Position numbers and translations under genes: made by a program. A stretch of DNA of 55,832 bases from Bdellovibrio sp. (GTDB lineage: Bacteria > Bdellovibrionota > Bdellovibrionia > Bdellovibrionales > Bdellovibrionaceae). Below, piece after piece: positions 1 through 55,832 of the stretch. The stretch covers positions 1 to 55,832 of the forward strand of contig JABWCO010000004.1 in assembly GCA_013360185.1 (NCBI GenBank). The letters are read 5' to 3'. Within the stretch, counting starts at the first letter, position 1; every line of letters starts with the position of its first letter. Under the pieces are notes generated by a model. That model made no database searches, had not been told where the DNA came from, and was given only the letters and a program-made list of their open reading frames with translations.

Positions 1-237
1 CTTCTGGGCTTTATTGGGATCCACTTTGACAACGTCTTCTAACGCTTCCAACAACTTATCGTAAAAAGCGGCCTCTTTAGAAATCTGTGTCCACTGTCCG
101 TCGGGCAGCTTTGAGATCATCTCTTGACCCGAAAAAACACCCTCACCAATCATGCGAAGAATGGCTTCTGTAGAATAAGGGCCTTTAACTTGCCCACCGA
201 CTGTTTTGACGACCCAAGTGACTTGTATGCGTGACAT
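1..237 (-). CDS. N-terminal part of a GYF_2-like domain protein (cut by left edge)
   Basis: Only the first 79 codons are inside the window; the frame stays open to base 1. The visible part starts MSRIQVTWVVK and contains the pattern GPYSTEAILRMIGEG followed about 20 residues on by GQWTQI. This is the layout of a GYF_2 (DUF4339-like) domain, a small module that normally binds proline-rich peptides and often opens larger bacterial proteins. There is no signal peptide, so this end is probably cytoplasmic. The ATG at 237 lacks a clear Shine-Dalgarno sequence, so the start is uncertain. The rest of the protein, and therefore its function, is outside the window. Confidence 0.6.
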   Translation of the reverse strand, partial: MSRIQVTWVVKTVGGQVKGPYSTEAILRMIGEGVFSGQEMISKLPDGQWTQISKEAAFYDKLLEALEDVVKVDPNKAQK

Positions 238-462
238 AGACACTTAATAATACTGGGCTTTTTAAGTGCCGGGTATGTTACTGCCAGTTCCTTGGCAAGG
301 TCTGTGCTTTGGTCAAGTTTCCCAGTGAAAAAGTGCTTAAAAAGTAGTTCCAAAACAGAACCCCTGTTCCATTATGGAATTACCCTTTAGTTCCGAATTG
401 AGTACGGGGAGCCGTATAGCGATCCTCAAGTCGAATATAATTGCATTACAGACTGTCTCGAA

Positions 463-480
463 TTGGCACACGCTTTGCTT
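463..480 (+). promoter_or_regulatory. Candidate sigma-54 promoter
   Basis: The stretch TTGGCACACGCTTTGCTT matches the -24/-12 consensus TTGGCACG-N4-TTGCT at every fixed position except one G-to-A change, with the required GG-to-GC spacing. It lies 41 bp upstream of the GTG start at 521, leaving room for a transcription start near 491 and the ribosome binding site near 506. The motif is seen in the sequence; use by RpoN is inferred. No obvious activator site was identified upstream. Confidence 0.6.
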
Positions 481-520
481 TAGTGAATTCCTGTAAGTTG
501 TATTTGGGGAGAAATCTGAA

Positions 521-916
521 GTGATCAAAAACGCATTGATAGCAGTATACATCTTGGTAGTTCTTGCGATTTCGGCAGTAGCCCGCGCAGGGGTTCTTCC
601 AAACAATGCACGCGGAGAAGACTTCGCAACTTCTGAAATCCAAAATTACAACTTCAAAACTCACGTAGGTGAAGTTGTGGCTTTAGCTGATGGATCGCTA
701 GTTTTGGCGCTTGAAGATCAGCAAACATTCTTCGTATTGAAGTCACAAATGGATCTTACAAATTTTATTGGTTCTAAAGTTATGATGAGCGGTATTGAGC
801 TTGAACATCAACTTGCTCCCAATTTTGAACTCGACACTGTGGACCCCCTCCCTAGTGTTGGTTCTGGGAACAAAACGGTCGTCTTCTTTGTGTTCGGTAT
901 CAGCGAGGTTAGATAA
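521..916 (+). CDS. Small exported protein of unknown function
   Basis: This 131-residue protein begins with a signal peptide (MIKNALIAVYILVVLAISAVARA) and probably ends up in the periplasm or outside the cell. The GTG start at 521 is chosen because GGGGAG lies about 10 bases upstream and translation from it gives an intact signal sequence. The mature part, about 107 residues, is mixed beta-like sequence with no cysteine and no motif I recognise. It is monocistronic: a sigma-54-like promoter lies upstream and two strong terminators follow. That suggests expression as a separate, regulated unit. The family was not recognised. Confidence 0.8.
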   Translation: MIKNALIAVYILVVLAISAVARAGVLPNNARGEDFATSEIQNYNFKTHVGEVVALADGSLVLALEDQQTFFVLKSQMDLTNFIGSKVMMSGIELEHQLAPNFELDTVDPLPSVGSGNKTVVFFVFGISEVR

Positions 917-933
917 TAACCTAGTGTCATTGG

Positions 934-974
934 GTCTCAGCCCCATCCCCTCCGCGGGCTGAGACTATTTTTTT
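934..974 (+). terminator. Rho-independent terminator after the exported-protein gene
   Basis: A perfect 10-bp stem, GTCTCAGCCC paired with GGGCTGAGAC (934-943 and 956-965), is followed by TATTTTTTT. It starts 17 bp after the stop codon of the gene at 521-916. Confidence 0.9.
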
Positions 975-983
975 ATCTCCTAT

Positions 984-1027
984 AAAAGGCCTACGGATCC
1001 CCTCCTTGTAGGCCTTTTTCTTTTTTA
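984..1027 (+). terminator. Second tandem rho-independent terminator
   Basis: An 11-bp stem pairs AAAAGGCCTAC (984-994) with GTAGGCCTTTT (1008-1018), followed by a T-rich run to 1027. On the minus strand the same hairpin is followed by a weaker T run, so it may also stop transcripts leaving murA. Confidence 0.8.
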
Positions 1028-1107
1028 GAATCAGAAGATTTTTGTGCAGACCTCTTTTTTAAAGAAGCCCTTCAGGACGAATAGAAATTTTTAAAAGAAT
1101 TGTGTTC

Positions 1108-2361
1108 TTAGTCGATACGGCGAATCTTAGCGCCCAAGCTTGAAAGCTTATCTTCCAATTTTTCATAGCCGCGATCCAAATGGTAAATACGATTTACAAC
1201 TGTTTCACCACTTGCAACCAAACCGGCAAGTACAAGCGAAGCGCTGGCACGCAAGTCTGTTGCCATCACGGGGGCGCCCGTTAACTTACCAGGCATTCCA
1301 CGCACGACAGCCACGCGAGTTTTCGGAGTAATATCTGCACCCAATCGAGTAAGTTCAGTCACGTGCATAAAGCGGTTTTCAAAAACAGTTTCAGAAATCA
1401 CGCTGGTTCCGTGCGCCACGGTCATCAAGGCCATGAATTGGGCTTGTAAGTCCGTTGGGAACAACGGGTGCGGAGCCGTTGTGATATCCACTGCCTCCCA
1501 CTGCTCACAAGGAAACACTGTCATTGTGTCTGCCGTCGTCTCAATTTTAAAACCAGATTCACGCATTTTCAAAATCAAGGCCTCAAGATGCGCGGGAACA
1601 CACTTCGTCACCGTCACTTGGCCTTTTGTGATCGCACCGGCGATCAACAAAGTACCAGCTTCAATACGATCTGGCATGATCGAGTGGACTGCAGGCTTAA
1701 GCTTCGTCACACCCTCAATACGAATCACGCTGGTTCCGTGGCCGGTGATTTTTGCGCCCATTTTATTTAAGTATTCAGCCAGGTCGACGATCTCTGGTTC
1801 TTTCGCAACGTTTTCAAGAATCGTTACTCCGTCAGCAAGTGTCGCAGCCATCATGATGTTTTCAGTTCCACCCACAGTTACGGTTTCAAAAAGAAATGTG
1901 GAACCTTTTAGTTTTTTGGCAGCAGCGTGAACATAGCCTTCTTTTTGCGTGATCTCTGCACCTAAAGCTGCAAAGCCCGCTAAGTGCAAATCAATCGGGC
2001 GACTGCCAATAGCGCAACCGCCGGGTTGAGACACGACAGCCTCGCCGTATTTTGCTAACATCGGTCCCATGCACAGAAAACTTGCGCGCATTTTACGAAC
2101 AAGGTCATAAGATGCTTCGTAAGATTGCAATGGACTGACGGTCACATGAAATTCATCGCCCACCCATTTTGTTTCACATCCCAAGCTTTGCAACAATTCA
2201 GCAGTGGATTCGATATCCTTTAATTTTGGAACATTTTTAAAAACATGGGTTCCTTCAGCAAGCAAAGATGAAAAAAGAATCGGCAAAGCCGCATTCTTTG
2301 CGCCACTCGTAGCTACAGTACCATTTAAAGGGCCATTGCCCGTTACAACCATTTTATCCAT
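1108..2361 (-). CDS. murA: UDP-N-acetylglucosamine 1-carboxyvinyltransferase
   Basis: MurA transfers enolpyruvate from phosphoenolpyruvate to UDP-GlcNAc, the first committed step of peptidoglycan synthesis, in the cytoplasm. The 417-residue length is normal for the family. The catalytic cysteine is present in GGCAIGSRPIDLH near residue 115, the site attacked by fosfomycin, and the N-terminal signature GAKNAALPI is intact. The start overlaps the end of prmC by 8 bp, so the two are probably translated together. It is the last gene of the minus-strand rpmE-prfA-prmC-murA run. Identification is secure. Confidence 0.97.
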   Translation of the reverse strand: MDKMVVTGNGPLNGTVATSGAKNAALPILFSSLLAEGTHVFKNVPKLKDIESTAELLQSLGCETKWVGDEFHVTVSPLQSYEASYDLVRKMRASFLCMGPMLAKYGEAVVSQPGGCAIGSRPIDLHLAGFAALGAEITQKEGYVHAAAKKLKGSTFLFETVTVGGTENIMMAATLADGVTILENVAKEPEIVDLAEYLNKMGAKITGHGTSVIRIEGVTKLKPAVHSIMPDRIEAGTLLIAGAITKGQVTVTKCVPAHLEALILKMRESGFKIETTADTMTVFPCEQWEAVDITTAPHPLFPTDLQAQFMALMTVAHGTSVISETVFENRFMHVTELTRLGADITPKTRVAVVRGMPGKLTGAPVMATDLRASASLVLAGLVASGETVVNRIYHLDRGYEKLEDKLSSLGAKIRRID

Positions 2362-3235
2362 TAGTTACTCCACGAATGACTCTATCATGACCAGAAAGGT
2401 CTTTGATGACACTTATTTCGTTAAATATTTTTAAGCCAGAAAAATGCTCTTTCATTGATGGGCCCTGACTCATACCCATTTCCATCAACATAATTCCGTC
2501 GCTGCTTAAATGTTTGCTGTAAATGTCGGACCAACTTTTTAGCAAAGCCAGACCCTCATTTTCAGCATAAAGAGCAGTGTTCGGTTCAAATTTTTTGACG
2601 TTCTCTTCAACTTGCGGATCGTTATGCGCGATGTAAGGCGGATTTGAAACCAGTGCGTCGACTTTGTCTTTGCCGACGAACTCTTTGTATGCTGACATAA
2701 CTGCCTCGGCGTCCGCAGCGTCTGCATTTACAAAACGCACGCGGTCGGAAACCTCTAAAGCTTGGGCATTTTTTCGTGCGACCTGTAGCGCACTTTCAGA
2801 TAGGTCAACGGCGATAAGTAGAGCGTGCGGAAATTCTTTAAGTAAACTTAAGCCAATACAACCTGAGCCACAGCCAAGATCCACAAAACCGAATTTTTCA
2901 TTTTTATCTTTCGCCCACGCGATCACATCTTCAACAATGTGTTCTGTTTCTGGGCGCGGGATTAAAACATTCGAGTTCACTTCAAAGCGATGACCAAAAA
3001 AATCTCGATACCCAAGGATATAAGCAACAGGTTCCCCCGAAGCGCGGCGACGAACCAGTTCACGCAAAACAGTCAGCTCGTCATCTTTCATCGGCTGATC
3101 AAAACGAAGATAAAGCTGAATACGCTCAAGCTTCAACCCATGAGCCAGCAAAAGCTCGGCATCCAATCGAGGGCTCTCAATTTTTTTATCTCTAAAAAAA
3201 GTGGTCGTTTTATCAAGAATTTCTTTTAACTTCAT
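2354..3235 (-). CDS. prmC: Peptide chain release factor N5-glutamine methyltransferase
   Basis: PrmC methylates the glutamine of the GGQ motif of release factors RF1 and RF2 using S-adenosylmethionine. The 293-residue protein has the helical N-terminal substrate-binding part, the SAM-binding loop DLGCGSGCIGLSLL near residue 120, and the class-defining NPPY motif (SNPPYIAHND) near residue 195. Its substrate gene, prfA, lies just upstream on the same strand, the usual pairing. The prfA-prmC gap is unusually long (about 250 bp) because a structured repeat element occupies it. The 3' end overlaps the murA start. Confidence 0.96.
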   Translation of the reverse strand: MKLKEILDKTTTFFRDKKIESPRLDAELLLAHGLKLERIQLYLRFDQPMKDDELTVLRELVRRRASGEPVAYILGYRDFFGHRFEVNSNVLIPRPETEHIVEDVIAWAKDKNEKFGFVDLGCGSGCIGLSLLKEFPHALLIAVDLSESALQVARKNAQALEVSDRVRFVNADAADAEAVMSAYKEFVGKDKVDALVSNPPYIAHNDPQVEENVKKFEPNTALYAENEGLALLKSWSDIYSKHLSSDGIMLMEMGMSQGPSMKEHFSGLKIFNEISVIKDLSGHDRVIRGVTNG

Positions 3236-3261
3236 CGGTTAAAATCTTACCTCTAAAAAGG

Positions 3262-3474
3262 GGACCGTTCAAAAGGATTCAATCGCAAGGCGGAGGATTC
3301 CCGCTGCCACGGAGGCGTACTCCAAGTACGCCGGTCTTGCCGAAGGCTAGCTTTCAGCTAGACAAGTCGGTTCCTCACACAAAAATAGCAGGAGGCTATT
3401 TTTGCGCGTTAGCCCGAAGGGTTGAAGGCAGGAGCCTTCAACAACGCAGTCGGATGGATCCTTTTCAACGGTCC
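3262..3474. repeat. Structured 213-bp intergenic element with terminal inverted repeats and four internal hairpins
   Basis: The ends are inverted copies of one another: GGACCGTTCAAAAGGAT at 3262-3278 and its reverse complement at 3458-3474, 16 of 17 positions matching. Inside are four near-perfect hairpins: GGCGTAC/GTACGCC (3314-3332), CTAGCT/AGCTAG (3347-3361), AAAAATAGC/GCTATTTTT (3381-3403) and GTTGAAGGC/GCCTTCAAC (3421-3442). The last two have AGGAG and AGGA loops on the plus strand. There is no open frame of useful length. Small size, terminal inverted repeats and lack of coding fit a MITE- or REP-type dispersed element, but only one copy is in this window. Confidence 0.65.
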
Positions 3475-3487
3475 TGGCGCCTTAAAA

Positions 3488-4558
3488 CTAAGTAGTCTGC
3501 TTCTTAAGTGCTTCGGCTTGGAAGTTCGCGACCAAAGGATCGATAAGTAAATCAAAAGATCCACTCATGACCTGATCCAATTGATGAATCGTCAAACCGA
3601 TACGGTGATCGGTGATGCGCGTTTGTGGGAAGTTATAGGTACGGATGCGCTCTGAACGATCGCCTGTACCGATTTGTTCTAAACGAACATCGGAAGCCTC
3701 TTTGCGGGCTTTTTCGTCTTCGATTTGTTGCAATTTAGCGTAAAGGATTTGGAAAGCGCGCTCTCTGTTGGCAGATTGCGATTTACCCTCTTGGCACTTT
3801 ACATCGATTCCCGTAGGGATATGCACGACACGAACCGCGGACTCTGTTCTGTTGACGGACTGACCGCCAGAACCTTGGGAACGCATAGTTTCAATACGCA
3901 CATCAGTCATTGGGATCTTGATTTCGTTAATCTCAACCTCTGGGATGACTGCGACTGTGACGGTCGATGTATGGATACGACCGGCAGCTTCAGTTTTTGG
4001 CACACGCTGAACGCGGTGAACACCGCTTTCAAATTTCATTTTACTGAATACGGAATCGCCCGTGATCGAAGCGATGATCTCTTTCGCTCCACCGGCATTG
4101 CCTTCGGAATAAGAAATCATTTCGACTTTCCAACCTTGAGAAGAAGCATAGTGAACGTAACCGCGGAACATTTCGTCAGCAAAAAGAGCTGCTTCGTCTC
4201 CACCGGCGCCGGCACGGATCTCTAGGATGGTATTTTTATCGTCGTTAGGATCTTTGGGAATAAGCGCGATTTTTAGTTCTTGTTCAAGCAACGGCAGGGC
4301 CGCTTCAAGCTCTTTAACTTCTTCGCGAATCATTTCGCGCATTTCAGGATCTTGTTCAGCTGTTAAAAGCTCTTTGCTGGCTTTTAGATTTTCCGTTTTC
4401 TTTTTGAAGTCACGGTAAGGAACCACGATCTTTTCAAGATGGCCAAGTTCTTTCATCAAAGCGCGGTACTGCGTTTGGTTTGAGGCAATATCTGGCCGCT
4501 GAAGAGACATATTTACTTCTTCATAGCGAGATTCAACTGCATCCAGTTTTGAGAACAT
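3488..4558 (-). CDS. prfA: Peptide chain release factor 1
   Basis: RF1 recognises UAA and UAG in the ribosomal A site and triggers release of the finished peptide. From the ATG at 4558 the protein has 356 residues, the usual size. This start is preferred over an in-frame one at 4612 because AGGAG sits 8 bases upstream and the sequence [15 protein letters not shown] matches the normal family N-terminus. The catalytic GGQ is in [19 protein letters not shown]. It is cotranscribable with rpmE upstream and prmC downstream, the enzyme that methylates this GGQ. Confidence 0.97.
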
Positions 4559-4633
4559 GGGAGTAACTCCTAGATCGGGCGCAAAATCGTGTTGAGATTC
4601 AGAAACGAACAAAGCCTTAGGGGCTTTAAAACA

Positions 4634-4660
4634 AATGCGGTTCGTATAAGGAACCGCATT
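4634..4660 (-). terminator. Hairpin terminator downstream of rpmE
   Basis: A perfect 10-bp stem, AATGCGGTTC with GAACCGCATT, and a 7-base loop lie between the rpmE stop and the prfA start. On the minus strand it is followed by TTTGTTTT. It may terminate or attenuate transcription entering prfA. A shorter CCTCC/GGAGG hairpin lies just upstream, near 4676-4688. Confidence 0.65.
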
Positions 4661-4696
4661 GCATACAAGAACGTCCTCCGAGAGGAGGTCTGAAAT

Positions 4697-4942
4697 TTAC
4701 TTTTTGCCGTAACGTTTTTTGAAACGATCGATACGACCTTCAGTATCCATTACACGTTGTTTACCTGTGTAGAATGGGTGAGATGCTGAAGAGATCTCAA
4801 CTTTGATCAATGGATATTCTTTACCGTCTTCCCACTTAACTGTTTCGCTAGAGTGAAGAGTAGATGTTCCCAAGAATGAGAAGTCGCAAGAGATATCCTT
4901 AAATACAACAGTATTTACTTTTGGATGTAGGTTTGATTTCAT
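4697..4942 (-). CDS. rpmE2: 50S ribosomal protein L31, type B
   Basis: L31 bridges the large and small ribosomal subunits. The 81-residue protein starts [16 protein letters not shown] and ends in a basic tail typical of L31 ([19 protein letters not shown]). It lacks the CxxC zinc motif, which with its length places it in the zinc-independent B type. Rho-rpmE-prfA-prmC is a common order in related bacteria. Here two plus-strand genes have come between rho and rpmE. A palindrome (ACACAGGGG/CCCCTGTGT, 4997-5016) in the upstream region could be an operator or hairpin of the leader. Confidence 0.95.
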
Positions 4943-5135
4943 GACCTGATTCCTTCTAAATAATTTAACCTATGGGTCTTAAGATGTAAGGGTTTAACAC
5001 AGGGGACCCCCTGTGTCGAGAACTAATCGCTGCTTTTTTTGGCAACAAAATGCTTGCTGAAGGCCCTCGATGGTTTATAAATAACCTCGTATATTCAGTA
5101 TCTTAGGTAACTCACATAATCATGGTGGTCGCACA

Positions 5136-5843
5136 ATGGCAGGCACAACTGAAGTTGAAATTCCGGACTTTGCAGGCTTCTCTCCAGAGGCGTTTCGCTT
5201 TCTGAAAGCTTTAAAAAAGAACAACCATCGCGAGTGGTTTTTGCCCAAAAAAGAACAGTACATTGAGCTTTTGCATAAGCCGATGGTGGCCCTGGTGTTG
5301 GAGTTAGCCGAAGAGTGCCGCGAGTTTGCCCCTGACATTCACATCAATCCACGGCGAAATATTTTGCGCCTTTACCGCGACACACGCTTTAGTAAGGATA
5401 AATCTCCCTACAAAACTTTTGTGGCCGCCACTTTGCCATTTGGGAACTACGACAAAACAATGGACAGCCCCGGCCTGTATTTTCAAATCAGCCCTGGCGG
5501 ATCTTTTGCGGCGGGTGGCTTGTACGGCCCGAACTCTTTGCAATTAAGAAAAGTACGCGAATCGTTGCAGCAAAAGCCTGAGCCATTTTTAGAAATCATC
5601 GAGGATCGCAATTTTAAAAAACACTTCGGTAAACTGCAGGGTGAAAAATTAAAAACGGCGCCGCGTGGAGTTTTGCCAAATCATGAAATGATTGAGTTTT
5701 TGCGCATGAAACAGTTTTACGTTGAAACTTCTTTCACTGACGAAGCGACCATGAAAAAAGACTTCCCGAAAAAAATGGCCAAAGAGTTTAAACAGATGAT
5801 GCCACTTTTACGGTGGCTCGCTAAATCACAAAGTATCTGGTAG
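5136..5843 (+). CDS. DUF2461 family protein
   Basis: The 235-residue cytoplasmic protein matches the DUF2461 (TIGR02453) layout: an N-terminal FSPEAFRFLKALKKNNHREWF block, the central RLYRDTRFSKDKSPYKTF motif near residue 87, then the GLYFQISP and GGLYGP segments. The family is widespread but its reaction is not known to me; no catalytic claim is made. It lies on the plus strand between rho and rpmE, divergent from rpmE, with no partner gene on its side until 5951. Family assignment is good; function is open. Confidence 0.85.
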   Translation: MAGTTEVEIPDFAGFSPEAFRFLKALKKNNHREWFLPKKEQYIELLHKPMVALVLELAEECREFAPDIHINPRRNILRLYRDTRFSKDKSPYKTFVAATLPFGNYDKTMDSPGLYFQISPGGSFAAGGLYGPNSLQLRKVRESLQQKPEPFLEIIEDRNFKKHFGKLQGEKLKTAPRGVLPNHEMIEFLRMKQFYVETSFTDEATMKKDFPKKMAKEFKQMMPLLRWLAKSQSIW

Positions 5844-5950
5844 CTGTTTTTTAGCAGCCGATTTATTTGTTTTTTTCCGATCAAAAATGCGTACCTTGTG
5901 GATCTTAAAGTCCTCGCCGAAGCTTAAAAGAAAACCACAGGAGGTCTTTT

Positions 5951-6337
5951 ATGAAGTCGGCATTTGCAGGCGCCGCGATTTTTTTTCTTTCTCCGTTTGC
6001 GCACGCAGAAAGCATTTATTGTTACTTCACCGAACCGTTCCTCAAAGCTCAATATATCTCAGACACCAATAAGATTCTCCTCTCAAGTCCTGAACACGGG
6101 TCCGCAGAACTTGATGCAAAGATCGAATTTCAAAAACAAGGTGTGATTAGGATTTCAGCAGTGGGATTCAATTACTATTTAGATGTGAATACGCTAAAGG
6201 AAGGGTCCGACGGAATGAGTGACATCATTTATCCATTTGAAGGTGTTGTCGTAAGTGAAAAACTGTATGGCGGCTGCGAAACAGACACTCTTAAGGGGCA
6301 AGATCCGAACGCTCCTGCAAATAACACCAAGAAATAA
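5951..6337 (+). CDS. Small exported protein of unknown function
   Basis: The 128-residue protein starts with a signal peptide (MKSAFAGAAIFFLSPFAHA) and has two cysteines in the mature part, near residues 24 and 114, which could form a disulfide. The start is firm: AGGAGGT sits 5 bases upstream of the ATG. The mature part is beta-rich with a hydrophilic, Asn/Lys-rich end. It may share a transcript with the DUF2461 gene 107 bp upstream and ends before a bidirectional terminator shared with rho. No family was recognised. Confidence 0.75.
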   Translation: MKSAFAGAAIFFLSPFAHAESIYCYFTEPFLKAQYISDTNKILLSSPEHGSAELDAKIEFQKQGVIRISAVGFNYYLDVNTLKEGSDGMSDIIYPFEGVVVSEKLYGGCETDTLKGQDPNAPANNTKK

Positions 6338-6381
6338 CCCCGAGGCCGTTGGGTCGTTTAAAATTTACTTCATTCAAAAAG

Positions 6382-6412
6382 AAAAAGGAGTCTTGCGACT
6401 CCCTTTTTTTTA
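6382..6412. terminator. Bidirectional terminator between the exported-protein gene and rho
   Basis: The stem GGAGTC/GACTCC (6387-6392, 6397-6402) with a TTGC loop is flanked by an A-run on the left and a T-run on the right. It can therefore terminate both the plus-strand gene ending at 6337 and rho ending at 6425 on the minus strand. Confidence 0.85.
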
Positions 6413-6424
6413 TTTACCCTGTAA

Positions 6425-8200
6425 CTATCCTGGGCCAGACATCGCTTTTAAGAAGTCTAAGTTAGTTTTGGTGTTACCCACTTTGTCTAACAAGAATTCC
6501 ATTGCGTCGATTGGATTCATTGGCGCTAGGACTTTTCTTAGGATCCACAGACGGTTTAGATCTGCTTTTTCCACCAACAAGTCCTCTTTACGAGTGCCTG
6601 ATTTGTTGATGTCCATACAAGGGAAGATACGTTTTTCCATCAGCTTGCGATCCAAGTGGATCTCGGCATTACCAGTACCTTTAAATTCCTCGAAGATAAC
6701 TTCATCCATACGCGAACCTGTGTCGATCAACGCTGTTGCGATGATTGTCAAAGATCCACCTTCTTCGATATTACGGGCAGCACCGAAGAAACGTTTTGGT
6801 TTGTGAAGGGCATTAGAATCCACACCGCCTGATAAGATTTTTCCAGAAGGTGGAACAACCGTATTGTAAGCGCGCGCTAGACGAGTGATAGAGTCTAACA
6901 AGATAACCACGTCATGCTTGTGCTCAACCAAACGTTTGGCTTTTTCAATAACCATCTCTGCCACCTGAACGTGACGAGTTGGTGGCTCATCGAATGTTGA
7001 TGATACAACTTCACCTTTTACGGTACGTTGCATATCAGTGACCTCTTCCGGACGTTCATCGATCAAAAGAACGATCAATTTAACTTCGGGATGATTGTGG
7101 GTGATGGCATTGGCAATTTGTTGCATTAAAACTGTTTTACCAGTTCTTGGTGGCGCAACGATCAAGGCACGTTGACCTTTTCCAAGTGGCGCCATTAAGT
7201 CCACAACACGAGTTGTGTATTCGCTCGGCGAATGCTCAAGCTTCAGACGTTCATTTGGATAAAGCGGCGTTAAATTGTCGAAAAGAATTTTGTCTTTACC
7301 TTTTTCAGTTGTTTCAAAATTCAATGAATCAACTTTCAAAAGTGCAAAGTAACGTTCGCCATCTTTTGGTGGACGAACAGTTCCAGTAACCGTGTCACCT
7401 GTACGCAAACCGAAACGACGGATTTGCGAAGGGCTTACGTAAATATCATCCGGACCTGGAAGATAGTTGTAATCCGGTGAACGCAAGAAACCGTAACCAT
7501 CTGGCAAGATCTCAAGAACGCCAGAACCGTAAATATCCTGACCAAGTTTTGCGGCACGTTTTAGGATTTCAAAAATCATATCCTGACGGCGAAGACCGGC
7601 AGCATTTTCAATTTTAAGTTTTGTCGCAAGCTCTGTCAGCTGCGTGATGTTTTTTGATTTCAAATCCTTTGAAGACAACCATGTTTTCTCTTCATCAGTT
7701 AATTGAATATCTGCTAAATCAACATCTTGAGTTTGCGCTGGTTGAGTTGAATGAGCATCGTCACCAATTGGTTGACCTTCATCACGATGTCTATCGCCAC
7801 CACGATCGCCGCGATCATTGCGGAAGTCACGACGTTGATTATTGTGTCGGTCGTTACGATGTCCGCCGCCACGATCATTACGGTCATTGCGATCGTTTCT
7901 GTCGCCACCACCGCGGTTGTCGCGATTGTTGGGACGGAAATCACGGCGCGGTTGCTGCTGCGGGCGATCTTGTCTTTGCTGTTGCTGTTGCTGTTGTTGT
8001 TGCTCTTGAGGAGCCGCAGGTGCGGCAGAGGCTTCTGCCGGGGGAGCTTGAGGAGCTGGTTCCGGGGCTGCTTTCGCTTCAGGTGCTGGTGTGGGTGCCT
8101 GGGGTGCGGACTCTGCTGAAGAGGATGAATCTTCGGTGGCTTTTGTGCGAGTGCGCTTCTTCACGACTTCAACGCCTGGTGAATCTTTGGGCTCAGACAA
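6425..8200 (-). CDS. rho: Transcription termination factor Rho with a long disordered N-terminal extension
   Basis: Rho is a hexameric RNA-dependent ATPase that ends transcription. The conserved part starts near residue 165: a Rho_N helical region, the cold-shock-like RNA-binding domain ([21 protein letters not shown]), then the ATPase core with Walker A APPRTGKT near residue 350 and [13 protein letters not shown]. At 591 residues it is about 170 longer than E. coli Rho. The extra N-terminus is low complexity: Ala/Pro/Glu-rich, then a glutamine tract of about nine residues, then Arg/Asn/Asp/Gly repeats ([14 protein letters not shown]). The ATG at 8200 has AAGGAG about 9 bases upstream. Confidence 0.97.
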
Positions 8201-8561
8201 ACAATTTCTCCTTGTAGGATTTAAATAAAAAGAAAAAAGTGAACTTAATAGAGTTTAATGAAGTTTGATCCGATGGGATCTAAAACCGTTATTTTTGCTT
8301 GCCTTAACTTTCTGCGAGGTGGGCGTTGTTGTCAATCGAAAACCTATTCGGGGCATTTCCAGGATGTGAATTTTCTTTGAGAAGTGGCATAAGATATAGA
8401 AATTCTTGAATTTTTTTGAGCACAAAAAAAGGGGTCTTCTCCTTCCGCACAGGCCACCTTGCCGGATTACAACTATCTAAAGTTTGGTCAATCCTGTGCT
8501 TTTTGCAACCCGCCCAGAGCTGTATTCTCCAAATCCGCTTCATATTCTATAACTATCGAAT
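8201..8561. other. Divergent intergenic region between rho and the L,D-transpeptidase gene
   Basis: No convincing gene is seen in these 361 bp. The region must hold the promoter and leader of rho (minus) and the promoter of the gene at 8562 (plus). A purine/T-rich stretch near 8424-8445 is the only compositional feature. No riboswitch fold was recognised. Confidence 0.5.
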
Positions 8562-9422
8562 ATGAAAAATTCCTTTACCGCCCTTCTATTATTAAGTGCT
8601 TTAGTTTTCGCCAACGTTCCGTCTGCCTCGATGGCGGCGCCGTCTTCGGCGATCGTAAAAAAGATCTTAGCGCAGGGGGTGCCCGCAGAGGCCCTAACTC
8701 GAATGATCACTTTCATGGACGACAATCGTGGACGAACCTTTAATCAAGACACTTACACTTGCGAGGGTCGCGATCCCGAAAATGTCCGACCGTGTGAAGA
8801 ACACAAGCGCCGACGTAATTCAAAAACAGTGACTGTGAATGGTGCAACTTACGTGGCCATCGTAGATTTTGGGGTCCCCTCATCTCAGCGTCGTTTCTAT
8901 TTTATCAACTTGAAAACAGGCGCCGTCCAAAAGTACTATGCGGCCCACGGCCAAGGCAGTGGCAAGGGCGAAATGGCGACCCGCTTTAGCAACGTGAAAG
9001 ATTCGCGCCAAACGTCTTTAGGCATGTACCTGACCGGGGAAACTTACTCTGGCGGATACGGCATGACTTTGCGTATGTATGGCCTAGAGCGGTCCAACGA
9101 TCAAGCTTACAACCGCGATATCGTCATGCACGGCGCGTGGTATGTCAGTGAAGACTTCATGAACTCGATCAATAGAAAAACCGGGCAGAAATACGGGCGC
9201 ATGGGGTTAAGCTGGGGTTGTCCGGCAGTTTCTTTGGCGATTGCCGAAAGAACAATTCCCTATCTAAAAAAAGGCAGTTTGATTTTGCATTATCACCCTT
9301 CAATGAGTGGTGGCGACGTGAAACCAAGAATTTCAACTCCCGTGGAGCCAACCCCACCCCCTCAGGAAACAGCCGACTCTGAGTTTGACGGCCCAAGCCC
9401 CGAGTACATTCCCGACCCCTAA
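8562..9422 (+). CDS. Exported murein L,D-transpeptidase (YkuD_2 family)
   Basis: The 286-residue protein has a signal peptide (MKNSFTALLLLSALVFANVPSASMA) and acts in the periplasm. The catalytic signature is an HGAWYVS block near residue 192 followed by MGLSWGCPAVS near residue 220, where the cysteine is the nucleophile; this matches the PF13645 (YkuD_2) family rather than classic YkuD. Such enzymes act on peptidoglycan tetrapeptides, forming 3-3 links or exchanging the terminal residue. The C-terminus is a proline-rich tail (STPVEPTPPPQE). In Bdellovibrio, L,D-transpeptidases are expanded and some modify the prey wall; whether this one does is inference. Confidence 0.88.
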   Translation: MKNSFTALLLLSALVFANVPSASMAAPSSAIVKKILAQGVPAEALTRMITFMDDNRGRTFNQDTYTCEGRDPENVRPCEEHKRRRNSKTVTVNGATYVAIVDFGVPSSQRRFYFINLKTGAVQKYYAAHGQGSGKGEMATRFSNVKDSRQTSLGMYLTGETYSGGYGMTLRMYGLERSNDQAYNRDIVMHGAWYVSEDFMNSINRKTGQKYGRMGLSWGCPAVSLAIAERTIPYLKKGSLILHYHPSMSGGDVKPRISTPVEPTPPPQETADSEFDGPSPEYIPDP

Positions 9423-9671
9423 ACAAACAATTTTATTCGCATTCTTGTCTCGGCTTGAGACACGCTAAGAAAATGGACGCATTCTTGCGCTCCCATTGAT
9501 ATACTGTTTTGAAAAAGCGAACTTCTTTCAAGTGTTTAATTGTGAGTCAAAGCGGTCCAGTTTTGCCGCCGAAAGAAGCAATATTTTGAAAATGACCACG
9601 GTTTACTATTAATTTTTCCTGAGTAATTCCGAAACGACAGTATAAGCAATTAAGCTAATAAGGAGTCAAAC

Positions 9672-10040
9672 GTGGAGGATACAGTTAATGTTCCGGCACC
9701 AAGAACCCCTCTTAACCTAGAGGTTTCGTTCAAGCGTAACTATGCGCGTGAGCAAACCAAAGGCACGCTTAAAAATATCAGCATCACTGGAGCCTTTCTA
9801 GAATTTTCAGGTGGGGACGTAAGAGCCAACGAAAAGTTGAATCTTGTGTTTAACGTCGCCGGACGCGAGCGCAAAGTGGCTGCTCATGTTATTTGGATTA
9901 ACTCTATGGGCGTGGGAGTTAAATTCATGCCGATCAATAATCGCGACGTGCAAATTGTCGATGACCTTATCTACTTCGTAGAAAACAGTCGTTCAGAAAC
10001 ACGTTCGGTGCTTGATAATATCTTTAAAAAAGTCGGCTAA
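9672..10040 (+). CDS. PilZ domain protein (candidate c-di-GMP receptor)
   Basis: A 122-residue cytoplasmic protein consisting of little more than one PilZ domain. The two c-di-GMP-binding motifs are visible: RxxxR as RNYAR near residue 23 and [D/N]xSxxG as NISITG near residue 37. The GTG start at 9672 is supported by AAGGAG 7 bases upstream. PilZ proteins relay c-di-GMP to motility or secretion machines; predation and gliding in Bdellovibrio depend on c-di-GMP signalling. It stands alone between two intergenic regions. The 249 bp upstream hold a TGTCTC/GAGACA hairpin at 9446-9462, probably the end of the previous transcript. Confidence 0.88.
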   Translation: MEDTVNVPAPRTPLNLEVSFKRNYAREQTKGTLKNISITGAFLEFSGGDVRANEKLNLVFNVAGRERKVAAHVIWINSMGVGVKFMPINNRDVQIVDDLIYFVENSRSETRSVLDNIFKKVG

Positions 10041-10066
10041 AAAATTTCTGATTTTAGAATAAACAA

Positions 10067-10103
10067 AAAAAAGAGCGAGTACTTTCTCGCTCTTTTTCTT
10101 TTT
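10067..10103. terminator. Bidirectional terminator between the PilZ gene and the LysM gene
   Basis: The stem AAAAAGAGCGAG / CTCGCTCTTTTT with a 6-base loop is flanked by A and T runs. It serves the plus-strand PilZ gene ending at 10040 and the minus-strand LysM gene ending at 10123. Confidence 0.9.
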
Positions 10104-10122
10104 CACTTTTGAATAGGAGTTT

Positions 10123-11469
10123 TTATGTTCCTACGTGAGTGTGATCAATACCTTGCTGTTCAAGTTCTTTCTGTTTTCTTTTCTTTCTAGCCACGATCAG
10201 GGCTGCAAGACCTGCGGCCGCTAAACCCACGACAGCCAAAGCCATAGTCGTGTCATTATCCATTCCTGTAGGAGCCTCTTCCACTTGCGCCACTGGTGCT
10301 GGTGGATTGATTGCTTCCATCGGAGGCGGTGGTGGCGGAGCCATCTCTTGCGCAAACTCTTGTGGAGGAGGCGGCGGAGGAGGCATATCCATCGGCGGAG
10401 CTTCTGGCATCGGCGGAGGAGGAATTTCTCCTGAAGCTTGCTGCGCAGCCATCATCTCTTCAGGAGATGGCATCGCAGGAGGAGGCGGCGTGCCCGCAAT
10501 CTCTTGAGAGATTTGAGGTGGCGGAGGAGTGCCCGCGCCGCCCTTCCAATAGCGAAGCTCGGTGCCTGCTGCGATATTCCCTTTAGAGTCTACGGAGTTG
10601 CTAGACCAAATTTCTTTCCAGGCGTTATCGTATCCTAAAATTTCTTTAGAAACAGTTCTGATGTTATCGCCTTCTTTGGCAATATATGTTTCCGCCGGCT
10701 GTCCACTTTCCTCATAGTAGTTGGCAATACGAGAAGAATCATCAGGACGATTTGGCGAGTTGTAATAAACCTTGTCGCCAGGGCGAACATCACGAGAAGC
10801 GAATGCCGCATTTCCTTTTTTCAATTCTTTCACTCTGTCGGCGCCATAAATCATTTGGCTAATGCTCTCCAGGGAATCACCAGGACGCGCGAAATAAACC
10901 GCGTTGTACAAGGTCTTTCCAGACTTCCAAGGAGTTGTTGCTACTTTTTGCAATGAAACTACAGGTTTTTTTGGAGCTTCTTCGACATACGTTGTGGAAG
11001 TCGAGCTTTCAACCATTGATGTGCTGTCTGTACTTGCAGAATCTACAACTGTTGTCGAGCCATCAACTGGTGGCGCGGGCACATCAGCAACTTGTTCAGC
11101 AAAGGGATCGGCTGGTAAAGTTTCTGAACTTGTCGCAACTTCCGTTTGATCTGTCGTTGCCTGACTGTCGCCCATTGTGCTTTCAGTCGTCGTAGTTTCC
11201 GTCATGGTTTCTGTCGTAGTTTCAGTTGTCATCTCTGCAATGTCTGATGACGGGGTCGTTTCACCCAGAGCATCTTCAGGAAGTTGATCACTTGCTAAAG
11301 AGTCATCGCTCGCAACTTCAAGCGCTTCGTCGCCCTCTAATTTTTCAAGATCTCCGGATTCCATGTCTGAAGCGACTTCAGAATCAGACTGACTGTTGTT
11401 AGACGTACAGCTTGTTAGCTGGAAGACCAGGCCTAAGCATGCTAGTAAGACTACGAGTTTTTTCATCAT
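10123..11469 (-). CDS. LysM-domain lipoprotein with proline-rich stalk and C-terminal transmembrane helix
   Basis: This 448-residue protein has a lipoprotein signal with lipobox LTSC (Cys21). Then come a Thr/Ser/Glu-rich low-complexity stretch (about 80-165), two LysM-like repeats (YFARPGDSLESISQMIYG near 192 and YIAKEGDNIRTVSKEILG near 260), a stalk of proline runs up to PPPPPPP (about 315-395), a hydrophobic helix (ALAVVGLAAAGLAALIVA) and a basic tail ending near the C-terminus. LysM binds peptidoglycan. The combination of an N-terminal lipid anchor and a C-terminal membrane helix is odd and suggests a tether between membranes. Either of two adjacent ATGs may start it. Confidence 0.8.
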   Translation of the reverse strand: MMKKLVVLLACLGLVFQLTSCTSNNSQSDSEVASDMESGDLEKLEGDEALEVASDDSLASDQLPEDALGETTPSSDIAEMTTETTTETMTETTTTESTMGDSQATTDQTEVATSSETLPADPFAEQVADVPAPPVDGSTTVVDSASTDSTSMVESSTSTTYVEEAPKKPVVSLQKVATTPWKSGKTLYNAVYFARPGDSLESISQMIYGADRVKELKKGNAAFASRDVRPGDKVYYNSPNRPDDSSRIANYYEESGQPAETYIAKEGDNIRTVSKEILGYDNAWKEIWSSNSVDSKGNIAAGTELRYWKGGAGTPPPPQISQEIAGTPPPPAMPSPEEMMAAQQASGEIPPPPMPEAPPMDMPPPPPPPQEFAQEMAPPPPPPMEAINPPAPVAQVEEAPTGMDNDTTMALAVVGLAAAGLAALIVARKKRKQKELEQQGIDHTHVGT

Positions 11470-11583
11470 GTGTTCATCCTTGAGTGATGCTACGAAACAT
11501 ACTGTTTCAGTTACGCGTTATTAATAACTTAAATCACAAGCTAGAAGTGAAGCAAACACTAATAGCAGCCCTGGACTTTGGAT

Positions 11584-12066
11584 CTACTTAATCTTTAGCT
11601 TTGCGCCAATCTTAATTTTGTTTTTGTCGAACCAGCCCTTACTCATTTCAAGAGCATACTTTGCTGGCTTAACACTGGCATAAGAGGGAAGCTGGTCGTC
11701 AGGTACCCCTTTGCCAGACGTCATTTCGTGAATGTCTATTAAGGTACGGTTCTTATCAAAGTAGGCAATCGACAGATCGATCAGTGTGTTCTTCATCCAA
11801 AAAAATCTTGTCTCTTCATTTTTAAAAACAAATAACATTCCTTCGTCTGGTCCCAATTTGTCCCTGAACATAAGTCCTTGTTCATGTTGCTGAGGGGACT
11901 CCGCAACCTCCACGACTAAGGTCTTGGACCCGAGTGTGATTTTTTTCTTTTTAAAGCCTGCTGCAGTGGCCGCTGACGGAAGTATCAATTGTGCCGCCAC
12001 AAAAGCTGTCAAAAAAATTTTAAGCAGCACATTAGCCTTGGCGAAGGATTTCAAGCGCAACACCAT
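11584..12066 (-). CDS. DUF192 family exported protein
   Basis: DUF192 proteins are small beta-barrel-like exported proteins of unclear role. Family motifs are visible: the block EQGLMFRDKLGPDEGMLFVF followed by FWMKNTLIDLSIAYFD and ALEMSKGW. The start is placed at the ATG at 12066 rather than 12090 because AAGGGG lies 6 bases upstream and it gives a clean signal peptide ending in ATAA. That start overlaps the 3' end of ppx by 35 bp, so translation is probably coupled. It is the last gene of the gatCAB-ppx run, with no known functional link to it. Confidence 0.85.
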   Translation of the reverse strand: MVLRLKSFAKANVLLKIFLTAFVAAQLILPSAATAAGFKKKKITLGSKTLVVEVAESPQQHEQGLMFRDKLGPDEGMLFVFKNEETRFFWMKNTLIDLSIAYFDKNRTLIDIHEMTSGKGVPDDQLPSYASVKPAKYALEMSKGWFDKNKIKIGAKLKIK

Positions 12067-12943
12067 AACGAACCCCTTTAGTTGAAACAATCATTCCTGG
12101 TAAATTTAAAGCCTCTAATGTCGCAAGTAAAATAGAAGCTCCGACAAAAATGATATCGGCTCTTCCGCCGAGTTGATACTTTTCTTTTTTCTGTTCTACC
12201 GTTGTGTTTGCAAATTCTTTAACCCAATGGATAAGTCTTTCGCGCGACAAAAAGTATCCGTCGACTTTTTGCTCATCAAAGCCGCCAACCTCAATGGCCA
12301 CGATCGAAGTCGGAGTTCCGGCCACCGCGATGATTTGTTCGACTTGGTGTTTTTGAATTTCCGGCAGAATCGTTTGGATTTCTTTTTTTATGTGCTCGTT
12401 CAAAGACAGGACTTGTTCGCTAGATACCGGCTGCGTGTGAATATGCTTTTCTGTTAAGCGAACTGCACCTATGTTCAGGCTTTCACCGAAAAGAATTTTG
12501 CTGTCCTGGCCGACGATATATTCCGTCGATCCACCGCCCACATCTAGGACCAAAGAAATTTTATTGGTGTCAATCCCAGCAGCGGTTGCGCCCTGATACG
12601 TGATACGCGCTTCATCTTCGCCGGGAATGATTTCTATGGGAATGCCTAGGTCTTTGCCGATCTTAAATAGCTCTGCGCCATTTTTGGCATCCCTTGCAGC
12701 TGACGTCGCCATCGCAAAGATCTTGTCCACTTTTTGCGCGTCGATTTCTTTTTTAAATTCGGTCAGGCATTTTCTTGCGCGCACAAGGGCGTCTGGATGA
12801 AATTCTCCAGTCTGTCCCACACCTTGCCCAAGGCGCACGACTTGGACTAAGTCTTTATGGACCTTTGTGATGCCTTTTTCTGTGCCCTCAGCAATTAAGC
12901 ACAGAAAAGTATTTGTTCCTAAATCAAGAGCTGCCACTTTCAT
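12032..12943 (-). CDS. ppx: Ppx/GppA family phosphatase (exopolyphosphatase-like)
   Basis: The 303-residue protein has only the N-terminal ASKHA-fold domain of the Ppx/GppA family. Visible motifs are the phosphate-binding loop DLGTNTFLCLIAEG at the N-terminus, EIIPGEDEARITYQGA near residue 105 and the second loop DVGGGSTEYIVG near residue 135. These enzymes remove phosphate from polyphosphate or from pppGpp; which substrate applies cannot be read from sequence. The C-terminal HD-like domain of long Ppx is absent, as in many short homologues. It starts 1 bp after gatB and so is probably part of that operon. Confidence 0.9.
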   Translation of the reverse strand: MKVAALDLGTNTFLCLIAEGTEKGITKVHKDLVQVVRLGQGVGQTGEFHPDALVRARKCLTEFKKEIDAQKVDKIFAMATSAARDAKNGAELFKIGKDLGIPIEIIPGEDEARITYQGATAAGIDTNKISLVLDVGGGSTEYIVGQDSKILFGESLNIGAVRLTEKHIHTQPVSSEQVLSLNEHIKKEIQTILPEIQKHQVEQIIAVAGTPTSIVAIEVGGFDEQKVDGYFLSRERLIHWVKEFANTTVEQKKEKYQLGGRADIIFVGASILLATLEALNLPGMIVSTKGVRYGVALEILRQG

Positions 12944-12944
12944 A

Positions 12945-14378
12945 TTATTTCAACTTTTCTAATAAAATTTTATTCACTAGGTCGGGATTTGCCTGACCCT
13001 TTGAAGCTTTCATCACAGCGCCTACGAAAAAGCCAAGCAGATTCTTTTTCTTACCTGATTTGTGATCTTCTACGTTCTGGGCGTTGGCTGCTAAAACTTC
13101 GTCGACGATTTTTTCAATCGCGGCCGGGTCTGAAACCTGCACTAAGCCTTTTTCTTTAATGATAGTCTCTGGCTCTTTACCTGATTGCCACATTTCTTGA
13201 AACACTGTTTTTGCGATTTTTCCAGAGATAGTTCCTTTGTCGATCAAAGCAATCATCTTCCCCAATTGTTCTGGCCTAATGGGTGAGTCTTTAATTTTTT
13301 TATTTGTCGTGTTTAGTTCGCGCAACAACTCTGTCATTATCCAGTTCGCAGAGGATTTATAATTCTTTGATTCTTGAGCTGTAGCTTCGTAAAAGTCTGC
13401 CAAAGGTTTTTCAGTCGTTAATACTAAAGCGTCTGATTCTGGCAATCCGTGTTCTGTTTGAAAGCGTTTGGCCCGAGCAATGGGTAGCTCTGGCAAATCT
13501 TTACGAATTTTTTCCACCAACTCGTCAGAAACGATAACCGGCAGCAAATCAGGATCTGGGAAATAGCGATAGTCTTGCGCATCTTCTTTGGTGCGCATCG
13601 AAAAAGTTCTGTTCTTATCTGGATCCCAAAGTCTGGTTTCTTGAATAATTTTTTCGCCGCGTTCGATGGCATCAATTTGTCGTTCGATTTCGTATTCGAT
13701 GGCTTTTTCTACGAAGCGGAAAGAATTGATATTTTTTAACTCAACCTTCGTGCCAAATTGCGCGGCTCCAACCTTGCGAACCGACACGTTGCAATCACAG
13801 CGCAAAGATCCTTCTTCAAGATTGCCATCACAGACATCCAGATAACGCACGATCTGATGAATTGTTCGACCATATTCTGCCGCTTCAGCCGGTGTTCTGA
13901 TGTCAGGTTCAGAAACGATTTCTAAGAGCGGAATGCCAGCACGGTTGTAGTTGATTAAAGTGTAATCGCCCAAATGGTTTGATTTTCCCGCGTCTTCTTC
14001 CATGTGCGCGCGCGTGATGCCGATGACTTTTTCTACTCCGTCGACCTTAAAAACGATCTGACCTTTTTCGCAGATCGGTTGGTCGTACTGGGAAATTTGA
14101 TACCCTTTCGGCGAATCAGGATAGAAATAGTTTTTTCTGGCAAAAACGGATTTGCGACGAATTTCGCAGCCTAATGCCAAGCCCGTTTTAATGGAATACT
14201 CGATCGCTTTCCTATTTACGACCGGCAGGGAGCCGGGCATGCCCACGCTGATGGGCGAAGTATTTTCATTGTCGGCGGCATCAAATGTTGTGGCATCGGC
14301 GCTAAAAATTTTAGTTTTCGTGCTGAGCTGCACGTGAATTTCGATACCGATGACTGGTTCAAAGCCTCTATATGACAT
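12945..14378 (-). CDS. gatB: Aspartyl/glutamyl-tRNA amidotransferase subunit B
   Basis: GatB activates mischarged Glu-tRNA(Gln) or Asp-tRNA(Asn) by phosphorylation so that ammonia from GatA can amidate it. The protein (477 residues) opens with the family hallmark FEPVIGIEIHVQLSTKTKIF and contains NYNRAGIPLLEIVSEPD; the YqeY-like tRNA-binding tail occupies about the last 150 residues. Its start overlaps the gatA stop by 11 bp, consistent with the usual gatC-gatA-gatB operon. Its presence implies indirect synthesis of Gln-tRNA and/or Asn-tRNA in this organism. Confidence 0.97.
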   Translation of the reverse strand: MSYRGFEPVIGIEIHVQLSTKTKIFSADATTFDAADNENTSPISVGMPGSLPVVNRKAIEYSIKTGLALGCEIRRKSVFARKNYFYPDSPKGYQISQYDQPICEKGQIVFKVDGVEKVIGITRAHMEEDAGKSNHLGDYTLINYNRAGIPLLEIVSEPDIRTPAEAAEYGRTIHQIVRYLDVCDGNLEEGSLRCDCNVSVRKVGAAQFGTKVELKNINSFRFVEKAIEYEIERQIDAIERGEKIIQETRLWDPDKNRTFSMRTKEDAQDYRYFPDPDLLPVIVSDELVEKIRKDLPELPIARAKRFQTEHGLPESDALVLTTEKPLADFYEATAQESKNYKSSANWIMTELLRELNTTNKKIKDSPIRPEQLGKMIALIDKGTISGKIAKTVFQEMWQSGKEPETIIKEKGLVQVSDPAAIEKIVDEVLAANAQNVEDHKSGKKKNLLGFFVGAVMKASKGQANPDLVNKILLEKLK

Positions 14379-15840
14379 GGGGTTTGGCTCCTTTCACAGA
14401 AGAAGCACTTTCTAGTGCGTAACCAACATCAAGCATTTTTTGTTCTTCAAAATGACTGGCTGTCAGTTGAATGCCGATCGGTAAACCGTCTTGTGACATA
14501 CCAAAGGGCACGCTCATTCCGGGAAGTCCCGCCAAGTTCGTGGACGTTGTGAAGATGTCATTTAGATACATCGTCAACGGATCAGAAATGCGTTCGTGGA
14601 CTTTAAATGCCGGTGCTGTCGTTACGGGACTTAAGATCACATCACACTTTTTGAAAGCTTCTAGATATTGGTTCATGATAAGTCGGCGAACTTGGCCGGC
14701 TTTGTTATAGTACGCATCATAGTAACCACTTGAAAGACAGTAAGTGCCCAGCATGATTCTGCGCTTTACTTCTTTGCCAAAACCCTCACCACGTGTTTTC
14801 CCATAGAACTCTTCTAAATCAACTGCTGATAGATTTTTGAAGTCCGCGCGATAGCCGTACTTTACTCCATCGTATCTTGCAAGGTTTGACGAGGCTTCGC
14901 TTGCTGCAATTAAATAATAAACAGGCACTGCGTACTCGGTCATTGGAACGGAAACTTCGACGATCTCTGCACCCATCTTTTTAAGGCTATCAACAGAGTT
15001 TTCCACAGTCTTTTGCACGTCAGGGTGAAGTCCCCCGGACATGTATTCTTTCATCAAACCAATCTTCATTCCCTTAACATCTGCTTTAAGATTTTTGCTC
15101 CAAGCGGGGACTGGTTTTTTTGTTGTCGTACCGTCAAATTCGTCAAAGCCCGACATGACTTCCATCGTAAGGGCCGCGTCTTTCACGTTGCTTACCATGG
15201 GGCCCGCTTGATCTAGAGATGAAGCGTAAGCGATGATGCCGTAGCGACTGACACGGCCGTATGTGGGTTTGACTCCGACAATACCGCAAAAACTTGCGGG
15301 CTGGCGAATAGAGCCGCCGGTGTCTGTTCCCAAAGTTCCCGCAACAAGTCTTGCTGCTTGCGCTGCCGCGGATCCTCCAGAGGATCCACCCGGTACACAG
15401 TCTAAGTTCCAGGGATTTTTTACGGCGCCATAAAATGACGTTTCATTTGAGGAGCCCATCGCAAACTCGTCTTGGTTCAGCTTTCCCATAACAACGATGC
15501 CCGCTTTTTTAAGACGCGCGACAACTGTGGCATCATAGGGCGGGATAAAGTTTTCTAAGATCTTTGATCCTGCGGTTGTTGCTAAGCCTTTTGTACAAAA
15601 CATTTCTTTAATACCAAATGGCACACCAGCAAGAAGGCCCACCTCTTCGCCTTTAGAAATTCTCGCGTCCAGGTTTTCGGCCTCTTTAATCGCCTGTTCG
15701 TTTTTCGAGGTGAACGAATTGAGTTTTCCATCCAGGGACGCAATGCGCTTTTGAAAATGCTCAGCCACTTCTTTAGCGCTTACTTTTTTTGATTTTACGG
15801 CATCAGCAATGTCGGTAATTGAAGCAAAAGTTAAATCCAT
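14368..15840 (-). CDS. gatA: Aspartyl/glutamyl-tRNA amidotransferase subunit A
   Basis: GatA is the amidase-signature subunit that releases ammonia from glutamine. The catalytic Ser-cisSer-Lys set is present: Lys in PFGIKEMFCTKG near residue 76, then PGGSSGGSAAA near 152 and GTDTGGSIRQPA near 174 carrying the two serines. Length (490 residues) is normal. It lies 8 bp after gatC and overlaps gatB, so the three subunits are produced from one message. Nothing unusual is seen. Confidence 0.97.
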   Translation of the reverse strand: MDLTFASITDIADAVKSKKVSAKEVAEHFQKRIASLDGKLNSFTSKNEQAIKEAENLDARISKGEEVGLLAGVPFGIKEMFCTKGLATTAGSKILENFIPPYDATVVARLKKAGIVVMGKLNQDEFAMGSSNETSFYGAVKNPWNLDCVPGGSSGGSAAAQAARLVAGTLGTDTGGSIRQPASFCGIVGVKPTYGRVSRYGIIAYASSLDQAGPMVSNVKDAALTMEVMSGFDEFDGTTTKKPVPAWSKNLKADVKGMKIGLMKEYMSGGLHPDVQKTVENSVDSLKKMGAEIVEVSVPMTEYAVPVYYLIAASEASSNLARYDGVKYGYRADFKNLSAVDLEEFYGKTRGEGFGKEVKRRIMLGTYCLSSGYYDAYYNKAGQVRRLIMNQYLEAFKKCDVILSPVTTAPAFKVHERISDPLTMYLNDIFTTSTNLAGLPGMSVPFGMSQDGLPIGIQLTASHFEEQKMLDVGYALESASSVKGAKPHVI

Positions 15841-15848
15841 ATCAATCC

Positions 15849-16130
15849 TTAAACAACCGGAGGAACTTTAAACAGGTTGCCAGCTTTTGCGGGAGCATTC
15901 GCGGTCATCTCTTCGGCGGTAAATTCTTGTTTAACGACATCTTCGCGCCAAAAAGATTCAATTTCTGTCGGCGTGACTAGGGGTTCAATGCCATCGGTGT
16001 TGATTTTTGCAATTAGCTCAAAGTGACTGAGGGCTTTTCCTAATTGGGCACTGTATTCATGAGCTTCTTCTTCGGTAATGCTTAAACGTGCAAGTTTTGC
16101 GATGTGTTCGATAGCTTTTTTATCAATCAC
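15849..16130 (-). CDS. gatC: Aspartyl/glutamyl-tRNA amidotransferase subunit C
   Basis: The small (93-residue) GatC wraps around GatA and GatB and stabilises the complex. It has the family pattern: HIAKLARLSITEEEAHEYSAQL at the N-terminus and a C-terminal segment with LFKVPPVV. It is the first gene of the gatCAB-ppx-DUF192 run and is divergent from ligA; the 134-bp gap between them should contain both promoters. A GGAG sits about 6 bases before the ATG. Confidence 0.95.
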   Translation of the reverse strand: MIDKKAIEHIAKLARLSITEEEAHEYSAQLGKALSHFELIAKINTDGIEPLVTPTEIESFWREDVVKQEFTAEEMTANAPAKAGNLFKVPPVV

Positions 16131-16255
16131 CGGGTTCTCCTTTGGCAGGACATCGATACTTAAAGCTACACAAAGTCGGCAGTCCTAGTCACCTTTATCT
16201 TTGTCCCAGTGCAGGATCTTATACGGTGCTGGACCTTTTTCTTAAGACTCGCTAG

Positions 16256-18265
<2,010 letters not shown>

Positions 18266-18411
18266 ATCCGCCAACGTATTTTTAGAGGGTTAATGAAGTG
18301 GAAGAAGACATAATGACTTCACCCGAAGAAACTATTCTTCCGTCGCCTACATAAATAGAATCTACACTGACTGTAATAGATGTCTGCAGGCTTAAATATA
18401 TCCGTCTGCAC

Positions 18412-18438
18412 CTACGTACTGCGTAGGCGAATCTCGCC
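18412..18438 (+). other. Pair of abutting hairpins just inside the island's left edge
   Basis: CTACG-TACTG-CGTAG (18412-18426) is followed by GGCGA-ATC-TCGCC (18426-18438), sharing one base. They lie about 150 bp after ligA and about 70 bp before the next gene. No T-run follows, so neither is a standard terminator. They may be leader structure or a recombination-related palindrome. Confidence 0.4.
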
Positions 18439-18506
18439 TTTCGAAGCCGACGCGCGCAGGCAAATCACAGGATACGACCGAAAAACAGCCCATTGCCACA
18501 AAGGTC

Positions 18507-19841
18507 TTGAACAAGTTAAAATTAATTTTCATTATACCTTTGATGCATCTCGTTTTTAGTAGGTTAAGCCTCTTATTACTTATCTCTGCAAGCTCTTGGC
18601 TCACGCAAAGCCTTCTAGAAAAATACTGGCGCTTTAGCCTCAGCCTGGGGGTGGGACATTCTTATCAAGATTCTCTTTTTATACTACCTTTGCTGCTAAC
18701 TCCTATTACATTTGCCCAGTATTTCTTAGATCAAAATAAATTTAAGCAAACTATTGTGAATGTTTTGTTTCTCAGCATTTTTTTCTATTTAAGTCCTGCG
18801 GTTTATATTTCCGGCTTACTTGTCTGTTTTTTTCTATCTTTTTATTTTCTTGAAAGACTTTTGCCCAAAAGTTCTTTTTTTGATTGGATTATTCTTATTA
18901 TAACGTTTGCTTCAGCGTTTTTGCCCATTTACATCTATAGCACGGGCAGCGTTAGACTAAAACCAATCGAATTTTACTTTATTGTTTTGTTTAAATCCTG
19001 CTTTGCAATGCGATTTATCAGCTGGGCCATAACCAGGCGAATTTATCATTCTAAAGAACACCAAGGCTTTTCAGCCTATCTAGAGTTCTTATTTTGTCCC
19101 ATATTTTTTATTTATCCAGGTCATATCCAATTTTTTATTTTTAATTATTTTCATAACAATAAATCCTCAAAATTTGAAAATATATCTGTCTTAAAAATAT
19201 TAACTCTCGCCCTGTGGGGAATTTTCCTTATGGGGGCATTTTCATATACTGATTATATATTCTGGAAAAATATATCTCTTTTAAATCCCCTTCTAAAGAA
19301 TTATTACTGGGCAACTCAATTACTTATTGGATTTTATTGGGTTATAGTAATTTATTTTTTACAAACTGCTGGAATGTCGTACCAAATTGCACTCGCACGA
19401 ATACTTGGTTACAATTTTAAGTACGATATGCATTGGCCACTTCTGGCGCGATCGCCGCTCAATTTCTTACGTACCCATAGCTCTTATATTAAAGATTATG
19501 TTGTTGAAATGGGCTTGAAGCCACTTTCTATTTATTTTATGCGTAAAGGGATAAGCCCTAGAAAAACCGCTTTTATTTCTGCGCTTATGAGTTACGTTTT
19601 GTTCATTTCAATGCAAACTGGCTTTAGGCCAGACTACAATCGCCCTTGGTCAATGACACTTATCCTGATTGGATTTTTTGTAATAGCTCTTGGAATTGAA
19701 GCTTTAGGATTTAAGCCAAAACAGGGAAAAAATATTTTGTCTTGGAAAATGACAGATTATTTTTTTTGGCTGCTCACGCTGCTTTTATTGAGCGCTGATA
19801 AGGCAGCATTTGGAATTGTTAAGTATATAATGTTAAAATAG
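18507..19841 (+). CDS. MBOAT-like membrane protein lacking the catalytic histidine
   Basis: A 444-residue protein with about ten or more hydrophobic helices. The region around residues 314-340 (ARSPLNFLRTH then DYVVEMGLKPL) aligns with the MBOAT motif seen in the neighbouring gene at 21387 (ARNIRDLWKRWH then DYIYFPI). Where active MBOATs have GxWHG, this protein has SALMSYVLF (near 358-366), so the histidine essential for acyl transfer is missing. It may be a structural or regulatory partner. The TTG at 18507 is one possible start; an ATG at 18543 is the alternative and neither has an ideal ribosome binding site. The SGNH-type gene follows 19 bp downstream. Confidence 0.65.
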   Translation: MNKLKLIFIIPLMHLVFSRLSLLLLISASSWLTQSLLEKYWRFSLSLGVGHSYQDSLFILPLLLTPITFAQYFLDQNKFKQTIVNVLFLSIFFYLSPAVYISGLLVCFFLSFYFLERLLPKSSFFDWIILIITFASAFLPIYIYSTGSVRLKPIEFYFIVLFKSCFAMRFISWAITRRIYHSKEHQGFSAYLEFLFCPIFFIYPGHIQFFIFNYFHNNKSSKFENISVLKILTLALWGIFLMGAFSYTDYIFWKNISLLNPLLKNYYWATQLLIGFYWVIVIYFLQTAGMSYQIALARILGYNFKYDMHWPLLARSPLNFLRTHSSYIKDYVVEMGLKPLSIYFMRKGISPRKTAFISALMSYVLFISMQTGFRPDYNRPWSMTLILIGFFVIALGIEALGFKPKQGKNILSWKMTDYFFWLLTLLLLSADKAAFGIVKYIMLK

Positions 19842-19860
19842 CCTAGAAGATGGGAATAAG

Positions 19861-21381
19861 ATGTTCAAATATGTCTCGACATCTCTGTACATTATACTTT
19901 TTTTATTCGGTTCTTTGGCTGCCATTGAATCTGGCCTGCGAACACGGTTGATCTTAAATCATTCTTTCAAGTCATCCATAACGCCAAACTCTGCACAAAA
20001 AAAAATTCTTATAGTTGGTGATTCTGTAATGGGTCCTCTGTCTATAAGCGGCACACTCTCGCACGGAATTAAATCTTCATTTAGAAAATATGACCAAAAA
20101 ATGTATAGCTTCATAGAATTGACCAAGGGGGCTCTTTCCTCTGGCGAAGCCTACAGCAAAATACAAAGCACTATTGATAAGAACAAAAATATAGAGGTTG
20201 CAATTATTCTTCTTGGTAATAGTGACTACACAATTCCTAATCAATCTGACAGAACGTTAACGCCTCAACAATCCACGCTAAAGTTCGCGACAGATAAGAT
20301 TTTTTACGAAAAAATTGTTCCTTTACTAAATCGGTTCTACATCTTTAGATTTTTTCTTAATACAAAGTCCGCCAGAGCTCGACTTTATGGCCTTAGTGAC
20401 GACGACAAACGTTTTATAGATCGAATTCCTGAGAAGTTTTCGAAAGATTTTACGCAGCTTGATGATCAGGGCGAATCTTGCCACAAACTCATCCCTTTGT
20501 TTCGTTATATGCGTGTATTAAAAGAAAGTGATAAAATAAAATTAATTAATTTGTCAAAAAATTGCTTAAATAAGGATCTAAGTCATGTGGTCAAAAGCGA
20601 CCTTATTGTCTCATTGGCACAGACTGTTCGTGACAGACAGAGAAAAGAAGAAATGCTTTTAAGTGCGCGCAAAATGGACAGTTCCAATATTAAAGTCGAC
20701 TTAGCTCTGGCTTGGCATTACGTTTCTGCTTCAACTGACGAGTGCGCTAAGGCCATACCCCATTTCGAAGCAGCATTTTCAAAAGTTACTCCGCGTCGTC
20801 GGGCAGCTTTCTACCTACATAGATGTTATATAAATTCCGGCGAGTCAGAAAGAGCGCTTTCGTTCTATAATTCTATGATCGCAAAGCATAAAGGAATGTC
20901 CGATTTTTTTACCTATTTGCATGACAGCATAGCCTTATCTAAAAATAACGGGCATTTGGATTTTGAATTTCAAATTAAAACGAGAGATGACTATATAAAA
21001 GCATTGTATTCATACAAACTAAAAAATATGCGAAAAAAAGCTAATGAACTTTTTAGGATTAGAAACAGATTTGATGATGACATAGACTCTGTAATAGACA
21101 TTGATAGTCTGTGGAAACTTACTCAGATCCTTCGCCATAACAAAACCAAGGTAATTTTACTTTCTTACCCGAATCAATCCACAGATCAACTCAAAGAAGC
21201 TATTCCTCTTTTTGATACAGCAGTCACAGTTATAGATACCTCGTCCTATATTGAATCCAAATTGGACCAGGTCGAAATTTTGGAACTATTTCAAGATGAT
21301 TTTCTTCATTTAACTTCATTTGGAGCTCAGGTTGTCGGCGAAGGAATCGCAGACCATGTCTTGAGCGTTATTCAACAGTAG
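19861..21381 (+). CDS. Membrane-anchored SGNH-fold protein with a TPR-like middle
   Basis: The 506-residue protein has an N-terminal membrane anchor (about residues 6-22) and then SGNH/GDSL features: block I VGDSVMG with Ser55, an LGNSDY block near residue 117, and a C-terminal DDFLHL with the Asp480-x-x-His483 pair. The middle (about 215-360) is helical and resembles tetratricopeptide repeats. SGNH proteins of the DltD/AlgJ/AlgX type work with MBOAT proteins to O-acylate extracellular polymers; pairing with the MBOAT-like gene upstream fits this. The substrate is unknown. Sequence is AT-rich like the rest of the island. Confidence 0.7.
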   Translation: MFKYVSTSLYIILFLFGSLAAIESGLRTRLILNHSFKSSITPNSAQKKILIVGDSVMGPLSISGTLSHGIKSSFRKYDQKMYSFIELTKGALSSGEAYSKIQSTIDKNKNIEVAIILLGNSDYTIPNQSDRTLTPQQSTLKFATDKIFYEKIVPLLNRFYIFRFFLNTKSARARLYGLSDDDKRFIDRIPEKFSKDFTQLDDQGESCHKLIPLFRYMRVLKESDKIKLINLSKNCLNKDLSHVVKSDLIVSLAQTVRDRQRKEEMLLSARKMDSSNIKVDLALAWHYVSASTDECAKAIPHFEAAFSKVTPRRRAAFYLHRCYINSGESERALSFYNSMIAKHKGMSDFFTYLHDSIALSKNNGHLDFEFQIKTRDDYIKALYSYKLKNMRKKANELFRIRNRFDDDIDSVIDIDSLWKLTQILRHNKTKVILLSYPNQSTDQLKEAIPLFDTAVTVIDTSSYIESKLDQVEILELFQDDFLHLTSFGAQVVGEGIADHVLSVIQQ

Positions 21382-21386
21382 CAAAA

Positions 21387-22721
21387 TTACAATCTCATAT
21401 AAATAAATTCATAGCCATTAAAGCGGCCTAACACAGAAATTAGAAACAAGAATATCAATGAAAAAACAAGCGCCTTAATAGTTGAATAGACGCGAACTTC
21501 CACTTCAAAAAATAAAACGATACAAATCGACAAATAGAGAAAAATTAATTCCGCTTGAGTTAATAAATCATCTCTCCAAAAATAAGTGAAATTATAATCG
21601 TTTAATCGAACTGTCCGAGACAAAGTCGATCCAAGTCCCTGAACTTCAGCCATAAATGAAATGTTACTTAAACTCATTGCAATTATTGTTGCAAATATTC
21701 CCAGCCCTTTTATTTTCATAATTTGGCCTAGTAATTTATATTTAGAAAGTCTAAGGGCTAAAATATAAACTCCAACCAAAAAAGACCAGTATAATGACCA
21801 ATATAAATAGCCGAAACTTAAACCATGCCAACTTCCAACAAAAAATATGACACAAAATAATGTAAAAATTTGATTTCTGGTTTTCATCAAAATTGGAAAA
21901 TATATGTAATCCCGGACCCAATTTACAAAACTTATGTGCCACCTTTTCCAAAGATCTCTAATATTCCGAGCTAAATACGGATTGTTAAAGTTGGCGGTAA
22001 TCTTTATACCCAGAACGCCAGAAAGCCCCGTTACAATAGCTATATAACCGGAAAACTCACAGTACAGCTGCACGAAAGAAAAGAAACAATAAAGCAGCAG
22101 TGGAACCCCGGCTAGACTGTATGTTAACGGATTAGAGTGATTAATAAAAAGTTTAAGGGGGGCGGCAACGCAAAATATTTTAAAAAATCCGAATAGAATA
22201 TTTACGCATGCCAAGGATAGATCATTTACCGAAACTATTCTTCTTTTTTTAAACTGATTCTGAAATGCGTTTAACTTTTCTATTGGTCCCATAGAAATTA
22301 TCGGAAAAAATGAACTTGCGACAAGAAGTGGGAAGGTCTCAAGCTGACTTGAAGGTCTCTTCCAATACGACTCAAGAATGAGGCCAATCATTGCCAAGCT
22401 AAAATAGGAAAGACCAACAACACGTTCTGGGTTTTCAATAAAGTTCTTCAAATACAATCTTTGAACCGTTAACAACGCCACAATCAGAATACAGATAAGT
22501 AAGCGCGCCTTGCCATCTGACTTATCCTGTAAAAAGAATCTTACCCCAGTGAGAGTCAATACAATTGAAAATAACCATGTCCAGAACGAGAGCGTGTCGT
22601 AAAAATATAAAAAAAATAGCCCCGAAAGTAAAAGTAGAATGTTTTGAACTCTAACAGAGGCGAAAGCATAAATAATAACAAATACGCCAAGCCCTAACCA
22701 GAATTCAAAAGAAAAAAACAT
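21387..22721 (-). CDS. MBOAT family O-acyltransferase
   Basis: A 444-residue integral membrane protein of the AlgI/DltB type. Both hallmark motifs are present: the NNPYLARNIRDLWKRWH block at 246-262 and the catalytic histidine in FVGSWHG (His299). These enzymes move acyl groups across the membrane to sugars or other exported polymers, usually with an SGNH partner. It runs toward the SGNH gene and ends 5 bp from its end, so the two are convergent. The 3' end of the HDAC-fold gene lies 4 bp before its start, making a two-gene unit. Target polymer unknown. Confidence 0.88.
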   Translation of the reverse strand: MFFSFEFWLGLGVFVIIYAFASVRVQNILLLLSGLFFLYFYDTLSFWTWLFSIVLTLTGVRFFLQDKSDGKARLLICILIVALLTVQRLYLKNFIENPERVVGLSYFSLAMIGLILESYWKRPSSQLETFPLLVASSFFPIISMGPIEKLNAFQNQFKKRRIVSVNDLSLACVNILFGFFKIFCVAAPLKLFINHSNPLTYSLAGVPLLLYCFFSFVQLYCEFSGYIAIVTGLSGVLGIKITANFNNPYLARNIRDLWKRWHISFVNWVRDYIYFPILMKTRNQIFTLFCVIFFVGSWHGLSFGYLYWSLYWSFLVGVYILALRLSKYKLLGQIMKIKGLGIFATIIAMSLSNISFMAEVQGLGSTLSRTVRLNDYNFTYFWRDDLLTQAELIFLYLSICIVLFFEVEVRVYSTIKALVFSLIFLFLISVLGRFNGYEFIYMRL

Positions 22722-22725
22722 CCCT

Positions 22726-23793
22726 TTACTCCTGATCCAGCGAACCCATATTGTCTATAAAATCGCTTCGCCCCAGTAAAGCTTTTATTGTATTGCTAAC
22801 TCCCAGGCCCAGCGCTTGCAAATCGTACCCACCCTCGAGAGAGAAAACAATTTTTCCCTGAGTCTTCTCAGATGCAAATTGGATGAGCGTTTTGGAAATC
22901 TCAGTATAACCTTCATTCGACAGATTCAAGACAGACATATAATCTCTCCAGTGCGCATCATAACCGGCTGAGACTAACACGAAGTCTGGATGAAAATTAG
23001 ACTGTCCCATAGCCTCTAATGCGCTATTCAAATGTTTCAGGTAATCTTTTTCATTACTTTGGAAATTCAAATCAATTCCTATACTGTTGCCTGAATCTTT
23101 CATTGACTTAAATTTTAAATATTTTTGATGCAATGATATATAAAAAATATTTGATTCTTCCAGCGCTGCATCGGCTGTTCCATTTCCAAAATGAGCATCT
23201 ATATCGACAATAAGAACTCTTTGAGCTAAACCTTTATGTATTAAATTTTTTGCTGCAATTGCAACATTATTAAAAATACAAAAGCCAATGGCCTTCTCGC
23301 GCGTGGCATGATGCCCCGGAGGTCTAACAATAGCAAAGCCATTTTTGTATTTACCCAAGGCCACTTTTTCCGTTAGCTCTATAAGAGAACCAACCGCCGT
23401 AGAAGCTGCAAGATAACTCGCCTCCTTAAAATAAGGACTCCATTTTGAGATTCGTAACTCGCTTGATTTTTTACTCCACGCTTCAACCCTTTGAATATAC
23501 TCAAAGTCATGAAAAAGCTTAAGCTCGGTGTTCGTCGCCTTTCGTCCATTTATGCGCTCAACTGAATTCCAGAGGTTTTGCTTTTTTAATTCATCGACTA
23601 TTGCCCGAATGCGGAGTGAGCTTTCCGGGTGACCAAGGCTATCGTGATTTCTGGATTCTAAATTGACAACAATTGCCGTATCCTTCGAAACTGGCGTTGT
23701 TAAAAATATTAATTTATATGTTAACCCGAAAGCCAATATAAAACCAACTATGGCGATTATTCGTGTTCTTTTACTTTCGCGCCCTAAAAACAT
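22726..23793 (-). CDS. Membrane-anchored histone deacetylase/acetylpolyamine amidohydrolase family protein
   Basis: A 355-residue protein of the arginase/HDAC fold. Active-site elements are intact: RPPGHHA (His161, His162), the zinc ligands in DIDAHFGNGT (Asp199, His201), SAGYDAH near residue 271 and EGGY near 318. Unusually it begins with a basic stretch and a hydrophobic helix (about residues 11-31, IIAIVGFILAFGLTYKLIFL), which should anchor it with the enzyme on the periplasmic side. It is upstream of, and 4 bp from, the MBOAT gene. That pairs a putative deacetylase with an acyltransferase. Its substrate may be an acetylated polymer or amine rather than protein. Confidence 0.85.
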   Translation of the reverse strand: MFLGRESKRTRIIAIVGFILAFGLTYKLIFLTTPVSKDTAIVVNLESRNHDSLGHPESSLRIRAIVDELKKQNLWNSVERINGRKATNTELKLFHDFEYIQRVEAWSKKSSELRISKWSPYFKEASYLAASTAVGSLIELTEKVALGKYKNGFAIVRPPGHHATREKAIGFCIFNNVAIAAKNLIHKGLAQRVLIVDIDAHFGNGTADAALEESNIFYISLHQKYLKFKSMKDSGNSIGIDLNFQSNEKDYLKHLNSALEAMGQSNFHPDFVLVSAGYDAHWRDYMSVLNLSNEGYTEISKTLIQFASEKTQGKIVFSLEGGYDLQALGLGVSNTIKALLGRSDFIDNMGSLDQE

Positions 23794-23991
23794 AAAACAA
23801 TGATGACTTTAATTTGAAAGTTGCGCAAACAATAGCCTCGGAAATGCGCTCCATAGACTTCCTGAATCAAAAAGTTCTCCAACCAGTGGGTGTATGCGTG
23901 TCCGCGTTCTGATCTTACTGCGGCCTTGAACTAGGCCCATTATCAATATAAAACTTTGTGGAAAACCTCTTTTAAGCGCAGGGAAATTAGG

Positions 23992-25104
23992 ATGTTCAAA
24001 GAATCTTCTTTTCACAGTCTGGATGGGAACAATAAAGATCACTACTTGCTGTTCGAACACGATATTGATGATCCAATAACTGCTTTAAAATATCTAGAAA
24101 GCGAATTTTACAAGCATACTACAGGGAATCATCAGACAGTATGGCTTCGGTTATTTTTGCATCCAAATATCGACCAAGGAATTATAAACCAAACTTTTTT
24201 AAAAAAATTGCAGGAAACGATGTCTTGCTCTTTTGTCTATCAAAGACCAAGACGCGGGTGCTGCGCAATGCTTGTCTATTCAATTATAAATAGTTCGTTC
24301 GCAAAAAAAACGGATCTCGATGGAAATATTTCTATCACCGAATTGCAAGGCAAAAACTTAAAGCAGTGTTGGATTTCTAATATTTCATCCCCCCCAACAA
24401 AAGCTAATGATTTCAAGGAAGCACTTTCTCTTCTCAAATTTTTTGCAGAGAAACATCATTATCGCTTGCGGCATGGGCTCGTTCGAACCTGGATCTTTTT
24501 AAAAGATTTACTAAATGATTACGCGGCCATGGTTGATGCCCGAAAGAACTTTTTTAAAGATGAAAACATTTCCGAAGAGTTCATGTTCCCTGCCAGCACT
24601 GGAGTGCAAGGGGGAAACGTGTTTAATTGTTCGAAAATCACTATTGATGCATTACTCCTGCAACTCAAGAGAGCAGAGCAATTAAAGGAAATTCATTCAT
24701 CAAAATCAATGCCTGCTGCTTATACCTATGGAGTTGCTTTTTCTCGTGCCATCGAAGTCATTTTTTCGCAAAAGAAATATGTCTATGTTTCAGGAACCGC
24801 GAGCATTAATGCTTCAGGAAATATTGTTTTTGACACACTAGAAAATCAATGCCGACAAGCTCTGATGAATTTTATGGATATCCTTGAGAAAGGTTCGGCA
24901 AATCAAGACCATATAAAATACCTTATTATATATGTCAAAAATGACATGAGTTTACAGGATGCACATGATTTTATTTCAGCAAAATTTTCAAAAAAGCTTC
25001 CGATTATCACTGTCGAGGCCGACATCTGCCGCGATGGCTGGTTCGTTGAACTCGAGGGCGTGGCGATTAAAGAAGTCCAAACAGACATGCCGGATTTTAG
25101 CTAA
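23992..25104 (+). CDS. Chorismatase-like protein (FkbO/Hyg5/XanB2 type, RidA-like C-terminus)
   Basis: From the ATG at 23992 (AGGGA about 9 bases upstream) the product has 370 residues. An upstream TTG at 23956 is possible but lacks a ribosome site. The pattern resembles chorismate-hydrolysing enzymes: RTWIFLKDLLNDYAAM near residue 165, PASTGVQGGNVF, YTYGVAFSRA, YVSGTASINASG near 275, and the C-terminal ADICRDGWFVELEGVAI. Those enzymes split chorismate to hydroxybenzoates or a dihydroxy acid plus pyruvate. Recognition is from motif memory, so the reaction is inferred. It may form a transcription unit with the gene at 25202. A DUF2461-like or other partner is not present. Confidence 0.6.
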   Translation: MFKESSFHSLDGNNKDHYLLFEHDIDDPITALKYLESEFYKHTTGNHQTVWLRLFLHPNIDQGIINQTFLKKLQETMSCSFVYQRPRRGCCAMLVYSIINSSFAKKTDLDGNISITELQGKNLKQCWISNISSPPTKANDFKEALSLLKFFAEKHHYRLRHGLVRTWIFLKDLLNDYAAMVDARKNFFKDENISEEFMFPASTGVQGGNVFNCSKITIDALLLQLKRAEQLKEIHSSKSMPAAYTYGVAFSRAIEVIFSQKKYVYVSGTASINASGNIVFDTLENQCRQALMNFMDILEKGSANQDHIKYLIIYVKNDMSLQDAHDFISAKFSKKLPIITVEADICRDGWFVELEGVAIKEVQTDMPDFS

Positions 25105-25201
25105 TTTAAATTGTTGCCATCAATCTCGCTAGCTCTAAACTTTGCGTGCCAAGCTTACGCAAAAGATATCTTTTAAATCGCAATTTCCAAAGGAAGTCGC
25201 C

Positions 25202-26533
25202 GTGAATCATGAAAGCTATTCGTTTGCCGAAATCCCTTTTCCTAAAGAATGGAGTATCCCTGAAGACTGCACGGGGCGAATTTTGATTTCTGGGCAAGGC
25301 AAATCCACCTATGAAACACATTACTTACTTGATTTTTCTAAGCGCCAAATTTTATGTTGCCAAATTAATGTCGATAATTACATTAATGAATTAATTTCGT
25401 ACTTAAAAGACAGACTGCCTCTGCAAAACTTGCCCTTCGGCGCTACTCATTTTGAAGTTTTTGCCGCCAGTTTTATGCAGCCCCACGAGGGTCTAGAAAC
25501 TGAAGATGGAAGAATCCTCGTGGCCTTACACGATACAAATTTTCTCAGGGTTATTAACTTCGAAACTAGGCACGTCGGCAGATATCCCGAACACAACTTC
25601 TTTTCTCCAACTATTATGTCGCAAACAAACTCCTTAGATGCGAAGGGGGAAAATCTTTTTTATTCAGAGACAAGTTTGGATGCAAGAATTCAATCATTAA
25701 TTGACGGATCTCCAATCCTGACCAAGGTATTTGAGGTAGGCATCGATTTTAAATCAAAACGTTTAATAGGTGAGCTTTATACAAATGAACCTATTCATGA
25801 AGTGAAGTATTGCCCTGATGAACAGCACCTCCTCTTAACGGAGTTTTGTCTTAGGGGAAAAGGCAAAGTCCCCGATTACTTTCCAGGAATTTTCGAGGCA
25901 ACTAAAGCCTGGGAAAGTTATGAGCAAATAGGCCTTTTCAGCGGCCAATTGTACTCCATGAATCTTCAAAGCGGTTACCACGAAAAAACTTTTACCGAGT
26001 GCTTCACGCCAGCGCACGTGGAGTTCTCAGGAATTGAGCGGGATACATTTTTTCTTTCTTCTCATAATTTATCAAAAATTCATGGGAAAATTGCGCTTCA
26101 CGGGAATGGAGAAATCAAAAGAGGTCGATTGCGCGGCGGAAAGGTTGAATGGAATGAAACGTACACAGACCCAGAGTTTTTCCGGGTCACCTCTCACAAA
26201 GTATATTCTTACCGCGGAAGAAGCAAGATTGCAGCAACCGTCTTTCCAAACAAGATCTATATCTTTGATGAGCCTAAACTACAGGTCACAGATATTATAA
26301 CGTTGTTTGAACATGAAACAATTCCGCCAAATCAATTCTTCATTTGCAACCCGACAGCAAAAACTTCCACGTGGCTAGAAACATCCGACAATGGTCGATA
26401 CCTAATCGCAGCTTCGAATGAATACATTTATTTATATGACCAAGACCAGCGAAACCTGAACTCATTAGAAGGATATAACTTTTGCGGACCCTTCACTGGA
26501 ACGGCTCACATATGCAACCTGAACGGCGCTTAA
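25202..26533 (+). CDS. Large protein of unknown function, possibly a beta-propeller
   Basis: The GTG at 25202 is preferred over a TTG at 25142 because AAGGAAG lies 5 bases upstream; this gives 443 residues. There is no signal peptide or membrane helix, so it is probably cytoplasmic. The sequence is rich in short beta-like segments ending in patterns such as NGRYLIAASNEYIYLYDQD, suggestive of a beta-propeller, and has many histidines (GATHFEV, PHEGLE, PAHVEF, SSHNLS). I do not recognise the family. It follows the chorismatase-like gene by 97 bp on the same strand, so a shared pathway is possible. Confidence 0.6.
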   Translation: MNHESYSFAEIPFPKEWSIPEDCTGRILISGQGKSTYETHYLLDFSKRQILCCQINVDNYINELISYLKDRLPLQNLPFGATHFEVFAASFMQPHEGLETEDGRILVALHDTNFLRVINFETRHVGRYPEHNFFSPTIMSQTNSLDAKGENLFYSETSLDARIQSLIDGSPILTKVFEVGIDFKSKRLIGELYTNEPIHEVKYCPDEQHLLLTEFCLRGKGKVPDYFPGIFEATKAWESYEQIGLFSGQLYSMNLQSGYHEKTFTECFTPAHVEFSGIERDTFFLSSHNLSKIHGKIALHGNGEIKRGRLRGGKVEWNETYTDPEFFRVTSHKVYSYRGRSKIAATVFPNKIYIFDEPKLQVTDIITLFEHETIPPNQFFICNPTAKTSTWLETSDNGRYLIAASNEYIYLYDQDQRNLNSLEGYNFCGPFTGTAHICNLNGA

Positions 26534-26873
26534 AGTTGTTCGCAATTTCAAGCCTATGCAATCTTACCCATTTCATAAAAAAGCATTGGCCAGAAGAATG
26601 CCGTGAGTAAACTTCTAACTGAATTTATATTTTCAAATAGAAAGCTCTCCAGCCCGAGGAATGTTTTTAAAATATAAGTGTGGAGCAAACACCCACTCTT
26701 CTCCCTCAGGCACCTCACTAAGAGGCGAGGGAAGAATTTGATATAGGTCATTATCATTCCTAATCTTTTAGACATCCCAACCTCAATGACAATTGGGAAC
26801 AAAATTCCTAGTAACCCTCCCTGATTATTTATTTTCTATTAAGAAAAATTAGCCGATCTTGAAACGCCAAGAA
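26534..26873. other. Intergenic region without a convincing gene
   Basis: These 340 bp separate convergent genes. A hairpin is visible near 26697-26733 (CTTCTCCCTC with GAGGGAAGAA, and inside it CCTC/GAGG), which could act as a terminator or folded RNA. An 82-codon minus-strand frame starting with TTG exists at 26554-26802, but its sequence reads like non-coding DNA. Confidence 0.45.
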
Positions 26874-27224
26874 TTAGAGCTCATGAGAAATATCAAAAAC
26901 GTTTACTTTACCCATTGAGCACTCTTCATTAGATGATTCACTCACCGTTAAAGCCGACAATGTTTTGCCGCTTTTCTCAAAAAACTTAACGAGATGAACT
27001 TGTTTATATAAGTCCTTGCCGATCTTCTCAGAGTTAATTCTTGTAACTTTCGTTTTTTCAAAATCGAACTTGTCGTTATCAATTAAATTTGCGTTCTTAA
27101 GAGATGAATGAGCAGTTGCTGCGGTCCAATTTTCAGGGCCATCACACTTTGGCGTCTTTGCGTGAGCTTGAACAGCTAGCAACAAAAGAATTGTAAATCT
27201 AAACTTTATATACTTATCTCCCAT
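26874..27224 (-). CDS. Small exported protein, candidate immunity protein of the orphan RHS tip
   Basis: The 116-residue protein starts with a signal peptide (FTILLLLAVQAHA) and is predicted periplasmic. Two cysteines (near residues 26 and 102) could pair. The C-terminal segment EECSMGKVNVFDI follows beta-rich sequence. It begins 12 bp after the stop of an orphan RHS-type C-terminal tail (27237-27323). This mirrors the 15-bp gap between the main RHS gene and its downstream gene at 28421. A periplasmic location suits protection from a peptidoglycan-targeting toxin. The immunity role is inferred from position only. Confidence 0.6.
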   Translation of the reverse strand: MGDKYIKFRFTILLLLAVQAHAKTPKCDGPENWTAATAHSSLKNANLIDNDKFDFEKTKVTRINSEKIGKDLYKQVHLVKFFEKSGKTLSALTVSESSNEECSMGKVNVFDISHEL

Positions 27225-27236
27225 TTAAATTATGTC

Positions 27237-27323
27237 TTAAAATGACCGGTTTATCACCGTAAATGGCGAACCATCACGAACGCTCCCTCTTGTTGCGAGA
27301 TTTGAGAAAAACTGCTGGTACGC
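27237..27323 (-). pseudogene. Orphan RHS C-terminal tail (toxin tip remnant)
   Basis: Read on the minus strand, this stretch encodes LATRGSVRDGSPFTVINRSF followed by a stop at 27237. The tail of the main RHS toxin, in its shifted frame, reads PGTRNAPYTGSPFDVNNISF then stop at 28437. The two share TR, GSPF, V, N and SF-stop at matching spacing. The frame is closed by a stop just before 27323, so only the last 28 codons survive. It is followed by an exported small protein, as is the main copy. Confidence 0.6.
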
Positions 27324-27508
27324 TTATGCAAACTCTAATCTGCCCAAATAGTATCCAACTAAAATTCTTAAAAATAACAGAACAAAATTTGTCGCCCACA
27401 AGGCTCTAAGAGTTTTCAGTTTTTTTACTCACCAGAAAAAATAGAAATTTCATCCTTTAATGGAATTAAAGTGGCCTGCACTCTTTCGAAAAACTTCAGT
27501 TTGCTCAT
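27324..27508 (-). pseudogene. Broken small gene in the RHS remnant region
   Basis: An ATG at 27508 opens a 27-residue frame (MSKLKFFERVQATLIPLKD...). Its stop overlaps a GTG that opens a second 35-residue frame (SKKLKTLRALWATNFVLLF...RLEFA) with a hydrophobic segment. Joined by one frameshift at the A-run near 27423 they would make one small protein of about 62 residues with a membrane helix. This may be a decayed immunity-type or membrane gene. Two genuine coupled small genes are an alternative. No family was recognised. Confidence 0.3.
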
Positions 27509-27512
27509 GGCT

Positions 27513-27833
27513 TTATGGTCGCACCATAAATTCAGCGACTACAAAAAAATCGCCTTCACCGCCGAAAGTGTTGAAATAGCTGCCGTAAATTAACAAATCG
27601 GTTGCTGAAATAACTCCTCCTAGAATTTTGCCAAACCAAGACATATTGCCGCAATTGCGAAAGCTTATGAAGCGCTCAGATGCTGAACTCCCTCCAAATC
27701 CTTGGAAATCTTGAGTCCTTCCACACTTAATGAAGCAATTTTGTCACCGTGCTTGTGTAAAGACCCAATATCAATTTTTAGCAAATTGGCCAGATTTTTC
27801 CGAATTTCTCTGGCCGGCTTTGGGCACGCTCAC
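27513..27833 (-). pseudogene. Decayed gene with apparent frameshifts in the RHS remnant region
   Basis: Three consecutive protein-like pieces lie in different frames on the minus strand: VSVPKAGQRNSEKSGQFAKN from a GTG at 27833, then KIDIGSLHKHGDKIASLSVE..., then SSASERFISFRNCGN continuing into MSWFGKILGGVISATDLLIY and ending FFVVAEFMVRP at 27513. Read through two frameshifts they would give one protein of about 105 residues. The last 43 codons also stand alone as an open frame from an ATG at 27644. It starts 9 bp after the immunity candidate at 27843. The reading is my own reconstruction and the product is not recognised. Confidence 0.35.
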
Positions 27834-27842
27834 TCTGCAATC

Positions 27843-28421
27843 TTATTTTGATTTCCAGCGCTTAAGTGCCTGTTGAGCTATTTCTTTACAATCATTTGCA
27901 GTTCTTACATTGCTGGATTTTATCGACTTTAAAGCTTTAATTTTTGCCTTAAGTTCTCGGGAAGCCGCATCCTTCGCAACTCTTTCTTTATCTTTGTTCC
28001 CTTCGGGCTCGCTAAAATCAGCAGTTGTCGCACCACAGGGCCAATTTAAATACTGAAGCAAGGTCTTACGCCCAACTTCGCTTTTGCGTACTTCGACCAT
28101 TGCGTCGATTGCAGCAGTGGGATTATGAACAATGGCAAGCCCAATAGATTGGTCAAGACTCTCTGAAACGGAAGCATCCGAAGCAGGTCGTACTCTCTTA
28201 TAGAGATCAAGCCATTTAGAATCGCCGCTCTCGATTCCTTTGTAGGCGGATGAAGCAAGCGCTTCATCCTTCGCTAATAGAGAGACCGCCTCCCTTGGGG
28301 CAAGTGAAAAAAGATCACCTACCTTATTCTCAATTTGCCCTTGCGAAGGTGCTTCGGTCTTCGACGCACAAGCACTTTGAATAAATAGTATTAGTAAAAC
28401 TGAACTAAATACCCTCGACAT
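27843..28421 (-). CDS. Lipoprotein-like exported protein, candidate immunity protein of the RHS toxin
   Basis: The 192-residue protein has a short signal peptide with a lipobox-like end (LFIQSAC, Cys18), so it is probably anchored to a membrane facing the periplasm. The rest is helical with a Lys-rich C-terminus. AAAGGAG sits about 8 bases before the ATG, in the 15-bp gap after the RHS toxin stop, the normal place for a cognate immunity gene. The toxin tip is a peptidoglycan-type enzyme acting in the periplasm, so the location fits. No immunity family was recognised. Confidence 0.65.
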   Translation of the reverse strand: MSRVFSSVLLILFIQSACASKTEAPSQGQIENKVGDLFSLAPREAVSLLAKDEALASSAYKGIESGDSKWLDLYKRVRPASDASVSESLDQSIGLAIVHNPTAAIDAMVEVRKSEVGRKTLLQYLNWPCGATTADFSEPEGNKDKERVAKDAASRELKAKIKALKSIKSSNVRTANDCKEIAQQALKRWKSK

Positions 28422-28436
28422 ATACGATGCTCCTTT

Positions 28437-30013
28437 TCAGAACGAAATGTTGTTAACGTCGAATGGCGACCCTGTGTAAGGCGCATTCCTAGTGCCTGGG
28501 CCAGAAATAGGGCACCCTTGAGATGCTCCTCCAGGATTGCTTCTGCTGTCACCATGCCAGTTAAATGTATCAGGATTCTATTTGGGGGAAAGCTCGCGCG
28601 CGTAGCTGGCGTAGGCGTTAGAAGACGAGCGTCAGGTCCCATATGACCGCCAGGTCTACTTGGACCAATAGTGTAACTACCTACTGGAATAGGCCCAGTA
28701 TTTTCTACGTTTTGATATGAAGGATTATTCTTCCCCGCCCCGTTTCCGCTGTAACCATTTCTATCAACAGCACTTAAATTTCCGTTGTTATCTATGCAAA
28801 CAACAGTTCCTGTGGCTTGATTCATTCCGCAAGCATCAAGGCCAGTAGGGTCAATAAAGTTAACGGGATCTGAGAAGGTATATCCATAGAGGTTCGTGTC
28901 GCCCCCACCAAACAAGATCGGATCTTTCGTCAACCATCTGCCCATCGATGGATCATAGACTCTGGCACCAAACTTCACAGTTTTGCTTGCTACTAAGTAA
29001 ATTCCGCCCGCAAACCCATAAGGCTGAAACCCTGGCGATGTATCATTAAGAACATCACCCCATTCGTTATAATCCATACGCTGAACAACTGTTCCGTTTG
29101 CTGTGTTAACTACTAAACGGACAGAACCTAGATGATCCGTGATCACTCTGTGCTGTGCAGAGTTCTTATAAAAATACTCAGGAGTATTTCTTGCGCCATA
29201 CACATAGCTTTCGCTTAATACGCCTGAGTTATTTACGCGAGCTACGATTCTATCATTCTCAGCGTAGATTCGACGATATTGCAAGGTGGAGCCTAAGAAC
29301 AATGAAACCAAACGATATTGACCATCGTGTTGATAAAACTCAGTCTGGTTGTTTCGAAGTTTCACTGTCCTAAAATTTCCAAGCGTATCAAAAACATACT
29401 GCTGGGTTGTCGCATCTGGATAGGTGACAAGGTCTACATAGCCATCAGCGGTATGTGTATAGGTTATGCCAGCATAAGTGAGAACACGATCTTGATTGTC
29501 ATACGTCGCTATGAATGGAACCCCGTTAATCACACCATTAATTCGGTTGCCATTGGCATCATAAAAATAACAGCTATATGGCAGACCATTTCTGTGGACC
29601 GTGGATAAGCGCCCCATTATATCGTAAGCATAATTGTAGGTCGTTGTCGTGCCCTGAATTGTTTCAACTTTAGTCGTAATGCGATTTAAATCATCACGAG
29701 TTAAAACGTATGAGTATAAAAGCTGAGGCGAACCCGAAGGAGGATTATAATAAGCTGCATATTCTGCCAAATTCCCATAACTGTCATAGATGCGGGTGTC
29801 AGATATGTTTTCAATCGTCGTATTTTGTAAACGACCTGAAGGATAGGTGTATGTATAGTGCAAGTTCCCAATTCTTGTGGGAATGTCATCGTCGCTATAA
29901 TCAATTGTTACCGTAAGAGCATTCGTTAAAGAGTTCCCTTGCACAACTCGCTGACTTAATCTGTGCTCAGCATCGAACTGATGTGAAACTTTTCCGAACA
30001 TAAAGTCCCGCAC
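28437..30013 (-). pseudogene. 5'-truncated RHS-repeat protein with a frameshifted DUF2778/Tlde1-like toxin tip
   Basis: The frame begins abruptly with YD/RHS repeats (FDAEHRLSQ, YDSYGNLAEY, YDIMGRLSTVHRNG, FDTLGNFRTVKL) and reaches the RHS core end DHLGSVRLVV, ARVYDPSMGRWLTKDPILF and NFIDPTGLD. The tip then reads YSGNGAGKNNPSYQNVEN, GPIPVGSYTIGPSRPGGHMG, as in DUF2778 (Tlde1-type L,D-transpeptidase) domains. The active-site part, FNWHGDS and GGASQGCPIS with its Cys, lies in another frame ending at 28437; a one-base indel at about 28560-28577 separates the two. As sequenced the toxin is broken at both ends: no secretion N-terminus and no catalytic Cys in frame. Confidence 0.8.
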
Positions 30014-30336
30014 CCATTATATAGAATTAAGTTACGCGCACCATTTATCTGGGCGGAGATTATTCTTCCTCGCTGGCCGTTCGCAGGACCCAATTGAAAG
30101 ACATAGTGCGGGCCGCTATAGGGATATATGCCCGGACGGATATCACCCCAGTTAACCTTGCTTGTATACACAGACTTATTTTGAGAACTCAGGGCCTCTG
30201 AATGTTTAAGTACTTTTCCTTGCAAAAACTTAGGGGAATATCGAAATATTGCGTCATCAAGCGAAGATATCGGCGCGCAAGTTGCAAAATTGTATTTCAA
30301 AAGAATTGCCAAAAAAAATAATCCGCCTCTAAACAT
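29956..30336 (-). CDS. Exported protein, apparently truncated by the RHS fragment
   Basis: From the ATG at 30336 (AGG about 6 bases upstream) a 126-residue product starts with a signal peptide (MFRGGLFFLAILLKYNFATC). Mature sequence includes VNWGDIRPGIYPYSGPHYV. Its last 19 or so codons (CSEKFHISSMLSTD) are the RHS coding sequence read in the wrong frame, since the same bases encode VSHQFDAEHRLSQ in the RHS frame. The original C-terminus therefore seems to have been lost when the RHS fragment was joined near base 30000. A longer start at 30387 is less likely. Function unknown. Confidence 0.5.
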   Translation of the reverse strand: MFRGGLFFLAILLKYNFATCAPISSLDDAIFRYSPKFLQGKVLKHSEALSSQNKSVYTSKVNWGDIRPGIYPYSGPHYVFQLGPANGQRGRIISAQINGARNLILYNGCGTLCSEKFHISSMLSTD

Positions 30337-30613
30337 AAACCACCTGCCTTCGAAACAATAAACTAAATTAAATTTTGTAAAAAACAACAGTTGGTGTGTA
30401 AACTAGACCTGATTTTATCGATTTTATCTTGAAACAGAGAAAGGCATACCTTGTGAATGTATTTCTGAAGACTACTTGCTCGTTGGTTAAGCAAAAATGA
30501 ACTATTCAAGGCAATAGGTACCGACTTAATTGCAATTACGATTCCGAGAACAAATGCTTTTTTGCACTCTGAGGCATCGACAGTCTTGCTTGAAGGCTTC
30601 TTTAAAATGCTAG

Positions 30614-30701
30614 CGGCGATGACTCTGGTTCAAAGCTTGAAAAAGCACGGGGCCTTGGTGTCACCGTGATTTCTCGGAATGAATTGCAAGGAATGGGTTA
30701 G
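30614..30701 (+). repeat. ligA: Direct repeat copy 2: decayed 3' end of ligA (island right boundary)
   Basis: These 88 bp align without gaps to 18178-18265, with 10 differences by eye. Translated, it reads [19 protein letters not shown] then RNELQGMG and a stop, against [27 protein letters not shown] in LigA. Weak similarity may extend a few bases further left. There is no start codon or upstream ligA sequence, so it is a non-functional remnant. Confidence 0.85.
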
Positions 30702-30921
30702 GGGCGACACGTCTTATGGCTTCCATTAAAAAGGCCCAAGCTGAAATTATAAGAGAGATCAGCACTGGTTTTGCTGGATCTAGAAAATTCGCTTTTACTT
30801 ATTTTTAAATTTTCGAGTTCTCATTTCCTGACCTCGAAGTAACATATATATCTGAGTTCGATTTTTATCGATAGCAAGAAGCTGGTAGTCCTTCTCTAGA
30901 ATAAATGGGGCATCCTCAAAC

Positions 30922-30960
30922 AAAAAAACCCACAGCCATGCGACTGTGGGTTTAAAAATT
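30922..30960 (-). terminator. Terminator of the histone gene
   Basis: The stem AAACCCACAG/CTGTGGGTTT (30926-30935, 30944-30953) with an 8-base loop is followed on the minus strand by a run of seven T. It lies about 40 bp after the histone stop codon. Confidence 0.9.
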
Positions 30961-30994
30961 TATTCGATCGGTGGGTTAGACCGCGATGAACTAA

Positions 30995-31189
30995 TTAAAG
31001 GTGGTCGATTACGATATCGCGAGCCATTACAGTTTTGCGACCGTCAGCTTTCGCGCTCTCTACACCTTTCAAGCATAGTTGCTCGATAGCTTTGCTAAGA
31101 ACGTCGATAGTCTCAGCTGAGGTGTTCATTTGACCTTTTTCTTTGATAAGTTTTTTTACTTTGCTAGTTACGACAAGTACTTCTGCCAT
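30995..31189 (-). CDS. Bacterial histone-fold DNA-binding protein (HBb type)
   Basis: A 64-residue protein made of a single histone fold: short helix 1 (SKVKKLIKEKG), long central helix (AETIDVLSKAIEQLCLKGVESAKA), then the loop and helix 3 DGRKTVMARDIVIDHL. The RKT-x-x-A-x-DI pattern matches archaeal histones (GRKTIKAEDI in HMfB). It corresponds to the Bdellovibrio histone HBb (Bd0055 in HD100), an abundant nucleoid protein that binds DNA as a dimer. The start at 31189 is chosen because GGAGAGG sits 5 bases upstream; an upstream start at 31207 would add six residues. It lies just outside the island, with its own terminator. Confidence 0.93.
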   Translation of the reverse strand: MAEVLVVTSKVKKLIKEKGQMNTSAETIDVLSKAIEQLCLKGVESAKADGRKTVMARDIVIDHL

Positions 31190-31273
31190 GATTACCTCTC
31201 CATCCATGTGTTTACCTGTAAAAGGTTTGCATAGGGGCCTTTAATTGACAATGGGAAATCTTCTTGCGGCGCA

Positions 31274-32752
31274 CTAAGTTGCCGAAGCTGACCCGCGCCC
31301 TGGATTCAATAAAGGGTCCGACTTGCCATCCACGAAACGGAAAAGTTCGGCCTGGCGAACCGCAGAGCCCTCCGTCGGTGCTATCCATACAAAGGTTTTT
31401 TGATCCAAAGGCTTCGTACACTCCACATCTAGGAACGCAGGCGACCAACAGCCGCTATTTAGATGCTCTACCGAACCGATCATTTCGTGACGCACATGAT
31501 GAGTGTGGCCAAACACAATGCGCTGAACCTTTGTGATGGCGCTTGCCATGGCGAGGACGCGATCATCGGGTTCTTTGTATCCCGAAACCAAAGAAGTCAC
31601 GGATTTACTATAAAATAAGAAAAAGGGGAGCAGTAAGAACAACGGCACAAAGGCCCAAAAAAACGAGACCTGATAAACCGAGCGGACAAAAACCATCAAC
31701 TGAAAGATTAAAAAGAAGGCAATAAAAATTATAAATGCACGATCCAGCCAAAGTTCTCTGGCCAATAAATAGGGATTACTCGCAGCCGGGGCCACAAAAA
31801 GTTCTTTCAGCTCTCGCACCATGCGTGGCTCAGCATTCGCTTTTTCAGCAATAAAAGAAACACGGTCTTCTATTTTTAAGGGATTACGAATCGGCGAAGC
31901 CAGCCGATCAAAAAATGAATGCAGCAGAGTAATCACAGAGCCCCAAAACCAGGTAAAAACCAAACCCGGCTGCGCCTTTGCTACATATTTAAAAAAGAAC
32001 TTAATGTACTGAGGCAATGTCATAATATAGTTCGTATCAACGTGCGGATTAAAAAAGCCCATCCCGTTCATAATGTAACGACATGCAAGATTTCCAAATG
32101 GCAGACGCAGCGATACAAAGTTATAGCCACGCACAAAAGGATTCACCGGGTCTTCACACATACAGTAGGGATCGTACTGGTTGCCATGCTCAATCAATGT
32201 GTCTTGATTGCTGATATAAAACCATTCGACAAAACGGACATGGTGTTTTTTGTCCTCTGGCAAGCCCAGATGACGATGAATCTCTGCTTGAACCTCAGGA
32301 AAGTGCAACTCTAAATCGTGATTTCCCAGAACGAAGATTACGCGATTGCCGCGCAGAACGAATTCACGCAAAGCTCGCACGAACTCTGCATGGTCTTTTA
32401 GAATGACTTCGATTTTAAAGCGCGAGCGTTCTTCGCGGGGAAAAAGTCCACGGCGTTTTTCTAAAAGAGCCACCTTAAAAACAGGCTCTTTCGGTAAACG
32501 CAGAACGCTGTCGAAATCAAAAATGTCGCCATTTAACACAAGCTCGACAGGCGCCCCTTGGGCTTTTTCCTCCGTGTGTTTTAGGAACGTTTCAAAAATA
32601 TCATCAAAGAAGAACTCTTTGGTCTTAAACTTTTTCCATAACGGAAAACGCATATGAACCGGCTCTGCTTCGGTAAGATGCAGATCACTAATAATCGCCG
32701 TGTGTGAGGCGACCCTGAAATCGGGAACTGAGTGCGAAAAAGAAGTGGGCAA
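31274..32752 (-). CDS. Membrane-associated calcineurin-like metallophosphoesterase
   Basis: A 492-residue protein with the metallophosphoesterase motifs in order: SDLHL near residue 22, NGDIFDFD near 77, LGNHDLEL near 146, and GHTHHVRHE near 423, which bind two metals. Between the third and last motifs are a long insert and at least two membrane helices (about 345-395, FIIFIAFFLIFQLMVF and FWAFVPLFLLLPFFLFY). The active-site GHTH block is thus C-terminal to the membrane segment. Such enzymes hydrolyse phosphodiesters or phosphomonoesters; the substrate here is unknown. It is divergent from murD with only 17 bp between starts. Confidence 0.85.
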   Translation of the reverse strand: MPTSFSHSVPDFRVASHTAIISDLHLTEAEPVHMRFPLWKKFKTKEFFFDDIFETFLKHTEEKAQGAPVELVLNGDIFDFDSVLRLPKEPVFKVALLEKRRGLFPREERSRFKIEVILKDHAEFVRALREFVLRGNRVIFVLGNHDLELHFPEVQAEIHRHLGLPEDKKHHVRFVEWFYISNQDTLIEHGNQYDPYCMCEDPVNPFVRGYNFVSLRLPFGNLACRYIMNGMGFFNPHVDTNYIMTLPQYIKFFFKYVAKAQPGLVFTWFWGSVITLLHSFFDRLASPIRNPLKIEDRVSFIAEKANAEPRMVRELKELFVAPAASNPYLLARELWLDRAFIIFIAFFLIFQLMVFVRSVYQVSFFWAFVPLFLLLPFFLFYSKSVTSLVSGYKEPDDRVLAMASAITKVQRIVFGHTHHVRHEMIGSVEHLNSGCWSPAFLDVECTKPLDQKTFVWIAPTEGSAVRQAELFRFVDGKSDPLLNPGRGSASAT

Positions 32753-32769
32753 ATGTTCCTCCCAAGAAT

Positions 32770-34086
32770 ATGATCGTGCAGATGAGCGAATATATCAAGA
32801 ACCTGAAAACACCAATTGCAATTGTCGGAATGGGAAAAAGCGGAGAAGCCGCGCTGCGCTTGTTGCGGGTACATGGTGTTTCACCAGATGCGTTACTGAC
32901 CTTTGACGGAAAATTGCCTTCGGCAAACTTTAATGACGCTGAAATTATGATGACGACGGCTCAACCAAAAACCTTAGTCGTTTCACCGGGTGTCCCTCTG
33001 GCATCTGAGTGGATACAAAAAGCTCGAAAAAACGGCGTGACTATTACTAGTGAACTTTCATTGGCTTGCTCTTGTTTAACCTCAGAGCGACTTATCGGTG
33101 TTACCGGTTCCGTGGGAAAAAGCACTACGGTTTCACTACTTGGAGCGGGCCTTGCGACGTTTTCGAAATCAGCTTTCGTAGGCGGCAACTTAGGGTTTCC
33201 TTTCGCAGGATATGCGGCCGATATACACGAAAAACTTTGCGCCCCTGCGGATTGGGTGGTTTTAGAGCTTTCCAGCTATCAATTAGAAAACTGTGAAAAT
33301 CTCAACTTAGATTTTTCGGCCATTACCTATTTAACTTCAAACCATCTTGAACGCTATGACAACCTAGAGCACTACTATGAAACAAAGTGGAAAATTCTAG
33401 AGAAAACCAAACACAAGATTTTTTTAAACTCTGAAGGTGGCGATTTAATTGAATATTCTAAAAACAAGGGACACCAGGAACAGGTGCAGGTCGTTGCAAA
33501 AACAGACCCGCAACTGCAAAAGCTACAGCTTGAAAATGCCCTTCTAATTGGGCAACACAATCAAGACAACTTGGCCTTGACTTCCTGGCTTGCAATCGCT
33601 GCCGGTTGGCCACAAAGTGCCATCGAAGGCATGAAAAACTTTAAGGGCTTGGCGCATCGCCTTGAAAATATGGGCGAGCAAAACGGCGTTCGCTTCATCA
33701 ACGACAGCAAAGCCACAGCCATGGACAGCGTTTTGATTGCAGCGACAGCGGCCCACGATACATTGGCTGCTAACGGAAAATTGCTTCTGCTTTTAGGCGG
33801 CAAAGATAAAAACTTGCCCTGGCAGGAGCTTCACATTTTAAATAAGTTTCAAAATATCGAGTTCATATTTTTTGGTGAATGCCGCGCGATTGCACAGCAA
33901 AAGTCTGCTCTTTCAGGAAAGTCATTTGCGAACCTTAAAGACGCCTTAAATTATTCTTTTAATGAAGCAAAGAAAGGTGACACCGTTCTTTTAAGTCCGG
34001 GTGGAACAAGTCTTGATGAGTTTAAGTCATTTGAAGACCGCGGGAATTTCTTTAAAAAATCCGTGGAAGAATTTATTCAGTCTTAG
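32770..34086 (+). CDS. murD: UDP-N-acetylmuramoyl-L-alanine--D-glutamate ligase
   Basis: MurD adds D-glutamate to UDP-MurNAc-L-Ala in the cytoplasm. The 438-residue protein has an N-terminal Rossmann-like domain (IAIVGMGKSGEAALRLL), the ATP loop GVTGSVGKSTTVSLLG near residue 115, the metal/substrate motif ELSSYQLE near 162, and C-terminal RFINDSKATAMDSV plus LLSPGGTSLDEFKSFEDRGN. The last motif differs from the usual SPAxASFD, giving a somewhat divergent MurD. The ATG at 32782 is a possible alternative start. It is the only other mur gene in the window besides murA; both are isolated from a dcw cluster. Confidence 0.92.
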   Translation: MIVQMSEYIKNLKTPIAIVGMGKSGEAALRLLRVHGVSPDALLTFDGKLPSANFNDAEIMMTTAQPKTLVVSPGVPLASEWIQKARKNGVTITSELSLACSCLTSERLIGVTGSVGKSTTVSLLGAGLATFSKSAFVGGNLGFPFAGYAADIHEKLCAPADWVVLELSSYQLENCENLNLDFSAITYLTSNHLERYDNLEHYYETKWKILEKTKHKIFLNSEGGDLIEYSKNKGHQEQVQVVAKTDPQLQKLQLENALLIGQHNQDNLALTSWLAIAAGWPQSAIEGMKNFKGLAHRLENMGEQNGVRFINDSKATAMDSVLIAATAAHDTLAANGKLLLLLGGKDKNLPWQELHILNKFQNIEFIFFGECRAIAQQKSALSGKSFANLKDALNYSFNEAKKGDTVLLSPGGTSLDEFKSFEDRGNFFKKSVEEFIQS

Positions 34087-34088
34087 AG

Positions 34089-36296
34089 TTATTCGCGGAA
34101 TTGCAACACAGAGAGTGAATTTGGATCTACAGGAATTACTCGCGAATACATTTTTTGTGTTCGCGCCCCTAAGACCACAACTTCGTGGGTGTCTTCTGGA
34201 ACATTATATAAAATAAATCCGCCGCCAGCGATACCCTTGCGGTTTTGTAAAATCTTACCCTGCATATCAAAATACACAATATGCCGAGGCTCAAAGTTAT
34301 CATACGCTGCTAGATACACTTCAAAGTCTTCATCGGGAACAAAGCCCACGACGATGCCAGCACTGGCTGGATCATCAATACGCAAATAAGATTTAATTGC
34401 GTTTAACCACGACCACTGCACCAAAGGCACATGAATATACGCATCACTATCATTGTATAAATATCTTGCTGAAACAAAATCAACTTTTTCGGGCTGCACC
34501 CGCATCATACCCAAGCGATTTACGCTGGGAAGAGTAACCGTTGCCACGCCACTTTTAACTTCAAGATCAGAACTTAAACTTTGCATCGTCACGTTCGCGG
34601 CTTGAGCTTCACCGGAAAAGGCATCATAAACTCGCAACGGAACTGATTCCTTTTTTATCGTAGATTCAATATCACCTTGCGCGACGGAACCTTCTTCAAC
34701 CACTACATTTTGATAGGCGACGATAGAGTCGGCGCGCGTTGCCAGCAGAGAATGAAATCCAGGTTCGACATCAATGAACGCAAAAAGACCATTGTCACTG
34801 GTTGTTTTCAAATTCGCATCAGGAAGCATGAACTGATTAAAGTAAATCGCTTGTAAGCTGGGATCTGATTCAACGCCGACTTCAATTCCAGAAAGTTCTT
34901 TGCCGTCTTGGCTCACGCGACCCCAGATGACAGTCGGTGCGCCCTCAAAAGACATGTTTCGTTGTTGCGATACAATATCCTGCAACGCATTGATCATGCC
35001 CTCTGGATAAAGCTGCGATCTAAATTCTTTTCCCGAAATTACGATCGAAGCTGTTTGTAAGTGTTTCGGAGCGGCAGCGCGCATGATCGTACTAGATCCT
35101 TTGGTCACATTGTCCATCGCCACCAAGCCATCTTTTTTAACTGGCACTTCGCTGGCTCCTTTTACAAAGGTTACCCGCGCCTGCGCCGGAGCTGCGTCAT
35201 TAGCCTTCGCATTGTAAGCTCCCGCAATGGTGCCGGCGAAAGCAGGGTGGGGTTCGATGCGAATTTTTGGCCCCTGCAAGGATTTCGTGGTTGTTGCCGC
35301 AATACGATTAAGACGAATGGAACCTTCACCTAAAGTTTTACCTTCTTTATTCACAAGGCGGGCAATCACAGTTCCTGATGTGTCTTGAATATCTATATTA
35401 TATAAACCTTGCTGCAAATCCACACGACCTAATTCTTTTAGAATACCTTCGTCACTGCGCCGAACCTCGATGTGATGTTCATTGGTAACGGCCAGGCCAC
35501 CTGTGATCTCTAAGGGCCCCACCAAGGAAAAAGACCCTGCCGCTCGCTCATCTACCGAAGCCATCGCGGGCATAAATCCTGGCACTTCAGCGCCACCTAG
35601 GCCATTGCTGTTTTCGCTGATATCTTGGTGTGGGGGTGCGGCTGAAGGTTCCTTCGCAGAAGTTGGCTTTCTTAAAATTTGCGCCTGTGGAACTTGGCGA
35701 ACAGTGCGACCCGAAGCATCTGTTGATGAAACATAGACGCGCGAAGCTGGAGCAGAAGACGGAGTTAGGGCTCCTGATTTTTCTAATACTTCCTGGGCAA
35801 GTTCAGACCACGTTTGGCCCTGCCAATTTTCACTTAAGACTTCACTGCGTCTTTGGGCTTCTTGCAAACGCATTGCCTGTGCCTTTGGTAATTGTTCCAC
35901 CCAAGAATTATCGTCTGCTTCTTCAGGTGAATTTTGCGAAGCCATCTCATTATAAGCTGGGTTGGCAAAAGCAGAAGATGGCATCGAGATAGTTTCAACA
36001 TTTTTCTGTAAAACCATTTCAGGCAATTCATATTTCGTAACGTACAAAGGAAAAGAATTTTTCTGAACCGCTAAATCCAGTGGTTTGATTTTTTCAAAGT
36101 GTACCCACTCATCAGAGTTTTTTTCTGACTCCAGCAACTCTTCAAAGGCAATATGGGGAGGAGAATTTTTTTGTGCTTTGATTGTAAGGGCTTCGTAAAT
36201 AGGAATGAACTTCAAGCCCCCAAGTTGGCTTGACCAGGAAAAGCATACTGCTAATACTGCCACCGGTAAAAACCGATGAAGTCGCATTCCTTGCAA
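34089..36296 (-). CDS. Large exported protein of unknown function with carboxypeptidase-regulatory-like repeats
   Basis: The 735-residue protein has an N-terminal signal or anchor (LPVAVLAVCFSWSS), a long variable low-complexity region (about 60-240, rich in Ser, Ala, Pro and Gln), then beta-rich modules. One segment, TVIWGRVSQDGKELSGIEV followed by TTSDNGLFAFIDVEPGFHSL, looks like a carboxypeptidase-regulatory (prealbumin-like) domain; comparable beta modules lie on either side. No catalytic motif is seen. A TTG start at 36296 with GAGGTG just upstream is used; an ATG at 36287 would remove three residues. It probably lies in the periplasm or on the cell surface. Confidence 0.65.
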   Translation of the reverse strand: MQGMRLHRFLPVAVLAVCFSWSSQLGGLKFIPIYEALTIKAQKNSPPHIAFEELLESEKNSDEWVHFEKIKPLDLAVQKNSFPLYVTKYELPEMVLQKNVETISMPSSAFANPAYNEMASQNSPEEADDNSWVEQLPKAQAMRLQEAQRRSEVLSENWQGQTWSELAQEVLEKSGALTPSSAPASRVYVSSTDASGRTVRQVPQAQILRKPTSAKEPSAAPPHQDISENSNGLGGAEVPGFMPAMASVDERAAGSFSLVGPLEITGGLAVTNEHHIEVRRSDEGILKELGRVDLQQGLYNIDIQDTSGTVIARLVNKEGKTLGEGSIRLNRIAATTTKSLQGPKIRIEPHPAFAGTIAGAYNAKANDAAPAQARVTFVKGASEVPVKKDGLVAMDNVTKGSSTIMRAAAPKHLQTASIVISGKEFRSQLYPEGMINALQDIVSQQRNMSFEGAPTVIWGRVSQDGKELSGIEVGVESDPSLQAIYFNQFMLPDANLKTTSDNGLFAFIDVEPGFHSLLATRADSIVAYQNVVVEEGSVAQGDIESTIKKESVPLRVYDAFSGEAQAANVTMQSLSSDLEVKSGVATVTLPSVNRLGMMRVQPEKVDFVSARYLYNDSDAYIHVPLVQWSWLNAIKSYLRIDDPASAGIVVGFVPDEDFEVYLAAYDNFEPRHIVYFDMQGKILQNRKGIAGGGFILYNVPEDTHEVVVLGARTQKMYSRVIPVDPNSLSVLQFRE

Positions 36297-36342
36297 CAGT
36301 CACCTCATAACGAATAGTCATCTTTGACTAATCTTATAGTAT

Positions 36343-36783
36343 TTAGAACGATCTGAAGTCGTCAATCACGTTACGATTGTCGCGACTTTGGTTAAGCGTC
36401 ACGCGGATCTTTTCCGCAAGCACGGCGGCTCTGTCATCATCGCGCTCAACCTGCTCCCAGCCACCCTCTGGGGTGCGACGTTCGACCAGTACCTGGACCT
36501 GGACGTCATAGGGGCGGCGATCGCCAAGAACCGTAACTAGCGTATAATAGCGCTCGCGGACCATATCCATTTTTTCAAGCCTATTATTCCTGCGGTCATA
36601 ATATTTCGAATAGATTTCACGACCGTTTTGACTTAGGTCGCGGGGCTCGCCGATGACAATCGTGATCACACGGCGAGTTTCGCTCAAACTAAGGGGCGTT
36701 TCGCGCAAAAGAACGCCTCCGGTCTGACACCCAGACAAAAGAACGAGCGCGCAAAGAAAAAGCCCAACAAAGGTCCTAGTCAT
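36343..36783 (-). CDS. Small lipoprotein of unknown function
   Basis: A 146-residue lipoprotein precursor with a clear lipobox LLSGC (Cys19) after a short hydrophobic signal. The mature protein is rich in Arg, Asp and Glu (YDRRNNRLEKMDMVRERYY) and contains RRPYDVQVQVLVERR, probably a small alpha/beta domain. Its start touches the stop of the transaldolase gene, so it is likely translated from the same message as the dap cluster. No family was recognised. Confidence 0.75.
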   Translation of the reverse strand: MTRTFVGLFLCALVLLSGCQTGGVLLRETPLSLSETRRVITIVIGEPRDLSQNGREIYSKYYDRRNNRLEKMDMVRERYYTLVTVLGDRRPYDVQVQVLVERRTPEGGWEQVERDDDRAAVLAEKIRVTLNQSRDNRNVIDDFRSF

Positions 36784-37430
36784 TATTTTTTATTCGCCTT
36801 ATTCCAGTCGTCCATAAACTGCTTAATACCTTTTTCAGTTAATGGATGATGGGTCATTTGTTGCATCACTTTAAATGGAATAGTTGCAATGTCAGCACCC
36901 ATTTCCGCAGCGATTTGGATATGCATCGGACTGCGTACGCTTGCGACCAAGACTTCAGTGTCGAAGTCATAGTTTTGGTACATTTGGATAACCTGATCAA
37001 CCATGGTCATCCCTTCAACACCAATGTCGTCTAGACGACCGACAAAAGGAGAGACCATCGTTGCGCCCGCTTTTGCCGCCAACAAAGCCTGCATTGGTGA
37101 AAATACCAACGTGACGTTGGTCTTAATACCTTCGGCCTTGAATTTTTTTACGGCGATCATACCGTCTTCACACATCGGCACTTTCACTACGACGTTGCTG
37201 GCAAGCTTTGCAAGCTCTTTGCCTTCGCGAAACATTTCTTCTGCTTGCAAGCTGATAACTTCTGCTGATACGGGTCCAGCAACTTCCTTACAAATTTCTT
37301 TGATCACGTCATGAAATGGTTTCCCTGATTTCGCAATCAATGACGGGTTTGTTGTTACACCGTCAACCCAGCCGCGCAAGTTAGCCTGTCTGATTTCTTC
37401 AATTTCTGCTGTATCAATGAAAAACTTCAT
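36783..37430 (-). CDS. tal: Transaldolase / fructose-6-phosphate aldolase family
   Basis: The 215-residue protein is the short transaldolase (FSA/TalC) type, a TIM barrel. Visible motifs are [45 protein letters not shown] with the region near the Schiff-base lysine, [20 protein letters not shown] and SPFVGRLDD. Full transaldolase activity in the pentose phosphate pathway and fructose-6-phosphate cleavage cannot be separated by eye. AGGAG lies 5 bases upstream of the ATG. It follows the dap cluster and a hypothetical gene on the same strand. Confidence 0.93.
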
Positions 37431-37492
37431 GGGAACTCCTGAAATGGATTTGAATATATTTGCCGTACCTGAAATTTGTACGTTGGCGGCCC

Positions 37493-37978
37493 TTAAAAAT
37501 CAACCAAGCTTTTACCCTGCATATAAAACTCTGCCTGCTGAGCCGGGGCAGCCGTTTTTGAAATCTCTGAAAGATTCTTGTGATAAATCGGGTGTTCATA
37601 ATGCCCCCACGCCTCTGCAGAACAACGAATAATCAGAGGATCTTGATGCATCTGCGGATAGGGCAGGGTTAAACGGGGAGACATAAGTATTAAATTATCA
37701 AACGCCAGCAAGGTTAACTCCGCCGTGCCGCTTTCACACAAAGAAAGCGCCAGATGCAAAACCTGATCGACCCCCCACAGAGTTTCCAGACGAATCACGA
37801 ACTCCAAACGAGCGCTGGAATCTAAACGCTCGCGCGTTAAATATCTTTTGTAAACCGACGAAATAGAAACCAGGTCTCCCCGGGCAGCTAACGACTCAAG
37901 AATGTCTTTGCCTTTTTCTACTCCACCCACCAGCTCTAAAGCCACGTGAATTAAGGCTGTGTGCCGAGCCGAACTCAT
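37493..37978 (-). CDS. Hypothetical protein coupled to dapB
   Basis: A 161-residue soluble, helical, leucine-rich protein ([46 protein letters not shown]). There is no signal peptide, membrane helix or motif that I recognise. Its ATG overlaps the dapB stop by 4 bp, so it is translated with the diaminopimelate genes and its product may serve the same pathway or simply share its control. It lies upstream of the transaldolase gene by about 60 bp. Confidence 0.7.
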
Positions 37979-38661
37979 GCTTTTTTTCCAAACAAAACAT
38001 CGCGAATTTGGTAAAGACCCGGCTTTTGTTTAATCAGCCATTCTGCTGCTTGGACCGCACCTTTCGCAAAAACCGTGCGATTCAGGGCGCTGTGTTCAAA
38101 GGTCAAAACCTCTTCATCACTCATCGCAAAAACTTTGTGCACGCCAAAAACGCCGCCCCCCCGGACAGCTAAGGTCTCCGGAAGTTTTTTGCCCACTGCT
38201 TTTTCTAAATTTTCTTGTAAAGTGATTGCTGTTCCTGAAGGTTTGTCTTTTTTGCGGTTGTGATGAATTTCTTCGATTTGAAAATCAAAGTGTGAAATCG
38301 CCGCCAAAGATTTTAAGGCTTCGTTAAGAACTGCCACACCTAAGCTCATATTTGACGACCACAACACAGGAATTTTCTTAGAATACTGCTGTAAAAGATC
38401 TTTTTCCTTTTTTGTGAAGCCTGTTGTGCCGCAAACAACGGGCGTCTTATTTTCAGCCGCACGCTTAAGAACGTCTTTCAAGGCTTGCGGCGAAGAAAAG
38501 TCAATCCACACGTCCACGGCCGCAGCCTTTTTTGCATCCCACTTGTCCTTGCGAGAATAAGCATAGAAAAGATCAAACCGTGGATGCTCCGCAACCACCT
38601 GTGAAATTTCCTTACCCATGCGCCCAGCGGCGCCGACCAGGCCGACTTTAATTTTTTTCAC
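37975..38661 (-). CDS. dapB: 4-hydroxy-tetrahydrodipicolinate reductase
   Basis: DapB reduces the DapA product with NAD(P)H on the way to lysine and diaminopimelate. The 228-residue protein has the nucleotide-binding N-terminus KVGLVGAAGRMGKEI, the WIDFSSPQAL and PVVCGTTGF segments, the catalytic EIHHNRKKDKPSGTA block near residue 150 (His-His and the substrate-binding Lys), and the closing region. It is slightly shorter than the 270-residue E. coli enzyme. Starts and stops overlap by 4 bp with dapA and with the next gene, the sign of tight coupling. Confidence 0.95.
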   Translation of the reverse strand: MKKIKVGLVGAAGRMGKEISQVVAEHPRFDLFYAYSRKDKWDAKKAAAVDVWIDFSSPQALKDVLKRAAENKTPVVCGTTGFTKKEKDLLQQYSKKIPVLWSSNMSLGVAVLNEALKSLAAISHFDFQIEEIHHNRKKDKPSGTAITLQENLEKAVGKKLPETLAVRGGGVFGVHKVFAMSDEEVLTFEHSALNRTVFAKGAVQAAEWLIKQKPGLYQIRDVLFGKKA

Positions 38662-39539
38662 AGAATACCCACGCGTTTCATTTCGTCTTTAAGAACTTCC
38701 GTGTGTTCTGGTGAAAGCTCTGCCAATGGTAAGCGCAATGCCGCAGATTCAATAATACCCATCACCTGCAATGCTTTTTTTACAGGTATCGGGTTGGCTT
38801 CGACAAAAAGTAAATTAATTAAATCCATGTATTTATTAATGTCTTCACGTGCTTGTGCGATTTTTCCTTCCAAGGCCCATTGGCGCCACTGCACCATTTG
38901 GCCGGGAATGACGTGGCTTGCGACGGAAATGACGCCGTGGCCGCCAACGCCTAAAAACTCAACGTAAGAACCATCATCACCGGACAACATGACAAATTCC
39001 TTACCGCAAGCTTTGATAATTTCTTCTGCGACATTGATTTTTCCTGAAGCCTCTTTAATGCCAATAACACCCGGCACCTTGGCTAAGGAGGCAATCGTTG
39101 CAGTTTCTAACGAAGTAATAGTTCTGCCCGGAACATTATAAAGAATGGTAGGAATTTTGACCGACGAAGCGACGGCTTTAAAGTGCTCATACAGGCCTCG
39201 CTGTGGAGGTTTGTTATAGTATGGCACAACCACTAAGATCGCATCCGCGCCCATTGCTTCGGCTTTTTTAGAATCCTCAATGGTTTTGCTCGTACTATTT
39301 GAACCCGTTCCAACAATCAGAGGAACGTCGTTGCCACAAAAATTTCTTATGTGTTTATACAACTCTGCCACTTCGTTAGCTTCCAGGGTCGGACTCTCCG
39401 CCGTTGTCCCGTTAACCACAAAGCCGGTCACGCCGCCCTCAAGCTGTTGTTTCAGCAGCCGATCTAATGAAGCATAATCAATTTTATCATTTTTAAATGG
39501 CGTGATAAGGGCCGTGAACGTGCCTTTGAAATTTTTCAT
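38658..39539 (-). CDS. dapA: 4-hydroxy-tetrahydrodipicolinate synthase
   Basis: DapA condenses pyruvate with aspartate semialdehyde, the first step of the diaminopimelate branch. The 293-residue TIM-barrel protein shows the family order: GTFTALITPF at the start, GTTAESPTLEANE near residue 44, the catalytic tyrosine in PTILYNVPGRTI near 134 and the Schiff-base lysine in GVIGIKEASGKI near 160. ATG overlaps the dapF stop by 4 bp. In this organism the product feeds peptidoglycan diaminopimelate as well as lysine. Confidence 0.96.
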   Translation of the reverse strand: MKNFKGTFTALITPFKNDKIDYASLDRLLKQQLEGGVTGFVVNGTTAESPTLEANEVAELYKHIRNFCGNDVPLIVGTGSNSTSKTIEDSKKAEAMGADAILVVVPYYNKPPQRGLYEHFKAVASSVKIPTILYNVPGRTITSLETATIASLAKVPGVIGIKEASGKINVAEEIIKACGKEFVMLSGDDGSYVEFLGVGGHGVISVASHVIPGQMVQWRQWALEGKIAQAREDINKYMDLINLLFVEANPIPVKKALQVMGIIESAALRLPLAELSPEHTEVLKDEMKRVGIL

Positions 39540-40405
39540 CTAATCACCTCTAAATTGTATTTAAAATCACCAACAAAAACGGCGTCGCCGATCATTAAAG
39601 GGTGTGCATCATCTTTTAAGAAAACTATCTGCATGTTGCCCCCGGGCATTTGCACTTGCACTTGCACTTGCTCTTCATGCGTTTCTTTCGCATAAACCAA
39701 GGCCGCCGCAACAGCCCCGGTGCCACACGCCAAAGTGTAATCCTCAACACCACGCTCAAAAGTCACGGCCCGAATTTTCCCCGCGGCCTCAGGCGCGTAA
39801 AAGGTCACGTTCGCACCGGCGGGTTGCAAGTCGTGGTGAGCACGGACTTCGCGAGCCATTTCCTTTAAAGCCACGGCATCCGAGATATTGTGAATTCTTT
39901 GCACCAAGTGCGGAACGCCTGTGTTTACCAGAGCAAACACTTCTGTAGAGCTTGATTTTGTTTTTAATTCCATGTGCTCTTGCACGAAATAAGCTTCTGG
40001 CATACGCACGCGAATTTTCCCATCACCGAAAACCTGCGCCACCACAAGGCCCGCACCCGTCTTAAAGTTGAAAGTACTTTTTTCGCCATCACAATCGTCT
40101 AAATTTTCAAAACAAAAACGCGCAGCACATCTTGCGGCATTGCCGCACATTTCTGCCGTTGAGCCATCTGAGTTGTAAAAGTCCCAGCCATAATCAAAAT
40201 TTTCTGATCCAGATTCAATCAACAACAGTCCATCAACACTAACGCCCAAAACTTTATCGCAGATCATTTTCGCAAATTGGGGTCGCGACATACCCAGAGC
40301 TTTTTCCACATCTTCCCATGCGGAATTTTTTCTGGCGTCAATTAGCGCAAATGTATTTCCTGCGCCGGACATTTTCGTTATTGATACTGGCAAAAAGTTC
40401 TTCAT
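39536..40405 (-). CDS. dapF: Diaminopimelate epimerase
   Basis: DapF converts LL- to meso-diaminopimelate, the cross-linking residue of peptidoglycan. Both active-site cysteines are visible: AEMCGNAARCAARF near residue 80 and LACGTGAVAAALVYAK near residue 230. The length of 289 residues is slightly above the usual 274. The start coincides with the lptM-like gene stop, giving the lptM-dapF neighbourhood also known in enterobacteria. dapA follows with a 4-bp overlap. Confidence 0.95.
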   Translation of the reverse strand: MKNFLPVSITKMSGAGNTFALIDARKNSAWEDVEKALGMSRPQFAKMICDKVLGVSVDGLLLIESGSENFDYGWDFYNSDGSTAEMCGNAARCAARFCFENLDDCDGEKSTFNFKTGAGLVVAQVFGDGKIRVRMPEAYFVQEHMELKTKSSSTEVFALVNTGVPHLVQRIHNISDAVALKEMAREVRAHHDLQPAGANVTFYAPEAAGKIRAVTFERGVEDYTLACGTGAVAAALVYAKETHEEQVQVQVQMPGGNMQIVFLKDDAHPLMIGDAVFVGDFKYNLEVIR

Positions 40406-40614
40406 CAGTCGCCAGCCTCAGCCGGATCTTCAGCTTGTTTATCCAGATTCTTTTTCCCCGTTTTTTTTAGGGGCTTTTTTTGCGCATCTTGAAACGTAGG
40501 CTCACCACGTCCGATAGGTGCTGGATTGAGTGGTGGCAAAGGACGGCCTTTGACGCCACAACCGACGACACAAAATAACAAACCTATTGCGAGGGTTTTA
40601 TTCAGAAGCTCCAT
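40405..40614 (-). CDS. lptM: Small LptM (YifL)-like lipoprotein
   Basis: A 69-residue lipoprotein precursor with lipobox VVGC (Cys19) followed directly by GVKGRPLPPLNP. Short lipoproteins with CGxKGPLxxP belong to the LptM/YifL family, which in E. coli helps the LptD-LptE lipopolysaccharide translocon mature. In E. coli the gene also lies immediately upstream of dapF, as here, which supports the call. The remainder is a basic, probably disordered tail. The family is assigned by motif and synteny; the role in this organism is inferred. Confidence 0.65.
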   Translation of the reverse strand: MELLNKTLAIGLLFCVVGCGVKGRPLPPLNPAPIGRGEPTFQDAQKKPLKKTGKKNLDKQAEDPAEAGD

Positions 40615-41476
40615 TGATCCCCTTAAGCTCGCTTTCCACCTCTGAAAGGTGCCGGCAAAGCATGGGGTCTATCATATACTGTCTATACTGATTCGCAGAA
40701 ATGTTTTTGCAGGCCATCACATATTTCTGTCCCGCGCTGAAGTTGGCCTTTTTCTGCTCTAGATCTATCTTCCACGCCCAATAGGAAACCTCGGGATACT
40801 TGTCATCAAGCTTCTTAAGGATCGCCAAAGCTTCCTGAGCCTTGCTGAAGCTTTTTCCAGCCAAATGTTTGTCAATTTCCAGGGGCAGCCAAAACTTTTG
40901 CTGAGCCGACTTCTTAATCGCCACCGAGTCTGCGGTCTTTTGAAAGTCCACCCAACGCTTCTGACAAACCTGAGCCTGGGCTAAGCTGAGCTTTAACTCT
41001 TCATCAAAGCGCACCAAAGAAAGCTGTCGCTGCACAATGTCTTGCGCCCCTTTGCAGTCGCCCTTGGCAATCATCAATCTTGCCATCTCATTGGCAATGG
41101 CAAAGTTGTCAGCTTCGATACGCGAGGCTTCGGTGAGTTTGTCCAAAGACTGATTCAAATCGGTCTTACGCAAAGAAACACCGATTTCAAACTGTTGTTG
41201 GGCTTTATCGCTAAAAAAGACGTTAGAAACTTCCGAGGCTGTCTTCTTTAACTCAGCGATGGCCTGGGGGCGCGTTTCTTTTTGAACAGCATTAGAAAGA
41301 ATATTGAGCGCCTGTTGGCGATCGCGCTGCAAACTTAAGTTATAGGCTTTTTCGATAATATCTTTGTAGGTCTCTGACTTACTAGTTTTAGTCTGAGCCC
41401 AAGATAAAGAGACGGGTAGAGCTGTAAAGCAAAGAGCCACCCCAAGGGTGGCTCTGCACAAGACCAATTTCATCAA
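40598..41476 (-). CDS. Exported helical protein with TPR-like repeats
   Basis: The 292-residue protein has a signal peptide (CRATLGVALCFTALPVSLSWA) and a mature part made of helical pairs (DRQQALNILSNAVQKE, LNQSLDKLTEASRIEADN, AQEALAILKKLDDKYPE), consistent with tetratricopeptide-type repeats and a periplasmic scaffold role. Its 3' end overlaps the lptM-like gene by 17 bp, and the exported protein gene ends 1 bp upstream of its start, so the three are probably cotranscribed. No catalytic motif is seen. The exact family was not recognised. Confidence 0.7.
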   Translation of the reverse strand: MMKLVLCRATLGVALCFTALPVSLSWAQTKTSKSETYKDIIEKAYNLSLQRDRQQALNILSNAVQKETRPQAIAELKKTASEVSNVFFSDKAQQQFEIGVSLRKTDLNQSLDKLTEASRIEADNFAIANEMARLMIAKGDCKGAQDIVQRQLSLVRFDEELKLSLAQAQVCQKRWVDFQKTADSVAIKKSAQQKFWLPLEIDKHLAGKSFSKAQEALAILKKLDDKYPEVSYWAWKIDLEQKKANFSAGQKYVMACKNISANQYRQYMIDPMLCRHLSEVESELKGINGASE

Positions 41477-42049
41477 TTAGTTCTTTTTGAAAGACTTCAA
41501 TACAACAGTTACGTTGCCGAATTGGCTTGGCGCAACTTGTTTCAACATTCCAGAAAGTGGAATAAGTTGTGGGTTGATCCATGCATTGATTTCTTTACCG
41601 TCAGCTTTGTCTTTCAAAGTTGCGTGGATGCACTCGAAAGTTCCAGCAGGTACTGTGATTTTGTCTTCTTTTACGTCAACAACTTCAACGTCTTGCTTAG
41701 GAACAGCTTCTTCTTTGCCATTCACGATCATTTTTTTGATTTCGCCCGTGTTTGGATCAAGCAGAGTTTCTACTTTTTGTTTTCCAGCGAAGCCAAGATC
41801 CATGTTTTGATCCATCCAGATGCCATCAGCCGCAACTGAACGAACAGACATTGTCATCGATCCTTTGATGAAGCCCATGTCTAGGTTGTAGTTTGCGCTG
41901 TCGCCAACTTTCCAATCCAAACCCATTGTTTGAGCTTGATCCATAATTGCTGCATTTTGAATGTTTGCAACAACTTCAGCTACAGACGGAGCTGCAGACG
42001 CATTGATAGAGAACGCTAGACCTAGAACGGCGATAAGAGCCTTAACCAT
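41477..42049 (-). CDS. Exported protein of unknown function
   Basis: The 190-residue protein has a signal peptide (MVKALIAVLGLAFSINASA). The mature part is beta-rich, with the pattern KVGDSANYNLDMGFIKG, IKKMIVNGKEEAVP and then VPAGTFECIHATLKDK..INAWINPQLIPLSGMLK. The latter resembles the ending of beta-sheet exported proteins in which a substrate-like strand precedes NAWINP. No catalytic residue is apparent. It heads the gene run leading to the lptM-dap cluster; AGGAGG lies just before the ATG. Confidence 0.7.
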   Translation of the reverse strand: MVKALIAVLGLAFSINASAAPSVAEVVANIQNAAIMDQAQTMGLDWKVGDSANYNLDMGFIKGSMTMSVRSVAADGIWMDQNMDLGFAGKQKVETLLDPNTGEIKKMIVNGKEEAVPKQDVEVVDVKEDKITVPAGTFECIHATLKDKADGKEINAWINPQLIPLSGMLKQVAPSQFGNVTVVLKSFKKN

Positions 42050-42135
42050 AAATTCCTCCTTGAATGGTTTTTACAAGCAAGCTTGTGTGTGACATTTATC
42101 ACACCACGACTTAGGGAGGTAGAGTCAAGGCTCAA

Positions 42136-44490
42136 TTATTGTTCTCTGTAACTACTCACTAAAACTTGACGCGGCTTGCTGCCATTTGCGGGGCCGACGA
42201 CACCTTCTTTTTCGAAGATTTCAATCATGCGCGCAGCTCGTGGATAGCCGAGTCTAAATTTTCTTTGAATTAAAGACGCGGAAATTTCTTTTTGTTCCGA
42301 AGCCCACGATAAGATTTCATCATAACGCTCATCATATTCTTCTTCACCAAACGAACCGCCGGAGTCCCCAGCCTCGGCGCCATCGCCACCACTAAATCCT
42401 TCCAGGGCACGCATCGCTAATGGATCATATTCAGGTTCCGCTTGAATCGACCAATGTTTTACAACATTAGAAATTTCTTTGTCTGACAAATACGGACCGT
42501 GATGGCGCGTTGGTTTTCCAACCCCTGGAGCTTGGAATAACATGTCCCCATTCGGCAGAAGACGTTCTGCACCCGAGTCATCAATGATAATCCGAGAATC
42601 CATTTTTGAAGACACCTTCAAAGCCACACGACCTGGAATATTTGTTTTGATTAAACCCGTGACCACGTCTTTACGCGGTGACTGAGTTGCGATGATCAAG
42701 TGAATTCCACAGGCCCGTGCTTTTTGTGTTAAGCGCTGAATTGGTTCTTCAATGTTTTGCTTTTCAACAATCATAAGATCAGCCAGCTCATCCACCACAA
42801 TCACGATAAATGGTAATGGCTGGTAATAATATTGCTCAAGCTTGGCTTTGCCTTCCTCGAGTTCCAAATTAATTTTTTCATGCTCTTCGATGTCCGTCTT
42901 TGACAGTCCTGCGGTTTTTTCATTGAAGGCTTCAATTTTACCAACACCAAATTTCGACAATGACTTATACCGTTTTTCCATCTCTCGCACAGCCCACTTC
43001 AGGGCCGTGGCAGCCTTCTTCGGCTCTGTCACGTGTGGTAAAACCAGGTGAGGCACGCTAGCAAAAGGTGCTAAGTCGACCATCTTTGGATCGATCAAAA
43101 CCAGACGCAAAGTTTTCGGTGAGTGTCTAAATAACAATCCCGTGATAATTGAGCCCACAAAAACGGACTTACCAGAACCCGTCGTACCAGCGATAAGTAA
43201 ATGCGGCATCTTGCGCAGATCAACGACTTTGGGCTCTCCATCCACCGCGCGACCCACGGCCATCGGTAACGCCAAGTCTTCACTCCAGAAGGTGTCTTCG
43301 GCGATAAGATCCTTATAGTACACGGTTTCGCGTTTTAAGTTTGCAGTCTCAATCCCCACGACATCGGTCCCTGGAATATGACCCACGACACGCACTGATT
43401 CCGACGACAGTGCCAGTGACAAATCGTCTTCAAGTTCTGAAATTTTACTGATCTTTACATCCGCGTTTGGTTTAAATTCATACATTGTCACCAGCGGACC
43501 TGGTTTGGCGTCTTGAATAGAGCCTTCAATAGAAAAGTTTTTAAGTTTTTCTACCAACGAGTCGGCCTTGCGTTGAATCTCTGCCTTATCAATTTTAATT
43601 CGCGAAGCCGGTGGATCTTCTAAAAGGGCCAGCTTCGGCATATCCCAATTTTCAATACGACGTGGCGGTTTGGCCTTCATCACGACTTTGCGTTTTTGTG
43701 CAAGCTTCACGGCCGGGGTTTCTTCTTCTTCGTCGTCTTCTGAATCTGCCGCTAAGATTGCTTCAAGATCCTCATCTTCCTCTTCGACTTCTTCATCTTT
43801 GCCGACAAATTTCTTGTCAGACAAGGGAAAGACGGTCGTCGGCTTTTCGTTTTTTTCGACTTTTTTTGCTTTGGTCTTTTTGCCGTCTTTAGCAAACATT
43901 CCAGCAAAAAACGCAGCCACTTTGTCGCCGATTTTTTTCTTTCTTAAAGAAGCAAAAATGCCGCGTGGCAATTCCGTAAGTTCTGCCACGCTTTTTTCAA
44001 AATAGAAAACCACAAGCACAGCCATGATCGACCACAAGATGACTTGCACACCGACAGAGTTAAAGGCGCGCATCAGAGCCTGTGCCACGCCTAGGCCCAA
44101 AAGACCTCCAATATAGATTTGCCCATGGAAAACCTTGGTGCTGGGCAGATACAGCGATAACAGGGACGAGATGTTCAGTATCAAAAGCAACGCCCACACA
44201 AAGCGCACGTCTTTTAAGTTCAACGAGTCCCCGCGAAAGCTCGCATAGGCCATCTTTAAGCAGCTGCCAATCACCACCCAGGCGGCAAGCCCCAGAAACT
44301 GGTACATGATATCTGCCAAAAAGCTGCCAACGATACCGCAATAGTTTGTCGCCTTAAGGCCTTGCCCAATGGAATTTAAAGAAGGATCAAATGGATTGTA
44401 GCTAATCAAAGCTAGGGCGAGGAAAAGCCCCAAACCGAGAAAACCTATTGCAATGACGTCCTGACGAAACTTTTTTAGGAAATGGTTCAT
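42136..44490 (-). CDS. ftsK: DNA translocase FtsK
   Basis: FtsK pumps chromosomal DNA through the division septum. The 784-residue protein has four N-terminal membrane helices (residues about 10-165), a short acidic linker (EEVEEEDEDLEAILAADSED), the RecA-like motor with Walker A GTTGSGKSVF near residue 445 and Walker B VIVVDELADLM near 570, and the winged-helix gamma domain at the end (QRKFRLGYPRAARMIEIFEK) that reads orienting DNA motifs. The linker is far shorter than in E. coli, as in many bacteria. Upstream gene queE is divergent. Confidence 0.95.
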   Translation of the reverse strand: MNHFLKKFRQDVIAIGFLGLGLFLALALISYNPFDPSLNSIGQGLKATNYCGIVGSFLADIMYQFLGLAAWVVIGSCLKMAYASFRGDSLNLKDVRFVWALLLILNISSLLSLYLPSTKVFHGQIYIGGLLGLGVAQALMRAFNSVGVQVILWSIMAVLVVFYFEKSVAELTELPRGIFASLRKKKIGDKVAAFFAGMFAKDGKKTKAKKVEKNEKPTTVFPLSDKKFVGKDEEVEEEDEDLEAILAADSEDDEEEETPAVKLAQKRKVVMKAKPPRRIENWDMPKLALLEDPPASRIKIDKAEIQRKADSLVEKLKNFSIEGSIQDAKPGPLVTMYEFKPNADVKISKISELEDDLSLALSSESVRVVGHIPGTDVVGIETANLKRETVYYKDLIAEDTFWSEDLALPMAVGRAVDGEPKVVDLRKMPHLLIAGTTGSGKSVFVGSIITGLLFRHSPKTLRLVLIDPKMVDLAPFASVPHLVLPHVTEPKKAATALKWAVREMEKRYKSLSKFGVGKIEAFNEKTAGLSKTDIEEHEKINLELEEGKAKLEQYYYQPLPFIVIVVDELADLMIVEKQNIEEPIQRLTQKARACGIHLIIATQSPRKDVVTGLIKTNIPGRVALKVSSKMDSRIIIDDSGAERLLPNGDMLFQAPGVGKPTRHHGPYLSDKEISNVVKHWSIQAEPEYDPLAMRALEGFSGGDGAEAGDSGGSFGEEEYDERYDEILSWASEQKEISASLIQRKFRLGYPRAARMIEIFEKEGVVGPANGSKPRQVLVSSYREQ

Positions 44491-44590
44491 TTAAAAAATT
44501 TACGAAATTCCGAGGTGTTAGTCATGCTCCGGCAGCAATCCTTGACTTAAGACTGGCGCTAGAGCACAAAAAACCCCACGCGGAAACAAT

Positions 44591-45229
44591 ATGTTAAAAA
44601 TAAACGAGATTTTCTACAGTATCCAGGGCGAAACCAGCTATGTCGGCAACCCGACGGTGTTTATACGCCTTACGGCATGCAATCTGCGTTGCACTTATTG
44701 CGACACAAAATATTCGTATTATGAAGGCGAAAACCAAAGTCTTGAAACAATCTTAAGTGAAGTTGCCTCACACAAAACACCGTATGTTTGTGTTACCGGC
44801 GGCGAGCCGTTGCTGCAAAAAGAAGTACACACGTTAATGCGCACATTATGTGACCAAGGCTACAAAGTTTCTTTAGAAACCAGTGGCTCTAAAAGCATTG
44901 AACAAGTTGATCCACGCGTTAAAATTATTTTGGATGTGAAAACTCCTGACAGTGGTGCAGCAGATTCGTTCCTCATGAACAACATCGGCTTTTCCACGCC
45001 CAGTACGGAATATAAGTTTGTAATCTGTTCCGAAAAAGATTTCGAATGGTCTGAAGAATTCTGTCGTCAACACAATTTGTTCGAAAAATTTGTGGTTTTA
45101 TACAGCCCATCATACGGCCAAGTATCTGAACGCTGGTTGGCAGAAACTATTTTGCAAAAAAATTCATCTGCAAGGTTGCAATTACAACTGCATAAGTATA
45201 TTTGGTCATCCGAAACACGCGGAGTATAG
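44591..45229 (+). CDS. queE: 7-carboxy-7-deazaguanine synthase (radical SAM)
   Basis: QueE contracts the ring of carboxy-tetrahydropterin to make the deazaguanine core of queuosine. The 212-residue protein begins KINEIFYSIQGETSYVGNP and has the CxxxCxxC-type iron-sulfur motif in TACNLRCTYCDT near residue 31, followed by the CVTGGEPLL block near 75. Residues and length fit QueE. The 100-bp upstream region was inspected for a preQ1 riboswitch and no good match was found. The other queuosine genes are not in the window. Confidence 0.92.
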   Translation: MLKINEIFYSIQGETSYVGNPTVFIRLTACNLRCTYCDTKYSYYEGENQSLETILSEVASHKTPYVCVTGGEPLLQKEVHTLMRTLCDQGYKVSLETSGSKSIEQVDPRVKIILDVKTPDSGAADSFLMNNIGFSTPSTEYKFVICSEKDFEWSEEFCRQHNLFEKFVVLYSPSYGQVSERWLAETILQKNSSARLQLQLHKYIWSSETRGV

Positions 45230-45292
45230 GACTGCACTTTAGAAATCTAAAGACGTCCATCCAAACACTAAGCTGAAATTTTAGGGAGTTCC

Positions 45293-45592
45293 ATGACGCC
45301 GAACCTAAACAGTTCTGATAATCTTTTTGTCGCCAATCTTCAGTCCGTAAGCTTGGAAAAGCTTGTGAAGAGCAAACTTGAAGTTCTTTTTGCACAACAG
45401 AAGGAAGCTCAAGTTGAGCTAAATGGTTTGTACAATGTCGTTATCGAACAAGTTGAAAAGCCTCTTCTTGAGCTAGCTTTGCGCGCCTATAATGGAAACC
45501 AAGTCAAAACTGCGCAGATGCTTGGCATCAATCGCAACACTTTGAAGAAGAAAATTGACAACTATAAGATTCGTGTAAAGAAAATGAACTAG
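45293..45592 (+). CDS. Fis-family helix-turn-helix protein
   Basis: A 99-residue protein whose last 50 residues match the Fis/NtrC-type DNA-binding helix-turn-helix: VEKPLLELALRAYNGNQVKTAQMLGINRNTLKKKIDNY. The N-terminal 45 residues are helical and could form the Fis dimer region. Fis-like proteins bend DNA or act with sigma-54 activators. It is alone, with queE 63 bp upstream on the same strand and an inverted repeat (GCGGGCC/GGCCCGC, 45617-45656) in the gap before dnaB. Whether it is a nucleoid protein or a specific regulator is open. Confidence 0.85.
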   Translation: MTPNLNSSDNLFVANLQSVSLEKLVKSKLEVLFAQQKEAQVELNGLYNVVIEQVEKPLLELALRAYNGNQVKTAQMLGINRNTLKKKIDNYKIRVKKMN

Positions 45593-45696
45593 AGCCTTCA
45601 TTAAGAAGTTGCTTCAGCGGGCCACCTTTGAACCACCATCTTTGTCCGAGGCCCGCAATTTTATATTACTAATTTCGTAGACTCTAGAGGGGTTCA

Positions 45697-47112
45697 ATGA
45701 GTACGCGAATTCCACCTCAAAATCTTGAGGCCGAACAGTCCATACTGGGCGGTCTAATGTTAGACAGAGAAGCTTTAGACCAAGTCGGCGATATGCTATT
45801 GGCAGAAGACTTCTATAAGCCTGGCCACCAAAAGATTTACAATGCGATCAAAGAGCTGCACAGCAAAAGCCAACCCATTGATATCATCACTGTTACCAAT
45901 GTTCTGCAGGGCGAAGGCTCGATGGAAATGGTCGGTGGACCTGAATATCTTATTAGTCTTTTAGACAAAACTATCTCTGCTGCAAACATTACTTCCCATG
46001 CGAAAATCGTCAAAGACAAGGCCACCTTGCGTCGTCTAATTCAAATCAACAGCCAGTTGATTGAACGCGCTTACGGCCAAGAATTCGTCGATGTCGAGTC
46101 TTTCGTAGACCAAGCGGAAAGCGAAATTTTTAAAATCGGCGAAAACAAAACCGCCTCGGGCCTTGTTGGCTCGATGGAAATTGTCAAAGCCTCGATTCAA
46201 AAGATCGAAGAGCTTTACAAAAATAAGGCCGAGATCACTGGCATTGGCACAGGCTTTAAAAAGCTTGATGAAATGACCGCGGGTCTGCATCCAGGAGAAA
46301 TGACGATCATCGCGGCTCGGCCGTCGATGGGTAAAACGGCGTTCTCTTTAAATATCGCACAACACGTAGCACTTCGACTAAAGAAAACAGTCGCTTACTT
46401 CTCTCTTGAAATGGGTAAAGAGTCGATGATGATGCGTATGTTGTCAGCTGAATCCAAAGTCAGCATGAGCGAAATTCGTAACGGTCGCATTCAAGACTCT
46501 GCTTGGCCCAAGTTGATCAACGCCGCCAGTGCACTAAGTGAGGCGTCGATTTTCATCGATGACACGCCTGGCGTTTCACCCTTTGAGATTCGCTCCCGTG
46601 CGCGCCGCTTAAAAGCCGAACACGGCCTTGATGTTATCATGATCGACTACTTGCAGCTGATGAGCATGAAACAAAAGTATTCTTCGCGCGAACAAGAGGT
46701 TGCTGAAATCTCTAAATCCCTTAAGGCCATCGCCAAAGAACTTCAAGTTCCCGTGATCGCACTTGCTCAGCTGAATCGTGGGGTTGAGGGACGTACCGAG
46801 AAGAAACCTATGCTTTCTGACCTGCGTGAGTCCGGATCGATCGAACAAGATGCCGACGTTATCATGATGCTTTATCGTGATGACTACTATGACAAAGAAA
46901 ATCCAGATAAACAAGGTCACGCCGAAGTGATCGTCGGTAAACAGCGTAATGGTGCCACAGGCCCCGTTAAAATGCGTTTCGATGCTCAATACAATAGATT
47001 CCGTGACGCTGATCCAGAGCCGGGGCCAAATCAAATGATGCCACCGCCGCAAGCGCCACCACAAATGCCGGGCGGCAGACCTAAAAACTTTGCACCTGGG
47101 GCTCCAGTTTAA
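45697..47112 (+). CDS. dnaB: Replicative DNA helicase
   Basis: DnaB is the hexameric helicase at the replication fork. The 471-residue protein has the N-terminal helical domain (PPQNLEAEQSILGGLML) and the RecA-like C-terminal domain with Walker A ARPSMGKTAFSLNIA near residue 205, Walker B DVIMIDYLQLM near 308 and the KQRNGATGPVKMRFD segment near 415. The C-terminal 35 residues are a Pro/Met-rich tail (PPPQAPPQMPGGRP). No intein is present. The SDR gene follows 14 bp downstream. Confidence 0.97.
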   Translation: MSTRIPPQNLEAEQSILGGLMLDREALDQVGDMLLAEDFYKPGHQKIYNAIKELHSKSQPIDIITVTNVLQGEGSMEMVGGPEYLISLLDKTISAANITSHAKIVKDKATLRRLIQINSQLIERAYGQEFVDVESFVDQAESEIFKIGENKTASGLVGSMEIVKASIQKIEELYKNKAEITGIGTGFKKLDEMTAGLHPGEMTIIAARPSMGKTAFSLNIAQHVALRLKKTVAYFSLEMGKESMMMRMLSAESKVSMSEIRNGRIQDSAWPKLINAASALSEASIFIDDTPGVSPFEIRSRARRLKAEHGLDVIMIDYLQLMSMKQKYSSREQEVAEISKSLKAIAKELQVPVIALAQLNRGVEGRTEKKPMLSDLRESGSIEQDADVIMMLYRDDYYDKENPDKQGHAEVIVGKQRNGATGPVKMRFDAQYNRFRDADPEPGPNQMMPPPQAPPQMPGGRPKNFAPGAPV

Positions 47113-47126
47113 GATAATGGGCTTCT

Positions 47127-48053
47127 ATGAAGCCCATTATTATTTCTTCCGACAAAAAATCCGTACAATCTTATAAACCTGTGGTCTTAGTTACGGGATG
47201 TTCCTCGGGCATTGGTTTGGCTATCGCTAAGACGTTACACGCCTGCGATGAATACCGCGTGGTCGTTACCGCTCGCGAAAAGAGTATCGAAAAAGTGCGT
47301 GAGCTTTTTATGGATACCGATCGTTTTATCATACACTCGTTGGATGTAACTTCGGATGAAGACCGAATTCGCCTATACGCCGAAGTTCAAAGGCATTGGG
47401 GCGGTGTGGACATCTTAATTAACAATGCGGGTATTTCTTATCGATCCGTGGTTGAACACATGACAGAAAAAGATGAGGCGCTACAGATGGCGACGAATTA
47501 TTTCGGACCTATGGGTTTGATTCGTTTATGCTTACCTCACATGCGTGACACCGGACGAGGCAAGATCATTAATATTTCGTCAGTCAGCGGAATGTTGGCT
47601 ATGCCCACGATGGCTTCCTATTCGGCATCTAAGTATGCCCTTGAGGGAGCCAGCGAAGCCTTGTGGTATGAAACACGCCCGTTCGGAATTGAAATCACCC
47701 TGGTGCAACCAGGGTTTATTCACAGTAATTCTTTCCGCAACGTTTATCACACAGACCTGTCCGATCCGACCCGCAATTGGAATGGACCTTACTGTGACTT
47801 CTATCAGAATATGACTCCGTTTGTAGAGCGCATGATGAACTGGTCCCTGACCACGCCAGAAAAAATCGCCAAACAAGTTTTAACAGTGATGAAAACCCAA
47901 AACCCACCACTTTGGTGGCCGGCGACTTTAGACGCAAAAGTATTCTATTATATCCGACGTATTTTACCCCGACGTATATTACTGCCAATTCTGTATTGGT
48001 TTCTGCCGAACGCAAAAAATTGGTCCAAAGACTTCTCGCATCGTCGCAAATAG
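47127..48053 (+). CDS. Short-chain dehydrogenase/reductase family protein
   Basis: The 308-residue protein has the classical SDR signature: the cofactor loop VTGCSSGIGLAIAKTL near residue 22, the NNAGISYRS motif near 107 and the catalytic tyrosine in SYSASKYALEGASEALW near residue 168. It acts on small alcohols or ketones with NAD(P)H in the cytoplasm; the substrate is unknown. A hydrophobic C-terminal segment (FYYIRRILPRRILLPILYWF) could attach it to membrane. It starts 14 bp after dnaB and may share its transcript. Confidence 0.9.
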   Translation: MKPIIISSDKKSVQSYKPVVLVTGCSSGIGLAIAKTLHACDEYRVVVTAREKSIEKVRELFMDTDRFIIHSLDVTSDEDRIRLYAEVQRHWGGVDILINNAGISYRSVVEHMTEKDEALQMATNYFGPMGLIRLCLPHMRDTGRGKIINISSVSGMLAMPTMASYSASKYALEGASEALWYETRPFGIEITLVQPGFIHSNSFRNVYHTDLSDPTRNWNGPYCDFYQNMTPFVERMMNWSLTTPEKIAKQVLTVMKTQNPPLWWPATLDAKVFYYIRRILPRRILLPILYWFLPNAKNWSKDFSHRRK

Positions 48054-48163
48054 TGTCTCAAGATGAGAACTCTGCACCGGTTAAGGAATAGGCAATGTCT
48101 AGGGGATCTACGAATCAAACTTAGAATTTTCAGCTTAGAAGGCATTATCTTGAGCTGTAAGGG

Positions 48164-48171
48164 AGCCGATA
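48164..48171 (+). promoter_or_regulatory. Possible flagellar sigma (FliA) -10 element
   Basis: GCCGATAA is an exact match to the sigma-28 -10 consensus and lies 55 bp upstream of the lipoprotein start at 48227. At the expected distance upstream the -35 is TTAT rather than TAAA, so the match is partial. Confidence 0.3.
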
Positions 48172-48226
48172 AGTGAGTACGTATTTTGCTTACTTAAGTT
48201 CATCTGGACTATTTTTTGGGGGGAAC

Positions 48227-49225
48227 ATGAATCAAAAATTCATTAAAGGCGCGGTTATCGTAAGTGCGGTGGCCATCATCAGTGTGTTCTTCCAAAACTG
48301 CGGGGTCGGAAGTTTTACTGCGAGCTCTGTTGAAGGAGTCGGCAGCAAATCGTCTGTGGTTGACACAACAACCGATGACGATTCCACGCCATCTGAAAAA
48401 TCTGATTTTTCTTCGTTTCAGTTCTTTTACGGGGGATGGTATCCCGCTCCCAACCAACCTAACTGGTCTGACGACATCAATTTTACTTTAAAGGATGGCG
48501 TATTAACAGCGGACTCAAAAACCTCAGATGAGCTTTGTACAAAGCCCACCTACACAGTTTCTGATGCCGACCGCAAAGCCATTTTAGAACTTATCGCAGG
48601 GTTGACCCTCGTTGTTGCTAAAGACATTCCACCAATTGCTGACGTGGGCGCCAAAACTATTAGACTAAAGTTAAATAACGGATCCGAAAAACTAATTCAT
48701 CTGCAAGCGACGGGTGCGCAAAATGGCGACAATGTTGCCACTAACGGTGCCGAGCTGGGCAACTTTCTGCAAGAGCTAAACAAAAAAATCCCGCTGGCTT
48801 GTAAAAACGTCGAATCAGAGGACTTGATTTCATTTACATATTTCTATGGCGGCGGCTATCTGGCGCCGGGCATGCCTTCTTGGTTTAATGACATTGAGTT
48901 TCGAGTGACTTCAAGTGGGGTCATCGTTAAATCAAAAGTTCATGATTCACCTTGCCTTAAGCCGGACTTCAAACTTAGCGGGGCCGATGCAAACCTGATC
49001 TTGATGGCAGCAATCGGTTTAGATATTAAAACAAAACCAGCGGGGCCGATCATCGCTGATGCCCCCACAAACAAAGTGACGCTAACTTACAGTTCAGGTG
49101 AAACAAAAGTGGTGCATCTAAGCGATAGCAGCGCAGCCGTCGGTGACCTTCTGGCCACAAACGGTGCTGATTTTGCTCGCCTTCTGCAAGAGCTAGACAA
49201 AACAATTCCGATGGCCTGCCACTAG
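48227..49225 (+). CDS. Lipoprotein-like exported protein with two tandem homologous domains
   Basis: From the ATG at 48227 (GGGGGG 6 bases upstream; a further-upstream frame at 48173 has none) the 332-residue protein begins with a signal ending VFFQNC, an atypical lipobox of a kind I recall in Bdellovibrio. The mature part is an internal duplication: FSSFQFFYGGWYPAPNQPNW...LACK matches FTYFYGGGYLAPGMPSW...MACH over about 140 residues each, both containing DELCTKP/DSPCLKP and TNGAELGNFLQEL/TNGADFARLLQEL. Each copy has two cysteines. Function unknown. Confidence 0.75.
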   Translation: MNQKFIKGAVIVSAVAIISVFFQNCGVGSFTASSVEGVGSKSSVVDTTTDDDSTPSEKSDFSSFQFFYGGWYPAPNQPNWSDDINFTLKDGVLTADSKTSDELCTKPTYTVSDADRKAILELIAGLTLVVAKDIPPIADVGAKTIRLKLNNGSEKLIHLQATGAQNGDNVATNGAELGNFLQELNKKIPLACKNVESEDLISFTYFYGGGYLAPGMPSWFNDIEFRVTSSGVIVKSKVHDSPCLKPDFKLSGADANLILMAAIGLDIKTKPAGPIIADAPTNKVTLTYSSGETKVVHLSDSSAAVGDLLATNGADFARLLQELDKTIPMACH

Positions 49226-49325
49226 ACCTTGGACCTAATTCGCCCTTAGATATTGAGTTCCCTTTAACCTCTTGATGGACTGAGTCTGTCTTTTAAATGG
49301 AACCCTTGGAAGCACGGAGGCGATC

Positions 49326-49520
49326 ATGGGAGTAACTTTAGCAAAGACGGTTATTGAGGCCACCGGGTTGCCACAGCAGCCTGTTGAAAAAGAGTTTAAT
49401 GCCTTATTGGCAAAATACGGAAAAAGCCCAGAAACGCTTACCATTGAAGAGCTGCGCGAAGTGATGGCCGAGTATCTGCAGATCGTTTTTCTTGAAATGC
49501 AGACCGAGCAGAGCGCTTAA
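49326..49520 (+). CDS. Small cytoplasmic protein of unknown function
   Basis: A 64-residue helical protein (MGVTLAKTVIEATGLPQQPV ... LREVMAEYLQIVFLEMQTEQ). It has no signal peptide, cysteine or motif, and is acidic. The start is supported by CGGAGG 6 bases upstream, and a strong terminator lies 50 bp after the stop, so it behaves like a genuine short gene. No family recognised. Confidence 0.7.
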   Translation: MGVTLAKTVIEATGLPQQPVEKEFNALLAKYGKSPETLTIEELREVMAEYLQIVFLEMQTEQSA

Positions 49521-49571
49521 ACGAGCACGGCTGCTGACCAGGGCCTGAAAAGATTCATAAAGATCAAAATT

Positions 49572-49604
49572 AAAAAACCCAAGGTGTAAATCTTGGGTTT
49601 TTTT
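49572..49604 (+). terminator. Rho-independent terminator
   Basis: The stem AAAAAACCCAAG/CTTGGGTTTTTT with an 8-base loop ends in a seven-T run; it can also work on the minus strand for the protease gene ending at 49660. Confidence 0.9.
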
Positions 49605-49659
49605 ATGCAAGCACCGAAAGCGCTTGGGCCGAAGCCGGAGATAAAATTTTAACTGACGC

Positions 49660-50514
49660 CTATTTCTTGCCGTTTAGTTTTTCCAAAGCTTTTGTGACGA
49701 AGGCTGATTCGCTCATCACTTTTGTGTAAACTGCCACAAGGGAGCAATCGTCTTTACCATCTTTGCCCGCACCACGACTGGTGATGCCCCAAACAAGTTG
49801 TTCGCCATTCACATCAAGGAATGCCGGGCCACCAGAGTCGCCGTGACAAGCGCCTTTACCTTGAGTTTGATCCAATAGAACTTCGTGTTTCCCAAAGTTG
49901 CCCGCGATTTCAACTTGAACTTTGCGCAGACGATCATCGCTTTCAGTGGTCACGCCATCAGTTTTGATCAACCCGTAACCCGCCAAAGTGACTTTCGTGC
50001 CTTCAGTTAAAAGAGCTTCGTCTTTTAAGAACTTGGCTAAGTGATAACCCGAAGCCACAGGGCCCGCGAAGCGTACAACCGCGATGTCGTGGTCGTCTTC
50101 GCCATTAGTTGATGTGCCGTAACCTTCGTGAATCTCAGCATCAACAACCAAGCGGATGTCTTCTTTTTTCATTGCTCTGATTTCTGAATTAAAAATCACG
50201 TACAAAGCAACTTGTTTAAAGTCTTTGCCAACTTGTGGAATACAATGAGCTGCTGTCAAAACAGTATCTTCAGTTAACAGCGAACCCGTGCAGATAAATT
50301 GACCATCTTTACCATCTGTTGTTTTAACAGTCGCGACAAGAGCTATGGTTGATTTGGCAATTGTGTCTGGCATTTCTACAGGCACACCGCCGATAATTGA
50401 AGAGCCGTCTTTCAACTGATCAATTAGCTGTTGTTCTTTAGAAGCCGGAGAGCAAGCCACCAAGGCCATCAAACCTGTTACAGTCGCCATTTTGATAAAC
50501 TTATTGAATGCCAT
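49660..50514 (-). CDS. Trypsin-like (S1 family) serine protease, lipoprotein-type signal
   Basis: A 284-residue protease with the full catalytic triad: TAAHC (His near 92), DDHDIAVVRF (Asp near 141) and GKGACHGDSGGPAF (Ser near 231). The N-terminus ends in a lipobox-like LVAC (Cys21), so it may be a membrane-anchored or released lipoprotein; the activation-like site SSIIGGVP resembles the IVGG start of mature trypsins. Bdellovibrio secretes many proteases to digest prey, which is a plausible use. The gene is monocistronic, with a terminator 55 bp after its end. Confidence 0.9.
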   Translation of the reverse strand: MAFNKFIKMATVTGLMALVACSPASKEQQLIDQLKDGSSIIGGVPVEMPDTIAKSTIALVATVKTTDGKDGQFICTGSLLTEDTVLTAAHCIPQVGKDFKQVALYVIFNSEIRAMKKEDIRLVVDAEIHEGYGTSTNGEDDHDIAVVRFAGPVASGYHLAKFLKDEALLTEGTKVTLAGYGLIKTDGVTTESDDRLRKVQVEIAGNFGKHEVLLDQTQGKGACHGDSGGPAFLDVNGEQLVWGITSRGAGKDGKDDCSLVAVYTKVMSESAFVTKALEKLNGKK

Positions 50515-50815
50515 TCATACCCCCCCAAGTTGGGGCTTTTAAACACCCATTTTGGAACCAGGGCAATACAAATTTTCAAATATTTAACATTAGAAATTCT
50601 TATGGAAGAAAAACAAAACATCCGTGCGCCGAAGCTTTAGAAGCCACCCCCTTTAGGTCCGACCTAAAACAAGAGCTTCCAAGCTTAAAAGTCGCGAGCA
50701 CAACCTTGTTAGATTTGGGGGACGCAAAATAAAAAATGGGGCCTGTTTCCAGATCCCATTCTCGAGAAATTCTCTATTTGCCTCACAACCATATCAGCTG
50801 TGATGCTTCGCGAAA
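50515..50815. other. Intergenic region between rplI and the S1 protease
   Basis: About 300 bp with no convincing gene. It carries the terminator of the rplI transcript near 50729-50759 and must hold the protease promoter near its left end. A frame at 50508-50732 on the plus strand overlaps the protease start and has no ribosome site. Confidence 0.5.
50729..50759 (-). terminator. Terminator of the rpsF-rplI transcript
   Basis: On the minus strand ATGGGATCTG-GAAA-CAGGCCCCAT forms a 10-bp stem with one mismatch and one wobble pair, a stable GAAA loop, then a T-run (TTTTTTATTTT). Confidence 0.75.
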
Positions 50816-51259
50816 CTACGCGCGCTCAACTGCGATTTGGATTTTTGCTTCCAAACCTTCAGAGTAACGTACGATCGCCTTGTGTTGACCCAAAATTTTG
50901 ATGGGCTCTTCAAGGTGGATATCGCGACGGTCTACAGAGTGACCCATTTTTTGAAGCTCTTTAGAGATGTCAGTTGTCGTTACAGTACCGAACAACTTGT
51001 CAGTCTCTCCAGCAGCCAATTTAAATGTCACAGTTGTGCCGTTGATTTTGCTTAAAAGCTCTTGGCGTTCAGCCAATGCTTTTTTCTTTTTAGCTTCAGC
51101 AACACGTTTCAAGTGTTCGTATTCTTTAACACGTTTTTCAGTTGCTTCAGCTGCAAGTTTACGAGGGAACAAGAAGTTTCTTGCGAAACCTTCAGAAACG
51201 TTCACCAACTCACCAACACGACCTACATCTTTAACATCTTTTTGAAGAATAACTTTCAT
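50816..51259 (-). CDS. rplI: 50S ribosomal protein L9
   Basis: L9 binds 23S rRNA near the exit side. The 147-residue protein has the N-terminal signature MKVILQKDVKDVGRVGELVNVSEGFARNFL, the long connecting helix (about 45-75) and a C-terminal domain with FKLAAGETDKLFGTVTT. It is the last gene of a three-gene run with DUF2232 and rpsF. Confidence 0.96.
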   Translation of the reverse strand: MKVILQKDVKDVGRVGELVNVSEGFARNFLFPRKLAAEATEKRVKEYEHLKRVAEAKKKKALAERQELLSKINGTTVTFKLAAGETDKLFGTVTTTDISKELQKMGHSVDRRDIHLEEPIKILGQHKAIVRYSEGLEAKIQIAVERA

Positions 51260-51273
51260 GTGATCTCCATTTT

Positions 51274-52164
51274 TTAGGCTTTTTCAGTCGGAGTATTCAA
51301 TTTTTGAATGCGCGACCTGAAATCAACCCAGTAATCAATCAAGCCAACGACGCTTAAAACAAGCAGCATTTGGCCGACCAGAATTATGTACGTCAGAACT
51401 CGTGTGAACACACCTGCTCGCATCGAATTCAGAAATACCTCCAACACTGCCAACCCTTGGAAGAAATAAAGAACGATACAAACGTTCAAAATATTAACTG
51501 CTAGGATAGCCGTGGCCTTACCGCCAAAACTCACCATCGTTAGAAGGAAGGCTGTCATCGCAATCCAAATTACATAATCCGGAACACGATATTCTAACAA
51601 CTTGAGCTGAGAGGCCGTCTTTTCACGGGGCAAATTGAGCCATGAAAAAACCCTTCTCTCAAAAATTAATCCCACACCCAGCGCCAGTATTAATACAATG
51701 ACGACAGCTGAAGGAATCTGCTGCACCAAAACTGAAGGATCTAGTTTCACCGCAGGATTCATTGTTTGAACCTGTTGAGAAAACTGTTCTGCCAGCTTCT
51801 GAATCTCAGCATACGTGTTGATGCCGTTTTTCTTAAATGCCCCAAACAGTCCCAAGCCCGAAGCTACAGAACCGATCGCGATACTTAAAAGTCCCGAGAT
51901 CCACCACCCAAATCCTTTATGCTCTAGTTCGATATAAGCTCCTAAAGTCATCCAAATCGAGCCTATGAACAGCGCTAAAGGTTGCGCGTTAAGGAGCCAC
52001 GCAGCTCCTGTCACTACAGCTCCCAAAGCCCAAAAGGCCGTGGGACCGTAGGTTTTGCGTAACACACGAAGAAGGGGAGCGCCAAAGATCACAGTCAACA
52101 TCGACAACAATATCGAGAGAGATGAAATTGTGATGAACTTCTGTGGAGTGGCGTTCTTCTTCAT
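51274..52164 (-). CDS. DUF2232 (YybS-like) membrane protein
   Basis: A 296-residue membrane protein with about eight helices. The arrangement of membrane helices, with a soluble loop around residues 108-150 (NGINTYAEIQKLAEQFS), and the C-terminal NILNVCIVLYFFQGLAVLEVF match the DUF2232/YybS family. That family is commonly found next to rpsF-rpsR-rplI in Deltaproteobacteria and Firmicutes; its function is unknown. It lies 14 bp from rplI and 21 bp from rpsF. There is no rpsR between rpsF and this gene. Confidence 0.75.
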   Translation of the reverse strand: MKKNATPQKFITISSLSILLSMLTVIFGAPLLRVLRKTYGPTAFWALGAVVTGAAWLLNAQPLALFIGSIWMTLGAYIELEHKGFGWWISGLLSIAIGSVASGLGLFGAFKKNGINTYAEIQKLAEQFSQQVQTMNPAVKLDPSVLVQQIPSAVVIVLILALGVGLIFERRVFSWLNLPREKTASQLKLLEYRVPDYVIWIAMTAFLLTMVSFGGKATAILAVNILNVCIVLYFFQGLAVLEVFLNSMRAGVFTRVLTYIILVGQMLLVLSVVGLIDYWVDFRSRIQKLNTPTEKA

Positions 52165-52185
52165 GGATTACACTCTATCTAAAAG

Positions 52186-52641
52186 CTATTCGCCTTTATC
52201 GTAACGTTCTGCTTTCGCAGCAGCAAAGGCAGCTTTACGAGCAGCCATTTTTGCTTCACGTTCTTTTTCGCGAGCAGCTGATTCAGAAAGACCTTTTTTG
52301 AAGCCTTCCATGAATTTAGTCAAAGACACACGCTCGTCTAAGCGAGAGTGCATAAAGCGAAGAACTTTATCGTTGATACGCATAGTTCTTTCAAGCTCAG
52401 TAATAACTTGAGTGTCTGCTTCAAACGTAGAGTGGAAGTAGATCGCTTTTTTAAGCTTACCAATTGGCGTCGCTAGGTTTCTTTTGCCCCAAGTTTCCAA
52501 AGAGTTGATTGAACCTTTGAAGGCTTCGATCGTCGCTTTGTTCTTTTTGAATAACTCTTTTTGCTCTTCAAGAGTTGAATCTGGGTGCATAAGAACCACA
52601 ACTTCATATGGCATCTTTGCAGTCGTTTTAGAAATTTCCAT
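52186..52641 (-). CDS. rpsF: 30S ribosomal protein S6 with an extended C-terminus
   Basis: S6 binds the small subunit together with S18. The 151-residue protein contains the S6 core (YEVVVLMHPDSTLEEQKELF, GKRNLATPIGKLKKAIYF, INDKVLRFMHSRLDERVSL). A charged Ala/Lys/Glu-rich helical tail of about 45 residues (AAREKEREAKMAARKAAFAA) follows. Its usual partner S18 (rpsR) is absent from this operon and would have to be elsewhere in the genome. Confidence 0.95.
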   Translation of the reverse strand: MEISKTTAKMPYEVVVLMHPDSTLEEQKELFKKNKATIEAFKGSINSLETWGKRNLATPIGKLKKAIYFHSTFEADTQVITELERTMRINDKVLRFMHSRLDERVSLTKFMEGFKKGLSESAAREKEREAKMAARKAAFAAAKAERYDKGE

Positions 52642-52787
52642 GATACTATCCTTTCGGTTTTAGCCCCCACCATAGTGAGCGGGAGCAAGGATGACTTTTA
52701 AAATGTTTAACGGGTTTAGCACGCCTAAGGCCCAAGCACAAGGATTAGGCATTTGAATCCCAAAGAAACCAGTCCTACAATGTCTAA

Positions 52788-53477
52788 ATGCTCACTTTTA
52801 TTGAGATTCTTGAGGGTTCTAATGCTGGATCCCGCTATAAGGTTGCCGAAGGCGTGACTCTGGGGCGCGGAGGCGCTGATATTGTCGTGAAGGACCCTAA
52901 GATTTCGGCTTTGCACGCCAAAGTCACCCTAAGTGACGCCGGACGCTGGACGCTGCTTGATTTAGATTCCTCTAACGGAGTTTACATCAGCGGCCGCCGC
53001 GTAAAAAAAGTCTCATTAATTCCAGGGGTTATCTTTGAGATAGGAAGAACCAAGTTTAAGGTCGTATTGGTTGAAGAAGAAAAAGCTGAAGAGTTCAGTC
53101 GCATAGTGACTTGGTGCAACATGCTGGCGGAAAGTTTTGCTGATGCCCAGTTGGATTTGCCGCTAAAAGTACCCGCTCTTAAGGGTTTCAATCCTGCGCT
53201 AAAACTCACATTCATTCAGGGCATTCAAGCCGATGAAGAAATTATTTTAGGATACGGGCCTCGCTATGCCGGGTCCGACTCTCTAGACATAGAGCTTTTT
53301 GACGAAGACGCCCCAAAGGACGCCTTTGAGCTGCACCCCGGTCCGGGGTCGGCCAGCTTAAAAGTCAGTACTCCTGGTCTGGTCTCTCTTAACAATAAGT
53401 CTGTAAATGCCGAAACACTTCAAGACGGCGATCTAATTTCTTTTGGGACTAGCGTCATTCGCATCAGTTACGTATAA
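52788..53477 (+). CDS. FHA-domain protein (one clear and one degenerate domain)
   Basis: The 229-residue protein contains a clear forkhead-associated domain at 1-95, a phosphothreonine-binding module, with GVTLGRGGADIVVKDPKIS, ALHAKVTLSD and LDSSNGVYISGRRV carrying the usual Arg, Ser, His and Asn residues. The second half (about 125-229) repeats the fold in degenerate form: LGYGPRYAGSDSLDIELFDED and LVSLNNKSVNAETLQDGDLISFG, but the binding residues are not conserved. FHA proteins often serve secretion systems or Ser/Thr kinase signalling. The hydrolase gene follows within a few bases. Confidence 0.85.
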   Translation: MLTFIEILEGSNAGSRYKVAEGVTLGRGGADIVVKDPKISALHAKVTLSDAGRWTLLDLDSSNGVYISGRRVKKVSLIPGVIFEIGRTKFKVVLVEEEKAEEFSRIVTWCNMLAESFADAQLDLPLKVPALKGFNPALKLTFIQGIQADEEIILGYGPRYAGSDSLDIELFDEDAPKDAFELHPGPGSASLKVSTPGLVSLNNKSVNAETLQDGDLISFGTSVIRISYV

Positions 53478-53485
53478 GGATGGGC

Positions 53486-54355
53486 ATGCAGACGACGGTA
53501 AAACAAACGGGCCATTTTGAAAGCTTTGATGGCACTCCGATTTACTACGAAGTTCGTGGTGAAGGGGAGCCGTTAGTTTTAGTCTATGGCATCGCCTGCA
53601 TCATCAATCATTGGCATCACCAGGTCGAATATTTTTCTAAAAAATACAAAGTCATCACTTTCGATCTGCGCGGGCATCAAAAAAGCAACCCCATCGCGGA
53701 CATGAATCACTTGGGCATGGATGACTTAGGCAAAGACGTGGTCGGTTTATTGGCGCACTTAAAAATTAAGAAAGCGCATTTTGCCGGCCATAGTTTTGGG
53801 GCGCCACTAATTTTAAATATATACAAAATGAAGCCCGAACTTTTTAAATCGATGATTTTTATCAACGGTTTTGCACGGAATCCCATCAAAGGCATGTTTG
53901 GACTTGATGTGGTTGAACCATTTTTTTATTTTGTGAAAACACAGTACAAAGCACAGCCTGATCTGTGGAATACTCTGTGGAAAATGGCTGTTGATAATCC
54001 AATGGCCATGTACCTTGCGGCAATAGCCGGCGGGTTTAACCTAAAAGTAACACACTTCAAAGACATCGAGGTTTATTGCCGAGGTGTCGCACGCCTTAAT
54101 CTTGAAGTGTTTCTAACGATGTTTGAAACGCTGATGGAGTATGACGGAGAGCCGGTACTTGCGACCATCGAAGTGCCGGCGCTGATCATCTCCGGCGAAA
54201 AAGACATGGTCACTCCGCTGCGCTTTCAATATCACTTCAAAGAAGCGATTAAACACTCTGAATTCGTGCTTGTGCCCTATGGGTCTCATTGCACACAATT
54301 GGACTTTCCGGATTATACTAATTTAAAAATTGAAAAGTTTTTGGAAGAAAATTAA
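53486..54355 (+). CDS. Alpha/beta hydrolase
   Basis: A 289-residue alpha/beta hydrolase. Features are the oxyanion strand LVLVYGIACIINHWHH near residue 30, the nucleophile elbow AGHSFGAPL (Ser near 98), the acid-containing ALIISGEKDMVTP near 230 and the catalytic His in YGSHCTQLDFP. The ATG at 53486 is preferred because AAGG lies 6 bases upstream; an in-frame ATG at 53480 is only 2 bp from the FHA gene stop and has none. It is likely cotranscribed with the FHA gene. Substrate unknown (ester, lipid or similar). Confidence 0.88.
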   Translation: MQTTVKQTGHFESFDGTPIYYEVRGEGEPLVLVYGIACIINHWHHQVEYFSKKYKVITFDLRGHQKSNPIADMNHLGMDDLGKDVVGLLAHLKIKKAHFAGHSFGAPLILNIYKMKPELFKSMIFINGFARNPIKGMFGLDVVEPFFYFVKTQYKAQPDLWNTLWKMAVDNPMAMYLAAIAGGFNLKVTHFKDIEVYCRGVARLNLEVFLTMFETLMEYDGEPVLATIEVPALIISGEKDMVTPLRFQYHFKEAIKHSEFVLVPYGSHCTQLDFPDYTNLKIEKFLEEN

Positions 54356-54370
54356 AAATAATTTAAAATA

Positions 54371-54405
54371 AAAAAAGGGGAGCCTGTGCGGCGCCCCTTC
54401 TTTTT
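54371..54405. terminator. Bidirectional terminator between the hydrolase and the S8 protease
   Basis: The stem AAGGGGAGC/GCGCCCCTT with one internal mismatch is flanked by an A-run and a T-run, and lies between two convergent genes. Confidence 0.8.
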
Positions 54406-54424
54406 GGCTACTTTAAGCAGTCTA

Positions 54425-55832
54425 CTATCTGAAAGCAGCTTTTGTAATATCAAATCCATAGCGATTCACAGAGTCATCTGAAGTGAAAACAATTTTTACG
54501 TATTCACCTGCAATCGGCGTCGAGAATGAGTCATCATTCTTGCCGCTGATATTGCCGACTCTTGTGCCTTTAGCGTCGTACAGTTCCACTTTGTCGTAAT
54601 CTCTTTCGGTATCAAACTTAGAGAAGTACAAAGCAATTTCTTTTGCGCCCGGAACGCGTACTTCAAACTCTTCTCTTGTTTTATCAGCGTACGGATGCGC
54701 CGAAGAAACGTTGACGGAAACAGTTTGCCAGTTCACTGGATCATTTGGATCCGGAGCGGGCATTGTGTTGGTCAGCATCGTGTAAGCATTTGCTAAACCA
54801 CCGCGTGATTTTCCACGAAGACCGCTGATCGGTTTCGAAGTCGCGATAATTCTTTCTTTCATTTCCACGTTTGTTAAATTTGGTTCATGCGAAGCCAAAA
54901 GTACCGCCATACCCGATACGTGCGGGGCTGCCATGGAGGTGCCAGAGTATGAATCGTACCCACCACCAATAACCGATGAATAAACGTTCACGCCTGGAGC
55001 GCCGACGTGCACAGTTGTTTTACCGTAATTCGAAAAAGACGCGATCTGGCCTCTGTTGTCGATCGCCGCGACAGAAACCACGTTCGGCACATCATAGGTC
55101 GCAGGGTAAGTCGGATTTGCATCATTGTTGTTTGATTCATTTCCGGCCGCTGCCACGAACAAAGCACCAGCATCGTTAGATCTTTGAATTGCTTGTTTCA
55201 AAGTTTCAGAGTAGCCACCGCCACCCCAAGAGTTCGAAAGAATTCTTGCGCCCATTTTCGTTGCGTAATCGATCCCCTTTAAAGCGCCATCAAGTGAGCC
55301 CGAGCCGCTTGCCGAAAGAAATTTTACACCCATCAAACGCACATTCCATGCGACACCCACGATACCTTTACCGTCATTGCCGGTGGCGCCGATAGTGCCA
55401 GAGCAATGAGATCCGTGGCCGTGATCATCTAATGGATTTCCCGTCGGTTTGTTCGCGTCTACAAAGCTTGCGCCGTAAACGTCATCGACGATTCCGTTAT
55501 TGTCATCGTCTACGCCCGCTTTTCCATTAAGTTCAGCCTCATTCGTCCACATGTTGTCTTTAAGGTCGACGTGGTTATAGTTGATACCTGTATCAATAAC
55601 CGCCACGATCACATCTTTAGAACCCGTTGTGATATCCCAAGCTTGTGCAGCGCCAACATCAACTCCCGCAACACCTGTATTGCGCGAAGAGTCCGCTTGG
55701 CCCGTATTCACAAGGCCCCACAGCTGACCTAACAGCGGATCATTGGGAGTTTTGTTGATTTTGTAGATAAAGTTTGGCTCTACAATTTCCACTAAAGGAT
55801 TTTGTGATAAAGACTTAATCACGTTCGACTGA
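54425..55832 (-). CDS. Subtilisin-like (S8 family) serine protease (N-terminus cut by right edge)
   Basis: The open frame continues past the window end, so the start and signal peptide are not visible. What is seen: the end of an inhibitor-type propeptide (VEIVEPNFIYKINKTPNDP), the S8 catalytic domain with Asp in VIDTGINYNHVDL, His in DDHGHGSHCSGTIG and Ser in SGTSMAAPHVSGM, then a C-terminal beta-rich domain of about 100 residues (VNVSSAHPYADKTREEF ... FDTERDYDKVELYDAKG) of the CUB/pre-peptidase-like kind often found on secreted proteases. It is probably an exported protease for prey or other protein digestion. The GTG at 55822 is probably not the true start. Confidence 0.92.
   Translation of the reverse strand, partial: QSNVIKSLSQNPLVEIVEPNFIYKINKTPNDPLLGQLWGLVNTGQADSSRNTGVAGVDVGAAQAWDITTGSKDVIVAVIDTGINYNHVDLKDNMWTNEAELNGKAGVDDDNNGIVDDVYGASFVDANKPTGNPLDDHGHGSHCSGTIGATGNDGKGIVGVAWNVRLMGVKFLSASGSGSLDGALKGIDYATKMGARILSNSWGGGGYSETLKQAIQRSNDAGALFVAAAGNESNNNDANPTYPATYDVPNVVSVAAIDNRGQIASFSNYGKTTVHVGAPGVNVYSSVIGGGYDSYSGTSMAAPHVSGMAVLLASHEPNLTNVEMKERIIATSKPISGLRGKSRGGLANAYTMLTNTMPAPDPNDPVNWQTVSVNVSSAHPYADKTREEFEVRVPGAKEIALYFSKFDTERDYDKVELYDAKGTRVGNISGKNDDSFSTPIAGEYVKIVFTSDDSVNRYGFDITKAAFR

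Follow-up and report, generated by a model that had tools for sequence, protein, structure and literature searches.

The stretch from 3262 to 3474 of the Bdellovibrio sp. DNA analysed here (the window, 55,832 nucleotides) belongs to a large family that had not been catalogued before, made up of folded repeats of about 120 nucleotides which directly follow the stop codons of many genes in Bdellovibrio and across its phylum. Among known repeats it is similar to the REP elements of E. coli, but here the better fold is that of the strand lying opposite to the gene. The explanation we favour, with confidence and doubt about evenly balanced, is a dispersed REP/BIME-like family of miniature structured repeats that is mobilised as a single strand and kept at the 3' ends of genes.

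Coordinates of the element are given on the plus strand, the strand of the conserved fold, which is antisense to both neighbouring genes, prfA and prmC. Its termini are inverted repeats (3262-3278 and 3458-3474, with 16 of 17 positions matching; 18 of 20 when extended to 3262-3281 and 3455-3474), and internal hairpins are found at 3314-3332, 3334-3363, 3380-3404 and 3421-3442. The 17-bp inverted repeats, the four hairpins and the 213-bp size had been described in the original prediction, and the sequence confirms them. The fold is beyond chance, with RNA-fold z-scores of -6.8 for the plus strand and -7.7 for the minus strand, equalled by none of 200 shuffles. The outer stem pairs 3262-3269 with 3467-3474; its sequence is copy-specific and covaries between copies, and its 3' arm lies 12-13 nt from the prfA stop codon. 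It is followed inward by a C.C mismatch (C3270 with C3466), which is the lone mismatch of the 17-bp terminal repeat and is kept family-wide, and by an A-tract stem (3271-3281, pairing with 3455-3465). The core motif GCAAGGCGGAGG (3285-3296), near-invariant in the alignments and common to the Planctomycetota bins, provides the 5' side of an internal loop, and the core motif CAACGCAGTCGGATGG (3442-3457) provides the 3' side. The conserved apical hairpin CACGGAGGCGTACT...AGTACGCC occupies 3309-3332, with a GNAG tetranucleotide ahead of the hairpin, and an inverted repeat at 3334-3367 forms an additional hairpin specific to this copy. The segment 3378-3445 presents the loops AGGAG (3390-3394, in hairpin 3380-3404) and AGGA (3430-3433, in hairpin 3421-3442), exactly as had been predicted for the plus strand, together with a C(GAA)G hairpin (3413-3421).

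Partial matches to the element occur at several loci of its own genome and at many in congeners, and they resolve two modules: module A, of about 123 nt (query 11-80 plus 187-217), and module B, of 68 nt (query 123-192), which carries the AGGA hairpins. Fourteen pure A copies align as a 123-nt hairpin. A covariance model of module A (R1) matches 3263-3473 (72.6 bits, E 2.6e-14), and a model of module B (R2) matches 3378-3445 (89.6 bits, E 8.3e-23). The element is thus an A scaffold with B inserted. The same composite form is seen at L002, L015, L016, L034, L160, L163 and L175. Elsewhere in the window there is a weak module-B match at 49569-49645 (17 bits, E 0.004).

Matches to the R1 model number up to 552 and are spread over 21 of the 24 genus genomes, with eight in the genome of origin, a count that weak opposite-strand echoes of the palindrome may inflate; R2 finds about 127 matches in 23 of 24. 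Module A copy number per congener runs from 0 (G003, G004, G013) to 78 (G017). The same A element was found across Bdellovibrionota, with R1 and by direct reading, and also in Planctomycetota and Acidobacteria bins, within a longer inverted-repeat element. In several Planctomycetota-type copies the plus strand runs in the same direction as the upstream ORF, unlike in Bdellovibrio. Two contigs labelled Planctomycetota and Acidobacteria (L070 and L072) share a near-identical element and flanks, which is probably mis-binning, or else recent transfer. Two IMG/VR phage contigs of unknown host (L267, L268) carry the element; one search pattern gave none and a second gave these two, of which one is anchored to a stop codon in the usual orientation and the other is opposite. 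Among plasmid and phage GenBank records nearly no matches were found, with one Bdellovibrio plasmid match plus one weak match; the plasmid (AP029178.1:32509-32616) has an A-like element under an annotated hypothetical protein. No relevant Rfam family was obtained for module A or B at gathering or relaxed thresholds, and an identity with HEARO/omega-RNA was dropped for want of an Rfam match. The copies in its own genome, in congeners and in the phylum, together with the empty sites described below, support one of the possibilities raised in the original prediction, that the element is a dispersed repeat.

A copies are placed almost exclusively just past the stop codon of a gene. Among 93 best-scoring A copies, orthologous pairs included, 77 have a co-oriented upstream gene by simple ORF calls, and 78 begin within 9 nt past the stop of the upstream ORF in a stop-codon scan of ORFs of at least 60 codons. 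At the opposite end, 2 of 43 convergent genes are within 9 nt (p 1e-19 versus the upstream side). The A copies hold a single orientation relative to the upstream gene, TAG is over-represented among the anchoring stops (38/79 versus 79/259, p 0.005), and T is enriched behind the 93 copies as a T-rich 3' flank. Composite B-in-A and type-C forms mostly keep to this side of genes too, and their distance to the stop is often 0-34 nt; the orientation of stand-alone B copies is inconsistent. At L217 (G012:C1:767900-771100) and L223, A elements stand in tandem arrays of two or three. It may also be that insertion, and not only retention, is targeted to stop codons. This further explanation, a cross-phylum mobile structured family that inserts in one orientation and whose functional fold is antisense, is possible but on the improbable side, and we give the same tentative standing to its intermediate, a single-stranded DNA or an antisense RNA that some machinery would guide to gene ends.

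The prfA-prmC junction offers a comparison of occupied and empty sites. The gene for peptide chain release factor 1, prfA (3488-4612, minus strand, stop codon 3488-3490), is identified by its ORF and translation and has orthologues beside prmC in 23 genomes; prmC (2354-3235, minus strand, start at 3235), for the release factor glutamine methyltransferase, is the downstream ORF and is present in 24 of 24 congeners. In 18 of the 24 congeners the two genes are only 8-11 nt apart, which bears out the claim that the element separates genes that are normally adjacent and supplies the empty sites that had been proposed as a check, at this same junction. Elements are present there in G000 (A+B), G020 (A), and G018 and G001 (short A), with identical orientation in all; G008 and G014 have a gap with no recognisable element, and G007 is unreadable. 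As prfA-prmC is transcribed, the outer stem of our copy is directly followed by a T5 run (3255-3259, minus strand), and T is enriched behind the 93 copies as noted above; a simple scan finds no intrinsic terminator at 3262-3474. Since prmC is only 26 nt away, efficient termination would silence it unless there were read-through or an internal promoter. The element would reset or lower the coupling of prmC to prfA.

Where close species carry an element at the same gene, the copies are 97-100% identical. In more distant species, many pairs that share an upstream gene resemble each other no better than unrelated copies do, so there is both inheritance and turnover. At slyD, where the element occurs in 8 species, sister species have near-identical flanks and outer stem, and both arms of the inner stem have been replaced together. 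A fixed cis-acting RNA of the 3' UTR (a terminator or stabiliser), inherited vertically and non-mobile, whose copies came to differ through compensatory changes and by converting one another, would fit this conversion-like replacement, the occurrence at slyD in 8 species, the T-rich flank and the near-identity at orthologous loci of close species (0.97-1.0). We consider it unlikely, because the element is present or absent at prfA-prmC, with 18 empty sites, because the 79 upstream ORFs fall into 49 unrelated families, because congeners differ so widely in copy number (0 to 78), and because the fold is conserved on the antisense strand.

The strand of the fold can be read from the mismatches that the stems tolerate. 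An A.C pair on one strand is a G.T pair on the other. On the plus strand, A copies contain 337 G.T pairs versus 23 A.C pairs, and 94 versus 21 when the positions at which G.T is the majority are left out; the constraint thus lies on the plus strand. For 89 of the 91 copies the plus strand also has the more stable predicted RNA fold (on average -63.1 kcal/mol, compared with -50.0 for the minus strand), and the same holds for 24 of 24 copies from other genera and families. The copy at 3262-3474 is an energy exception (-99.2 for plus, -102.2 for minus). The plus strand in Bdellovibrio copies is antisense to the upstream gene, and it is on this antisense strand that the conserved fold of A lies. 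G.T is the best-tolerated mismatch in DNA as well, so the strand bias fits an antisense RNA and a single-stranded DNA alike. The UNCG and GNA loop classes of module B do not separate RNA from DNA, as each is the complement of the other.

A plus-strand transcript would present the AGGA loops of module B, and their likeness to CsrA/RsmA-binding RNAs had been raised in the original prediction. CsrB repeats read CAGGA(U/A/C)G. In module B, 58 of 88 copies have AGGAN as loop 1, thirteen have ATGAN and four ACGAA, while AGGA is kept as loop 2 by 64 of 88; a csrA gene is present in the genome itself. The loops themselves are kept in most B copies and a candidate partner exists, but the likeness holds in part: AGGA is read on the strand antisense to prfA-prmC, which leaves UCCU in the loops of the operon transcript, and the GGA core is missing from about 20% of loop 1 sequences. 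CsrA binding would be possible on the antisense strand only, and from these sequences we give it a low probability. Reading the sense-strand UCCU loops as anti-Shine-Dalgarno sequences was dropped, as loop 1 is mostly AUCCU and not CCUCC. The resemblance to CsrB and RsmZ lies in the AGGA hairpin loops of module B; the differences are that here there are two loops per copy and not many, that they are on the antisense strand, that they are embedded in a dispersed repeat and that they are known from sequence. An antisense RNA made from the plus strand, with the AGGA loops of B copies binding CsrA as a CsrB/RsmZ-like sponge, would agree with the conserved folding strand, with the C-AGGAU/A/G-G and C-AGGA-G loops on covarying stems in most of the 88 B copies, and with csrA. 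It is nevertheless quite doubtful: module A alone, the majority of the family, has no AGGA hairpin loops, part of loop 1 reads ATGAN or ACGAN, and no consistent promoter is seen (one 9/12 match inside the element). Moreover, a keyword search of the main text of the published transcriptome, which lists eight attack-phase sRNAs, turned up no such family (PMC3627812).

The prediction of a structured element with conserved hairpins is supported by strong covariation in both modules. The first alignment of 14 A copies had compensatory double changes in 25 of 42 pairs. When 95 A copies (91 of them distinct) are aligned, double-sided changes occur at 33 of 42 pairs and 98% of cells are paired, a percentage that leans towards structure because the alignment was fitted to the 14-copy structure. 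The safer evidence comes from controls and from sister species: 615 cells are double-sided, where shuffles give 129 and slid controls no more than 81, and the slyD comparison shows the two inner-stem arms changing together. For module B, 96.9% of cells are paired, with 259 double-sided cells versus 63 in shuffles. The resulting A scaffold has variable but complementary stems, an apex formed by the GNAG hairpin, and internal loops (GCAAGGCGGAGG, CACGNAGGCGTACT, CGACAACGCAG) that are nearly fixed across copies. Type-C elements with module B (L003, L022, L024, L157, L168) have near-perfect outer arms of 25-44 bp whose sequence is wholly copy-specific, and these arms look like flanking DNA duplicated in inverted orientation. 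Template switching between the arms at replication (quasipalindrome correction) could yield covariation without selection for the fold, and both the paired change at slyD and the type-C arms would suit it. We regard this as very improbable, for it predicts perfect palindromes, with any G.T and A.C mismatches left over in equal numbers, where 337:23 is observed, and the internal loops and the C.C mismatch are kept.

The label of a MITE-like element, under which the element was first described, is not borne out in its classical sense. Flanking target duplication, proposed as a check, was looked for over 93 copies and none was found (mean 1.78 nt versus 1.79 shuffled). The element shares with MITEs its shortness, its terminal inverted repeats and its lack of coding capacity; it differs in having no target-site duplication, ends that are unconserved between copies, and anchoring at gene ends. 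A classical DNA-transposon MITE moved by a DDE transposase would explain the inverted repeats, small size and dispersal, and it is extremely improbable given the missing duplication, a terminal sequence that covaries as a copy-specific stem, and the single orientation behind stop codons. No copy carrying a transposase gene was seen.

A link to RAYT was likewise sought. No RAYT/Y1 transposase was found in the genome of origin (a draft assembly, 96% complete). Y1_Tnp genes are present in 21 of 24 congeners, and their number does not follow copy number (59 copies and no Y1 in G012; 78 and one in G017; none and one or two in G003, G004 and G013). Among 40 Y1 loci, flanking by module A is not general; A lies near about four independent loci, at ordinary gene ends. 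RAYT ownership of A was therefore rejected, and the flanks of one Y1 subgroup carry a different repeat, GGGTATCGGTCAT. In this subgroup (L136, L138, L141, L146) the short repeats stand on one or both sides of the gene, a candidate separate REP family.

Comparison with REP/BIME repeats, which are GTAG-tagged and RAYT-associated (Nunvar 2010, PMC2817692; Di Nocera 2013, PMC3733652), shows how far the likeness goes. Both are palindromic, high in copy number, mostly extragenic and located at gene 3' ends, and both have covarying stems that tolerate G.T, over-represented TAG stops and no target duplication. GTAG REPs often supply TAG stop codons (PMC3733652), and E. coli REPs within 15 nt of stop codons have been reported to stall ribosomes or affect translation (PMC12306157). 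The differences are substantial: REP units are 20-40 nt whereas A and the composite are 123-213 nt, and A has conserved internal loops, a strict single orientation, anchoring at 0-8 nt, an antisense folded strand and no RAYT gene tied to it here. The GNAG ahead of a hairpin is a likeness in part: most copies have G[GTC]AG just before the apical hairpin, but it is internal and not terminal as are the GTAG/GTGG of REPs. Against a REP-like reading, no REP comes near the element in size, and it shares no sequence identity with REPs. As unit size and RAYT linkage were both tested and neither agrees, we do not claim membership of the REP/RAYT class.

The family has probably been noticed before. Aklujkar et al. 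(2009) described a 24-copy short RNA element in Geobacter, a larger conserved element that has the palindrome GRCGTAGCGCTGCTACGCC at its centre, and the reverse complement of this palindrome is exactly the apical hairpin of three Bdellovibrio copies (L159, L163, L231). Compared by the published palindrome only, the Geobacter element is probably of the same family. It too is found between operon genes (dapAB-dapL); the available passages of that paper have no analysis of structure, anchoring or strand and do not mention Bdellovibrio.

The REP-like explanation accommodates these observations as follows. The element would have spread as a non-autonomous unit through a single-stranded DNA hairpin of the plus strand, with the help of a mobilising protein; we infer single-strand mobilisation of this strand from the missing target duplication and the strand-specific G.T tolerance, and movement as a single-stranded hairpin is probable. 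A large hairpin 0-8 nt past the stop codon, with T-rich sequence behind it, would then form an mRNA 3'-end structure, and its action as such may be why copies persist at gene 3' ends. It could serve termination or insulation, act as a barrier to 3' exonucleases, or slow terminating ribosomes. That the element shapes termination, mRNA 3' stability or the translation stop is likely, even if conservation of the fold on the non-mRNA strand weakens a purely mRNA-based function.

These results add to bacterial repeats a large, well-defined and easily searched family that Rfam does not contain. With copies only a few bases from stop codons, REP-like function at gene ends becomes directly testable, whether this is termination, 3' stability, ribosome release or simple parasitism, and the bias of the fold towards one strand offers a way to approach, from sequence alone, which molecule is selected, single-stranded DNA or antisense RNA. 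In the predator Bdellovibrio, the element remodels conserved operons such as prfA-prmC.
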